A program made the position numbers and the translations under genes. Shown piece by piece: positions 1 to 41,572 of a DNA stretch of 41,572 nt (positions are counted from its first letter, which is position 1; each line of letters begins with the position of its first letter). The notes under the pieces were generated by a model, which did not search any database, was not told where the DNA came from, and was given only the letters and a program-made list of their open reading frames with translations. The DNA is from a virus. Location of the stretch: the IMG/VR virus record IMGVR_UViG_3300010379_000015, positions 1 through 41,572 of that record; one strand, given 5' to 3'.

Positions 1-2688
1 GAGGCTATGTACATCAGCATGTGCGGAACAGGCGTCGGCTTCTCTGTTGAACGTCAGTACGTGAGTCAGCTACCCATCATTGCAGAGAACTTCTATCCAA
101 CCGATACCATCATCAAAGTCAAGGATTCCAAGATTGGGTGGGCTAACTCCTTCCGCCAACTCATTGCCTTGCTCTATGGTGGTTCCATTCCCAAGTGGGA
201 TATATCCGCTGTTCGTCCCGCTGGTTCAATCCTAAAAACGTTTGGTGGACGTGCCTCTGGGCCTGAACCACTCGAACAACTCTTCCGCTTCACCGTCAAC
301 CTGTTCCGCAACGCGGCAGGTCGTAAACTGACCTCGATTGAATGCCATGACTTGATGTGCTTCGTGGCGGATATTGTGGTCACCGGAGGCGTTCGTCGCT
401 CGGCAATGATTTCGCTTTCCAACCTCTCTGATGACCGTATGCGGAATGCTAAAAACGGTCAATGGTGGATTGAGAATGACCAGCGTCGTCTGGCGAACAA
501 CTCCGTAGCTTACACGGAGAAGCCTGAGATGGGTATCTTCATGAAGGAGTGGTTCACTCTTTACGAATCCCGCTCCGGGGAACGCGGTATCTTCAATCGT
601 GAGGGAGCCCGTAAGCACGTTGCCAAGTTTGGTCGCCGTAAATGGGAAGGCATTGACTTTGGTGTGAACCCCTGTGTATCGAAGCGCACGATTGTCCACA
701 CAGCAGAAGGTGCAAAACAAGCACTTGATTTAATCGGTATTCCTTTTACAGCGGTTGTGGATGGAGAAGAGCATCAATCAACCGAGCAGGGGTTTTTTGT
801 TACAGGGGTTAAGCCCTTGTTTCGTATCTCCACTGATAAGGGTTATGAAGTAGAAGCAACAAGTAACCATAAAATTCTAGTCGTTGACCACCTATCACGC
901 AAAACGTTACGTACTACTTGGAAGACGGTGGCTGATATGCGGCAAGGGGATTTGGTGGTACTTAACAACCATCGCAATAGTTCCTTCAGTGGTACTGGTT
1001 CTTTTGAAGAGGGCTGGTTATTGGGTAGTTTGAAGGGAGACGGCAACATCCAAAAGAATGGAGTAGCCAATCTCGATTATTGGGGTGAGGGTCGGCATGA
1101 AATGGTCCGCGTCGCGGTTGACAGAGTCCATGCTACCGTAGGTGGTCGTTCTGACCTTCAAGGTTGTAATCAACCACAGTACAACCGCTCACGGGTGGGT
1201 TCGGTTAACTTAGGCGAATTGGCTTCTCAGTTTGGATTTTCGGCTGATAAGCAAGTGGGGTTAGCTGTTGAATGCTCTTCTTCTGATTTTCACAAGGGCT
1301 TCCTTCGTGGTTGGTATGACGCTGATGGTTCGGTTCAAGGGACTCAAGAAAAGGGCGTGAGTGTTCGGTTGTCTTCTAACGACTTACAAGGACTTCGGGC
1401 GGCTCAGCGTATGCTTTTACGGTTGGGTATTGTATCAACCATCTACCCTAATCGTCGGGACGCAGGTTACCACCCCCTTCCCGATGGAAAAGGGGGGCTT
1501 AAGGACTACATGTGTGAAGCCCAGCATGAGTTAGTTATTGCTAATGATAATCTGGTCGAGTTTGCTTCTACGGTAGGGTTTGAAGATACCATTAAGCAGA
1601 GTAAGTTAACCGGGGCGTTGGGTGCTTATGTACGCTCGTTGAACCAAGAGCGGTTTTTAGCTGAGGTTACATCTATTGAGTTCATCGGCGAGGAAGAGGT
1701 GTTGGATTGCACCATCCCCACAATTTCAGCGTTTGATGCCAACGGAATTTATGTTCACAACTGTGGTGAGATTCTTCTTCGTCCTAAGGGCTTCTGTAAC
1801 CTGACTGAGGTTGTTATCCGTCCGGACGACACCAAAGCCAGCATCAAGAGGAAGATTCGCTCTGCGACTATCCTCGGTACACTCCAGAGCACTCTCACTG
1901 ACTTCCGCTATCTTCGCAAGGAATGGCAGAAGAACGCAGAAGAAGAGCGTCTCCTTGGCGTGTCGTTCACCGGCATCATGGACAACAAGATGATGTCCTC
2001 AAACACCCCTGAATTGGCAAAGATGCTTGATGAATTCCGCGAATATGCCGTGGAAGTCAACAAGGAATGGGCTGAAAAGCTTGGTATTAACCAATCAGCG
2101 GCGGTCACATGCATCAAACCGTCAGGTACAGTAAGCCAGTTGGTCGATTCGTCTTCGGGTATTCACAGCCGGTTCGCTCGTTTCATTGAGCGTGCAGTTC
2201 GTGAAGACCGGAAGAATCCAATCGGTGCCTTCATGCGGAGTGTAGGAGTCAAGTGTGAGCCAGACGTTACAAAGCCGAACGACATGGACGTATTTTACTT
2301 CCCGTTGGAGTCCCCGGCTGATTCCGTCTGTCGCAATGACCTTACTGCAATCCAGCAGTTGGAATTGTACCTCACGTACAAGTTGCATTGGACTGAGCAT
2401 AACCCAAGCTGCACCATCTACGTTCGTGAGTCTGAGTGGCTCAAGGTGGCATCTTGGGTCTACGAGCACTTTGACGCAATCGGGGGAGTCAGTTTTCTTC
2501 CATTTTCAGACCACATTTACAAACAGGCTCCCTACACTGATGTCACTGAAGAAGCCTACAAAAAGCTAGTAATCGAGTCGCCATCATATATCGACTGGAC
2601 TGGTTTACCTTCTTTCGAGAAAGAAGACATGACTACGGCCATGAAGGAACTCGCGTGTACGGGAAACACGTGTGAATTAGTCTTGTAG
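1..2688 (+). CDS. nrdJ: Adenosylcobalamin-dependent (class II) ribonucleotide reductase, left-truncated, intein-containing
   Basis: Reduces ribonucleotides to deoxyribonucleotides for phage DNA synthesis. The frame is open to the window edge, so the N-terminus is missing; residues below are counted from the ATG at 7. The class II signature NPCGE is present but split: NP (221-222) precedes an intein and CGE (586-588) follows it. After intein removal C586 is the expected thiyl-radical cysteine and E588 the catalytic glutamate. A GFSVE segment lies near the left edge and a PSGTVS motif lies downstream of the intein. The C-terminus ends in CTGNTC (884-889), matching the redox-active cysteine pair at the end of monomeric Lactobacillus-type RTPR. 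No NrdB-like gene is visible here. Family assignment is firm; the monomeric subclass is inferred from the tail. Confidence 0.93.
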   Translation, partial: EAMYISMCGTGVGFSVERQYVSQLPIIAENFYPTDTIIKVKDSKIGWANSFRQLIALLYGGSIPKWDISAVRPAGSILKTFGGRASGPEPLEQLFRFTVNLFRNAAGRKLTSIECHDLMCFVADIVVTGGVRRSAMISLSNLSDDRMRNAKNGQWWIENDQRRLANNSVAYTEKPEMGIFMKEWFTLYESRSGERGIFNREGARKHVAKFGRRKWEGIDFGVNPCVSKRTIVHTAEGAKQALDLIGIPFTAVVDGEEHQSTEQGFFVTGVKPLFRISTDKGYEVEATSNHKILVVDHLSRKTLRTTWKTVADMRQGDLVVLNNHRNSSFSGTGSFEEGWLLGSLKGDGNIQKNGVANLDYWGEGRHEMVRVAVDRVHATVGGRSDLQGCNQPQYNRSRVGSVNLGELASQFGFSADKQVGLAVECSSSDFHKGFLRGWYDADGSVQGTQEKGVSVRLSSNDLQGLRAAQRMLLRLGIVSTIYPNRRDAGYHPLPDGKGGLKDYMCEAQHELVIANDNLVEFASTVGFEDTIKQSKLTGALGAYVRSLNQERFLAEVTSIEFIGEEEVLDCTIPTISAFDANGIYVHNCGEILLRPKGFCNLTEVVIRPDDTKASIKRKIRSATILGTLQSTLTDFRYLRKEWQKNAEEERLLGVSFTGIMDNKMMSSNTPELAKMLDEFREYAVEVNKEWAEKLGINQSAAVTCIKPSGTVSQLVDSSSGIHSRFARFIERAVREDRKNPIGAFMRSVGVKCEPDVTKPNDMDVFYFPLESPADSVCRNDLTAIQQLELYLTYKLHWTEHNPSCTIYVRESEWLKVASWVYEHFDAIGGVSFLPFSDHIYKQAPYTDVTEEAYKKLVIESPSYIDWTGLPSFEKEDMTTAMKELACTGNTCELVL
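673..1761 (+). other. Intein with LAGLIDADG homing endonuclease, inside the RNR radical-cysteine motif
   Basis: A 363-residue insertion (residues 223-585) in the RNR reading frame. It begins with Cys223 (CVSKRTIVHT), carries a block B TxxH motif (T285-H288) and ends in VHN before extein Cys586, the canonical Cys1 / His-Asn / Cys+1 set for protein splicing. Two endonuclease motifs, LLGSLKGDG (about 338-346) and LRGWYDADG (about 434-442), mark a two-motif LAGLIDADG nuclease of full-length type. All splicing residues are visible, so it should be active. The insertion point is directly before the catalytic cysteine, so unspliced enzyme would be inactive. Confidence 0.92.
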
Positions 2689-2710
2689 TGTCGGTATTTG
2701 TGAACTACGA

Positions 2711-2729
2711 AACCCCTTAGTATGGGGTT
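2711..2729 (+). promoter_or_regulatory. Leader hairpin of the GIY-YIG gene at 2733
   Basis: AACCCC (2711-2716) pairs with GGGGTT (2724-2729) around the loop TTAGTAT. The 3' arm ends three bases before the ATG and contains the only purine-rich stretch that could act as a ribosome-binding site, so folding should limit translation. Confidence 0.6.
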
Positions 2730-2732
2730 CAA

Positions 2733-3494
2733 ATGAGTAAATCTAATAGTGCGGTAGAATCCCAGTGTGGAATCTACCGCATTTTTCTTGCAGGAACTAA
2801 GCGTAGTTACGTGGGTCAGGCCAAAAATATCCACCACCGATGGAGTGACCATGAGCGTGGTCTACAGAGGGGTAATCACCACGCCAAGAAACTGCAAAGG
2901 GCATGGAACAAGTACGGTTCGGAGAACTTCAAATTTGAGGTGTTGGAGCTTTGCCCTTGCGATGCTCTAACTCTACTAAACCGGGAGCAGTATTGGATGG
3001 ACGTTTTTCAAGCTTACAAATTGGGATTCAATTGCTCCAAGAGTGCAGGGTTATCGACGCTAGGTACGAGACACTCACCAGAGACGAGGGCAAAGATAGG
3101 GGCGAAAGCCAGAGGTCGGGTACTCTCCGATGAAACTAAGGAGAAAATTCGCCAGAAAATGAAAGACAGGGGTTTTACTATTGAGCACCGGAACAATTTA
3201 TCAATTACAACTAAGAAAAGGATGCTGGAGTCTCCGGATAGGCTACGGCTTGCTCAATGGTCAAGTGCCCATCCACAGGAAGGGGAAGCCAACTCATTCT
3301 ATGGTAGGCGTCATTCTGAGGGGGCTCGGCAGTTAATTGGTAAAGCTAATCAAGGGCGCGAAGCTACTCCTGAACTTAGGGCAACTCGCTCAAAGAATGC
3401 CAGCGGTAGTAATAACCCCATGTTTGGTAGGACTCACTCCACAGAGACAAAAGAAAAGATTCGGCAAGCTCGATTGAACCGAGTATCTAAATAA
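2733..3494 (+). CDS. GIY-YIG homing endonuclease with NUMOD3 repeats
   Basis: Free-standing homing nuclease, 253 aa. The GIY-YIG domain is N-terminal: GIYRIF near residue 12 and YVGQAKNIHHRW near 27, with KYGSENF and the glutamate in REQYW further on. The C-terminal half carries repeated DNA-binding NUMOD3 motifs of the type GTRHSPETRAKIG, GRRHSEGARQLIG and GRTHSTETKEKI. It sits 45 bp after the RNR stop, next to a gene that already holds an intein. The start ATG follows a hairpin leader. Closest relative in this window by domain pattern is the minus-strand gene at 30679-31500. Confidence 0.9.
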   Translation: MSKSNSAVESQCGIYRIFLAGTKRSYVGQAKNIHHRWSDHERGLQRGNHHAKKLQRAWNKYGSENFKFEVLELCPCDALTLLNREQYWMDVFQAYKLGFNCSKSAGLSTLGTRHSPETRAKIGAKARGRVLSDETKEKIRQKMKDRGFTIEHRNNLSITTKKRMLESPDRLRLAQWSSAHPQEGEANSFYGRRHSEGARQLIGKANQGREATPELRATRSKNASGSNNPMFGRTHSTETKEKIRQARLNRVSK

Positions 3495-3506
3495 AGAAGG
3501 TTAAAC

Positions 3507-3794
3507 ATGGAAACAAATTTGCATTTCGTCATCACCAAGGCTGATGGCTCTCAGGTCACACAGGACATCAAGTGTCCAAGTGATGTAGTCGAGGGAGCCA
3601 TGAACCAAATGTTAGCTCAGTTTGCTCAAGTGGGTATGCTGAAGAAGGATGGGACGAAGTACACCTTGCTTCCAGCTTCTCAGATTGCACTCGTCGAGTG
3701 TGAGCTACCAACAATCGTCATCGCTGCACCCAGTGAGACAGCAAAGGTCGCAGCGGCTGCGGGGAGTCTCAAAAAGATTATCCCAATGAAGTAA
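3507..3794 (+). CDS. Hypothetical protein, 95 aa
   Basis: No family recognised. It starts 12 bp after the GIY-YIG stop with GAAGG upstream, and is followed by a strong terminator. The protein is acidic to neutral and soluble, with an Ala-rich stretch (VAAAAGS) near the C-terminus and no membrane segment. The endonuclease was probably inserted between this gene and the RNR gene, so it may originally have been co-transcribed with nrdJ. Confidence 0.75.
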   Translation: METNLHFVITKADGSQVTQDIKCPSDVVEGAMNQMLAQFAQVGMLKKDGTKYTLLPASQIALVECELPTIVIAAPSETAKVAAAAGSLKKIIPMK

Positions 3795-3809
3795 TCACAT
3801 TCAAAACAG

Positions 3810-3847
3810 AAAGACCGACGTGAACTGCAACTCACGTCGGTCTTTTT
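3810..3847 (+). terminator. Rho-independent terminator
   Basis: A perfect 14-bp stem, 3810-3823 with 3832-3845, holds an 8-nt loop and runs into a T run. It closes the RNR / GIY-YIG / 95-aa unit. Confidence 0.9.
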
Positions 3848-3877
3848 GTCTATGGGGTTCTTTTACAAGGGGGCGTC

Positions 3878-4114
3878 ATGGACTCTGACTTCGAAATTGT
3901 CAACCCGCAAGAGATGCGAGAAGAGATGTTGCTACAACTCCTCGCGGTGTTTGTACGGAGATTCGGTGGTGAGGTTACAGTAACCGCACACGAATTTGGA
4001 ATGGTAGAAGGTCTGGAGATACTCGCTCAACAAATTACTCCGGAACATTTGAAGCTTCGCATAGAAGAAGAGATGTTCATCTCGGAGACCGAAGAAGCTG
4101 AACCGGAAGGTTAG
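3878..4114 (+). CDS. Small acidic hypothetical protein, 78 aa
   Basis: The start is preceded by AAGGGGG. The protein is helical, rich in Glu and Leu, and has an acidic C-terminus (ETEEAEPEG). It overlaps the convergent minus-strand gene by 4 bp at the stop codons. No family recognised. Confidence 0.65.
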   Translation: MDSDFEIVNPQEMREEMLLQLLAVFVRRFGGEVTVTAHEFGMVEGLEILAQQITPEHLKLRIEEEMFISETEEAEPEG

Positions 4115-4479
4115 ATTCCTCTGAAGGTCTCATATTCTGGTAGCAATGGAAGAATCTCAGCCGCCATCTTGTAATAAATGGGATGGTACCGCACCACTGT
4201 GCCCCACGCTCCGAACTCATAGTGCCATGCGTTTGCAATGAGTGTCCCTAATTCCTGCTCACTCATCCGGTTCAATCCTTCACGCACAACCGCTTTCGCG
4301 ATGAGAACGCACTCGGGCTCGTATTCATCGCCGGGGCATCCCATCTTCAAAAGCTGTTCAGGGTCGTACTTGTTGACGACCGGCCTGACTACCGCCGCTA
4401 CGGCTTCTTCAGCCTTTAGCATCTTCTCAATCCAAGCTGCAAACCGTTCTTCACGGGTCATATTTTCGCTCATTTTCAC
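4111..4479 (-). CDS. Hypothetical protein, 122 aa
   Basis: One of few non-mobile minus-strand genes here. It is helical and soluble, containing MTREERFAAWIEKML near the start and CPGDEYEPEC in the middle. An alternative ATG two codons in (MSENM) is equally possible because no clear ribosome-binding site precedes either. It is divergent from the metalloprotease-like gene at 4605; the 125 bp between them must hold both promoters. Confidence 0.7.
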   Translation of the reverse strand: MKMSENMTREERFAAWIEKMLKAEEAVAAVVRPVVNKYDPEQLLKMGCPGDEYEPECVLIAKAVVREGLNRMSEQELGTLIANAWHYEFGAWGTVVRYHPIYYKMAAEILPLLPEYETFRGI

Positions 4480-4604
4480 ATGATAACCGAAAATCGCGTG
4501 AAGCGTGTCAAGAATTTATTTTCGCGCTGAAAGTAAACAACTTAAGTACACGTAAACCCCTGATTTTGGGGGTGTTGCAAGTACGAGTATGATATTCTAT
4601 ATGT

Positions 4605-5165
4605 ATGCGAATCGAACTGGACAACCACACGCATTGGCGGTCAGACCATCTTCGAGCGTTCATCGCCCGAGGCGTCAAAGACGAAAGGCCTGACCTGTGT
4701 AAACGAGGAGCCCCCGCTTTGAAGGTGCGGGTGGTCTACACACGTGGAAGTGGAAGCAAGGGAAGCTCTGGCTATGCTTCCTATCACTCAAACCGGATGT
4801 GCATTCGTCTAGCAAAAGAATTTCCGGATAAGGTTGACCTCGCTGGTGTCATCTATCATGAACTCGCTCACACGCGAGGGATGCGACACGATGCGATGCG
4901 AAACCATCCGCGTTATCGCCGCGTGGGAAACTACCGAACCATCTATGCGTGGGGCTTCGACCTGCCTCTGGAGAAGGTGGAGAAGAAATCCAAGAAGGTG
5001 CCGGTCGATGTAAAGCTGATTCACGCAGAGAAGATGTTGAAGGCGGCGATGACTCGGGAGAAGAGGGCAACCACGCTTCGCAAGAAATGGGAAGCCGAGG
5101 TGTGGTACTACACCAAGAGAGCGACGATGCCGCCCTCGCTCAGCAGCACCAACCGTATACTGTAA
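4605..5165 (+). CDS. Zincin-like protein with a full HExxHxxGxxH motif
   Basis: Contains HELAHTRGMRH, an exact HExxHxxGxxH zinc site of metzincin type (three His ligands, catalytic Glu), followed by a Met three residues later. The flanking protein is basic, with a Lys/Arg-rich helical C-terminal third. At 186 aa with no signal peptide it probably acts in the cytoplasm or the virion. The first residues (MRIELDNHTHWRSD) and the helix leading into HELAH resemble small phage- and plasmid-encoded peptidase-like proteins; the substrate is unknown. A TATGAT box at 4588-4593 would put transcription start only about 5 nt before the ATG. Confidence 0.75.
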   Translation: MRIELDNHTHWRSDHLRAFIARGVKDERPDLCKRGAPALKVRVVYTRGSGSKGSSGYASYHSNRMCIRLAKEFPDKVDLAGVIYHELAHTRGMRHDAMRNHPRYRRVGNYRTIYAWGFDLPLEKVEKKSKKVPVDVKLIHAEKMLKAAMTREKRATTLRKKWEAEVWYYTKRATMPPSLSSTNRIL

Positions 5166-5179
5166 GAGAGGAGAGAACC

Positions 5180-5458
5180 ATGTTGAAGATGACTTTTGAG
5201 GATGCTACGAAGTCTCGGCTCAAGACGGTTGCCAAGAGCCGGTTGGTGTTGAAGTGCCCCAAGCACACTCGCTACAACCCCGCTCATGGCCGTGGAGCCA
5301 TCATTGGCCGGTGCCCCGGCTGCGAGGCCGCACTGGAGGGCTACGAGGCGGCGTTGAACCTCCGTCAGGCTCTCGCCCGGTACGTTGTCACAACCGAGAA
5401 GTTTGAGATGGCGAAGCCCCGGCAGCGGAAGCAGAAGGCTATTGCAGCTTCGGCTTGA
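5180..5458 (+). CDS. Small zinc-ribbon protein, 92 aa
   Basis: The start at 5180 is chosen because GAGAGGAGAG lies just upstream; a longer open frame runs back inside the previous gene. The protein is basic, with CPKH and, about 16 residues later, CPGC, a probable four-ligand zinc site, then a basic helical tail (KPRQRKQK). A nucleic-acid-binding role is likely but unproven. A TATACT box lies at 5156-5161. Confidence 0.7.
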   Translation: MLKMTFEDATKSRLKTVAKSRLVLKCPKHTRYNPAHGRGAIIGRCPGCEAALEGYEAALNLRQALARYVVTTEKFEMAKPRQRKQKAIAASA

Positions 5459-5470
5459 AGTTGGTATGCT
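5442..5470 (+). promoter_or_regulatory. Sigma-70-like promoter for the gene at 5477
   Basis: TTGCAG (5442-5447), 17-bp spacer, TATGCT (5465-5470). The start codon at 5477 sits where transcription should begin, giving an essentially leaderless mRNA. Confidence 0.55.
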
Positions 5471-5476
5471 GTGTGA

Positions 5477-5656
5477 ATGGTAACTGACTTAGACAAACTC
5501 ACCAAGGCGCTTCGTGAAGATACTCCTGAACTGCTACTGGCTCGGGAGATTGTCAAGCGGCGAGGAGAACTAATTGGGACTCTATCCGCTGGTGGTTGTT
5601 TTGAACTTCGCGACGTAACCGGACGGCGTTTGGTGATTCGAGTGAAAAAAGACTAG
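5477..5656 (+). CDS. Small hypothetical protein, 59 aa
   Basis: Begins MVTDLDKLTKALRED and ends RLVIRVKKD. It is highly charged with a helical first half and a beta-like C-terminal segment (GCFELRDVTGRRLVIRV). No recognisable family. Supported by the promoter immediately upstream, whose expected transcription start falls on the ATG, and by codon usage like that of its neighbours. Confidence 0.6.
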   Translation: MVTDLDKLTKALREDTPELLLAREIVKRRGELIGTLSAGGCFELRDVTGRRLVIRVKKD

Positions 5657-5683
5657 CCAAAATCCAGCGACTCGCGGTACTAT

Positions 5684-5806
5684 ATGACAGGAGCCAGAAA
5701 TCCGGGTATGGAATCCCGGTGGAGTAAAGGCCAAAAGCCGCTCTATCGTTCAACACCCATAGGACGCTGGCAGTTTTTCCACAGCTTTTTGAAAAATAAT
5801 CGCTAG
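5684..5806 (+). CDS. Possible very small protein, 40 aa
   Basis: A short frame directly after a TACTAT box (5679-5684). If that is a -10 element, the start may be the in-frame ATG at 5708 instead, giving 32 aa, with AGGAG upstream. The product is basic and aromatic (GRWQFFHSFLKNNR). Support is positional only. Confidence 0.35.
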   Translation: MTGARNPGMESRWSKGQKPLYRSTPIGRWQFFHSFLKNNR

Positions 5807-5810
5807 TGGA

Positions 5811-5840
5811 TTGCAAATTTCCGAACTTTCACGGTATTAT
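5811..5840 (+). promoter_or_regulatory. Sigma-70-like promoter for the gene at 5862
   Basis: TTGCAA (5811-5816), 18-bp spacer, TATTAT (5835-5840), followed by the ribosome-binding site AGAAGGA before ATG 5862. Confidence 0.6.
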
Positions 5841-5861
5841 GTAAGAGAAGGAACAAAACCC

Positions 5862-5984
5862 ATGAGTATCAAGACCCCCATTTCGACCACCACCGTAGCG
5901 GCAGTAGCCGTCGTGGGCGTCGTCGCAGCCGCTGAAGCCGGTTGCGCGGGAGAGGATACCATGCCTCTGGAGGTCTTCGGATAA
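5862..5984 (+). CDS. Small single-span membrane protein, 40 aa
   Basis: The protein has one hydrophobic segment (TTVAAVAVVGVVAAA, about residues 10-24) and a short acidic C-terminus. It could be a membrane peptide or a short exported peptide; the EAGC sequence is not a convincing lipobox. It has its own promoter, a good ribosome-binding site and a terminator, so it forms a complete one-gene unit just before the tRNA array. Confidence 0.65.
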   Translation: MSIKTPISTTTVAAVAVVGVVAAAEAGCAGEDTMPLEVFG

Positions 5985-6011
5985 GCGAAAGCGAATTCGA
6001 GAGTCAGCCAG

Positions 6012-6043
6012 AGGCCAACCGAAAGGTTGGCCTTTCGTGTTTT
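6012..6043 (+). terminator. Rho-independent terminator with GAAA tetraloop
   Basis: AGGCCAACC (6012-6020), GAAA, GGTTGGCCT (6025-6033), then TTCGTGTTTT. It separates the membrane-peptide gene from the tRNA array. Confidence 0.9.
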
Positions 6044-6057
6044 GGTAGTAAATATGT

Positions 6058-6135
6058 GCTCCGGTGGTGTGAGTGGTCTATACCGCCTCTCTTACAAGGA
6101 GGATTTCACTGGTTCGAATCCAGTCTGGAGCACCA
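6058..6135 (+). tRNA. tRNA-Val(TAC)
   Basis: Acceptor GCTCCGG/CTGGAGC, A73, encoded CCA. The anticodon loop CTTACAA gives TAC; T-arm ACTGG/CCAGT. There is one extra base between D-arm and anticodon stem. Confidence 0.85.
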
Positions 6136-6141
6136 AGTTTT

Positions 6142-6217
6142 GCGGGGGTAGCTCAATGGTAGAGCACATTCTTGCCAAGAATGAGGTTTGCGAGTTCAAA
6201 TCTCGTCTCCCGCTCCA
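6142..6217 (+). tRNA. tRNA-Gly(GCC)
   Basis: Acceptor GCGGGGG/CTCCCGC, T73, encoded CCA. Anticodon stem CATTC/GAATG with loop TTGCCAA. Only 6 nt separate it from the preceding tRNA. Confidence 0.93.
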
Positions 6218-6219
6218 GT

Positions 6220-6762
6220 TTAGGCATATCGAGATAGCCCTCGGGATTGTCTCCCATAACCTTTATTTCGTCCACCAAACGTAGTTGTTTGACTATTACA
6301 GTTGGGGCACAGCAAACGTAAGTTGGAGGGGCGGTTATTGCCAGCATCCCCATCAACGTGGTCAACGACGAGAGTAAGTGGGTTATCACACCAAGTATTT
6401 TGCATGGTGCATTTGGCACAGAGGTTACCCTTGATTTTTATGAGAGCTTTACGGATTGAACTTCGTTCAGTAAGGTTCCCTTGGAGGAATTTTTCCATCA
6501 TCTGAACATGTAGGGAACGGTTTTCTTTTTGTGGTTTCTTTTTGTGTTCCCTTTTAAGGTTGGTGTAGGTAGCTGAGCAGGAGTGAGAACAGAAAATGTA
6601 ATCGTGACGTTTTTCATATGGGAGCGCACCTCCACATTGTTTGCACTTCTTCGGATTGAGTTTGTATTTGGTTTCATTTTTTACGATACGTCCGGTGTTA
6701 CTACAAGCCAAAGAGCAGTATTGGTAAGTAGCAGGGCGTGAACAAACAAGACAAGAGTTCAT
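6220..6762 (-). CDS. HNH homing endonuclease with zinc-finger repeats
   Basis: 180 aa, opposite in strand to the tRNAs it lies between. The N-terminal half has CLVC, CKQC and FCSHSCS zinc-binding elements. The C-terminal HNH nuclease reads CAKC, then VVDHVDGDAGNNRPSNLRLLC, with DHVDG as catalytic His, NNRPSNLR as central Asn and CPNC as zinc knuckle. The stop is 2 bp from the 3' end of tRNA-Gly. No Shine-Dalgarno sequence precedes the ATG, but a CTCCTT/AAGGAG hairpin (6802-6817) lies 40 nt upstream of it on the coding strand. It is a free-standing homing gene of the tRNA array. Confidence 0.9.
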   Translation of the reverse strand: MNSCLVCSRPATYQYCSLACSNTGRIVKNETKYKLNPKKCKQCGGALPYEKRHDYIFCSHSCSATYTNLKREHKKKPQKENRSLHVQMMEKFLQGNLTERSSIRKALIKIKGNLCAKCTMQNTWCDNPLTLVVDHVDGDAGNNRPSNLRLLCPNCNSQTTTFGGRNKGYGRQSRGLSRYA

Positions 6763-6886
6763 TATGTATGCGAAGAGAGTGACTTGAATTTAACCCTCTT
6801 CCTCCTTACATAAGGAGCAGGAAGTCGAAAGAGGATGTTCGCTCAACTTAGGTTGATGTGATTAGGTTCTTTGAAATTTTAATTGT

Positions 6887-6960
6887 GGGCTCGTCGTTCA
6901 GCGGGAGGACTACACGCTTGCACCGTGCCAACGAGAGTTCGAATCTCTCCGGGTCCACCA
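6887..6960 (+). tRNA. tRNA-Ala(TGC)
   Basis: Acceptor GGGCTCG/CGGGTCC with the alanine identity pair G3:U70, A73 and encoded CCA. Loop CTTGCAC gives TGC; T-arm GAGAG/CTCTC. It is unrelated in sequence to the second tRNA-Ala(TGC) at 10606. Confidence 0.85.
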
Positions 6961-6968
6961 ATTTTAGT

Positions 6969-7343
6969 TTGCACTGAACTGGACAATCGCGACGTGATGC
7001 AATGTCACTTCGAGGAAGTTCGGGGCTCCACAGGACAGTGTGTAGGGTAACACCCTAGCGTAAGGTGTGGTTGGAAGCGTTGTCGCAAGACTTCCCAACC
7101 AATTTCACCCTTACGACAATCAGAGCAACAGAGACGAGCCGGCCAGCCAGAACATCGAAGCCGGGTGAAACGGGCAATCTTCACATGGAGCAACCTCAAA
7201 TAGGTCGTGAGCCTTGTGTCCGAGGCGCTACCAAGCGACGGGTTGGGGGCTAGAACGTTATGGTGACATAACGTCGAGACGAATGACTGTACAAGAGGGG
7301 GTAACCCTCTGGACAAAACCCCGGCTATAGGGGTTCAATGCAA
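6969..7343 (+). ncRNA. rnpB: RNase P RNA (bacterial type A)
   Basis: Catalytic RNA that removes 5' leaders from pre-tRNAs. About 375 nt, close to E. coli M1 RNA (377 nt). Visible landmarks in order: P1 5' strand TTGCACTGAAC (6969-6979) pairs with GTTCAATGCAA (7333-7343), one C-A mismatch; GAGGAAGTTCGGGGCTCC (7012-7029) matches the E. coli conserved block at the same length; CAGAGCAACAGAGACGAGCC (7121-7140); GGGTGAAA near 7163; GGAGCAAC and CAAATAGG (about 7187-7204); GACGAATGACTGT near 7280; AACCCCGGCTATAGG near 7318-7331. P4 covaries (CGGGG/CCCCG here, CCGGG/CCCGG in E. coli). A GTGA-capped hairpin precedes the GAATGAC block and a P19-like hairpin follows it. The P13/P14 region looks absent. 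Transcribed with the tRNAs; the protein subunit is not in the window and may be the host's. Confidence 0.93.
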
Positions 7344-7351
7344 TGATTTAT

Positions 7352-7425
7352 GAGGCTGTTGACGGTACTGGTTCTGTCCTCGCCCTTTCAAGGCGATTAT
7401 GCGGGTTCGATTCCCGTCAGCCTTA
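7352..7425 (+). tRNA. tRNA-Glu(TTC)
   Basis: Acceptor GAGGCTG/CAGCCTT, A73. Anticodon stem TCGCC/GGCGA with loop CTTTCAA. No CCA is encoded; the next tRNA starts 2 nt downstream. Confidence 0.88.
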
Positions 7426-7426
7426 C

Positions 7427-7500
7427 GCGGGATTGGTATATTGCTTGTGCCTTGGCCTTCCAAGCCGAAGAAAGGGGTTGAATTCCCCTATCCCGCTCCA
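7427..7500 (+). tRNA. tRNA-Gly(TCC)
   Basis: Acceptor GCGGGAT/ATCCCGC, T73, encoded CCA. Anticodon stem TTGGC/GCCGA with loop CTTCCAA; T-loop TTGAATT. Confidence 0.9.
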
Positions 7501-7603
7501 AGTTTTGTTGTAAGTGCCGTATTGAACACAGAGGCATTCGAGATGAGCGGTTTCTTCAAGTAGCAAACGAGTATTCAGGTTGTTTGTGGGGTAAAGTGTT
7601 TAA

Positions 7604-7675
7604 CGCCCGGTAGCAAAGTGGTAATGCGACGACCTGCAAAGTCGTTCATCGCCGGTTCGATTCCGGCTCGGGCGT
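7604..7675 (+). tRNA. tRNA-Cys(GCA)
   Basis: Acceptor CGCCCGG/TCGGGCG, discriminator U73 as expected for cysteine, loop CTGCAAA, T-arm GCCGG/CCGGC. No complete CCA is encoded (CCG) and the next tRNA starts 2 nt later. The 103 bases before this gene (7501-7603) show no gene. Confidence 0.87.
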
Positions 7676-7677
7676 CC

Positions 7678-7752
7678 GGGGCTATAGCTCAGAGGGAGAG
7701 CGGTTCGCTGGCAGCGAACAGGTCGGGATTTCAAAATTCCCTAGCTCCACCA
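7678..7752 (+). tRNA. tRNA-Ala(GGC)
   Basis: Acceptor GGGGCTA/TAGCTCC with G3:U70, encoded CCA; anticodon loop CTGGCAG. The body is identical to the tRNA at 10606 outside the anticodon arm, including a T-T mismatch closing the T-loop. Confidence 0.9.
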
Positions 7753-7755
7753 AAT

Positions 7756-7902
7756 TTTGATGAAGCAGTAATGCGAACCGGGCATGGGTGATGCATCACC
7801 AGCAGACCCGCTACTCAGCCGCTGTAACGAAGCACGGCTTTCATCAAGAACGACACTGCATGTCGTTAAATGGCAGCGTAAAGGGCACGACACGTCCACC
7901 AA
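7756..7902 (+). ncRNA. Unassigned structured RNA between tRNA-Ala and tRNA-Asp
   Basis: Not a tRNA and not coding. A closing helix, TTGATGAAGC with GCTTTCATCAA about 80 nt later, holds GGTGA/TCACC inside CGGG/CCCG, and GCCG/CGGC. An AACGAC/GTCGTT hairpin follows, and the segment ends in GTCCACCA 6 nt before tRNA-Asp. Function unknown; the folds are by eye. Confidence 0.4.
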
Positions 7903-7908
7903 GTTTTT

Positions 7909-7983
7909 GGAGATGTATCATAATGGTAATGAACCTCACTGTCGATGAGGGCTATACGGGTTCAACTCCCGCCGTCTCCGCCA
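7909..7983 (+). tRNA. tRNA-Asp(GTC)
   Basis: Acceptor GGAGATG/CGTCTCC, G73 as expected for aspartate, encoded CCA. Anticodon stem CCTCA/TGAGG with loop CTGTCGA. Confidence 0.92.
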
Positions 7984-7997
7984 GTTTCTCGACTATT

Positions 7998-8038
7998 GAA
8001 CCTTTAGTAGGTACTAAATTCAGACCAACTAAAGGTTC
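7998..8038 (+). promoter_or_regulatory. Leader hairpin of the gene at 8041, with a competing fold
   Basis: An 11-bp perfect stem, GAACCTTTAGT (7998-8008) with ACTAAAGGTTC (8028-8038), buries the AAAGG ribosome-binding site two bases before the ATG. The loop holds a second ACTAAA (8013-8018) that can pair with TTTAGT (8003-8008) of the same left arm, which would free the site. Confidence 0.65.
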
Positions 8039-8040
8039 AA

Positions 8041-8667
8041 ATGGAAAAGAAACTGGAAGCACAAAGACTAGCAATTGGGTTGCGTAGTCAAGGAAAGTCA
8101 GTTAAGGCTATCGCAAAGGAGTTGAGTGTCTCTCCCGGCTCTATTAGTATTTGGGTTCGCGGGGTTCAGTTGACCACGGAGCAGCGCGGGATATTAAGGA
8201 GTCAACCTCGTCAACGCACGCTGTCCTCCAAGAAGATGAGCCGCATGGGGAATGAATCAAAATACCATAAGCGGGTTGCACACGAGGAGTTGACGAGAGA
8301 GCGGAAAGCACGAATAGCAGAAGCTGCGATTCTTTTTAGGTTGGCGTTGCATGATTTGATTGCCTACAGTTCGCCTTTTGATGGTGACAAGACTGATTGG
8401 CTTGTTGAAAATTCTCAAGGGCATTTGTTGAAGGTCCAAGTACGGTGGACAAAAGGTAATAAGCAAGGACTACCGAATATACCTCTGCGGTGTTCTGATG
8501 GTAGAAAGCACCAAAGGCGGTACAATGACAATGAATTGGATTTCATGGTCGGATATGACTTGTACACGGACACGGCGTACGTAATGAGTCGGGATGAGTT
8601 GAAGGGATACAAAGCTGCCATCTCTATCCAAGAGGAATTTGCGGAGGCTTGGGGTAAATTACAATGA
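8041..8667 (+). CDS. HTH plus PD-(D/E)XK homing endonuclease
   Basis: 208 aa. An N-terminal resolvase-like helix-turn-helix (KSVKAIAKELSVSPGSISIW, about 19-38) is followed by a basic linker and a nuclease core with KTDWLVE, then LLKVQVRW (the D...QVK/R pattern) and NELDFMVGYDLYTDTAYVM. This matches the PD-(D/E)XK homing family related to cyanobacterial I-Ssp6803I. A second member is at 12063 and shares the layout but little sequence. It starts 57 bp after tRNA-Asp, behind a ribosome-binding-site hairpin, and its stop overlaps the next start (ATGA). Confidence 0.8.
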   Translation: MEKKLEAQRLAIGLRSQGKSVKAIAKELSVSPGSISIWVRGVQLTTEQRGILRSQPRQRTLSSKKMSRMGNESKYHKRVAHEELTRERKARIAEAAILFRLALHDLIAYSSPFDGDKTDWLVENSQGHLLKVQVRWTKGNKQGLPNIPLRCSDGRKHQRRYNDNELDFMVGYDLYTDTAYVMSRDELKGYKAAISIQEEFAEAWGKLQ

Positions 8668-8885
8668 AAATTCATTTCGATGCAGACATGAAGAGTGTAC
8701 ACACCCGACTGGCCGGTACCCACATGCGGAAGAGGGGACTTGAGAATCTCCGCCGTCTGCTACAGGATGAACCCCCTCTTCCTTATCCTAAGCATGAGTA
8801 CGTGCAAGAGGTTGGTTGTGGTATCGGTTTTTGTGAAGTATGCCATAGCGATGACATCAATGATGGCAATCATTTACACCCGTAG
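8664..8885 (+). CDS. Small hypothetical protein, 73 aa, ending inside tRNA-Val
   Basis: Coupled to the endonuclease by an ATGA overlap. The protein is His/Cys-containing, with CGIGFCEVCHSDD near the end, a possible metal site. Its last codons and TAG stop lie in the first 10 nt of tRNA-Val(GAC), so the tRNA sequence supplies the stop. No family recognised; it may be a passenger of the homing cassette. Confidence 0.55.
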   Translation: MKIHFDADMKSVHTRLAGTHMRKRGLENLRRLLQDEPPLPYPKHEYVQEVGCGIGFCEVCHSDDINDGNHLHP

Positions 8886-8950
8886 CTCAGTGATAGAGCG
8901 TCTCCTTGACGTGGAGAGGGTCGGGGGTTTAAATCCCTCCGGGTGTACCA
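8876..8950 (+). tRNA. tRNA-Val(GAC)
   Basis: Acceptor ACACCCG/CGGGTGT, A73, encoded CCA. Anticodon stem TCTCC/GGAGA with loop TTGACGT. Confidence 0.9.
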
Positions 8951-8964
8951 AGTTTGTTGAATCG

Positions 8965-9035
8965 GGGCACGTCGTCTAGGGGTCTAGGACGCCCCTCATC
9001 CGAGGGGAAACGTGAGTTCGAATCTGCCGTGTCCA
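8965..9035 (+). tRNA. Degenerate tRNA-like gene (in register, anticodon TCC)
   Basis: Acceptor GGGCACG/CGTGTCC and a Glu/Asp-type D-arm (GTCT...AGGAC) are intact. The anticodon arm instead forms a 6-bp CCCCTC/GAGGGG stem with a 4-nt loop. In standard register the loop is CATCCGA, lacking U33. The T-stem has two mismatches and no CCA is encoded. It is probably a decaying tRNA; its identity is uncertain. Confidence 0.45.
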
Positions 9036-9056
9036 CACGACGGTTCAACAGATGCA

Positions 9057-9111
9057 GGGAGCGGAGAGGATTTGTTCTCGTTCGTGCGAAGTACGTAGAA
9101 TCGCCGCTCCC
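9057..9111 (+). other. Compact structured element between tRNAs
   Basis: GGGAGCGG (9057-9064) pairs perfectly with CCGCTCCC (9104-9111), enclosing GAGA/TCTC and TTCG/CGAA hairpins. At 55 nt it is too short for a tRNA and has no T-loop motif. Confidence 0.35.
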
Positions 9112-9120
9112 AAAAGTTTT

Positions 9121-9196
9121 GGGGCTAGGGACTGCCGGGGGTGGTCGTCTCATTCGCAATGAGAATAACAGCGGGGTTCAAGCCCCCGTGGCTCCA
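9121..9196 (+). tRNA. tRNA-Ala(CGC)
   Basis: Acceptor GGGGCTA/TGGCTCC with G3:U70, A73. Anticodon stem TCTCA/TGAGA with loop TTCGCAA; T-arm CGGGG/CCCCG. CCA is not encoded (CAT). Confidence 0.87.
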
Positions 9197-9205
9197 CATT
9201 CGTGA

Positions 9206-9235
9206 CTATCAGTATCTAAGTAGGGGTACTGATAG
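9206..9235 (+). promoter_or_regulatory. Leader hairpin of the GIY-YIG gene at 9240
   Basis: CTATCAGTA (9206-9214) pairs with TACTGATAG (9227-9235). The loop TCTAAGTAGGGG contains the AGGGG ribosome-binding site. Confidence 0.6.
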
Positions 9236-9239
9236 GTTC

Positions 9240-9851
9240 ATGACATACTACACGGTTTACAAAACCGTTAACCTGCTCAACGGTAAGTTCTACTTTGGGG
9301 TTCACAAAACGAAAGCCCCTGATGATGCATACCTTGGTTCCGGTACATACATCAAACGAGCCGTTGCCAAATATGGGGAACAAAACTTCCGCAAGGAAGT
9401 CCTGTTCATCTACCTCGATGCTGAGTCAGCATTTGGCAAAGAGGATGAGTTGATTCAATGCTGGCGAGGTCATCCTCTTTGTATGAATTTGAGGAAAGGT
9501 GGTTCAGGCGGGTTTGATTGGATTAACAAGTCGGTGGACATGGTGGCGAGAAACACAAAAGTGTCTCAAAAGCGGCTTGAGAAATTGAAGAGCAACCCTG
9601 AGTTTCGAGAACGATACAACAAGGCTATGCACAGGGATAGAAAAGGGAAGGGGTTTAACGGTGAGCCCTGTGACCATCGTGGTAGAACCCGGCCAGCAAC
9701 GACCCGAGAAAGGATGTCCAATAGTGCAAAGGGAGAGAGAAACTCTCAATTCGGAACCTGTTGGATTGTTAACTTGCGAGGGAGTAGTAAGAAGGTATCT
9801 AAACAAGAGTTGGATACGTGGTTATCACGAGGATGGACACGAGGAAGATGA
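9240..9851 (+). CDS. GIY-YIG homing endonuclease (divergent subgroup)
   Basis: 203 aa; the start at 9240 follows the hairpin leader. The nuclease domain has YKTVNLLNGKFYFGVHKT in place of the classical GIY/YIG pair, then GSGTYIKRAVAKYGEQNF and EDELIQ with the catalytic glutamate. The C-terminal half is basic, with helices resembling NUMOD3 (RPATTRERMSNSAKGERNS). It lies between tRNA-Ala(CGC) and an opposing HNH gene, and its stop overlaps the next ATG (ATGA). Confidence 0.85.
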   Translation: MTYYTVYKTVNLLNGKFYFGVHKTKAPDDAYLGSGTYIKRAVAKYGEQNFRKEVLFIYLDAESAFGKEDELIQCWRGHPLCMNLRKGGSGGFDWINKSVDMVARNTKVSQKRLEKLKSNPEFRERYNKAMHRDRKGKGFNGEPCDHRGRTRPATTRERMSNSAKGERNSQFGTCWIVNLRGSSKKVSKQELDTWLSRGWTRGR

Positions 9852-10024
9852 AGATTAACACGGTTTGTGCTACAGATGTTTGTGTGGGTGAGTGTATCTG
9901 CAAACCGTGGACTGAATGTTTGGAAGAATCGGACACTTGTTGGAAGTGCTTAGAGTGTGGGGTCTCGCTGAGTGATGAAGATGACCCGGATTTGTGTTAC
10001 AAGTGTAAGTTGTTATTCCCATAG
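9848..10024 (+). CDS. Cys-rich small protein, 58 aa
   Basis: The start at 9848 has GAGGAAG immediately upstream and overlaps the preceding stop. Eleven cysteines in CxxxC and CxxC pairs (VCATDVCVGECIC, CWKCLECG, CYKC) suggest a zinc-binding fold. The 3' end overlaps the convergent HNH gene by 28 bp. No family recognised. Confidence 0.6.
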   Translation: MKINTVCATDVCVGECICKPWTECLEESDTCWKCLECGVSLSDEDDPDLCYKCKLLFP

Positions 10025-10563
10025 ATGCCATCATGTGCTAAGAAGTGTTCTTCTTCATGACATCTTGGACAGAGAATTTCAAGATTTTCAGGCTTACCGT
10101 TTTTTCGATTGCGGTCGATATGGTGAACTCTGAGAACAGGGATGTAGCGGTCATACCCACAACGGTTACATCTATGTGGGTGGTGCTCGAAGGCAGTCTT
10201 TCGGTAGGTGTATAGGTCTCCTCCTGTCCCGTAGTGGTCAGGGCGAATTTTAGGGCAATTACCCTGTAGGCTTTGAGAGGTTTCTTTACATTTACGAGAG
10301 CAGAAGAAAACCTGATGGCGACTGTTTTTTAAATCGCTGATAGCTCTTGTGGTTTTTGTCCCACAGTTGTAACAGGCAATCTCTACTCTACTTTTTTTGT
10401 GCTTCATAGCGGATGCACATTTACGAGAGCAGCATAGTTGGGCGTCCAGCCGGTGTTTGGGTACGAAGAACTCTGAGTTACATTGGCTACAGAGTTTGGA
10501 ATACAGGTTTCTAGGTTTCCCATCATACTCTGTGGAGACGATGGCTGTTGCAATGTGAGTCAT
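9997..10563 (-). CDS. HNH homing endonuclease with zinc fingers
   Basis: 188 aa from the ATG at 10563, chosen because a ribosome-binding-site hairpin lies directly upstream. The N-terminal part has repeated Cys pairs (CSQC, CCSRKC, CYNC, FCSRKC). The C-terminal HNH reads CNRCGYD, then VLRVHHIDRNRKNGKPENLEIL with HHID catalytic and N in PENL, then CPRCHEEEH. It resembles the HNH at 6220 in architecture, on the minus strand between tRNA genes. Confidence 0.9.
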   Translation of the reverse strand: MTHIATAIVSTEYDGKPRNLYSKLCSQCNSEFFVPKHRLDAQLCCSRKCASAMKHKKSRVEIACYNCGTKTTRAISDLKNSRHQVFFCSRKCKETSQSLQGNCPKIRPDHYGTGGDLYTYRKTAFEHHPHRCNRCGYDRYIPVLRVHHIDRNRKNGKPENLEILCPRCHEEEHFLAHDGIYGNNNLHL

Positions 10564-10568
10564 TTTAA

Positions 10569-10592
10569 ATCCACCTTTAACTAGGGGTGGAT
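10569..10592 (-). promoter_or_regulatory. Leader hairpin of the HNH gene ending at 10563
   Basis: On the minus strand ATCCACC pairs with GGTGGAT around CCTAGTTAAA. The AAAGG ribosome-binding site spans lo​op and 3' arm, about 6 nt from the ATG. Confidence 0.55.
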
Positions 10593-10605
10593 AGTTGAAA
10601 AGTTT

Positions 10606-10680
10606 GGGGCTATAGCTCAGAGGGAGAGCATCGCATTTGCAATGCGAGGGTCGGGATTTCAAAATTCCCTAGCTCCACCA
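10606..10680 (+). tRNA. tRNA-Ala(TGC), copy 2
   Basis: Acceptor GGGGCTA/TAGCTCC with G3:U70, encoded CCA. Anticodon stem TCGCA/TGCGA with loop TTTGCAA. It is identical to the 7678 tRNA except in and around the anticodon arm. Confidence 0.9.
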
Positions 10681-10682
10681 AA

Positions 10683-10889
10683 TTTAACTGCGGTGATTTA
10701 TAGGCAGCAATAACCTATACCCATGGTACCGAAAGGGAGAGTAGGGGTCACCAAGATAGCTCTAGCGAAAGTTGCTTCCCTAACCATGACCTTGGTGGGT
10801 GGCTAGTAGGGTGAAGACGGACGCAGTTAATAGTTTACGCCGAGTAAGGGAAATCCCGTGGCGGATAACCACGCCCCCTCGGCTCCAGT
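10683..10889 (+). ncRNA. Unassigned structured RNA region between tRNA-Ala and tRNA-Glu
   Basis: No credible gene. TTAACTGCG (from 10683) pairs perfectly with CGCAGTTAA (about 10819-10827), enclosing TATAGG/CCTATA and other hairpins. A second unit follows from about 10841, with GCCGAG/CTCGGC closing GGGAAATCCC and CGTGG/CCACG (7-nt loop), and it ends in TCCA like a tRNA 3' end. Function unknown. Confidence 0.4.
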
Positions 10890-10898
10890 TTGAAATGT

Positions 10899-10975
10899 GG
10901 CCCTGCCGTCTATTTGGCTTGGATACCTCACTCTCAATGAGGAGATAACGGGTTCGAAACCCGTCAGGGCTACCA
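10899..10975 (+). tRNA. tRNA-Glu(CTC)
   Basis: Acceptor GGCCCTG/CAGGGCT, A73, encoded CCA. Anticodon stem CCTCA/TGAGG with loop CTCTCAA. Confidence 0.92.
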
Positions 10976-10983
10976 AATTTTAA

Positions 10984-11059
10984 CGCCGAGTGGCCGAGGC
11001 GTACCAGGCGCGTCCTTGCAACCGACGAGACAAGAGTTAAATCCTCTTCTCGGCGTCCA
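10984..11059 (+). tRNA. tRNA-Cys(GCA), copy 2
   Basis: Acceptor CGCCGAG/CTCGGCG, U73, encoded CCA, T-arm AAGAG/CTCTT. Loop TTGCAAC gives GCA if a C31-C39 mismatch is accepted. U73 supports cysteine. Confidence 0.7.
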
Positions 11060-11079
11060 AGCAATCGGTGGTAAGTTTT

Positions 11080-11156
11080 GCGGGTTGAAGGTTCCAGTTG
11101 GATTCCATGGATAGCCGCTGGCGTCAGAGCGTAGTTAATTCTATGCACCCGCTCCA
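11080..11156 (+). tRNA. Degenerate tRNA-like gene
   Basis: 77 nt with six good acceptor pairs (GCGGGT/ACCCGC), U73 and CCA. A T-arm CGTAG/CTATG carries a 6-nt loop TTAATT, as if C56 were deleted. D and anticodon arms pair poorly; by register the anticodon could be AGC (Ala). Probably a tRNA relic. Confidence 0.35.
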
Positions 11157-11164
11157 AAGTTCAC

Positions 11165-11241
11165 GGCCCTGTCTTCACTAATGGTCAGGTAGCTGCCCTT
11201 TCAAGGCAGAAATACGGGTTCGAGTCCCGTCAGGGCTACCA
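11165..11241 (+). tRNA. tRNA-Glu(TTC), copy 2
   Basis: Acceptor GGCCCTG/CAGGGCT, A73, encoded CCA. Anticodon stem CTGCC/GGCAG with loop CTTTCAA. It shares its acceptor with tRNA-Glu(CTC) at 10899. Confidence 0.92.
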
Positions 11242-11250
11242 GTTATGTTC

Positions 11251-11286
11251 TGTATCAAAACCCCCGATTCCGGGGGTTTTGATACA
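11251..11286 (+). terminator. Perfect 16-bp hairpin, likely bidirectional terminator
   Basis: 11251-11266 pairs without mismatch to 11271-11286 around ATTC. The GC core CCCCCG/CGGGGG is flanked by AAAA on the left and TTTT on the right, the form of a bidirectional Rho-independent terminator, here in the middle of the tRNA array. Confidence 0.7.
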
Positions 11287-11305
11287 CAAAGTTGCAGCGG
11301 TGTTT

Positions 11306-11379
11306 GGATACGGTTACTTCTTGGTTCAATCCCAAGTCTTCCCACAATGCGGGGAGACTGCCCACTGGGGGCAATATCC
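11306..11379 (+). other. tRNA parts in permuted order (3' half before 5' half)
   Basis: GGATA (11306-11310), then a consensus T-arm CTTGG-TTCAATC-CCAAG (11320-11336), then TCTTCCC and A44 as an acceptor 3' strand. After a 6-nt linker comes GGGGAGA (11351-11357), which pairs with all seven bases of TCTTCCC (one G-U). A D-like arm GCCC/GGGC and TATCC (11375-11379), complementary to GGATA, follow. No normal 5' half lies upstream. It may be a permuted tRNA, a relic, or chance. Confidence 0.4.
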
Positions 11380-11407
11380 CGTTCCTCTTGTTCCCTGCAA
11401 TGCTATT

Positions 11408-11460
11408 TGGTCAATAGTCGGACGTTGACTCCGATGAAATCAACACCTTGCTATTGACTA
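11408..11460 (+). other. Stem element abutting tRNA-Val(CAC)
   Basis: A 10-bp stem (GTCAATAG/CTATTGAC plus two outer pairs) encloses a TCGGA/TCCGA hairpin. It ends one base before tRNA-Val. There is no gene between 11242 and 11461; this stem, the terminator and the permuted tRNA-like segment are all I see there. Confidence 0.35.
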
Positions 11461-11461
11461 T

Positions 11462-11536
11462 GCGCTCTTAACTCAGGGGTAGAGTGCTTCCTTCACACGG
11501 AAGATGCCGGGGGTTCAAATCCCTCAGGGCGCACCA
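11462..11536 (+). tRNA. tRNA-Val(CAC)
   Basis: Acceptor GCGCTCT/AGGGCGC, A73, encoded CCA. Anticodon stem CTTCC/GGAAG with loop TTCACAC. Confidence 0.92.
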
Positions 11537-11546
11537 ACACAGTTTC

Positions 11547-11622
11547 GGCGTTGCCGTCTATCGGTTTGGACCTCTGACTTTCACTCAGATGATGGAGGGT
11601 TCGACTCTCGTCAACGCCACCA
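11547..11622 (+). tRNA. tRNA-Glu(TTC), copy 3
   Basis: Acceptor GGCGTTG/CAACGCC, A73, encoded CCA. Anticodon stem TCTGA/TCAGA with loop CTTTCAC. One A-G mismatch in the T-stem. Confidence 0.88.
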
Positions 11623-11946
11623 AGTTGCAGCTTTCGGGTAGCTCCCGAGTGTAGTCTCCGGTTATGCATGGTCTCGCGAGAGTGCAAACCACATGGCAAC
11701 TACGGGGTGACTTTAAGCCACCGGGCCGCTACCAACTATGGTAAACTAGAAGTGTACCTGTACGGGGAGGTTGGCTTAAGGGCAGCTTTCCTTTAAAGAG
11801 TGAACCGTGTGGACGGGGGTACCTGATACCACAACTCGGCACATGGCCTGAAGTCAGATAGAGTCGCGACCGTCTGGCTATCTAGGTTGCATCTGCCGGG
11901 TAGGGTTCTTTGGCGTAGCAGCACACCCGACAGGACAGATGTGTAA
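11623..11946 (+). ncRNA. Unassigned structured non-coding region, 324 nt
   Basis: No supportable gene. Visible folds: AGTTGC/GCAACT closing 11623-11701 with TCGGG/CCCGA and GGTT-TGCA/TGCA-AACC hairpins inside; TTAAGCCA/TGGCTTAA closing 11713-11779; CCGT/ACGG and GGTA/TACC hairpins; CATCTG/CAGATG with CGGGT/ACCCG closing 11890-11941, which ends 5 nt before tRNA-Gly. It fills exactly the space between two tRNAs and could be one excised RNA or several. Confidence 0.4.
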
Positions 11947-12023
11947 GCGGATGTAGTTCAGCCCGGTAGAACGCGACCTTCCCAAGGTCGATGTCGTGGG
12001 TTCAAATCCCACCATCCGCTCCA
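11947..12023 (+). tRNA. tRNA-Gly(CCC)
   Basis: Acceptor GCGGATG/CATCCGC, T73, encoded CCA. Anticodon stem CGACC/GGTCG with loop TTCCCAA. Confidence 0.92.
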
Positions 12024-12033
12024 GAAAAATGAA

Positions 12034-12062
12034 TATCGAACCCATCATTAGAGGGTTCGATA
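12034..12062 (+). promoter_or_regulatory. Leader hairpin of the gene at 12063
   Basis: A 10-bp perfect stem TATCGAACCC (12034-12043) / GGGTTCGATA (12053-12062) with loop ATCATTAGA ends directly at the ATG. The GAGGG ribosome-binding site straddles loop and stem. Confidence 0.65.
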
Positions 12063-12665
12063 ATGGCAAAACCAGAACAAAAAGCAGAAGCAGTAAGACT
12101 CAGAACAGAGGAGAGGCTTTCGTTGGAAGCCATCTCTCAACGACTAGGTGTATCACAATCCAGTTGTAGCTATTGGTTAAGGAGTCTACCTTTAACCAAG
12201 GAAGAAATTGGTGAGCGTAATAGACGACATAACAAACCGTCTTCATTGCCTCCTTTTGTGAACCCATGCACTCAGAATACAGATGGCAAGGGAACTATTG
12301 CCCTGATGCAATTCCTTCTCAGGGCCTCTGAGAAAGGAGTCACAACCTCCCTCCCCACCCAACCTGTGCGTTACGATGTTGTGATTGATGACAATGGTCT
12401 CCACCGCGTTCAAGTAAAGTACGCAGGTCAAGCGAAGAGTGGGGGGTTCACTGTTAGGGTCAGTTCTGTCGGTCATAGCAAGAAGCATAAAAAGTACACT
12501 CCTGAACAGATTGACTATATTGCGGCGTATGCTCCTGTGACGGGTAGGATTTACCTTTTACCCGCAAGTGTGTGGGAGGGAAAAACTACTGTTTGTTTGA
12601 GATATGCTGCCGCGAGGAATAATCAAAAACAGAAGTGCCTGAACGCCGCAGAGTACGAGTATTAG
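12063..12665 (+). CDS. HTH plus PD-(D/E)XK homing endonuclease, second member
   Basis: 200 aa. An N-terminal helix-turn-helix (LSLEAISQRLGVSQSSCSYW) precedes a nuclease core with RYDVVID, LHRVQVKYA and YTPEQIDYIAAYAPVTGRIYLLP, the same D...QVK scheme as the protein at 8041. Like it, the gene sits 3' of an intact tRNA, here tRNA-Gly(CCC), behind a ribosome-binding-site hairpin, and is followed by a small passenger gene. Beyond that lies only the 3' part of a tRNA. Confidence 0.8.
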   Translation: MAKPEQKAEAVRLRTEERLSLEAISQRLGVSQSSCSYWLRSLPLTKEEIGERNRRHNKPSSLPPFVNPCTQNTDGKGTIALMQFLLRASEKGVTTSLPTQPVRYDVVIDDNGLHRVQVKYAGQAKSGGFTVRVSSVGHSKKHKKYTPEQIDYIAAYAPVTGRIYLLPASVWEGKTTVCLRYAAARNNQKQKCLNAAEYEY

Positions 12666-12670
12666 GTGAT

Positions 12671-12844
12671 ATGTCACGACGATTGCAAGCACGATGGGAA
12701 CTTAGAACTGATGGTTTGACCATATCTGACGACCTGAAAAGATTCCGCGAATCTCCAGCCTATCAGGAGATGCTTGATTGGTTCGCCGACCGAGATAACG
12801 CAGAGCTACTCAATCAATACCAGAGGATGTTGGATAACAAATGA
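12671..12844 (+). CDS. Small hypothetical protein, 57 aa
   Basis: The ATG at 12671 lies 5 bp after the endonuclease stop. It is helical and charged, containing SPAYQEMLDWFADRDNAELLNQYQRM. No family recognised. A passenger gene in the same position relative to the PD-(D/E)XK gene as the 73-aa gene at 8664, though unrelated in sequence. Confidence 0.5.
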   Translation: MSRRLQARWELRTDGLTISDDLKRFRESPAYQEMLDWFADRDNAELLNQYQRMLDNK

Positions 12845-12858
12845 AAGCACAACTCATC

Positions 12859-12901
12859 TCCAAGCCGAAGGTCGCGGGTTCAAATCCCGCTGGTCGCTCC
12901 A
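12859..12901 (+). pseudogene. Orphan 3' portion of a tRNA-Gly(TCC)-like gene
   Basis: TCCAAGCCGA matches the anticodon and 3' anticodon stem of tRNA-Gly(TCC) at 7427. A perfect T-arm GCGGG-TTCAAAT-CCCGC, acceptor strand TGGTCGC, T73 and CCA follow. The expected 5' strand GCGACCA and D-arm are not found nearby; the homing gene and its passenger lie where they should be. Confidence 0.65.
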
Positions 12902-12916
12902 AGTTTTAAACTATTC

Positions 12917-12952
12917 AATTCTGTATGTAGAGGCAATTTTACATGCAGAATT
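12917..12952 (+). promoter_or_regulatory. Leader hairpin containing the start codon of the HNH gene at 12943
   Basis: A 13-bp stem (12917-12929 with 12940-12952, one G-U) has the ATG inside its 3' arm and a GAGG ribosome-binding site in the 10-nt loop. Confidence 0.6.
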
Positions 12953-13590
12953 CGTTGTCAAAGATATGTACCAAGTGTAGAGCAGGGAAACTCCTAGACG
13001 ATTTTCATGACGACCCACGAGGGCGTCTCGGAAAACAATCGCGTTGTAAGTTGTGCCAACAGGAAGCTACAAAAACGTGGAGACGCGAAAGTACAGATGC
13101 CGCTCGTGTGAGTATGCGAAAGACCACCAGTAAGTACAAAGCCTATTGGTGGAGCAATGACCCCCGCGAAGAAACCAAAACACGGCGCTGTCCTCATTGT
13201 AATCAAACCAAACCAAGTATAGCCTTTGACGAGTGTCACTCCACCGCAGATGGGTTGCAGTCTTGGTGTCGGGAATGTAGTAACTCTCGAACTGGGGTGA
13301 AGACAATCATTCAATCCATCAAGAGTAGAGCCAAGAAGCGGGGGATTAAATTCTCTCTTGTGGAGAGTGACATTATCATTCCCGACGAGTGTCCTGTTCT
13401 CGGCATCCCGATATACAACATGAAGGGCAACCCCGGACCAAATTCTCCCTCAATAGACCGGGTTGACAACTCAAAGGGGTACACCCCCGACAACATTCAA
13501 GTGATTTCATACCGTGCGAATGTACTGAAGAATAATGGTACAATAGATGAGGTTCGCAGGGTATTAGCATACATGGAGAGATTCGCATGA
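12943..13590 (+). CDS. HNH-type homing endonuclease with two zinc ribbons
   Basis: 215 aa. Two tandem zinc modules (CTKC...CKLC near 11-40, CPHC...CRECS near 85-115) precede a nuclease-like core: DECPVLGIPI, SPSIDRVDNSKGYTPDNIQVISYRAN and LKNN. The SIDRVDNSKGY...N pattern is shared with the protein at 39600 and is typical of phage HNH-like homing genes, although a classical HH pair is not visible. Its stop overlaps the next ATG (ATGA), so it entered upstream of the phosphoesterase without breaking it. Confidence 0.75.
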   Translation: MQNSLSKICTKCRAGKLLDDFHDDPRGRLGKQSRCKLCQQEATKTWRRESTDAARVSMRKTTSKYKAYWWSNDPREETKTRRCPHCNQTKPSIAFDECHSTADGLQSWCRECSNSRTGVKTIIQSIKSRAKKRGIKFSLVESDIIIPDECPVLGIPIYNMKGNPGPNSPSIDRVDNSKGYTPDNIQVISYRANVLKNNGTIDEVRRVLAYMERFA

Positions 13591-14324
13591 AGGCACAGTT
13601 GGTAAGCGATTGTCACACCGAGTTCTACTACGGCAATCCTTTTGATGCCTTGGGGCGTATCGAGTTCGTTCCTGACTTGGACGTTCTCTTTCTCCCCGGC
13701 GACATCGTTGTTCCTGCACATCAGAGTGCGGAGGAGTGCCGCCGTGTGTTTGAGTTCTTGGGCTCGAAGGCTCGGCTCGTTCTCTACACGTTTGGCAACC
13801 ACGAATACTACAGTTCACCGAAGGGTGCGGAGGTCGAGGACTTCATTCGCTCCGTGCTCCCGGCTAACTACATCCTGTTGGAGAACTCAGATGTCACCAT
13901 CGAAGGCAAGCACTTCTATGGTGGGGCGCTGTGGTTTCCTGAAGACCCGTTCAACCCTCAGTACGAGAAAATGCTGAACGACTTCAACCTTATCGGTGAC
14001 ATTCACGATTGGGTGTACGGAAAGAATGACGAGTTCCGTGCGAACGGGGAGAAGCTGATTCGTCCGGACACTGTGGTGCTGTCGCATCACCTTCCATCGA
14101 ATCTGAGCACGCACAGGATGTACGCCGAGAGCCCCATCAATCGGTTCTTCGTTTCGGATGAGACTCCTCTCATCCTGAACAACAAGCCGAGGCTATGGGT
14201 TCATGGTCACACGCACCTTACTTGCGACTATACTTTGGGTGAAACTAGAGTAGTCTGCAACCCGCATGGTTACCCCGCAGAACGTAAGTGGACACGGTAT
14301 GCTGTGGCAGAGTTTGAAATATAA
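13587..14324 (+). CDS. Calcineurin-like metallophosphoesterase
   Basis: 245 aa with all binuclear-metal motifs in order: SDCHTEF (D-x-H), PGDIV (GD), GNHEYY (GNHE), LSHHLPS and HGHTH. Cytoplasmic; no signal peptide. This fold hydrolyses phosphomono- or diesters, including nucleotides, cyclic nucleotides or DNA, and the substrate cannot be told from sequence. It is one of three such proteins here (36858, 40340). It overlaps the upstream HNH gene by 4 bp. Confidence 0.9.
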   Translation: MKAQLVSDCHTEFYYGNPFDALGRIEFVPDLDVLFLPGDIVVPAHQSAEECRRVFEFLGSKARLVLYTFGNHEYYSSPKGAEVEDFIRSVLPANYILLENSDVTIEGKHFYGGALWFPEDPFNPQYEKMLNDFNLIGDIHDWVYGKNDEFRANGEKLIRPDTVVLSHHLPSNLSTHRMYAESPINRFFVSDETPLILNNKPRLWVHGHTHLTCDYTLGETRVVCNPHGYPAERKWTRYAVAEFEI

Positions 14325-14372
14325 GAACTAACCACCGCTACCGGGGTTTACATAAGGATGCATGGAGGTACT

Positions 14373-14912
14373 ATGCGTAACTTCTTAGTTTTGACTGCTT
14401 TGTTTCTTGGTCTTGTCGGTGTATCAGTGGCACAGCATGGGGCACATGGCAACCCGCCGTCGTCGCCCCATTCTTTTTCACCACCACAGCAACACCAGCA
14501 GCACGAAAACCGACCTGAACCGCCACGTGGCATCTATCAGGGACACGACCACGACCGGGGCCAGCAGGGCTACCACGACCGTGACCACCACGACTATCGC
14601 GGCGGCTACGGTGGTTGGTATGCCGGTCGCCCCGAGTATCGTGGATTCCACTGGGGGCACTACTATGGCTGGCGTGACCGTCGCTACATGTATCTCGGCT
14701 CAAATTACTGCTACGTCGGAACATGGGGTGGACCGTATTTCACTTTTGGATTCAATGCTTCTCGCTGGCGGGTTCTCGACTTCGACCTCGCGATTGCGAA
14801 TGGCTGGTACCCCGGTGGCTGTGCTTACGTGGAATCCGACCCATATCACGATGGCTGGTACCTTCTTTATGACCAGCAGACAGGACAGTACGTTCATGTC
14901 GAACAATACTAA
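14373..14912 (+). CDS. Secreted His/Gly/Tyr-rich protein
   Basis: 179 aa from ATG 14373, preferred over the ATG at 14358 because GGAGG lies 5 nt upstream. Signal peptide MRNFLVLTALFLGLVGVSVA, probably cleaved before QHGAHG. The mature part has a Pro/Gln/His-rich linker, a His/Asp/Gly-rich stretch and a C-terminal domain rich in W, Y and G (GWYPGGCAYVESDPYHDGWY). It resembles small exported proteins of soil diderm bacteria more than phage proteins, so host origin is likely. Role unknown; a metal- or envelope-binding function is conceivable. Confidence 0.8.
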   Translation: MRNFLVLTALFLGLVGVSVAQHGAHGNPPSSPHSFSPPQQHQQHENRPEPPRGIYQGHDHDRGQQGYHDRDHHDYRGGYGGWYAGRPEYRGFHWGHYYGWRDRRYMYLGSNYCYVGTWGGPYFTFGFNASRWRVLDFDLAIANGWYPGGCAYVESDPYHDGWYLLYDQQTGQYVHVEQY

Positions 14913-14931
14913 AAATTTGGTATTGTAAGGT

Positions 14932-15216
14932 ATGGACGCTACACTAGTCGCCGCAATCTGCAAACAGTACGGTAAACGAGTTGGGGGTGGATACGAAATA
15001 TTCATTCCCAATTCTGCGGTAGGTCAAATCCCACGTACAGGACAGGTGCAGCAGCTTCGTGACCCGGAAGGGTTGAAGTTGGTGTATTATCCAAATATCA
15101 CGATTGAAGGCGAAGTTGTGAAGCCCCCGGAATCGGAACCGACCTCCCCTCCCATTCTTGAACAACCAGAGCCAGAACCGACGCCGGAATCTCAACACAT
15201 TGACGAGTGGGCATGA
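14932..15216 (+). CDS. Hypothetical protein with Pro/Glu tail, 94 aa
   Basis: The N-terminal half is a small globular domain (ICKQYGKRVGGGYEIFIPN). The C-terminal third is a disordered Pro/Glu-rich tail (PPESEPTSPP, PEPEPTPES). A TATTGT box at 14921-14926 would start transcription at the ATG. The stop overlaps the next start. No family recognised. Confidence 0.65.
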   Translation: MDATLVAAICKQYGKRVGGGYEIFIPNSAVGQIPRTGQVQQLRDPEGLKLVYYPNITIEGEVVKPPESEPTSPPILEQPEPEPTPESQHIDEWA

Positions 15217-15449
15217 TGCCAACCATTGAAGATTACATTGACCAGCGAAATGATATTCAGATTAGGGCTGAGGATTTGGGCTCAGAGTTAGCCACGTCCT
15301 GTTGGACTGAACTCGGTGTTGCCAATCGCCACATTCAACGTGTGGTCGCCGGAACATTTCCTCTTCAATTTGTGGAGAATGAAATCGTCAGGTGTTTGGA
15401 ACGAGTCCGCAACGACCCTCGCTTCAAAATGAGAGAGCCGGAGGCATAA
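15213..15449 (+). CDS. Hypothetical protein, 78 aa
   Basis: The start is chosen at the ATGATG overlapping the upstream TGA. Helical, charged, with one Cys pair far apart. No family recognised. Its final codons form the left arm of the first of three tandem hairpins. Confidence 0.6.
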   Translation: MMPTIEDYIDQRNDIQIRAEDLGSELATSCWTELGVANRHIQRVVAGTFPLQFVENEIVRCLERVRNDPRFKMREPEA

Positions 15450-15508
15450 CGCCGACCGGCTCTCAGGCCCTCCATCCTGTGGAGGCGCGTCCCCGCACGA
15501 GTGGGGAC
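15433..15508 (+). other. Three tandem hairpins after the stop at 15449
   Basis: GAGAGCCGG/CCGGCTCTC (15433-15464, spanning the stop codon), CCTCC/GGAGG (15469-15485) and GTCCCC/GGGGAC (15489-15508) follow with 4- and 3-nt spacers. No T runs, so they are not ordinary intrinsic terminators; more likely a stable 3' end or a small structured RNA. From here to 15629 no gene is visible. Confidence 0.5.
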
Positions 15509-15629
15509 TAGTCTGTACTGCACATCAGCTACTCGATATGTTCCCTCATCGGCAGTAGCCTCTACAAGTGACCTCCGTAGTGACGAAAATAATCTATCGT
15601 TTCATCTTCTTGACTTTCATTTCTATAGT

Positions 15630-16165
15630 ATGGGACGAGGGATAATAGACCTTTCAGGTAAACGCTTCGGTAAGTTGTGTGTGGGCACTCTTGTGTCCTC
15701 AGGGTCCGCTGGTGCAGCATGGGCTGCCCGTTGTGATTGTGGGACAAATTTTGTGGCCCTAAGCAGCAATCTCCGAAGCGGGCATACTATAAGCTGTGGG
15801 TGTTATCGTGTTCAACAATCAAGATTGCGTGCTACAAAATATCCGACACCCGGAGAGTACATCAAACATCTAGTGTTGAGAGCGTATCAAATTAACGCTA
15901 AAAATCGTGGGTATGGGTGGGAACTTTCGGATATGAGGTTTTTTGAACTCATATTAAAGTCGTGTCACTACTGCGGGTTGCCACCTTCCAATTTGAAGTG
16001 TCAAAAAGGCTATAGCTTAAAATATGGGGGTCTCATCGCTTTCTTGCAGAAGTTGCATGTTTTGCAACAAGGCACCACATTTTCATCGGTGTAACCCAGT
16101 GTGTTGTTTTTTCTATTGACGTACGATGAGTTCATCAACTATCTGAATCGAATTAGTAGCTTTCG
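15630..16165 (+). pseudogene. Decayed HNH homing endonuclease
   Basis: The open frame from 15630 to 16094 starts with the zinc-binding module also seen at 22775 and 39600 (GKRFGKLCVG, CDCG, SCGC), then reaches CHYCGLPPSN, the first zinc knuckle of an HNH domain. Homology then leaves the frame: a SCRSCMFCNKA knuckle lies in a second frame near 16040 and LTYDEFINYLNRISSF in a third near 16120-16155. The D-R...N segment between is missing. At least two frameshifts and a deletion make it non-functional. Confidence 0.7.
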
Positions 16166-16177
16166 TGCTGTGAACTT

Positions 16178-16858
16178 ATGCGACTCAAGATTGCCAAACT
16201 TGCTGCCTCTCCAGTACCCACTTTGGTCTCCAAACCAAGGTTCAGGAATGATTTGCTTCTCGACCAGACTTGGCCGCAGGATGTGAATTACCTTCGCGAC
16301 ACTTACAACGACATAGCTGATATCTGGGAAGTGATGAAAGCCCCCAGTCAGGACGAGGAACTGTATCACCGTACAGAGCCCCGCCTACAGGAGTTAGTGG
16401 GCAGTCTGGAAGACGTTGCGAAGCAGGTTCACCAGATGCCGGTCGTCGGTCGATTCATGACAAATGCACGACACGACTTTGAGATTGCTACTATGTACGC
16501 TCACTCCAAGGATTTTGCTTCAGCCGTTCTTTATCAGTCGTATTCTCTGGTGAAGATTCATGACGTTCTGGAAATGCTCACTCGTGAGGGAAGCAAGGCA
16601 CCGAGGAATAGATTTTCCAGTTTTCATGACAAAACCGCGTATGGATACGATATCAGCGGTGAGGTTTTTGAGGGGGCTGGGGAAATAGCCAATCGAGAAA
16701 ACCAGAAAAACATCAACGACACGGCTCAACCACAAGACCATCACGAGACCGGAACCAACCCGGCGAACGTCACGCACGATACAGATGCGGATAAAGAGTT
16801 CCCGGAGTTGGGTGCAAAGAAAAACAAGAGGGTCAATTGGCCTCCGAGGACACGATAA
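16178..16858 (+). CDS. Hypothetical protein, 226 aa, upstream of the fibre gene
   Basis: The N-terminal two thirds are helical (YLRDTYNDIADIWEVM, RLQELVGSLEDVAKQV). The C-terminal third is disordered and rich in N, D, H and T. It ends on the base before the fibre gene start, so the two are translationally linked. No family recognised; a virion or assembly role is inferred from position only. Confidence 0.65.
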   Translation: MRLKIAKLAASPVPTLVSKPRFRNDLLLDQTWPQDVNYLRDTYNDIADIWEVMKAPSQDEELYHRTEPRLQELVGSLEDVAKQVHQMPVVGRFMTNARHDFEIATMYAHSKDFASAVLYQSYSLVKIHDVLEMLTREGSKAPRNRFSSFHDKTAYGYDISGEVFEGAGEIANRENQKNINDTAQPQDHHETGTNPANVTHDTDADKEFPELGAKKNKRVNWPPRTR

Positions 16859-18694
16859 ATGGCGATAAAAGTTTGTATCCTAAATCCAACAACCTCACTC
16901 ATTGACATCGTTGATGGTGCATCGGCTTTCGTTGGAATCAGCGCAGCCGGGAGTCCGGTTGTTTTGAATGCCAACGGTACGATTGACCCCAGCTTTATCT
17001 CCGCAATTACCGCAAACACCCTCACCGCTCTCGCTGCTACTTCACTCTCGGCTCAGAGTCTCGTAAATGTCTACTACGGAACGGTCGGAAGTGTCACTGC
17101 CATCTATGCTCGTCCGGCGAACGCCGCTCAAGCAGAGCAGTATGCGGCGACCGGATATGTCATAGCCGACGCCAGTCAGGGAGACACTGTGCAGGTCTAC
17201 ACCTCCGGTCTGGTTTCGATTCCCTACTTGGGTGACTCGGGGTTTGCTTCCACGGACACAGGAGCCCCGGTTTATCTGAGCCCTACCGACCCCGGCAATG
17301 TTGTCAAGACCGTCAGTAGTCCAAACTTGGTTCAACAGGTTGGTGTCGCCTACCAGATTAGCACCACCGTCAACGGCACAGTTCAATTTCAGTTCTCATC
17401 TTCCAGCTTGGGTGCGGTCAATATATCCCTTGCTGTCCCTTCTTGGCAGTCGGTATCGGGTTCCCCGGTTACAGGAGCGGGAACCTTCACCATTACTGAC
17501 AACACGCAGTCTGCCAACCGTGTGTTTGCAGGTCCGGCTACAGGGTCAGCAGCAGCCCCAACTTTCCGGGCTCTTGTAGTCGCTGACCTGCCCGTCTCCG
17601 CCGTTACTCCCGGAAGTTACACACTTGCCGACCTTACCATTGATGCGTACGGTAGAATCACAGCAGCCACAAACGGGGTTGCAGGTGACGTGACCCGCGT
17701 GGCCTTGGCCGCTCCCACACAGTTCTCAGTATCTGGTTCCCCAATAACCAGTTTTGGTACTTTGACTCTTGCATGGCAGAATCAATCCCCAAATACGTTT
17801 CTCGCCGGTCCTGCTACAGTATCCAGTCCACCGGGGGCGGCTCCTACGTTTAGAACTCTGGTCATTGCCGACCTCCCCGCTGGTGTAGGCACGGTTACCA
17901 GTGTGGGTCTCACGATGCCTTCGGAGTTTGGTGTAGCGAATTCCCCCATCACTAATTCTGGTACTTTCGTAGTGACCAAGGCGGCTCAACTCCCCAATTT
18001 GGTTTATGCAAGTCCGAGTGTAACGAGCCCACCAACAAGTCCGCCAACGAGTGTTCCAGTATTTCGTAGTCTCGTTCCAGAAGATTTACCACTGGCTACA
18101 ACATCTACGGTGGGTGCTGTTTCAGTAGACGGAACAACCATCATGGTTACAGGTGGTGGGGAGATTAGTGCGACTGGAATCCTCCCGCTTCTGGGAATTT
18201 ATGGGACAACCTCACCACCCAGTTCACCCCCCTCTACGATAGTTGCCAGCATAGACACCTTTGGAAATCTTGTTATTGATGGAGTCATGACTATAACAGG
18301 TGCCACCTCCGGTACATTTGTTAGAGCAGATGGAACAGGAGCGGCCAACCCACTTCCATACGCTGTCGATTCTGTCACTGGTATCACAGGTCAAACAGGC
18401 GCGTATACCTACACAGCCCCTGCGCTTCCGATTGGGCTTTACCGAATTACCAACTACGTGGTGGTCACTGCGGTCACATCTTCTCCTACTCTTGATGTCA
18501 CGCTCAACTACACAGATGATTATGGTGCTCAGACCAGCGAACCATACAACCAAACGGTCGGTCAGGGCACTTACCTGACCGGCACGGTGGTGTTCTACAA
18601 CGCTGTGGCATCCGCTATGCCTACTCTGGTGTGGGGCTTTATAGGTACTCTTACCTACACTATCGAGGCGATTGTTTTGGAGAGACTGGCCTAA
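16859..18694 (+). CDS. Repeat-built tail fibre or surface structural protein
   Basis: 611 aa, rich in Ser, Thr, Val and Pro and poor in Lys and Cys. An N-terminal domain of about 190 residues is followed by at least three copies of a module with (S/A)xSPITxxGTxxxx strands and a P(T/V)FRxLVxxDLP ending (PTFRALVVADLP, PTFRTLVIADLP, PVFRSLVPEDLP). The C-terminal domain holds ITGQTGAYTYTAPALPIG and a beta-rich end. Such repeats are typical of trimeric phage fibres and adhesins. Linkers with TSPPTSPPTS separate modules. Confidence 0.8.
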   Translation: MAIKVCILNPTTSLIDIVDGASAFVGISAAGSPVVLNANGTIDPSFISAITANTLTALAATSLSAQSLVNVYYGTVGSVTAIYARPANAAQAEQYAATGYVIADASQGDTVQVYTSGLVSIPYLGDSGFASTDTGAPVYLSPTDPGNVVKTVSSPNLVQQVGVAYQISTTVNGTVQFQFSSSSLGAVNISLAVPSWQSVSGSPVTGAGTFTITDNTQSANRVFAGPATGSAAAPTFRALVVADLPVSAVTPGSYTLADLTIDAYGRITAATNGVAGDVTRVALAAPTQFSVSGSPITSFGTLTLAWQNQSPNTFLAGPATVSSPPGAAPTFRTLVIADLPAGVGTVTSVGLTMPSEFGVANSPITNSGTFVVTKAAQLPNLVYASPSVTSPPTSPPTSVPVFRSLVPEDLPLATTSTVGAVSVDGTTIMVTGGGEISATGILPLLGIYGTTSPPSSPPSTIVASIDTFGNLVIDGVMTITGATSGTFVRADGTGAANPLPYAVDSVTGITGQTGAYTYTAPALPIGLYRITNYVVVTAVTSSPTLDVTLNYTDDYGAQTSEPYNQTVGQGTYLTGTVVFYNAVASAMPTLVWGFIGTLTYTIEAIVLERLA

Positions 18695-18723
18695 CGCAGT
18701 ATTATGAAGTAGAGAGCTACTTC

Positions 18724-19392
18724 ATGAAGATTGAAATCGAGTCGTTAGACACCCCTCGGCGGGATTTTTCGGACCTACGTCGTGAGTTGATTGAGCAAGG
18801 GAAGAAGTTCACAGAACAAACCCTCGCGGCAATTCCCTATTCCCAACTTCATCTGTGTTGCATCGGCAACGCCGGGGTGGCGTCGTGCCTTCCTCGTTTG
18901 ATTCAACAGGAAAAGATGAATCGTCGGGAACGATTCCTGAATATGGAGCCTGATGAATTCAAAGCTTCGGTGACCTATCTCAAGATTGAACAGATGTATG
19001 ATGACGTGATGTACGCCATCTCCCGCCGCAACGCTCCCCAGTGGAGCACCCTTTCCGACCGGCAGAAGCTGTGGGTGAAACTAACCTGCCTGTACAATCA
19101 CATTGACAACCCCACCCCGCGAATTGATGAGGTCGTGGCGATGTTCGCCAAATGTGCAGCAGACCCCATCGGAGGGCTCCCGGTTGACGTGTGCCGGGTC
19201 TACTCAGCCAAGTTGAAAGGGAGGGCCTCGGTGTACCCCGGAAAGGTCACAAATGAGGTCTTCAGGGAGAAGGTAGGAGAGATTGCCGAAACCCTGCTGG
19301 AATTCATGCCTTCAGAGGAACGGCAAATGCTTGAAAAAGAGCAACTTCAGGATTTCATCTGTACCTCCGATTGTTTTCGGGTTCTGATATGA
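18724..19392 (+). CDS. Hypothetical protein, 222 aa
   Basis: The start at 18724 is chosen because a CAGTATTAT box lies at 18698-18706; a longer frame back into the fibre gene is unlikely. Helical and soluble, with CCIGNAG and later CAADPIGGLPVDVC. The pattern (short helices, RQKLWVKLTCLYNHID) recalls small phage DNA-metabolism accessory proteins, but I recognise no family. It precedes the helicase. Confidence 0.65.
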   Translation: MKIEIESLDTPRRDFSDLRRELIEQGKKFTEQTLAAIPYSQLHLCCIGNAGVASCLPRLIQQEKMNRRERFLNMEPDEFKASVTYLKIEQMYDDVMYAISRRNAPQWSTLSDRQKLWVKLTCLYNHIDNPTPRIDEVVAMFAKCAADPIGGLPVDVCRVYSAKLKGRASVYPGKVTNEVFREKVGEIAETLLEFMPSEERQMLEKEQLQDFICTSDCFRVLI

Positions 19393-19467
19393 AATCAGGT
19401 AAAAAATTTCCAAAAATACTGGCTAAATCGCCGGTATTCCCGGTATACTATTGGTGGAGAGAAGATA

Positions 19468-21288
19468 ATGACTGAGCTTGTCCAGCTTGAAGTGGCCCCA
19501 AAAAAGAACTTGAATGGAGTCTGGTCGCTCAACATCCGCGACCACTTTCCGTTTGAGGTCGTTCGCCCCGCGCAGGAACAGGGTTTTCAGGCGGTCGAAG
19601 AAGCGTACGCCACCAACAAAAAGTTCATCATCATTGAAGCTCCCACAGGTTCTGGCAAATCAGGTATCGGCATCGCGGCGGGTTCATTCGCCAAGACGCA
19701 ACCGGCCTCGCCGATGTTTGAGTCGGGTTCCTACATCCTCTCCCCTCAGAAATCTCTTACCGCTCAGTACATGGGCGACTTCGCCGACATGGGTTTGAAA
19801 GAACTCAAGGGTCGTGCGAACTACACTTGCACCCGCTTTGAGGAAGATGGTCAGCCAGTCGATTGCGAAATCGGTGGGATGCTCTGCTCTCAAGAGAAGA
19901 ACGAGGAGGGCACCAGCGGCTGCTCCTTCTGCCCCTATAAGGAAGCCAAGAAGGCTTTCTGCCAGAGCCCCCTCGGCGTCACCAACTTCGCCTACTATTT
20001 GAACGAGACCTCACATGCCGGTCAGCTTTCACCCCGCAAGATGCTCATCCTTGACGAAGGCCATAACTGCGAGAGCCAGATTCTCTCGATGGCTGACATC
20101 GTTGTCACCCGCTTCCGCTGCGAAGAAGTGGGTATCGACTTTCTCTCCATGCCTTTCATCAAGCCGGGTCAGACCACCAAGGGTGCCGACTGGCTTCGCG
20201 ACACTTTCTCGGTCGCTGCCAACGCCCTTATCATGAAGTGGGAATCAGATTTGGAAGACCTCAAGGAAGACCGCAACACGTCCGCCGCTGCCAAGCTTGG
20301 TAAAAAGCTAAGTGGCTTGAAACGGTTCATGGGCAAGGTTGGCCTCTTCCTGAACTCTGTTGATGAAGCCTGTGCTGACTGGATTGTCTACACTGACGAC
20401 TCCAAAACCAGCGCAGACTTTGGCTGCATGATTATCAAGCCACTGACAGCCACTCTGTTCGCCGACGAGATTCTCTTCAACAAGGCAGACAAGGTTGTCA
20501 TTATGTCTGCTACCATCGGTGACTTCGCCTTCTTCATGCGTAACCTCGGCATCGACCCAAACAACGCCGTCTGCACCCGCATCACCTGTGACTTTCCGAA
20601 AGAGAATCGCCCGGTGTTCATCAAGCCGGTTGCAAACATGAGCAGCACCAAGGTTGCTTGCCCGGATTGTTCAACGCCAGAAAATGCTGGCCGCGAGAAT
20701 CGCTCAGGTGATGGATGCCGCCGCTGCTACAACTCAGGTCAGGTTCCTTCGATTGATGTTGCCATGCCGAAGGTTGCTGATTTCCTCGACCGGCTCCTGA
20801 GCCACAAAAACTACGCCGACAAGAAAGGCATCGTTCACACCCACAGCTACAAGGTCACCAAGTTCATGGCCGAACACCTTTCGGCTGAGAATCGCAGCCG
20901 CGTGGTCACCCACACGAGTGCGAAAGGCGACCGCGACAACGCCATCCAAACTCACATCGAAGCTGAAACCCCGACAGTTTTGTTCTCGCCATCAATGACC
21001 GAAGGTTTAGATTTGAAAGATGACCTTTCTAGGTTTTCAATTATCTGCAAGACGCCATTTCCATACTTAGACCCTTACGTCAAGGCTCGTATGCAGCGTG
21101 ACCCTGAGTGGTACGCCAGCCGCGTGGCATTGGCTCTCGTACAGGCCACAGGCCGCAGCAACCGCCACAAGGAAGATAAGGCTCACCACTACATTCTGGA
21201 TGCAGCCATCATTGCTTTCCTCTCGCGTTATGCGAAGTTGTTCCCGGAGTGGTGGATGGATGCGGTGGTTTGGCCGCAAGGACGGTAG
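19468..21288 (+). CDS. XPD/DinG-type superfamily 2 helicase with Fe-S-like cysteines
   Basis: 606 aa. Walker A APTGSGKS (58-65), Walker B DEGH (196-199) and motif VI QATGRSNRHKED near 560 define an SF2 helicase. Between the first two motifs lie Cys121, 133, 140, 152, 155 and 165, the region where XPD/DinG enzymes bind a 4Fe-4S cluster; the exact four ligands cannot be picked. Around residue 397 an insertion CPDC...CRRC adds a zinc ribbon, uncommon for the family. It probably unwinds forked or structured DNA 5' to 3'. A TATACT box (19444-19449) and GGAGAG precede the ATG. Confidence 0.88.
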   Translation: MTELVQLEVAPKKNLNGVWSLNIRDHFPFEVVRPAQEQGFQAVEEAYATNKKFIIIEAPTGSGKSGIGIAAGSFAKTQPASPMFESGSYILSPQKSLTAQYMGDFADMGLKELKGRANYTCTRFEEDGQPVDCEIGGMLCSQEKNEEGTSGCSFCPYKEAKKAFCQSPLGVTNFAYYLNETSHAGQLSPRKMLILDEGHNCESQILSMADIVVTRFRCEEVGIDFLSMPFIKPGQTTKGADWLRDTFSVAANALIMKWESDLEDLKEDRNTSAAAKLGKKLSGLKRFMGKVGLFLNSVDEACADWIVYTDDSKTSADFGCMIIKPLTATLFADEILFNKADKVVIMSATIGDFAFFMRNLGIDPNNAVCTRITCDFPKENRPVFIKPVANMSSTKVACPDCSTPENAGRENRSGDGCRRCYNSGQVPSIDVAMPKVADFLDRLLSHKNYADKKGIVHTHSYKVTKFMAEHLSAENRSRVVTHTSAKGDRDNAIQTHIEAETPTVLFSPSMTEGLDLKDDLSRFSIICKTPFPYLDPYVKARMQRDPEWYASRVALALVQATGRSNRHKEDKAHHYILDAAIIAFLSRYAKLFPEWWMDAVVWPQGR

Positions 21289-21291
21289 ACT

Positions 21292-21519
21292 ATGAATGCT
21301 CATCAGCGTAAGGTAAGAGAACGGACTCTGATTCGGCTCCTCCGCAAGTGGGGGCTGGATTCTAAGCAAAAGACCATGTTCGTTCTCGACCTTCTCTCCA
21401 TGGTTCCACAGAAAGTCGTCAACGGGGGCGACAATCGAGAGTTTCAGGAAGCGTTAACACAGGCGTACAAAGAGAAATGCGTAAAGGCCGACCTAAGTAC
21501 CCACGACCAACCGAGGTAG
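21292..21519 (+). CDS. Small basic hypothetical protein, 75 aa
   Basis: Starts 3 bp after the helicase stop. Helical and basic (QRKVRERTLIRLLRKWGLD). Its end overlaps the next gene by 43 bp. No family recognised; position suggests a helicase accessory. Confidence 0.6.
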   Translation: MNAHQRKVRERTLIRLLRKWGLDSKQKTMFVLDLLSMVPQKVVNGGDNREFQEALTQAYKEKCVKADLSTHDQPR

Positions 21520-21755
21520 GTCCGGTTATCCGGGCTCTACAACTCCACATCCCCATGGACGCCTATGCTTACGGGTTCCGGGAGTCGGTCAAGCACGTCC
21601 CCAACTATCGAATAAAAGCGATTACAAAGGATAAGGAATGGACGGTAGATGTATACCGAGGCGGGTTTTATCACGCTCAGGTAGAGGGATGGTCAGAGCA
21701 ATTTAAGTCAATCCATTCTTTGCTGATATTTCTTCGGCAGCGTTTGCAAGTTTGA
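21477..21755 (+). CDS. Hypothetical protein, 92 aa
   Basis: Alpha/beta, Arg/Tyr-rich (DAYAYGFRES, WTVDVYRGGFYHAQVEGW). Starts inside the previous gene in another frame. The strand-rich middle resembles a small single-domain fold. No family recognised. Confidence 0.6.
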   Translation: MRKGRPKYPRPTEVGPVIRALQLHIPMDAYAYGFRESVKHVPNYRIKAITKDKEWTVDVYRGGFYHAQVEGWSEQFKSIHSLLIFLRQRLQV

Positions 21756-21774
21756 TTACTCATACCATAGATAT

Positions 21775-22446
21775 ATGGCATTTCAGGTATACCAAATTCA
21801 GAACACAGTCACAGGTGAAGTGTACATAGGCAAGACGCACCTGACTTTGAAGAAGCGTTGGTGCGCCCACCTTTATTTGGCGAAGAGGGGGAGTGAATCG
21901 CACTTCCATAGAGCCATTCGAAAGTATGGAGAGGGTGTCTTTGTGACCTCTACCCTACACGATGGATTGACCGAAGAAGCGGCAAACCAAAAAGAGATTG
22001 AGTGTATAGCCGCCGTAAACAGCACTGTGAATGGGTACAATATGACACCGGGCGGAGATGGAATTCCTCTTGGCTGGCCGGGGGCTAATAAAGGGAAGAA
22101 ATTCTCAGAGGAGTGGTGTAACAACATCCGACAGTCGTTAACAGGTAGGACGCTTTCACCAGAACATAGGCTTAAGGTGGTCGTTGTTTTGGAAGAAAAT
22201 CGACCTTCTGCTGAGGCATACGAAAAGGTAGCAGCCAAGCTTAGAGGTCGTAAACGTCCAGAGATTGGTGAGAAGGTTCGTAAGGCGAATTTAGGTAGAC
22301 TACGAACCCCAGTCGTAGAACGTGAATGCCCGATGTGCGGCTCAGTTTTTCAGACTAGAACCAACACAATGGGAAGGAAATTTTGCTCTAAGTCTTGTGC
22401 GTGTAAATACGCTGGACAACAAAATTCACGGCTTGTGCGCTGCTAG
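21775..22446 (+). CDS. GIY-YIG homing endonuclease with C-terminal zinc finger
   Basis: 223 aa. The nuclease domain has VYQIQNTVTGEVYIGKTH, then RAIRKYGEGVF, catalytic Glu in KEIECI and GYNMTPGGDG. NUMOD3-like repeats (GKKFSEEWCNNIRQSLTG, GRKRPEIGEKVRKANLG) follow, and the end is a zinc finger CPMC...FCSKSCACKY. The first 90 residues closely resemble those of the proteins at 29358 and 37880. The ATG lies in a weak CCATA/TATGG dyad. It sits 19 bp after a 92-aa gene, in sense orientation. Confidence 0.92.
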   Translation: MAFQVYQIQNTVTGEVYIGKTHLTLKKRWCAHLYLAKRGSESHFHRAIRKYGEGVFVTSTLHDGLTEEAANQKEIECIAAVNSTVNGYNMTPGGDGIPLGWPGANKGKKFSEEWCNNIRQSLTGRTLSPEHRLKVVVVLEENRPSAEAYEKVAAKLRGRKRPEIGEKVRKANLGRLRTPVVERECPMCGSVFQTRTNTMGRKFCSKSCACKYAGQQNSRLVRC

Positions 22447-22486
22447 GGTCCAAGGACGCGGGTAGCGTGTAGCCAAGGAGGCACAC

Positions 22487-22789
22487 ATGCTTTACACGTT
22501 GCTAACCTTGCTGCTCCCGTATTGGGCGTCCCCCGCCGAACTTGACTTTCATGAACAGTTCGTGCTCACAACCTACCGGGAATATTATGACTGTCTAGCC
22601 GCCACGGGTCTCCGTGACCGCAAGGTGCTTGCTCAAATCAAAAAGAAAACGGCCTACAGCATGTCCATGCTACTCTGGCGGCACCCTGCCATTTGGATTA
22701 AAGTTCGCCGCTTCCATCACCGGCTCCTCCGGCTGAAAAAGTCGGTTATACCCCTAGACGAAGTTCCGAAACTTCTAAAAACTCCGTAA
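22487..22789 (+). CDS. Hypothetical protein, 100 aa, possible membrane anchor
   Basis: Preceded by AAGGAGG, the best ribosome-binding site in the region. N-terminal hydrophobic stretch MLYTLLTLLLPYWA, then a basic helical body (WIKVRRFHHRLLRLKKS). Could be membrane-attached. The stop overlaps the convergent HNH-like gene by 15 bp. Confidence 0.65.
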   Translation: MLYTLLTLLLPYWASPAELDFHEQFVLTTYREYYDCLAATGLRDRKVLAQIKKKTAYSMSMLLWRHPAIWIKVRRFHHRLLRLKKSVIPLDEVPKLLKTP

Positions 22790-23326
22790 TCCACGACGAT
22801 GGATTTCCTCCAATAGTTCATCGTCGGTAAAGTTGTCCAGTGATTTCATTGTTCTCCTGTTCATCACTTGTTCCTCATGAGTTGCCCAACGGCAGTTACC
22901 CGGTTCATAGTTTTCATTCACTTTGATACGGTCTAGTGAATGCTCCGGCGATGGGCGAAGTCCCATGTCTTTGTAGAATTGGTTGAAGTTACCCCGCCAA
23001 GCATCGCATACGCTAATCCCCCTTCCACCATAGTTAGGGTACGCCGACTGGTTGGGGCAGTAGCATCTGTTCTTCATAGACTGCCACGCTTTGTATTCAG
23101 GGCTTGTACACAATCCATGTTTTGTGTGTTTTTTAGAACACAACTCCCTTTGTAAACAACCACAACTTTTAGTGGCACCCTTGGTTAATAGGTAGCCGAG
23201 GGTGATGGTTTCATTCCCGCACTCACACTTACATCTCCACACAGATTCTCGGCGCTTGGAGCCTGTTTTTTCAATTACAGTAAGGCGACCGAATACTCTA
23301 CCCTCAAGCTTTAATGGAACTCCCAT
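22775..23326 (-). CDS. HNH-like homing endonuclease with N-terminal zinc module
   Basis: 183 aa. N-terminal module GRVFGRLTVI...CKCECG...SCGC is also found at 15630 and 39600 and at the C-terminus of the GIY-YIG protein at 27342. The core has NRCYCP, YPNYGGRGISVCDAW, HSLDRIKVNENYEPGNCRW and QVMNRR, the usual composition of free-standing phage HNH-like genes. Divergent from the 227-aa gene at 23407. The start codon follows a hairpin that holds its AAGGAG site. Confidence 0.85.
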   Translation of the reverse strand: MGVPLKLEGRVFGRLTVIEKTGSKRRESVWRCKCECGNETITLGYLLTKGATKSCGCLQRELCSKKHTKHGLCTSPEYKAWQSMKNRCYCPNQSAYPNYGGRGISVCDAWRGNFNQFYKDMGLRPSPEHSLDRIKVNENYEPGNCRWATHEEQVMNRRTMKSLDNFTDDELLEEIHRRGLRSF

Positions 23327-23332
23327 GATTGA

Positions 23333-23352
23333 ACTCCTTCTAGTAAAGGAGT
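23333..23352 (-). promoter_or_regulatory. Leader hairpin of the HNH-like gene ending at 23326
   Basis: Minus strand ACTCCTT / AAGGAGT, 7 bp with loop TACTAG. The AAGGAG ribosome-binding site is entirely in the 3' arm, 6 nt from the ATG. Confidence 0.7.
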
Positions 23353-23395
23353 GAAAAGATAAGAAAGTGGGGTGCTAAAGTTCATTTAACTTCGG

Positions 23396-23401
23396 TACTA
23401 T
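23396..23401 (+). promoter_or_regulatory. TACTAT box next to the start at 23407
   Basis: A -10-like TACTAT in the CGGTACTAT context found at other genes here. Transcription would start at about 23408, at the ATG. No clear -35. Confidence 0.4.
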
Positions 23402-23406
23402 AAGAC

Positions 23407-24090
23407 ATGCGGACTCCAATCACAAATCTGGATGAGTTGAAGAAGGTGTTATTTCTCCAGAAAACCATCACATCTCAGGCGAAGAATGAACTACTGGCTG
23501 TTGCAAGCGATAAGATGCTCAACCCTGATAACTTAGAAGAGGGGGCGGAACTCTTTATTGAAAAAGAAAAAGTGCTCCTACAGAAGTACGTTAACTACCC
23601 TACTTTTTCAGAATTTGCGGCGTCCCCTGCAATGTACGACGGCTACAAGTGGGGAGCTACATTTGGAGTTACCCTACTCGTTGGAGAACTAATCTTCGAA
23701 CAACTCAGAATTTCTCACCCACATTTTGGCCCTGTCATTAGACAGTTGTTCATTCTTCTTTTAAGCGAACTCGACCACCCGCAACATGCCTACCTCATAG
23801 AGCCCTTGGAGAAACACCTGAGGTTCAAGGTTACAACAGAAGGCGGCGAGGAAGTTAGTCAGCAACAACAACACGCCTTTGTCCGCGACTTAGTGAATAA
23901 ATTCGTGGAAACTACGGTTGCCGTCTCCGATGGATATGGTATTGTAGAAGCCCGACCCGGAGGGGTTGCTATCACTCCGCTTGGCAAGCGTGTCCTCCTT
24001 CATCTCGTTGATGCTTCTAAGTTTGTTGAGGAGATGACGAAGGCGCACACAAAATTCCAATCAATTAAGCCAAAACTATCCATGACTTAG
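23407..24090 (+). CDS. Hypothetical protein, 227 aa, possible C-terminal winged helix
   Basis: Mostly helical; the last third (GYGIVEARPGGVAITPLGKRVLLHLVDA) has the helix-strand pattern of a winged helix. Contains a hydrophobic helix (FGPVIRQLFILLLSEL) that looks buried rather than membrane-spanning. No family recognised. No ribosome-binding site precedes the ATG, in line with a leaderless mRNA. Confidence 0.65.
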   Translation: MRTPITNLDELKKVLFLQKTITSQAKNELLAVASDKMLNPDNLEEGAELFIEKEKVLLQKYVNYPTFSEFAASPAMYDGYKWGATFGVTLLVGELIFEQLRISHPHFGPVIRQLFILLLSELDHPQHAYLIEPLEKHLRFKVTTEGGEEVSQQQQHAFVRDLVNKFVETTVAVSDGYGIVEARPGGVAITPLGKRVLLHLVDASKFVEEMTKAHTKFQSIKPKLSMT

Positions 24091-24125
24091 GCAACTATGC
24101 ATTTCACTTGTGAAGGAGATTTACC

Positions 24126-24380
24126 ATGTCTTTGAAAACTTTCATCGCTGGTCTGTTCATTCAGGCCGATATCGCCAAGCTGGAAGCCGCCTTTGAGGCG
24201 GTCGAAGCTAAGGTCAAGGCTGCGGAGCCCAAGATTGTCGCCGACGTTGAGTTGGAACTCGCCAAGGCGAAGGCCATCTTTGCGGCGTTCAAGCCGAAGG
24301 CCGAAGCTGAGTTGGCGAAGGTCGAAGCGGAAGTCAAAGCCGCCGAAGCTTACGTCGCTTCACTTGCCAAGAAGCTCTAA
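24126..24380 (+). CDS. Ala/Lys/Glu-rich coiled-coil protein, 84 aa
   Basis: Nearly entirely heptad-like (KLEAAFEAVEAKVKAAEPK, LAKAKAIFAAFKPKAEAEL), with no Cys, Gly-poor. GAAGGAG precedes the start. It resembles the low-complexity helical part of the protein at 35421. Possibly a structural or spacer protein. Confidence 0.7.
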   Translation: MSLKTFIAGLFIQADIAKLEAAFEAVEAKVKAAEPKIVADVELELAKAKAIFAAFKPKAEAELAKVEAEVKAAEAYVASLAKKL

Positions 24381-24393
24381 TTCGCCGTATTAT
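24364..24393 (+). promoter_or_regulatory. Sigma-70-like promoter for the GTG-start gene at 24399
   Basis: TTGCCA (24364-24369), 18-bp spacer, TATTAT (24388-24393), inside the 3' end of the coiled-coil gene. Predicted start of transcription is at the GTG. Confidence 0.5.
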
Positions 24394-24398
24394 CCTGT

Positions 24399-25208
24399 GT
24401 GGGCAAAACCAAGCAGGATGCTAACAAGAAGTTTCGACCCGGCAAGAAGGTATCGGAGTTCAATCCGGTGCCCTCTCTGTTGTCTCAGAAGACCTTCAAG
24501 AAATACAACATCCTCATAGGTGAAGATGAGCCTCAGCAACGCTTTGCTGAACAGGTTCTCGGAATTCCTTGCATCTTCATGGAAGGGGTAACCGATGAGG
24601 ACTTTCTCTCCGATGACTCCCCTAAACTATTCCGCGTTGAATCTCCACGTTTCGTAATCCTCTCCCCTCAAATAAAAGAGGCCACTGGCTTCTGGTCGCT
24701 CGACCCCCTTGTAAAGGGGTCAGCCGGGGCGAACGCCATTGTCAGGTACGCGGCGACGTTGCTTGGCATAGAGAAGCCCGATAAAGACCTCGTGGAGCGA
24801 TTTGCAGACATGCTGGCGACTGAGGGAGCCATGGATGACACCAGAGTATCCCTTTGGACTGCTGTGTGGCTCCTGACCGGTCCTCCACCCTTGGAGGTAG
24901 GTAGACGGTGGCCTCAGCCGTGGGAGAGTCATCAACTATGGTTCTCAGTGCCCGGAGTCAGCCCGAATTACCGGCTCAACAGCCTGTACAAGGACTTGAC
25001 GGCTTATACTTTTCTTCGTGACGATGAGGAATCAGTGTTGAAAAAGGCAGCGGTTGGAGTGTCCCCGGCTAAGGCAAAGGTGTTGAAGAAGCTCAACTTA
25101 GATTATGGTAAGGTGCATGACACCCTTGAACTCCTCGACCTATGGAGGAGCAAACAATCTGACCCCTATGTGTGTGCCTTCCGCATCTCGACAATTTGGA
25201 AACTATAG
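24399..25208 (+). CDS. Hypothetical protein, 269 aa
   Basis: GTG start; no in-frame ATG occurs until about residue 60. Helical C-terminal half with an HhH-like GVSPAKAKVLKKLNLDYGKV segment. N-terminus basic (GKTKQDANKKFRPGKKV). The overall pattern could fit a DNA-binding or nuclease accessory protein, but no family is recognised. Confidence 0.65.
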   Translation: MGKTKQDANKKFRPGKKVSEFNPVPSLLSQKTFKKYNILIGEDEPQQRFAEQVLGIPCIFMEGVTDEDFLSDDSPKLFRVESPRFVILSPQIKEATGFWSLDPLVKGSAGANAIVRYAATLLGIEKPDKDLVERFADMLATEGAMDDTRVSLWTAVWLLTGPPPLEVGRRWPQPWESHQLWFSVPGVSPNYRLNSLYKDLTAYTFLRDDEESVLKKAAVGVSPAKAKVLKKLNLDYGKVHDTLELLDLWRSKQSDPYVCAFRISTIWKL

Positions 25209-25258
25209 AAACCCAGTATTAGGTAGTACAGCCAAATTTGGCTTTGGAGAAAACCTAC

Positions 25259-25888
25259 ATGAAGCGTTTTGCTTTGATAATTGCAGTTGTGGCCTTTGTG
25301 CTCACTTTGGGCACGGTGACCGCATCTGCACAAAACGGGGCATTCGCTCCGTATGCTACTGCCGGAGTCAGTGTACAGGGCGGACAATTGAATTACGTCG
25401 GAAAGACAAACCCGAACTTTGCGTTCGGCGGCGGTCTTGAGTCCAGCACCAAGCACCTCCTTTTGGATGCCAACGCGAATTACAACACAGCGAACAACGT
25501 CGTGACCAATAACGGTTACACGGTGGACGCCCAAGCCAGTGGTTACTTGAAGCTCGGAGACCTCCTCGCAGGTGCAGGTGTCAATGAGTCAATTACGAAT
25601 CTCAGCAGGACCACTGCTCAGAAGTTGCTTGTCGCTTCGACCTACCAAGGGTTCCATCCCTACGTCGGCGTCGGCTGGCAGACTACAAAGTTCCGTGCGA
25701 TTGCCACTTATTTGCTTCCCGGCAAGGATGCCACCACCAATGAACGAATCGGTGGCGTGAATGGTGAAGTTTTCGCAAGCAAGCATCTGCGTGTCACAGG
25801 CGGCGTACTTCTCGATAGTACAGTACCCACCGGCTCGACACGTCAGTTGTCTGTGGGCGCATCTGCCGGAGTCAAGTTCGTACTGTAA
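25259..25888 (+). CDS. Outer-membrane beta-barrel-like protein with signal peptide
   Basis: 209 aa from ATG 25259. Signal peptide MKRFALIIAVVAFVLTLGTV with a TASAQ cleavage site. The mature part alternates short amphipathic strands rich in G, N, T, Y and V (YATAGVSVQGGQLNYVG, YLKLGDLLAGAGVN) and ends VGASAGVKFVL, a C-terminal strand close to the BAM signal. About eight strands would fit the OmpA/OmpX size class. Such proteins are rare in phages; a receptor-masking or superinfection-exclusion role is a guess. A CAGTATTAG box (25215-25223) precedes it and a terminator follows. Confidence 0.78.
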   Translation: MKRFALIIAVVAFVLTLGTVTASAQNGAFAPYATAGVSVQGGQLNYVGKTNPNFAFGGGLESSTKHLLLDANANYNTANNVVTNNGYTVDAQASGYLKLGDLLAGAGVNESITNLSRTTAQKLLVASTYQGFHPYVGVGWQTTKFRAIATYLLPGKDATTNERIGGVNGEVFASKHLRVTGGVLLDSTVPTGSTRQLSVGASAGVKFVL

Positions 25889-25910
25889 AATACCGACAGT
25901 AAGAGATAGG

Positions 25911-25940
25911 AGCCCTCGCTTAGGCGGGGGCTTTTATTTT
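25911..25940 (+). terminator. Rho-independent terminator
   Basis: AGCCCTCGC (25911-25919), TTAG, GCGGGGGCT (25924-25932, one G-U), then TTTATTTTG. Closes the outer-membrane protein unit. Confidence 0.9.
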
Positions 25941-26023
25941 GCCGTAAATGATGAGGTTTTCACTACGGAATCCAGTATTAGAGGATGACACGCATTTAGC
26001 GTCATTCTGGTTTGAGGTACTCG

Positions 26024-26353
26024 ATGGCAAATTCACGTATAGGTCGAGAGCTATTGATAAGCAGGGTTCAACAGACCCTCAACTTATCGACTAAGAAGGA
26101 GGCTGAGAGTCTTGTCAATACCCTCATATCGTGCATTGAAGATACGTTGGTTGACAACCTCCGCACCGATAAGTTCTCTATGAAATTAAACAGCTTTGGT
26201 AAGTTCAGTATTCGCCACAAACCGGGTATTTATAGAAAGATACCTTTCACTGGCGAGACTAAGATGACCAACGCCAAACGTAAGGTAAAGTTCGTGGCTC
26301 TCGGGAAGCTTCGGCAACTCGAAGTCGTGGAGGATGAAGTTACTTCCGGGTAA
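26024..26353 (+). CDS. HU/IHF-family DNA-binding protein
   Basis: 109 aa from ATG 26024. N-terminal helices (GRELLISRVQQTLNLSTKKEAESLVNT) and the conserved turn LNSFGKFSIRHK followed by the arm (KPGIYRKIPFTGETKM) and FVALGKLRQL match the HU/IHF fold. It binds and bends DNA as a dimer. The leader contains a CAGTATTAG box (25974-25982) and a small ATGAC...GTCAT stem. The next gene encodes a candidate ssDNA-binding protein. Confidence 0.85.
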   Translation: MANSRIGRELLISRVQQTLNLSTKKEAESLVNTLISCIEDTLVDNLRTDKFSMKLNSFGKFSIRHKPGIYRKIPFTGETKMTNAKRKVKFVALGKLRQLEVVEDEVTSG

Positions 26354-26372
26354 CTTCGTCTGGCAACACCAG
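26336..26372 (+). other. Two hairpins across the HU stop codon
   Basis: GAAGTTAC/GTAACTTC (26336-26357, perfect 8 bp) contains the TAA; CTGG/CCAG (26360-26372) follows 2 nt later. No T run, so likely mRNA stability or processing structure. Confidence 0.45.
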
Positions 26373-26420
26373 CAGTAAAGACACTAGACACTCGCTATTC
26401 GCGATACGAAAGGAAATACA

Positions 26421-27278
26421 ATGCCACAATTCCAAGATGATGAATTGGATGACATTCCAGTCTCGGTGAAGCAATCTGCTTCCACCACGCCCACCACAAA
26501 TACAACCGCCGCTGCCGCTGCTCCGGCCCCGACTCAAGAGGTCGAGGACGAGAAGCCACCAGTTGCGTCCACGAAGTCCAAGGCATCTGCCGAGGATGAC
26601 GAAGACTTGGACGTAGATTTCGGCGACCAGAAGCTGATGGCAAAGGGTGACGGCCTCAACCGCATCCGTGCCGACAAGCAGAAGGTCGTACGTTTTGCGC
26701 TCCTTCCCTTCATCAAGCCCAAGGCGGGTAAGAGCCACTTTGTGGAGACCAAGGATAAGAAGGGAACGTTCCGTTGCGTTGCCGTCAAGTCCGAGGATGA
26801 AACCCCTTACTGCTGCCTCAAGCTGGAGCAGGAAGGGATGCAGCACGTTGTTGCTCTCGCCATCCAGTACACAAACGCCGACGCCAAGACGGGCGGCTAT
26901 GCGAAGGATGCAGAGGGGCATTTTCCTCCCATCGAATGGGAAGTCGGCTACGTCGATTTGTCCCGCTCGAACTACCGCTCCGTTTCCAATCTTCCCCCGG
27001 AAGATTCGGATGTCTATGACATCGACATGGTGATGTCAAAGAAGGATAACGGTATCGGCTACGAGTTCACGCTCAAGGCCAACAAGGCACGCTGGCGTCA
27101 GAACCCGGCACTCGCCAAGGAAGTCGAAGCGGCGGCTCAGAAGTTCCTCCGCGACGGCGGCAAGAAGCTCATCGGCAAGCTTGGGCGCAAGCTCACTGCG
27201 GTTGAGTGGAAGGCCCTTCTGGCTGGTCAGGCGGCTTCAGGGAAGGAAGCATCCCTCGAAGATATCGAAGACATGTGA
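26421..27278 (+). CDS. Candidate single-stranded DNA-binding protein
   Basis: 285 aa. The first 75 residues are disordered and rich in T, A, P and acidic residues; the central domain has RFALLPFIKPK, CVAVKSED and YCCLKL strands; the C-terminus is acidic (ASLEDIEDM), as in gp32 and other ssDNA-binding proteins that recruit replication partners. Strong ribosome-binding site AAAGGA. It follows the HU gene and belongs to the replication set. The assignment rests on layout and the tail, not on a firm motif. Confidence 0.5.
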   Translation: MPQFQDDELDDIPVSVKQSASTTPTTNTTAAAAAPAPTQEVEDEKPPVASTKSKASAEDDEDLDVDFGDQKLMAKGDGLNRIRADKQKVVRFALLPFIKPKAGKSHFVETKDKKGTFRCVAVKSEDETPYCCLKLEQEGMQHVVALAIQYTNADAKTGGYAKDAEGHFPPIEWEVGYVDLSRSNYRSVSNLPPEDSDVYDIDMVMSKKDNGIGYEFTLKANKARWRQNPALAKEVEAAAQKFLRDGGKKLIGKLGRKLTAVEWKALLAGQAASGKEASLEDIEDM

Positions 27279-27299
27279 GTTGTGAAAAATTGTAGCTAT

Positions 27300-27338
27300 G
27301 AAACCCCTTCAGTAGTGGTATTTTACTGAGGGGGTTTC
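27300..27338 (+). promoter_or_regulatory. 15-bp leader hairpin of the GIY-YIG gene at 27342
   Basis: 27300-27314 pairs with 27324-27338 (one G-U). The GAGGGGG ribosome-binding site is in the 3' arm, 4-8 nt before the TTG start. It could also act as a terminator for the upstream gene, although the T run is short. Confidence 0.65.
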
Positions 27339-27341
27339 ATT

Positions 27342-28157
27342 TTGTTCATCTATGTCATCACTAACCTGATTACAGGGAAGATTTACATCGGTCAGCACAA
27401 AGGTGCCAACCTGAAGCAGTATCTTCAGAAAAAGTTTTATTGGGCTCGAACTCAAAAGACGGGCTCATCATATTTGTTCAATGCGATGCGAAAACATCCA
27501 AATCAGGGTGACTGGTCGATTGAGCCTCTCATGGAGGTTGACGCCAAAGCAGAACTCGACCGCCTAGAAAAGCTACTCATTGCGCTCTATGACACTCGTA
27601 ATCCTGAAGTCGGCTATAACATCTGCCGTGGAGGCGAAGGTTTCAGCGGTCCCCACTCAGAGGAAACCAAACAACTAATGCGAGAGAAGATGACAGGTCG
27701 TACTTTCTCCCCCGAATCAATAGCCAAGATGAAGGCTATTCCGAAGACAGAAGTCCAGTTGAAAAATCTTCAGCTATGTCAACTCCCCGAGAACATAGCA
27801 AAGAGAACAGAAACGATTCGAAGCACCCCTCGGTCAGATGAGCAGCAAGAAGCGGGGCAATCTCTCCTTTCTGCTCATCATAACAACGGTCTTCCCAAAG
27901 GGTATCGGCATTCGCCGGGGACTCTTAAGAAACTCAGTGCCTCTTTGAAAGGTCGTGAGGCTCCAAATAGAATAAACATGACCGGACAAACAATCAACGG
28001 AATCGCCGTATTAGAAAGAGCGGGGAGTAGCAAATCTGGTAAGGCTAGATGGACCTGCCGATGCTATTGTGGGCAGACCTTTGTGGCTTCAGGGGATAAT
28101 CTTCGAAATGACAACACAAAAAGTTGTGGGTGTAGGTTCGTGCGAACACCGTCATAG
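27342..28157 (+). CDS. GIY-YIG homing endonuclease fused to a C-terminal SCGC zinc module
   Basis: 271 aa from a TTG start, the only start codon consistent with the hairpin leader. Nuclease domain FIYVITNLITGKIYIGQHK, catalytic Glu in ELDRLEKLL, then a NUMOD3 repeat (GPHSEETKQLMREKMTG). The last 60 residues (GQTINGIAVLERAG, CRCYCG, DNTKSCGC) are the module found at the N-terminus of the HNH-like proteins at 15630, 22775 and 39600. This is a chimeric homing nuclease. Confidence 0.9.
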   Translation: MFIYVITNLITGKIYIGQHKGANLKQYLQKKFYWARTQKTGSSYLFNAMRKHPNQGDWSIEPLMEVDAKAELDRLEKLLIALYDTRNPEVGYNICRGGEGFSGPHSEETKQLMREKMTGRTFSPESIAKMKAIPKTEVQLKNLQLCQLPENIAKRTETIRSTPRSDEQQEAGQSLLSAHHNNGLPKGYRHSPGTLKKLSASLKGREAPNRINMTGQTINGIAVLERAGSSKSGKARWTCRCYCGQTFVASGDNLRNDNTKSCGCRFVRTPS

Positions 28158-28395
28158 AGCAAGCGATGGTTGGGCGGATGTAACCAACTGTGAAACACAG
28201 CATAGCTACGGGGAGACTGAATCCGAGCGAGAGGTGGTTGATACTCATAACCACAGATTGCAGGAACAAGCCTATGCAATGGCTGAAAGACAGGATTACT
28301 GCCTTGACTGTGGGGAACTTATCTCGAATCGAATCGGTCATGATAGTGCAAAGTTAACAATAAGCGATTGTGGTTTGAAGTATTGGAGAGTTTGA
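28108..28395 (+). CDS. Small hypothetical protein with CxxC, 95 aa
   Basis: The best ATG lies inside the 3' end of the endonuclease gene, in another frame. The protein is His-rich (CEHRHRASDGW, DTHNHRLQ) with YCLDCGELI near the end. The original 5' end may have been displaced by the homing gene. Its TGA overlaps the next ATG (TGATG). Confidence 0.5.
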   Translation: MTTQKVVGVGSCEHRHRASDGWADVTNCETQHSYGETESEREVVDTHNHRLQEQAYAMAERQDYCLDCGELISNRIGHDSAKLTISDCGLKYWRV

Positions 28396-28811
28396 TGGAA
28401 ACCACGAAGATTGAAACCACGATTGACCAAAATCAACTTGACGCCGACGTTAGGTTTGAACAGCACTACGCCGAGGTATTGGCTTTTGTTCAAAAAAAGA
28501 AACACGCTTCCTGTTTTGAGTTGATGAAGGAGTTCCAGCTTTCATACGCGGGTTCTGTCCACCTTATGGACACTTTAGAGAAACGTGATATAGTAGATGA
28601 TGCAGACCCCGAACAACTCGGGGGAGGCAGACCTCTATTGAATGGGAAGAAAAAGAGACGCCCTCCTGTTATAAATGTCAAACTGACATTACCACAACCG
28701 GAGCCTGTCCTCTCGGTTGTGCCCCACGCTGCTCCAAGTGCGGTAGCGAAACCCGCTTCGACAACCACGCGGAAGCGTACTGCTGTCCGAAAGTCTGTAA
28801 AGAAGCGATAG
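28395..28811 (+). CDS. FtsK-gamma-like winged-helix protein, possible 5' part of a frameshifted gene
   Basis: 138 aa. VLAFVQKKKHASCFELMKE and the helices LSYAGSVHLMDTLEKRDIVDD match the winged-helix DNA-binding domain found at the FtsK C-terminus. After GGGRPLLNGKKKRR the zero frame continues as a low-complexity basic tail, while the -1 frame encodes ten cysteines that run in frame into the Nudix gene. The run GAAAAAG (28649-28655) lies where the two could join. Confidence 0.7.
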   Translation: METTKIETTIDQNQLDADVRFEQHYAEVLAFVQKKKHASCFELMKEFQLSYAGSVHLMDTLEKRDIVDDADPEQLGGGRPLLNGKKKRRPPVINVKLTLPQPEPVLSVVPHAAPSAVAKPASTTTRKRTAVRKSVKKR

Positions 28812-28840
28812 ACGGCAAGTCGTGGCTGCTTCCCAGTCCC

Positions 28841-29320
28841 ATGGCTTACCCCGGCGTGGCGATTGGTGTCATCATCGGCTCTGTCGTCCCCTCACGCATC
28901 CATAGCAGCATCACGAAATGGCAAGTGCTTCTAGGCAAACGCAAAGGCCCTCTCGGCACCGGCATGTACTCTGTGCCCGGTGGCAAGGTGGACTTCGGTG
29001 AGACCCCGGTGCAAGCCGCCATCCGTGAAGTGAAAGAGGAGACGGGGTTGGACATCACCAACGCCCGCTTCACTGGGAAGGTCACCAACGACTACTTTCC
29101 CGACCAAGGCAAACACTACATCAATTTGTTCTACACCGCCACCACCGACAATCCGGATGCGGCTCATGTACCTGACAGTGAGAAAGAAAAGTTCGATGCG
29201 TGGGAGTGGTTCGACCCACTTAGCCTTCCGGATGGGACATGGATGCACACGAGCGAGGTCATCAAGTTCATCTTCAGTGGTAGGAAGAGCATAACTATTC
29301 CCGATATTGATGGAGAATAA
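28841..29320 (+). CDS. Nudix hydrolase
   Basis: 159 aa from ATG 28841. Complete Nudix box: Gly48, Glu54, R62-E63, E66-E67 and G69 in GKVDFGETPVQAAIREVKEE. It hydrolyses nucleoside diphosphates linked to another moiety; candidates are oxidised dNTPs, NADH or capped RNA. The frame is open upstream to 28601 without any ATG, GTG or TTG and encodes CYKC, CPLGC, CSKCG and CCPKVC, a zinc-ribbon region like those ahead of NADH-pyrophosphatase Nudix domains. A longer product may arise by frameshifting from the 28395 gene. Confidence 0.88.
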   Translation: MAYPGVAIGVIIGSVVPSRIHSSITKWQVLLGKRKGPLGTGMYSVPGGKVDFGETPVQAAIREVKEETGLDITNARFTGKVTNDYFPDQGKHYINLFYTATTDNPDAAHVPDSEKEKFDAWEWFDPLSLPDGTWMHTSEVIKFIFSGRKSITIPDIDGE

Positions 29321-29357
29321 TCATTCCAAAATCAGTATTAGAAGGTAAGGATTTCTG

Positions 29358-29933
29358 ATGCTGATTTATATTGTCCGTAATCGGATAACCGGGAAGGTGT
29401 ACATAGGCAAGACACACCTTACTCTTGAGCGTCGTTGGAGTGTTCATCTCTCCAACGCCAAGAGAGGGGTTAGGACTTATTTTTATTCCGCTATACGGAA
29501 GTACGGCGCTTCCTGCTTTGAAACCGGCTTGCTGTCCTCTCATGCGTGTTCCCCTGAACAACTAAGCGACCAAGAGCGATACTTCATAGCGAAGTACTGT
29601 GCATCTGAACGCGAGTTTGGATACAACCTCACCAAAGGGGGTGACGGACTTGTACCCAATAACGCTACACGTAGAAAGATGTCTGATTCCCATATTGGCA
29701 AGCCCGGAAGCCGTTTAGGTACATCTCAGTCACAAGAGACCCGCGACAAGATTGCCGCCACATTAAAGGCGAAGATTGCTGCCGGGGTCATTAAACCCCC
29801 AACCACGTTGGGATTGACCTTCTCTGCTGCAACTAAAGAAAACATGTCCAATTCCCAAAAGGGAAGAACCAGCTATTGGAAAGGCAAGAAATTGCCACCT
29901 TCAATGGTGGAGAAGATGCATTTATGGCATTGA
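29358..29933 (+). CDS. GIY-YIG homing endonuclease
   Basis: 191 aa. LIYIVRNRITGKVYIGKTHLTLERRW, SAIRKYGASCF, catalytic Glu in DQERYF, GYNLTKGGDG, then a short NUMOD3-like tail. Close paralogue of 21775 and 37880. It lies in sense orientation between the Nudix and exonuclease genes; its last 10 bp overlap the exonuclease start. A CAGTATTAG box (29334-29342) lies in its leader. Confidence 0.92.
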   Translation: MLIYIVRNRITGKVYIGKTHLTLERRWSVHLSNAKRGVRTYFYSAIRKYGASCFETGLLSSHACSPEQLSDQERYFIAKYCASEREFGYNLTKGGDGLVPNNATRRKMSDSHIGKPGSRLGTSQSQETRDKIAATLKAKIAAGVIKPPTTLGLTFSAATKENMSNSQKGRTSYWKGKKLPPSMVEKMHLWH

Positions 29934-30682
29934 TACTGGGGGTTGACTTTGAGACAACTGGGCTTGACCCCGCCATCTGTTCTATCTGCGAAGTCGGCGC
30001 TCAGTTGTACGATACCGACTATCACCGCTCCGTAGAGACCATGAGTTACCTTGTTGAGGTTGCTCCGGGCGCTCCCTTTGAACAAGAAGCCATTGATGCC
30101 ACAGGCCTCACTGCTGACATACTTGCTAAGTACGGTAAGAACTCTCTTACCACTCTCAAGAAACTCTTGAACATGTACGATGATGCAGATTACATCGTTG
30201 CTCACAACGGCAATGCGTGCGACCGACCGTTCCTGCGTGCATGGATGACGGCTCACAATCTGCTTGATGTATTCCCTGAAGACAAGTTTTGGGTTGATAC
30301 CCTGACGGATGTAGAGTACCCCAACAAACGATGGAACAAGCAATTGACTTGCCTCGCCGCCTATCATGGGTTTCTCAATCCATTCCCGCATGAAGCCATC
30401 GGGGATGTGATGACCATGCTTAAGGTTCTCGACCACTACCCAATTGATAAGGTCATTGCATACGCTAAGACGCCGTGGATTGGCATTCGTCTCGCCATCC
30501 CATTTGAGAAGAATCAATGGGGTAAGGACAACGGGTACTTCTGGTACAAGGACAAGAACAACAGCAACATCAAGTTCTGGATGAAGAAAATCAAGGAAGA
30601 CAAGTTCGAGGAAGAGAATGCTTTGGTGAAAGCAGCCGGGTTTATCCTGACCAGAATTGAAGTCCCTGAAGGTGTTTACTAA
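29924..30682 (+). CDS. DnaQ-like DEDDh 3'-5' exonuclease
   Basis: 252 aa from ATG 29924. Exo I GVDFETTG (D8, E10), Exo II VAHNGNACDRPFLRAW (D100) and Exo III PHEAIGD (H156, D161) give the complete DEDDh catalytic set. The C-terminal third is Lys-rich (NNSNIKFWMKKIKEDKFEEE). It could proofread, trim DNA ends or degrade host nucleic acids. The 3' end overlaps the convergent GIY-YIG gene by 4 bp. Confidence 0.9.
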   Translation: MALILGVDFETTGLDPAICSICEVGAQLYDTDYHRSVETMSYLVEVAPGAPFEQEAIDATGLTADILAKYGKNSLTTLKKLLNMYDDADYIVAHNGNACDRPFLRAWMTAHNLLDVFPEDKFWVDTLTDVEYPNKRWNKQLTCLAAYHGFLNPFPHEAIGDVMTMLKVLDHYPIDKVIAYAKTPWIGIRLAIPFEKNQWGKDNGYFWYKDKNNSNIKFWMKKIKEDKFEEENALVKAAGFILTRIEVPEGVY

Positions 30683-31500
30683 CGTAGTAGCTCTCGGTAA
30701 AGCTGTTTTGTGCATTTTACCCACCCGCTTTGTAGTCTAATGGGTGCTTCCCCTGCGGGAACAAGTATTGTTTCCTTGGTGCTAATGTTCAACAGCCACA
30801 CTTTCCCCTTGCGGGACTCTGAGATGCGCTGCTTTTGTTCCATACTCATCCTAATTCCCTTGTTTGGCGCTGAGGTTCCTTTTTTACTTTCACTGATGTG
30901 TTTACAGTGTTCGGGGGATTTGGTTAGCCCAGTCAATGCTCGACTTACTTTAGCCCCAAATCCGGGCGGTTTAGTTTTACCTTTCTTACTCTCGGATAGA
31001 TGGCGTTTCCAATCCTCTGAAAGCACCTTTCCAAGATTTGGGCGGTGATTGTTTCGTTTACGAGTTGCGGTTGCTCTCTTTATTGCATCAGGATTAGATT
31101 CGCGACCTTTAAGGGATTTGGATATTTTTCCTTTTTGCTCCAATGTTAGCGGCACCCCACGTCGAGTGGATGGAGGTCTCCCCACCTCAGTCGGTTTTCG
31201 TATGTTATACCCCCTCTTCAGAGAGTCGTGCAGAGTTACGTACTCTTCCTCACGTTCAACCCTAACCCCCGCTTCACAGAACTCAAGTATGGTTGCAGCG
31301 AATGCCGCCTCCCCATATTTGTTCCAAGCGTGTTGAAGGTGGGGGTTTTCATGTTGCTGTATCTGCAACAGGCGGCGGTGATGTTGGAGTCTTGAGTACA
31401 AAGATAGAGAACTTCCCACATAGTTTTTTCCATTGACAGTATTACTTATACAGTAGACCCCACAACGGTTGTTTATTACACCCTTTGATGGTAACTCCAT
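30679..31500 (-). CDS. GIY-YIG homing endonuclease with several NUMOD3 repeats
   Basis: 273 aa from ATG 31500, chosen because a hairpin with AGGAGG lies just upstream; the open frame extends further but without homology. CGVYCISNTVNGKNYVGSS, HAWNKYGEAAF and EREEEYVTLHD form the nuclease. At least four NUMOD3-type repeats follow (RRGVPLTLEQKGKISKSLKG, GKVLSEDWKRHLSESKKG). It is the only minus-strand GIY-YIG gene here, between the exonuclease and RuvC-fold genes. Confidence 0.9.
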   Translation of the reverse strand: MELPSKGVINNRCGVYCISNTVNGKNYVGSSLSLYSRLQHHRRLLQIQQHENPHLQHAWNKYGEAAFAATILEFCEAGVRVEREEEYVTLHDSLKRGYNIRKPTEVGRPPSTRRGVPLTLEQKGKISKSLKGRESNPDAIKRATATRKRNNHRPNLGKVLSEDWKRHLSESKKGKTKPPGFGAKVSRALTGLTKSPEHCKHISESKKGTSAPNKGIRMSMEQKQRISESRKGKVWLLNISTKETILVPAGEAPIRLQSGWVKCTKQLYRELLR

Positions 31501-31508
31501 GCGTAACC

Positions 31509-31527
31509 TCCTACTAAGGGGGTAGGA
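31509..31527 (-). promoter_or_regulatory. Leader hairpin of the GIY-YIG gene ending at 31500
   Basis: Minus strand TCCTAC / GTAGGA with loop CCCCTTA; AGGAGG overlaps the 3' arm, about 6 nt from the ATG. Confidence 0.55.
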
Positions 31528-31537
31528 AGTCGGTTTA

Positions 31538-32356
31538 GTGCTACAAGATAAGCGTAAAAAGGTAGAACTACGGATTCCCCCAAAAGTAGAGGGGGTTTTA
31601 TCGTGGGTGGTTATGGGATTCGACCTTTCCCTATCTCGGTCGGGGTGGGCTGTAGCCAAAGTTAAAACGGAAGGGGGGATGACTCACGCTGAATTCCTCG
31701 GTGCGGGTTCAGTGAAGCCAGACGACGCCTCCCTCCCAGTTTGGTTACGTGGCCGGATGATTGGTAAGGGGTTATTACAAACAGTTCTATCCTCGGAAGT
31801 TCAGCAGTTATTGAATGAGGGCGCTGGGTTGATTTTATCATTTGAAGCGTTCACACCAAGAAACGATTACTTGTCCAGTGTTAGGCGTCTCGTGGATTCG
31901 GTGCTTTTTGCCTCAGACTCCCCTCTAATTAAACACCCCTCATACCTATTGAACATAAATGCAAGCACACTTAGGTCGATTATGGGGTTAGTTAAAAAAG
32001 GAACTGGAAACAAAAAAGAAAACATTAACAGGTCCTTTGACTTCATTAACAAGAGCCGATTCCCTGAGATAGATAGTGATGCGTGCGATGCTGTGCTCTT
32101 AGCCATGTGTGGGCGTTATGTAGTGAGTATACTGACTGGTTCCCCTGATGAAATACCAAGTAAGGCTTTGACTTCCCTGTGTGATGCCAAGCAGGAGGTA
32201 AAAGGAAAGGGAAGAAACTCCCACATTCAAACCAAGGGAATTCTTCATCGTCCTGAATATTGGAGTAAGGTTAATTACTCAGAGTCGCATACTCTCTGCC
32301 TGAAGGATGCCAGTAACCCCAAAAAATCTTTAGAGCGAATTACATTGTCGGTTTAG
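31538..32356 (+). CDS. RuvC-fold nuclease, likely Holliday junction resolvase
   Basis: Acidic RNase H-fold residues in order: MGFDLSLSRSGWAVAKV (first Asp), ILSFEAF (Glu), and DSDACDAVLLAM (two C-terminal Asps); LRSIMGLVKKGTGNKKENI is the usual lysine-rich segment. This is the RuvC/Mu gp26 type catalytic set, suited to resolving recombination intermediates made by the RecA/SbcCD-like proteins downstream. Start uncertain: GTG 31538 gives 272 aa, while GTG 31607 or ATG 31613 fit the fold better and follow a CCCCC/GGGGG hairpin. Confidence 0.75.
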   Translation: MLQDKRKKVELRIPPKVEGVLSWVVMGFDLSLSRSGWAVAKVKTEGGMTHAEFLGAGSVKPDDASLPVWLRGRMIGKGLLQTVLSSEVQQLLNEGAGLILSFEAFTPRNDYLSSVRRLVDSVLFASDSPLIKHPSYLLNINASTLRSIMGLVKKGTGNKKENINRSFDFINKSRFPEIDSDACDAVLLAMCGRYVVSILTGSPDEIPSKALTSLCDAKQEVKGKGRNSHIQTKGILHRPEYWSKVNYSESHTLCLKDASNPKKSLERITLSV

Positions 32357-32457
32357 CAAGTAGTATTAAATAATACGTACCCCAGAACTACACTCCGTGA
32401 CAAGCATACTTGCATAGGTCTAAGAGAGTGGAAGAGTACATTGGAGGAAACACACCA

Positions 32458-33735
32458 ATGCCACCTAAAAAGGTTGCAACCAGGGCCACGTCTGCCCCGA
32501 GTGGTCACGCCCGTAACTGGACACCCGAACAACGTCGCACTGCATTCCTTGCAGCACGCAAAGCGGCGAGTGATGATTACCAAGTCATCCAGTCGGATTT
32601 CCAAGAAAACCTCATCCCGTATAACCACATCATTCTGGACAAGGTACTTGGCCTCAAGGGCATCGCCCGTCACGGCACGGTAACCCAGTTCCACGGTGAT
32701 GAGGGTGCGGGTAAGACAACCACCGCTCTCTGTGCCGCTGCGGCTTATCAGCAGCAGACAGGTGAGCCCATCGCTGTATTCGACCATGAAGGAACCTCCA
32801 GCCCTGCGTTCGCTGCGAAGTGCGGCATCGACCCTGAGCTTCTCTTCTTCATGCAACCCACCAATGTGGAAGATGCCATCATTGAGCACGTCCGCCTCAT
32901 GGACGAAATGGGCGTTCGTTTGTTCGTCAATGACTCCATTCCTTATATGGATTCGAAGGTTGACAAGAAGCTCATCTACAACAAGAAAGCGTTCCGTGCG
33001 AACTATGGCAACCATGCCAAGAGCATGTCTCGTTTCTACAAGATGCTGGCTCCCTACACCAAGGAGTTCGATGCCTCGCTGTTCATGGTCAACCAAACCC
33101 GCGACCGCATTGATGACAGCACCGAAGCCTCGTGGGCAAACAAGTACAGCTACACCAACCGTATCTACACGCTGCCCGGTGGACGCATGTGCCGCTTCGC
33201 TCCGTCTGTGATGGTTGAGTTGACGCTGGAGAAGGCTCTTGCTCCCAAGGAAGTCGGCGACATGAAGCCTGAGGAGTTGTTCATCATTGATGTCGCCCCA
33301 ACCGGCACGAAGCCCGACCCGACGATGAATCTGGTGCGTGCTCGTACGCTGAAGAACAAGCCCACGGGCGGCGGGTTCCGCAAGGGTGACATCTACATTC
33401 GTCCCGGCACCGGCTGGGATGAAACCCCCAGCATTCTTCAACTTGCTCGTGAGTTGGGCTTCATTGCCAACTCTGGTGCCAAATGGTTCGTTGGTAAGTC
33501 GAAGGAAGACGCCTTCGCTATTTACGCGAACAAGGCTGAGGCTGTCGATGCTCTGGTCGTCAAGCGTGACCTTGATGTCATCGGCAAGCTCCGCACCCTT
33601 GTCTACGAATCAGTGGACGACAACCTCTCCATGTTCACCGCCGAAGTGAGCAAAGAAGAGTTGGAGTTCCTTGACGAGAACAAGGCATCATCAACGACAA
33701 GCTTCAACATCGAGGGTGAAGACGAGTTAGCCTAA
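32458..33735 (+). CDS. RecA-like recombinase
   Basis: 425 aa from ATG 32458 with GGAGG upstream. Walker A GDEGAGKT (80-87), the following AVFDHEGTSSP with the conserved Glu, a RLFVNDSIPYM Walker B, and MVNQTRDRI matching the L2-preceding MVNQ motif. A 40-residue basic N-terminal extension and an acidic C-terminus (NIEGEDELA) flank the core. Catalyses strand exchange in phage recombination-dependent replication. A GTATTA/TAATAC dyad lies near 32361, about 90 nt upstream. Its TAA overlaps the ATG of the ATPase. Confidence 0.88.
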   Translation: MPPKKVATRATSAPSGHARNWTPEQRRTAFLAARKAASDDYQVIQSDFQENLIPYNHIILDKVLGLKGIARHGTVTQFHGDEGAGKTTTALCAAAAYQQQTGEPIAVFDHEGTSSPAFAAKCGIDPELLFFMQPTNVEDAIIEHVRLMDEMGVRLFVNDSIPYMDSKVDKKLIYNKKAFRANYGNHAKSMSRFYKMLAPYTKEFDASLFMVNQTRDRIDDSTEASWANKYSYTNRIYTLPGGRMCRFAPSVMVELTLEKALAPKEVGDMKPEELFIIDVAPTGTKPDPTMNLVRARTLKNKPTGGGFRKGDIYIRPGTGWDETPSILQLARELGFIANSGAKWFVGKSKEDAFAIYANKAEAVDALVVKRDLDVIGKLRTLVYESVDDNLSMFTAEVSKEELEFLDENKASSTTSFNIEGEDELA

Positions 33736-34949
33736 TGAAACTACGTGGAAAAAACTTCCAGCCGTGGGCTAACTTTGAGATAGACATTGATGGGCTGACC
33801 GTTCTGGTCGGCCCATCTAACAAAGGAAAGTCCTCACTGTTTCGTGCTCTCCGTGGCGTCGTGCGTAACGACCTGCCAGCAGAGTTTGTGCGTGACAATC
33901 AAGAGGAGCCCCTTGAGGTTGAACTTGAAGTTGACGGATTGACCATCAAGGCCACTCGCCCGAAGAAGGGGGCAGGGTCCACGAAGTATGAAGTGGGCAC
34001 AAAGAAATACAGTAGCCTCGGAGGGAAGATTCCCGATGAGGTAGAGAAGCTAAAGTTCAACACGGTGAAGATTGACGATGACACTGTTATCGATCCCATC
34101 TTCGCAGAACAGAACAAGGCTCAGTTTCTCATCGACCCCGACCGCTGGAAGCCGGGGCAATTGAATGCTATCCTCGGTGCATTCTCCAGCACGGAAAAAC
34201 TGGACTCTGGCAAGAAAGAAGCCAACCTGCGCGTCACTCAAAGGAAGAGTGAGGCTAACACCCTTGCCTCAGAGATTCGTGAAGCAGAGGAACGCTGTGG
34301 TGAGTTGCTCGACCTGTCTGGACAAGCCTCCATCGTCGCTGACGCTGTGCGGATACTGGAAGAGGGGATTCGTACGGATGAGATTCTAGTCGCTCAGATT
34401 GAGAAGGCATTGACGCATCGGTCTCGTCTTGAGCCCCTTGAAGAAATCCTTGAATCACTTACCATACCTGATTTGGCAGAGACAGGTACACTACTTCAAT
34501 TGGCAAGTAATCTGTCCGAGGCGGCGAATGCTCTTGCTCTGTCACGGTTCCTTCAGAGACTGGCAACCAACTTAGATACTGTGGCCGCTGCGTGGTCTGA
34601 TATTTTCAGTATCTACAAGCAATTGAAGGGATTGTCAGAGCTTATCGAACTGAAGGACCGACAGGGTAGTTCTCCTGAGGGGTACATTAAATGGTTCACT
34701 GAAATCATCAATCAAATTGAAGATGATTTATCCCAAGCAAAAACACTCAACGACCGTATTTCATACTTGACAGTTGCTGCGGTGACCAAGGATACCTTAC
34801 AGGGCGTCCGTTCTCGGCTTACAGAGCAGAATACTCTACTCGAATCGGCTGAGACTGAATTGGAATCAGTTAGACAGGAATCGGCGAAGAAAGCCACCGA
34901 GGGAATTTGCCCGAAGTGTGGAAAGCCATTGGAGCATGTATGTCAGTGA
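33735..34949 (+). CDS. Half-length Rad50/SbcC-like ATPase ending at a zinc hook
   Basis: 404 aa. N-terminal ATPase lobe: LRGKNFQPW, Walker A GPSNKGKSS (26-34) and a Q-loop-like FAEQNKAQFL. A coiled coil spans about 150-385. The protein stops right after CPKCG (392-396), the Rad50 zinc hook. The second coiled coil and the signature/Walker B lobe of normal Rad50 are missing and not found in adjacent genes. A Mre11-like protein is encoded at 36858. Either a partner subunit lies elsewhere or this is a family that works as a half molecule. Confidence 0.8.
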   Translation: MKLRGKNFQPWANFEIDIDGLTVLVGPSNKGKSSLFRALRGVVRNDLPAEFVRDNQEEPLEVELEVDGLTIKATRPKKGAGSTKYEVGTKKYSSLGGKIPDEVEKLKFNTVKIDDDTVIDPIFAEQNKAQFLIDPDRWKPGQLNAILGAFSSTEKLDSGKKEANLRVTQRKSEANTLASEIREAEERCGELLDLSGQASIVADAVRILEEGIRTDEILVAQIEKALTHRSRLEPLEEILESLTIPDLAETGTLLQLASNLSEAANALALSRFLQRLATNLDTVAAAWSDIFSIYKQLKGLSELIELKDRQGSSPEGYIKWFTEIINQIEDDLSQAKTLNDRISYLTVAAVTKDTLQGVRSRLTEQNTLLESAETELESVRQESAKKATEGICPKCGKPLEHVCQ

Positions 34950-35128
34950 ACGTCTTCATTCAAGAGCACAGCGGAGACTACAACGGAGACATCGAGTTTG
35001 ACACCCGCATACAGGCTCGGTCTTTCGTAGAAACTACCCGCGAAGCGCGGGGCTACTGGTTTGATACTGACACTTTCATTCCATGGCACCGCATCGACTA
35101 CATCAAGATTGAGGAACAGAATGACTGA
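34940..35128 (+). CDS. Small hypothetical protein, 62 aa
   Basis: ATG 34940 overlaps the ATPase stop by 10 bp. Alpha/beta with a conserved-looking core (HSGDYNGDIEFDTRIQARSFVETTR, FIPWHRIDYIKIE). The last strand (DYIKIEEQ) recalls small phage proteins with a single sheet. Part of a chain of overlapping genes. Confidence 0.6.
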   Translation: MSVNVFIQEHSGDYNGDIEFDTRIQARSFVETTREARGYWFDTDTFIPWHRIDYIKIEEQND

Positions 35129-35420
35129 GTTGTCTATTCAGGAACGGTTGAAGCAAGCACAGGCTAAGGTGAAGGCACTGAACTCCAACCGCGAAAGCAT
35201 CATTGGTGACCACGCCCGTGAGGAGCAGAAACTCAAACAGGCGTATAGCAACCTACGGGAACTCGGTGTCGAGGACCCAGAGAGCAAAACAGTGAAGGAG
35301 TTGAAAGCGTTGGAGGCTGATTCCAAGGCTCAACTCGAAACGAAACTCGAAGCCATCGAAACTCAGTTGACGACAGGCGAAGAGTTGATGAAGAAGTACA
35401 ACGAGTTACAGGAGAGCTAA
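35121..35420 (+). CDS. Coiled-coil protein, 99 aa
   Basis: ATG 35121 overlaps the previous stop. Continuous heptads from residue 5 to the end (ERLKQAQAKVKALN, KALEADSKAQLETKLEAIE). It could pair with the coiled coil of the half-Rad50 protein two genes upstream, but it lacks an ATPase lobe. Confidence 0.65.
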   Translation: MTELSIQERLKQAQAKVKALNSNRESIIGDHAREEQKLKQAYSNLRELGVEDPESKTVKELKALEADSKAQLETKLEAIETQLTTGEELMKKYNELQES

Positions 35421-35873
35421 ATGGAATTCGCACAAATCACATACACCAAGACCGTCGAGGGTAACTTCGAGGTCTCGCTAATTCACAACAACGTCGTGGT
35501 CGCCAAGATTACTTTCCCAACTGAAGAATTGGCAAAGGAATACGTGGACATCAAGACCAAGCTGAAAGCCCACGCCGACGCCCTCATTGCCGAAGTCACC
35601 GCCAACCTGCAAAAAGCAGAAGCAGAGACCAAAACAGTTACAGCAAAGGTAGAGACCGTAGTCGAAACCGCCGCCAAGGATGTTGTAGTCGAGACCGAGA
35701 AGGTTGCCACCAAAGTGGAGAGTGCTTTCGAAAAGGTCGTGAAGACGGTGGAACGTCAGAAGCCAATCGACACGTCCGCCAAGGTCGGCACACAGCCGGT
35801 CATTAATACGTCCGCCAAGGTCGGCAAGGATGTTGTCATTGACACCTCAGCCAAGGTTGTAGTCACGGAGTAA
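35421..35873 (+). CDS. Coiled-coil protein with three DTSAKVG-type repeats
   Basis: 150 aa. A beta-rich first third (ITYTKTVEGNFEVSLIHNNVVVAKI), a long Ala/Lys/Glu/Val helical section, then IDTSAKVGTQPV, INTSAKVGKDVV and IDTSAKVVV, three near-identical 12-residue repeats. Could be structural or membrane-associated. Starts on the base after the preceding stop codon. Confidence 0.65.
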   Translation: MEFAQITYTKTVEGNFEVSLIHNNVVVAKITFPTEELAKEYVDIKTKLKAHADALIAEVTANLQKAEAETKTVTAKVETVVETAAKDVVVETEKVATKVESAFEKVVKTVERQKPIDTSAKVGTQPVINTSAKVGKDVVIDTSAKVVVTE

Positions 35874-35875
35874 TT

Positions 35876-36121
35876 GTGGTCGTTCGCGGCGTCTACAGGC
35901 ACTTCAAGGGTGAACGATACAAGGTTCTCGGGGTCGCTACACACTCTGAGACTGGTGAATCCCTTGTCGTGTATCAAAAGCAAGCTAAACTGGCGGGGGA
36001 CGAATCCAAAACATGGGCTCGTCCTCTGGCGATGTTCGAAAGCACAGTGACCGTGGAGGGGAAGGAAGTTCCACGGTTCGAGTTCATTCACGGGGTTCAC
36101 TGGAGTTTGACATGGGACTAA
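35876..36121 (+). CDS. DUF1653-family protein
   Basis: 81 aa from a GTG start. RGVYRHFKGERYKVLGVATH, LVVYQ, WARPLAMF and VPRFEFI are the signature of DUF1653, a small beta-barrel family of unknown function common in bacteria and phages and often found near nucleotide-metabolism genes. Followed by a deoxyribosyltransferase-like gene, overlapping by 10 bp. Confidence 0.8.
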   Translation: MVVRGVYRHFKGERYKVLGVATHSETGESLVVYQKQAKLAGDESKTWARPLAMFESTVTVEGKEVPRFEFIHGVHWSLTWD

Positions 36122-36522
36122 CACCAATAGGTAAACTCATCTACGTCGCCAGCCCCTACTCCAGCCCCATCAGAGCGGTTGAAGAGGCACGCAACATCAA
36201 CGTTGCAGTCGCCATGGGCTGGCTTATGAACGAGTACCCTGACCTGTCTTTCTTCTCCCCTATCTGTCACACGCATCCTATCGCCACATTGTGTAAGCTC
36301 CCCGGTCATTGGGAATATTGGAAAAAGTACGACGAGGCTATGCTTTCGCGTTGTCAAGAGATTTGGGTTCTATGTCTGGATGGAGTGGAAGTTTCCAAGG
36401 GAGTTAACGCTGAGATAGGACTTGCTAAAGAACTCGGCGTCGATTTGTGGTACCTCTACCAGCAAGACGATGGAAGCTACGTACGGGCCGGGTGGGGTTT
36501 CGCCAGCCCTGATGTGAGGTAA
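36112..36522 (+). CDS. DUF1937-like protein (nucleoside deoxyribosyltransferase-related)
   Basis: 136 aa from ATG 36112. IYVASPYSSP near the start, FFSPICHTHPIA in the middle, WVLCLDGVEVSKGVNAEIGLA near the C-terminus. The ASPY and S-x-GV-x-E-I-x-x-A elements align with the nucleoside 2-deoxyribosyltransferase fold. A second related protein is at 38862. Probably nucleotide salvage or modification. Confidence 0.78.
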   Translation: MGLTPIGKLIYVASPYSSPIRAVEEARNINVAVAMGWLMNEYPDLSFFSPICHTHPIATLCKLPGHWEYWKKYDEAMLSRCQEIWVLCLDGVEVSKGVNAEIGLAKELGVDLWYLYQQDDGSYVRAGWGFASPDVR

Positions 36523-36523
36523 C

Positions 36524-36616
36524 ATGCATCACCGGATGCGAATCTCGGCAACCAAACAAGAAGAAATCCTTGATGAGGGAATTGTGATGAGGGAATTGCG
36601 GCACTTCTCGCGATGA
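36524..36616 (+). CDS. Possible 30-aa protein
   Basis: Starts 1 bp after the DUF1937 stop and overlaps the next ATG (ATGA). Basic and helical (RISATKQEEILDEGIVMRELRHFSR). Supported only by the coupled overlaps. Confidence 0.4.
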   Translation: MHHRMRISATKQEEILDEGIVMRELRHFSR

Positions 36617-36759
36617 GTGCCCACTTGCGTTCATGTCAGACCTGCATCGTCAAAGATGCAATTTGTTGTGATGAGGGGAAGAAACTCTGGGAGCAAGCAG
36701 ACAGAGCGCAAGTAAACCTTGAACGCATGGGGATTGAATTCAATGTCAAATTTGAGTAA
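36613..36759 (+). CDS. Small Cys-containing protein, 48 aa
   Basis: MSAHLRSCQTCIVKDAICCDE: a CxxC followed by CC, then a helical, charged second half. Coupled by ATGA to the previous frame and overlapping the next gene by 17 bp. Possible zinc-binding miniprotein. Confidence 0.5.
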   Translation: MSAHLRSCQTCIVKDAICCDEGKKLWEQADRAQVNLERMGIEFNVKFE

Positions 36760-36883
36760 TAAGGATAAGGTCAGGCGTAGCTACCCCGGAGCCAAGTGCA
36801 TTCATCATGGCGGGATATACATAGTGCTTGGAAATCCGCAGCGGAAACGAGTTGTTAGTGAAGATAGTAAAGCTACAGCATGA
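36743..36883 (+). CDS. Small hypothetical protein, 46 aa
   Basis: Basic N-terminus, then AKCIHHGGIYIVLGNPQRKR. Ends inside the start region of the phosphoesterase in another frame. No family recognised. Confidence 0.5.
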   Translation: MSNLSNKDKVRRSYPGAKCIHHGGIYIVLGNPQRKRVVSEDSKATA

Positions 36884-37862
36884 CAAGGTGAACTTCGTGT
36901 ACAGCACTGACTGGCACGTGTCATCCACCCCTCCCGGTCGTCGTCAGGATGATTATCTCGCCGCCATACTCGGCAAGGTGGGGTTCATTCGTGACTTGAC
37001 TGACAAGATAAATGGCGTGGGGTTGTGCGGAGCGGATGTCTTTCATGTGAAGAACCCCAAGTCTCCGGCCAACAGTCTCGCGATGTTATTCCTTCTCCTC
37101 CATTTGTTACGTCGCTTTCCAACCGGAAAGATATACGGCTCGGTAGGCAACCATGACCTTTCTTATGACCGCATGGACACACTCCCACATCAGCCGCTCG
37201 GTATCCTCATCGCAGCCGGAGCTTACCACAATCTGAATGATGAGCCTGTGCTATTCACCAATCGAGATGAGACCATTCGGGTGTTGGTTGAGACCTTCCC
37301 GTATGAGCACAGCGGTGCCGGGGCTCTACAACGTCTCCTAGAGTCAGGAGCACGCCCTGAGGGGGGTACCCACCGGATTGGCATCGTACACGCTTACGGG
37401 GAGCCCGGTAATGGGGGTGGCATGTTTGGGGAGGCCATCGGGTACAACCAGATTCAGAATGTGGATTACGACTTCTTGCTCTGGGGGCACGACCACTCCC
37501 GGCATGACACGGTGACGGTGGGCAACGTCACTCACATCAATCTTGGCTCTCTTGCTCGTGCGGCCTACGATTATGATGAACTCGACCGCCCGGTTGTCGC
37601 TACGATTTTGTCTTTCGCTGAAGATGGGGTACGGTATAAAGAGAAAGAGATTCCGGTTTCGCCCCTCGCAATTGCTTTCAAAGCTGCGGATAAGAGCGTG
37701 GCCGACATTGCTAAGTCGGAGGAGATTAAGGAATTCTTCGCCGCCATGGATGAGCAGGTTGAGGGTATTGAATCCACGGACCCAAGAGAGGTTCTGAAAA
37801 CCCTCTGCCCCGCTGATGACCCCAAGCTGTTGGAATTAATTTCTGAACTATGTGAATTATGA
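36858..37862 (+). CDS. Mre11/SbcD-like metallophosphoesterase
   Basis: About 334 aa from GTG 36858; a GTG at 36889 is an alternative. YSTDWHVSS (D-x-H), GADVFHVKNP, GSVGNHDLSYD (GNHD), GIVHAYG and WGHDHSRHD are the Mre11 nuclease motifs in order. The C-terminal part is helical and acidic. With the half-Rad50 ATPase it forms a phage equivalent of T4 gp46/gp47 for end resection. The stop overlaps the next gene's upstream ATG. Confidence 0.85.
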   Translation: MKIVKLQHDKVNFVYSTDWHVSSTPPGRRQDDYLAAILGKVGFIRDLTDKINGVGLCGADVFHVKNPKSPANSLAMLFLLLHLLRRFPTGKIYGSVGNHDLSYDRMDTLPHQPLGILIAAGAYHNLNDEPVLFTNRDETIRVLVETFPYEHSGAGALQRLLESGARPEGGTHRIGIVHAYGEPGNGGGMFGEAIGYNQIQNVDYDFLLWGHDHSRHDTVTVGNVTHINLGSLARAAYDYDELDRPVVATILSFAEDGVRYKEKEIPVSPLAIAFKAADKSVADIAKSEEIKEFFAAMDEQVEGIESTDPREVLKTLCPADDPKLLELISELCEL

Positions 37863-37879
37863 TTAGAGGGCTATACCTA

Positions 37880-38491
37880 ATGGTGATTTACATAGTTCAC
37901 AATAGCATCACAGGGAAAGTGTATATAGGCAAAACTAAAAAAGACCCGCATCGCAGATGGGCAGAGCACGTGGCTTTAGCTAAAAAGGGTAGCAGGTTTT
38001 ATTTTCATTCAGCAATACGCAAGTACGGCTCTGATGCCTTCAGTTTGAGCTTGCTGTCAGGCTGGGCAAATTCTGAAAAAGAGCTATCGAAACAAGAGCA
38101 GCACTTTATCGACTTGTATCAAAGTGATGACGACCGGAATGGCTATAACCTAACCAAAGGAGGCGATGGGGCACCTATAGGCAACAAGTATTGTGTCGGC
38201 AGAACTTTGTCGGATGTGACTAAACAAAAAATATCCATGAAGGCTAAGGGGAGACCCACATCAGATACGCTGCGTTTAATTAGGTCTAAAAATGCTCAAG
38301 GGTCAAATAACCCCATGTATGGGCGTAGCCAAAAAGAAACCACCCGTAATCTGATTAGTCAGAAACGTTTAGAGCGAGAAAAGACAGACCACACGTCATC
38401 TCGCAACGTCGTTAGGGTAAACCATATCCGATGGCATGTTAATCGGGGTATTGTAAATGACAACTGTAGCTATTGCGAAGGCGCGTTATGA
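37880..38491 (+). CDS. GIY-YIG homing endonuclease
   Basis: 203 aa from ATG 37880 (MVIYIVHNSITGKVYIGKTK), favoured by alignment with the start of 29358; an in-frame ATG at 37859 overlaps the upstream TGA. SAIRKYGSDAF, catalytic Glu in KQEQHFI, GYNLTKGGDG, then NUMOD3-like repeats. Close paralogue of 21775 and 29358. The stop overlaps the SET-domain gene start by ATGA. Confidence 0.9.
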   Translation: MVIYIVHNSITGKVYIGKTKKDPHRRWAEHVALAKKGSRFYFHSAIRKYGSDAFSLSLLSGWANSEKELSKQEQHFIDLYQSDDDRNGYNLTKGGDGAPIGNKYCVGRTLSDVTKQKISMKAKGRPTSDTLRLIRSKNAQGSNNPMYGRSQKETTRNLISQKRLEREKTDHTSSRNVVRVNHIRWHVNRGIVNDNCSYCEGAL

Positions 38492-38865
38492 TTCTAGTCA
38501 AGACAGAGTTGAAACCAAGCACAGTCCATGGTCTCGGATTGTTCGCCGCCGAATTCATCCCGAAGGGTACGGTCATCTGGGAGTTCCGTGAGGGAGTAGA
38601 CCACCGTATCCCAAAGGAGTTGGTGGACGCCCTGCCTGACCCGGCACGTTCTACTGTACGTCACTACTCGGCTCTATGGGGTGGGGGCTACGTCGTATCA
38701 GCGGATGATGCAAGGTACTTCAACCACTCAGACACCCCGAATCTGGTTACTCTCGCATCGCCGGATGTGGACATAGCGACTCGGGATATACATCCCGGAG
38801 AAGAGTTGTTCGAAGACTATTACGAATTTGATGAAGATGCAGCAGAGAAATTAGGAGCCCTATGA
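38488..38865 (+). CDS. SET-domain protein
   Basis: 125 aa, a minimal SET domain: STVHGLGLFAAEFIPKGTVIWEF (GxG cofactor loop), ARYFNHSDTPNLV (NHS..PN) and IHPGEELFEDYYEF (GEEL..DY). Family members are S-adenosylmethionine-dependent lysine methyltransferases, usually of eukaryotic-type or bacterial effector context; the substrate here is unknown. Overlaps both neighbours by 4 bp. Confidence 0.88.
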   Translation: MILVKTELKPSTVHGLGLFAAEFIPKGTVIWEFREGVDHRIPKELVDALPDPARSTVRHYSALWGGGYVVSADDARYFNHSDTPNLVTLASPDVDIATRDIHPGEELFEDYYEFDEDAAEKLGAL

Positions 38866-39173
38866 TTCTGGCACATAACGTAGCAACCATTTACCTCGCA
38901 GGGCCTATCAACAGTTGCACGGATGCAGAGTGCAAAGACTGGCGTGCAGCGGCCAAACGGTACTTCTCAACTAACAGCGAAGAGATTGGCCCAATTCTTG
39001 TACTCGACCCCATGCGTCGTGATTACCGTGGGCAGGAAATGAATCCCCACATCCGTCACTTGATTGTCAAGGGCGACAAGACCGACTATCGCTCCGCCGA
39101 TATTTTGTTGGTCTACTCTCCTAAGCCCAGCTATGGTACGGCTATGGAGATGTTCTCGACCGCGAGAATCTAA
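38862..39173 (+). CDS. Nucleoside 2-deoxyribosyltransferase-like protein, frame-broken
   Basis: 103 aa. IYLAGPIN, DWRAAAKRYF, LDPMRRDYRG, DYRSADILLVYSPKPSYGTAMEMF are fold-typical, including the GTAMEM catalytic-type segment. It stops after FSTARI, while the -1 frame downstream encodes DRENLKKWVVVVN, FPSPWLEEHCDYRLPTF and ends at 39304, exactly the expected C-terminal part. One missing base, or a programmed frameshift near 39155, separates the two. Confidence 0.75.
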   Translation: MILAHNVATIYLAGPINSCTDAECKDWRAAAKRYFSTNSEEIGPILVLDPMRRDYRGQEMNPHIRHLIVKGDKTDYRSADILLVYSPKPSYGTAMEMFSTARI

Positions 39174-39304
39174 AGAAGTGGGTTGTGGTGGTCAACGCTG
39201 ATGAGTTCCCATCACCGTGGTTGGAAGAGCACTGTGATTATCGCCTCCCGACCTTCAAGGAAGCATTCGAGAAGGTGTTGTTCATCATCAAGGAGATGCA
39301 ATGA
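39165..39304 (+). pseudogene. C-terminal part of the deoxyribosyltransferase in the -1 frame
   Basis: Encodes KKWVVVVNADEFPSPWLEEH and a helical end (FEKVLFIIKEMQ) without its own start codon in a sensible place. The TGA at 39302 overlaps the next ATG, which shows that this frame, not the broken one, belongs to the gene chain. Confidence 0.6.
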
Positions 39305-39429
39305 GGCTCCTGATGCGTGCATTCCTTTGCAGGGTACTGGACATCCATTGGTGGAAATCCTGTGATAGTTGGGGACACTTACACGTTTGCAAGATTTGCG
39401 GTCAAGACGATATTTGGATAATCCCATGA
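39301..39429 (+). CDS. Small zinc-ribbon-like protein, 42 aa
   Basis: Trp/His/Cys-rich: WWKSCDSWGHLHVCKICGQDD. Overlaps stop and start codons of both neighbours (ATGA on each side). Probably a zinc knuckle protein. Confidence 0.6.
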   Translation: MRLLMRAFLCRVLDIHWWKSCDSWGHLHVCKICGQDDIWIIP

Positions 39430-39584
39430 GCCTAACTTTGAAACGCGATGTCCTGCCTGATATGAAGCGTGCTTTCGAACCACCGGGCCGGGACGTGGGG
39501 GCGAGTTGTGGTCAGTTCCTCTTTGATTTCTACAAGAAGTACACGAAGCCACTATCCGATTTCACAACTACCAAACCCATATAG
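39426..39584 (+). CDS. Small hypothetical protein, 52 aa
   Basis: ATG 39426 overlaps the preceding TGA. Contains VGASCGQFLFDFYKKYTKP. Its 3' end forms part of the leader hairpin of the next gene. Confidence 0.5.
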   Translation: MSLTLKRDVLPDMKRAFEPPGRDVGASCGQFLFDFYKKYTKPLSDFTTTKPI

Positions 39585-39592
39585 TGGGAGGT
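39570..39592 (+). promoter_or_regulatory. Leader hairpin of the HNH-like gene at 39600
   Basis: CCCA/TGGG with loop TATAG, extended by ACC/GGT. The GGGAGG ribosome-binding site lies in the 3' arm, 8 nt before the ATG. Confidence 0.5.
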
Positions 39593-39599
39593 GGTTGCA

Positions 39600-40301
39600 A
39601 TGGGTGGCTGGAATAAGAAGGTGGTTGATTTAGCAGGACAAAAAATAGGTAAGTGGGAAATACTACGACGCTCCGATGAGCCCACGGCTAATGGTAGTCA
39701 AGCATGGGTTTGTCGTTGCGAATGCGGAACAGAGAAGCCGGTTTCTCAACCGTACCTGTTATCAGGCGCGAGTACAATGTGTACAACTTGCGCCCATAGA
39801 CCCTTGCCTTTCCTATCCGGGGAAGTCCCCTACCCTTACTGGAGAGAGGTTAACTTGGGGGCGATAAAGAGAAATTTAGAGGTAACTATATCTTCACAGG
39901 AAGCCTATATCCTACTGGAGAGACAGGAGTTCAAATGTGCGTTATCAGGGGTTCCTATACAGCTTCCCGTGGACGGGAATGACAGTCAATCAGCTTCATT
40001 AGATAGGATAAATAGTGGGCTCGGATACATCAAGGACAACATCCAGTGGGTGCATCGAGATGTAAACTATATGAAAAACGGGTTCTCTACTGATTACTTT
40101 GTAAATTTTTGTCGGCTCATTGCCAGCGCCAATCCCGAAGTACCCAGTATAGAGGCTGCTGAGTTGTCTTTAGAACTTCCCCAAATGCGAAACCCCAGTA
40201 GGGGCACTAGGTTAACAAACAAACAAGTGCGGGAAGCTTGGGAAAAAACAGGACTGTATCGAGGATACAAGGCACGGCGTCACAGAAAAAAAATACATTG
40301 A
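39600..40301 (+). CDS. HNH-like homing endonuclease with N-terminal zinc module
   Basis: 233 aa. VDLAGQKIGKWEILRR, CRCECG and MCTTCA form the N-terminal module shared with 15630 and 22775. The core reads CALSGVPIQLP and SASLDRINSGLGYIKDNIQW, related to the protein at 12943. A basic tail follows. Its 3' end borders the promoter of the next gene. Confidence 0.82.
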   Translation: MGGWNKKVVDLAGQKIGKWEILRRSDEPTANGSQAWVCRCECGTEKPVSQPYLLSGASTMCTTCAHRPLPFLSGEVPYPYWREVNLGAIKRNLEVTISSQEAYILLERQEFKCALSGVPIQLPVDGNDSQSASLDRINSGLGYIKDNIQWVHRDVNYMKNGFSTDYFVNFCRLIASANPEVPSIEAAELSLELPQMRNPSRGTRLTNKQVREAWEKTGLYRGYKARRHRKKIH

Positions 40302-40303
40302 TA

Positions 40304-40332
40304 TTGACACCGAGTAATCCATCGAGTATAGT
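40304..40332 (+). promoter_or_regulatory. Consensus sigma-70 promoter of the gene at 40340
   Basis: TTGACA (40304-40309), 17-bp spacer, TATAGT (40327-40332). The expected transcription start is at the ATG at 40340, so the mRNA would be leaderless. Confidence 0.75.
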
Positions 40333-40339
40333 GACGACT

Positions 40340-40969
40340 ATGGAAATTATTAAACACTATCCACAAGTGTGGTTCACTTCGGATTTGCACCTTGACCACG
40401 AATTTATGATTCATGGGATACCGGGTCAGCGTGTGCCCCGCCCCATGTTCACCACCGTCGAGGAGATGAATGAGTGTATCATCTCCCGCCACAATGAACG
40501 TGTGCGGAAGGGTGACCTCATTTACGACCTTGGGGATTTTGCTGTCCGAAGCACTGAAGAGAAGGCTGCGGCACATCTCAAACGGATGAATGGTCAGCGG
40601 TACCAGCTTGAAGGTAATCATGACCAGATTGCGGAGAAACTTTCCAAGAAGGGGGCGTTTGTATGGTTCCGAAAACTTGAGGAACTGAGCCTCGGCCCAC
40701 CCCACTTCGAGACCAAACAAGCGATTGTTATTTGTCATTACGCCCTTCGTGTATGGCATGGGAGTCACAAGGGGGCGTATCACCTGTATGGGCACTCGCA
40801 CTCCATGCTTCCCGAAGACCACACTTTATCGTTCGACGTGGGTGTTGACTGCTGGAATTTCTACCCCGTGTCAATTGAACAGGTCAAAGAGAAAATGGCT
40901 CTCAAGATTCCTGCATGGCAAGCCTACAAGGATGCCCTGAAGGCATCGGACGCCGGAAGGGTGGAGTAA
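40340..40969 (+). CDS. Small metallophosphoesterase
   Basis: 209 aa. FTSDLHLDH (D-x-H), LGDFA (GD), LEGNHDQ (GNHD), ICHYALRVW and YGHSHSM (GHSH) are in order. Short phage members of this family resemble bacterial YfcE-type phosphodiesterases. It has the best promoter in the window. The stop overlaps the next ATG (TAATG). Confidence 0.88.
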   Translation: MEIIKHYPQVWFTSDLHLDHEFMIHGIPGQRVPRPMFTTVEEMNECIISRHNERVRKGDLIYDLGDFAVRSTEEKAAAHLKRMNGQRYQLEGNHDQIAEKLSKKGAFVWFRKLEELSLGPPHFETKQAIVICHYALRVWHGSHKGAYHLYGHSHSMLPEDHTLSFDVGVDCWNFYPVSIEQVKEKMALKIPAWQAYKDALKASDAGRVE

Positions 40970-41160
40970 TGAAACTCTCAGAACTCGCAGGACTGGTGAA
41001 CGATGCCATCGTCAAGACTGGCGATGGGGAAGTGTTCGTGTCGATTGACGTATCTACAGGGGATGCCGACGCCTTTCGACGGGCGATTGGAAGACCCATT
41101 GGCTACCAAATTGAACCGGATGGCATTACGTTTATCGCGGAGGGTTCCTTAAATGAGTGA
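40969..41160 (+). CDS. Small hypothetical protein, 63 aa
   Basis: Alpha/beta: KLSELAGLVNDAIVKTG, then EVFVSIDVSTGDADAFRRAIG. No family recognised. Overlaps both neighbours. Confidence 0.6.
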   Translation: MKLSELAGLVNDAIVKTGDGEVFVSIDVSTGDADAFRRAIGRPIGYQIEPDGITFIAEGSLNE

Positions 41161-41515
41161 GTACAACAAAACAGAGCAGGGCAGGGAGTTCTTCGAGAGG
41201 GCGGCAGGAGTTAAGCCAGCCAAGAAGAAAGTCGTGAGGAAGAAGAACGAACTCCCCACGTTCAAGGTTGGGGCGGACTTCAAGAGGCACCTTGGTGCGT
41301 ACGATGCCCCCATTTGCGGGTATCTAGCCAAGGTTGCCATGCCCCAGGCTCAGTGTGAAGAGTACGAGTACCCCTTCGGTGAAGGCGACACGGTTCTCGT
41401 GTTTGGGGACATCTCCATGATGCCCGGTCACTGCGTTTTTGCAACCAAAGACGGCAAGGTGCATTTTGGGTATCACACAGACAATTTTAGGCCGTTGACT
41501 GAAGACGAAATCTGA
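41153..41515 (+). CDS. Hypothetical protein, 120 aa
   Basis: Basic Lys/Arg-rich first third (KPAKKKVVRKKNELP), then a beta-rich domain (GDTVLVFGDISMMPGHCVFATKDGKVHFGYHTDNF) that resembles a small barrel. No family recognised. Starts inside the previous gene. Confidence 0.65.
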   Translation: MSEYNKTEQGREFFERAAGVKPAKKKVVRKKNELPTFKVGADFKRHLGAYDAPICGYLAKVAMPQAQCEEYEYPFGEGDTVLVFGDISMMPGHCVFATKDGKVHFGYHTDNFRPLTEDEI

Positions 41516-41522
41516 GTATTAA
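41495..41522 (+). promoter_or_regulatory. Sigma-70-like promoter for the gene at 41538
   Basis: TTGACT (41495-41500), 16-bp spacer, TATTAA (41517-41522), then GGAGG before ATG 41538. Confidence 0.55.
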
Positions 41523-41537
41523 GGGTCTGGAGGATGT

Positions 41538-41572
41538 ATGTCCCTAGACCCTACTATTGTTCAGCAACTACC
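41538..41572 (+). CDS. Start of a gene running off the window
   Basis: ATG 41538 with GGAGG 4 nt upstream; reads MSLDPTIVQQL to the edge. Too short to assign. Confidence 0.5.
   Translation, partial: MSLDPTIVQQL

Follow-up and report, generated by a model that had tools for sequence, protein, structure and literature searches.

A complete class A RNase P RNA encoded within the tRNA arrays of large phages

RNase P RNA is among the very few RNAs common to nearly all cells. The bacterial class A form (rnpB or M1 RNA; RF00010) is the closest relative of the phage RNA described here, with which it shares five conserved regions, the helices P1–P12 and P15–P18, the bulged U of P4, the P6–L17 pseudoknot and the L15 GGU motif. 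Unlike the bacterial gene, the phage copies are encoded in tRNA arrays and come without an RnpA gene. The CPR bacteria are known to have diverged RNase P RNAs that have lost P13/P14 yet are recognisable, and losses of this type are not uncommon in bacteria (PMC8172020). In the same work, RNase P RNA was used as a check on cellular genomes, and megaphages were recognised by having only tRNAs and tmRNA (PMC8172020).

The tRNA-rich huge phages are similar to the phages considered here in having many tRNAs, a CCA-adding enzyme and translation factors, and RNase P is unmentioned in the main text of their description (Al-Shayeb et al., 2020; PMC7162821) as well as in jumbo-phage overviews. The Tunturiibacter jumbo phage Tunturi_5 encodes 43 tRNAs, a tRNA nucleotidyltransferase and an RNA ligase, with a RuvC–UvsX–exonuclease–SbcD order like that of the window, the whole 41,572-bp stretch of DNA analysed here (PP885688; PMC11924767). 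This phage is the best-studied relative, and its genome gave neither an RF00010 match nor the conserved region I pattern; therefore, not every tRNA-rich jumbo phage requires an RNase P RNA gene. The original prediction knew of no well-characterised phage RNase P RNA, and no earlier description was found in the literature searched, which excluded subscription papers and preprints, or in annotated phage records. A blastn comparison with 50,697 phage records, which more divergent copies could escape, revealed no isolated phage that carries the gene; what it matched were bacterial chromosomes misfiled as phages, metagenomic records lacking annotation, and tRNAs. For instance, AGRM01000002.1, filed as a phage, matches bacterial RNase P RNA and is a contig of Salmonella on which the gene is annotated; CAKLQF020000022.1 and CAKLQH020000044.1, also filed as phages, match bacterial RNase P RNA and look like host DNA.

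The window is a linear fragment held as an IMG/VR virus record, with genes of phage type for ribonucleotide reductase (RNR), UvsX, SbcC and a helicase. When it was compared with 4227 Rfam families by cmscan, a single RNase P RNA was found at 6971–7345 (+), matching RF00010 with 141 bits (E 1.9e-43) against a curated gathering threshold of 100 bits. The alignment spans positions 1–367 of the 367-position model without truncation, and RF00010 (class A) is the best-scoring model of its clan. A bacterial type A RNA inside a phage tRNA array, with a near full-length covariance-model match, had been predicted from the letters alone at 6969–7343; the feature stands, between tRNA-Ala and tRNA-Glu, and its placement was 2 nt off. 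The stretch is thus confirmed as a genuine, complete class A RNase P RNA encoded by a phage, and it very probably functions as a ribozyme.

The covariance alignment contains all five conserved regions (GAGGAA; ACAGAGACGAG; GGGUGAAA; GGAGCAA..CAAAUAGG; ACAAAACC), in agreement with the predicted set of universally conserved blocks, and P1 closes the two ends across 375 nt with one mismatch. Conserved region I and the 5′ strand of P4, AGUUCGGGG, whose fourth base is the invariant bulged U, lie at 7012–7029 (+), as read from the sequence GAGGAAGTTCGGGGCTCC and the alignment, while the 3′ strand of P4 lies in conserved region V at 7319–7326 (+). The helix reads A-G-U-(U)-C-G-G-G-G / CCCCGGCU, paired at eight of eight positions and with the bulged U (E. 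coli U69) present. Compared with the class A consensus AAG(U)CCGGG / CCCGGCUU, both strands are changed at three positions, as in the compensatory change proposed for P4, and neither P1 nor P4 pairing is lost in the alignment or in the comparison with relatives. The 5′ strand of P6, GGAC at 7033–7036 (+), has its predicted partner GUCC in loop L17 at 7218–7221 (+), a complement at offset 206 counted from the first base of conserved region I; this pseudoknot is omitted from the Rfam structure line. The presence of P6 with P16/P17, and not P5.1/P15.1, is the class A architecture.

The RNA also has a canonical J5/15, a P18 with a GUGA loop, a P9 extended by a 49-nt insertion into a long hairpin, and the L15 GGU motif for the tRNA 3′ RCCA in CGGGUUGG. 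Its P4 pairs differ from the class A consensus, and it lacks P13/P14, which are usual but not obligatory: a block of 43 model positions has no residues in the cmscan alignment, and this block is also absent or nearly absent in the eight closest comparisons showing it. The CPR RNAs with the corresponding loss belong, in contrast, to cellular genomes (PMC8172020). The unconstrained MFE fold showed a modest gain over shuffles (z −1.97) and did not recover P4, as expected because the RNA is pseudoknotted; therefore, the fold is claimed on the strength of the covariance model and of a comparison among relatives, in which P4 and P6 covary across the window RNA and 25 other phage RNAs.

The array around the gene consists of 16 tRNAs (Val, Gly, Ala, Glu, Cys and Asp) found by ARAGORN at 6058–12023, all on the + strand, interspersed with homing endonuclease-like ORFs, and its tRNAs are the likely substrates. 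tRNA-Ala(UGC), with CCA encoded, lies at 6887–6960 (+) and ends 10 nt before the RNase P RNA; tRNA-Glu(UUC), at 7352–7426 (+), starts 6 nt after it. The latter is a low-scoring tRNA (32 bits) without encoded CCA that abuts a tRNA-Gly, no tRNA was found at the matching site of the related contigs G036 or G053, and a second tRNA-Glu(UUC) is located at 11165–11241. Nearly all tRNAs in the window and its relatives encode CCA. The window array decodes almost only GNN codons (Val, Ala, Asp, Glu and Gly) plus Cys; arrays of similar bias are present in G053 (143067–148070), G056 (74730–77770), G008 and G098, and other arrays of G053 hold Thr/Ile/Gln and Tyr/Leu/Pro/Met/Phe tRNAs. HNH and GIY-YIG-like homing endonuclease ORFs were recognised from their translations at 6220–6762 (−), 9141–9851 (+) and 9997–10662 (−) within the array, and many more are found elsewhere in the window. 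An intrinsic terminator-like hairpin, a consensus match only, lies just 5′ of the array at 6010–6035 (+); a promoter scan of the array gave sites not above shuffles, and no promoter is claimed.

Upstream of the array, the RNR gene at 7–2688 (+), which contains an intein-like insertion of ~360 residues, serves as a syntenic marker. Three related contigs from other metagenomes, G036, G053 and G056, are 35–86% identical to the window in RNR or 49–74% in UvsX; the nearest by RNR are G036 (88.9 kb, 86% in the C-terminal part) and G056 (100.7 kb, 71%), and the nearest by UvsX is G053 (231 kb, 74%). Their RNAs match RF00010 with 165 (G036), 209 (G056) and 180 bits (G053). The position of the gene is conserved: the window, G053 and G056 share the order RNR, tRNA Val/Gly/Ala, RNase P RNA, tRNA-Gly, helicase, ssb, exonuclease, RuvC, UvsX and SbcC, and G036 agrees with the window from RNR to RNase P RNA, its contig ending soon after. 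Portal and major head protein families were matched in G053, which provides virion hallmarks through a syntenic relative. Likewise, terminase and portal genes lie about 10 kb or less from the RNase P RNA of G046, and G002 encodes a baseplate wedge protein and G047 a tape measure protein; hallmark genes were verified in these four records, and the others are viral by the IMG/VR call. For finding terminases in these phages, PF03237 proved a poor probe.

The prevalence of the gene in IMG/VR was estimated from two motif scans. The first, for conserved region I in viral contigs, picked out 51 contigs, with RF00010 matches in 37 of the 50 that were searched together and in the one remaining contig, while the second, for conserved region IV, added seven contigs >50 kb with an RNase P RNA, one of them of 463 kb. 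Pattern-scan matches were retained as phage only if a covariance-model match was present, and G003, G006, G007, G013, G014, G021, G022, G024 and G034 were left out of the counts as likely host or prophage-edge contigs; among the matches set aside from the first scan were host-type RNAs on short contigs. This leaves 26 records taken as phage, with 25 distinct RNA sequences (G100 repeats G056), and judged from these sequences the RNase P RNA gene is widespread among large phages. In 23 of the 26 records, four or more tRNA genes are located in the same few kilobases as the RNase P RNA. The carrier arrays have 12–43 tRNAs that often nearly abut, as in G046, where 30 of 42 inter-tRNA gaps are ≤5 nt. 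In about half of the carriers, a tRNA starts within 10 nt of the 3′ end of the RNase P RNA, and in G002, G005, G017, G044 and G048, the RNA is flush with or ≤3 nt from the next tRNA.

Other features of translation were also noted in these records. A tRNA with a CUA anticodon (ARAGORN 'Pyl'), a possible amber suppressor, occurs in G036 at 17917 (c), G053 at 67323 (c) and G056 at 1463 (c); amber recoding, which these genes brought to mind, was rejected because TAG is still a common stop there. Apparently permuted tmRNA genes are present in G036 at 23021 (c) and G053 at 71374 (c), and a tmRNA lies inside the RNase P/tRNA array of G044 (L178, 8494–8842).

The 26 phage RNAs were compared for pairing in the catalytic helix P4 and in P6. 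Standard pairs fill 208 of 208 P4 cells, against 165.5 ± 4.0 (maximum 181) with the 3′ letters randomly dealt, and P6 is complementary in 24 of 26 RNAs, against 9.4 ± 2.2 (maximum 18), the random dealing ignoring relatedness and the same changes recurring in RNAs that do not group together. Several pair types are present at four of the eight P4 positions (position 2, A-U/G-C/C-G; 3, G-C/U-G; 5, C-G/G-C/A-U; and 8, G-C/A-U/U-A), and both the bulged U and the L15 GGU, which binds the tRNA 3′ CCA, are kept in all 26, whereas J5/15 is altered in half. Selection is therefore visible on the active-site fold, and it is strong evidence that the phage RNAs are maintained as working ribozymes. When bacterial contigs were scanned for the P4 type of the window, bifidobacteria and Elusimicrobia were found to hold other P4 variants; therefore, a P4 that departs from the consensus is not peculiar to phages. 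The RNAs of G101, G103 and G039 are very diverged, with reduced specificity domains and an intact P4.

The window RNA is 77%, 69% and 67% identical to those of G036, G008 and G053, respectively, and at most 59% to the sampled bacterial or host-type RNAs. A FastTree phylogeny of the MAFFT alignment (303 columns), weak in that it has few columns, few bacteria and some implausible bacterial placements, groups the window with G036, G053, G008 and G015. The GC-rich phages G001, G005, G017, G047 and G048 are separate, near bifidobacterial and other GC-rich host-type RNAs, and because they fall apart from the window group, the tree suggests at least two acquisitions of RNase P RNA by phages.

RnpA (PF00825), found in 10 of 14 control genomes, was detected neither in the window nor in 17 further phage records, which are possibly fragments, so that none of these 18 records encodes both parts of the holoenzyme. 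Since the records are not known to be complete genomes, RnpA may be encoded elsewhere in a phage; because no phage RnpA was found, host RnpA is most likely used. A CCA-adding enzyme family is present in G040 and G044, whose tRNAs are mostly without CCA, and in G025, while the CCA-poor G047, G017 and G001 showed none; it is as though phages tended to supply whichever maturation steps their tRNAs require. The best explanation, and one that we consider likely from comparative sequence evidence, is that the phage class A RNase P RNA works with host RnpA to mature the tRNAs of the phage itself. The RNA would be co-transcribed with the tRNA array, assemble with host RnpA and cleave the 5′ leaders of phage tRNA precursors late in infection, at a time when host RNase P RNA may not be renewed or may be swamped by the burst of phage tRNAs. 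Where tRNAs nearly abut, one RNase P cut would set the 5′ end of one tRNA and trim the preceding one. Because a tRNA begins 6 nt after the 3′ end of the window's RNase P RNA, and within 10 nt in about half of the carriers, the leader cut there, by phage or host RNase P, would also free the 3′ end of the ribozyme. A phage might need its own RNA if the host enzyme were limiting, inhibited or mismatched.

Without a phage RnpA, the RNA would compete for the host protein, and it might thus be a decoy that titrates host RnpA, or tRNA precursors, and shuts off host tRNA maturation instead of processing phage tRNAs. This is improbable, as P4 pairing, the bulged U, the L15 GGU and P6 are all kept, which a pure RnpA sponge does not need, and the genes are located in tRNA arrays. 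That the gene is a passenger of little or no benefit, swept into the arrays by tRNA-gathering recombination, agrees with its patchy distribution (as in Tunturi_5) and with the wealth of homing endonucleases in the arrays, but is very unlikely given that the pairing is strictly kept despite deep divergence and that synteny is retained over large protein distances. Slightly less credible still is a self-contained viral RNase P, working without protein or with an unrecognised phage protein: the lack of an RnpA family in the 18 records is compatible with it, but class A RNA alone requires high Mg2+ for activity in vitro, and the cell supplies host RnpA. Finally, an assembly chimera or host contamination joining a bacterial rnpB to a phage contig, which the original prediction had named as a possible flaw and which some matches of the same scan recall by looking like contigs of a host or a prophage edge that carry bacterial-type RNAs (G003, G006, G024, G007 and G013), is ruled out for practical purposes because the independent contigs G036, G053 and G056 keep the RNA at one and the same locus with a shared gene order, with the window RNA lying between phage tRNAs and homing endonucleases and being closer to the RNAs of related phages (67–77%) than to bacterial or host-type ones (≤59%).

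Maturation of phage tRNAs by the phage RNA with host RnpA hence remains the preferred reading. A wider scenario can be proposed only tentatively, in which large phages hold long-diverged RNase P RNA lineages of their own, acquired on two or more occasions. During infection, these RNAs would assume the 5′ maturation of tRNAs as a viral RNase P dedicated to phage tRNA arrays, which would release itself from the array transcript and possibly serve to evade control of tRNA processing by the host or its defences.

The phage RNase P RNA is a viral version of a known ribozyme and not a new kind of RNA. Nevertheless, its occurrence, intact and conserved in structure, in more than 20 large phage records breaks the criterion by which cellular genomes have been recognised (PMC8172020). 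An RNA enzyme usually taken as a mark of cellular life also belongs to viral genomes, and a ribozyme is added to the translation equipment of phages. The phage RNAs offer natural variants of P4 and the specificity domain for ribozyme studies, and the question of whether phages run their own tRNA maturation is made testable.
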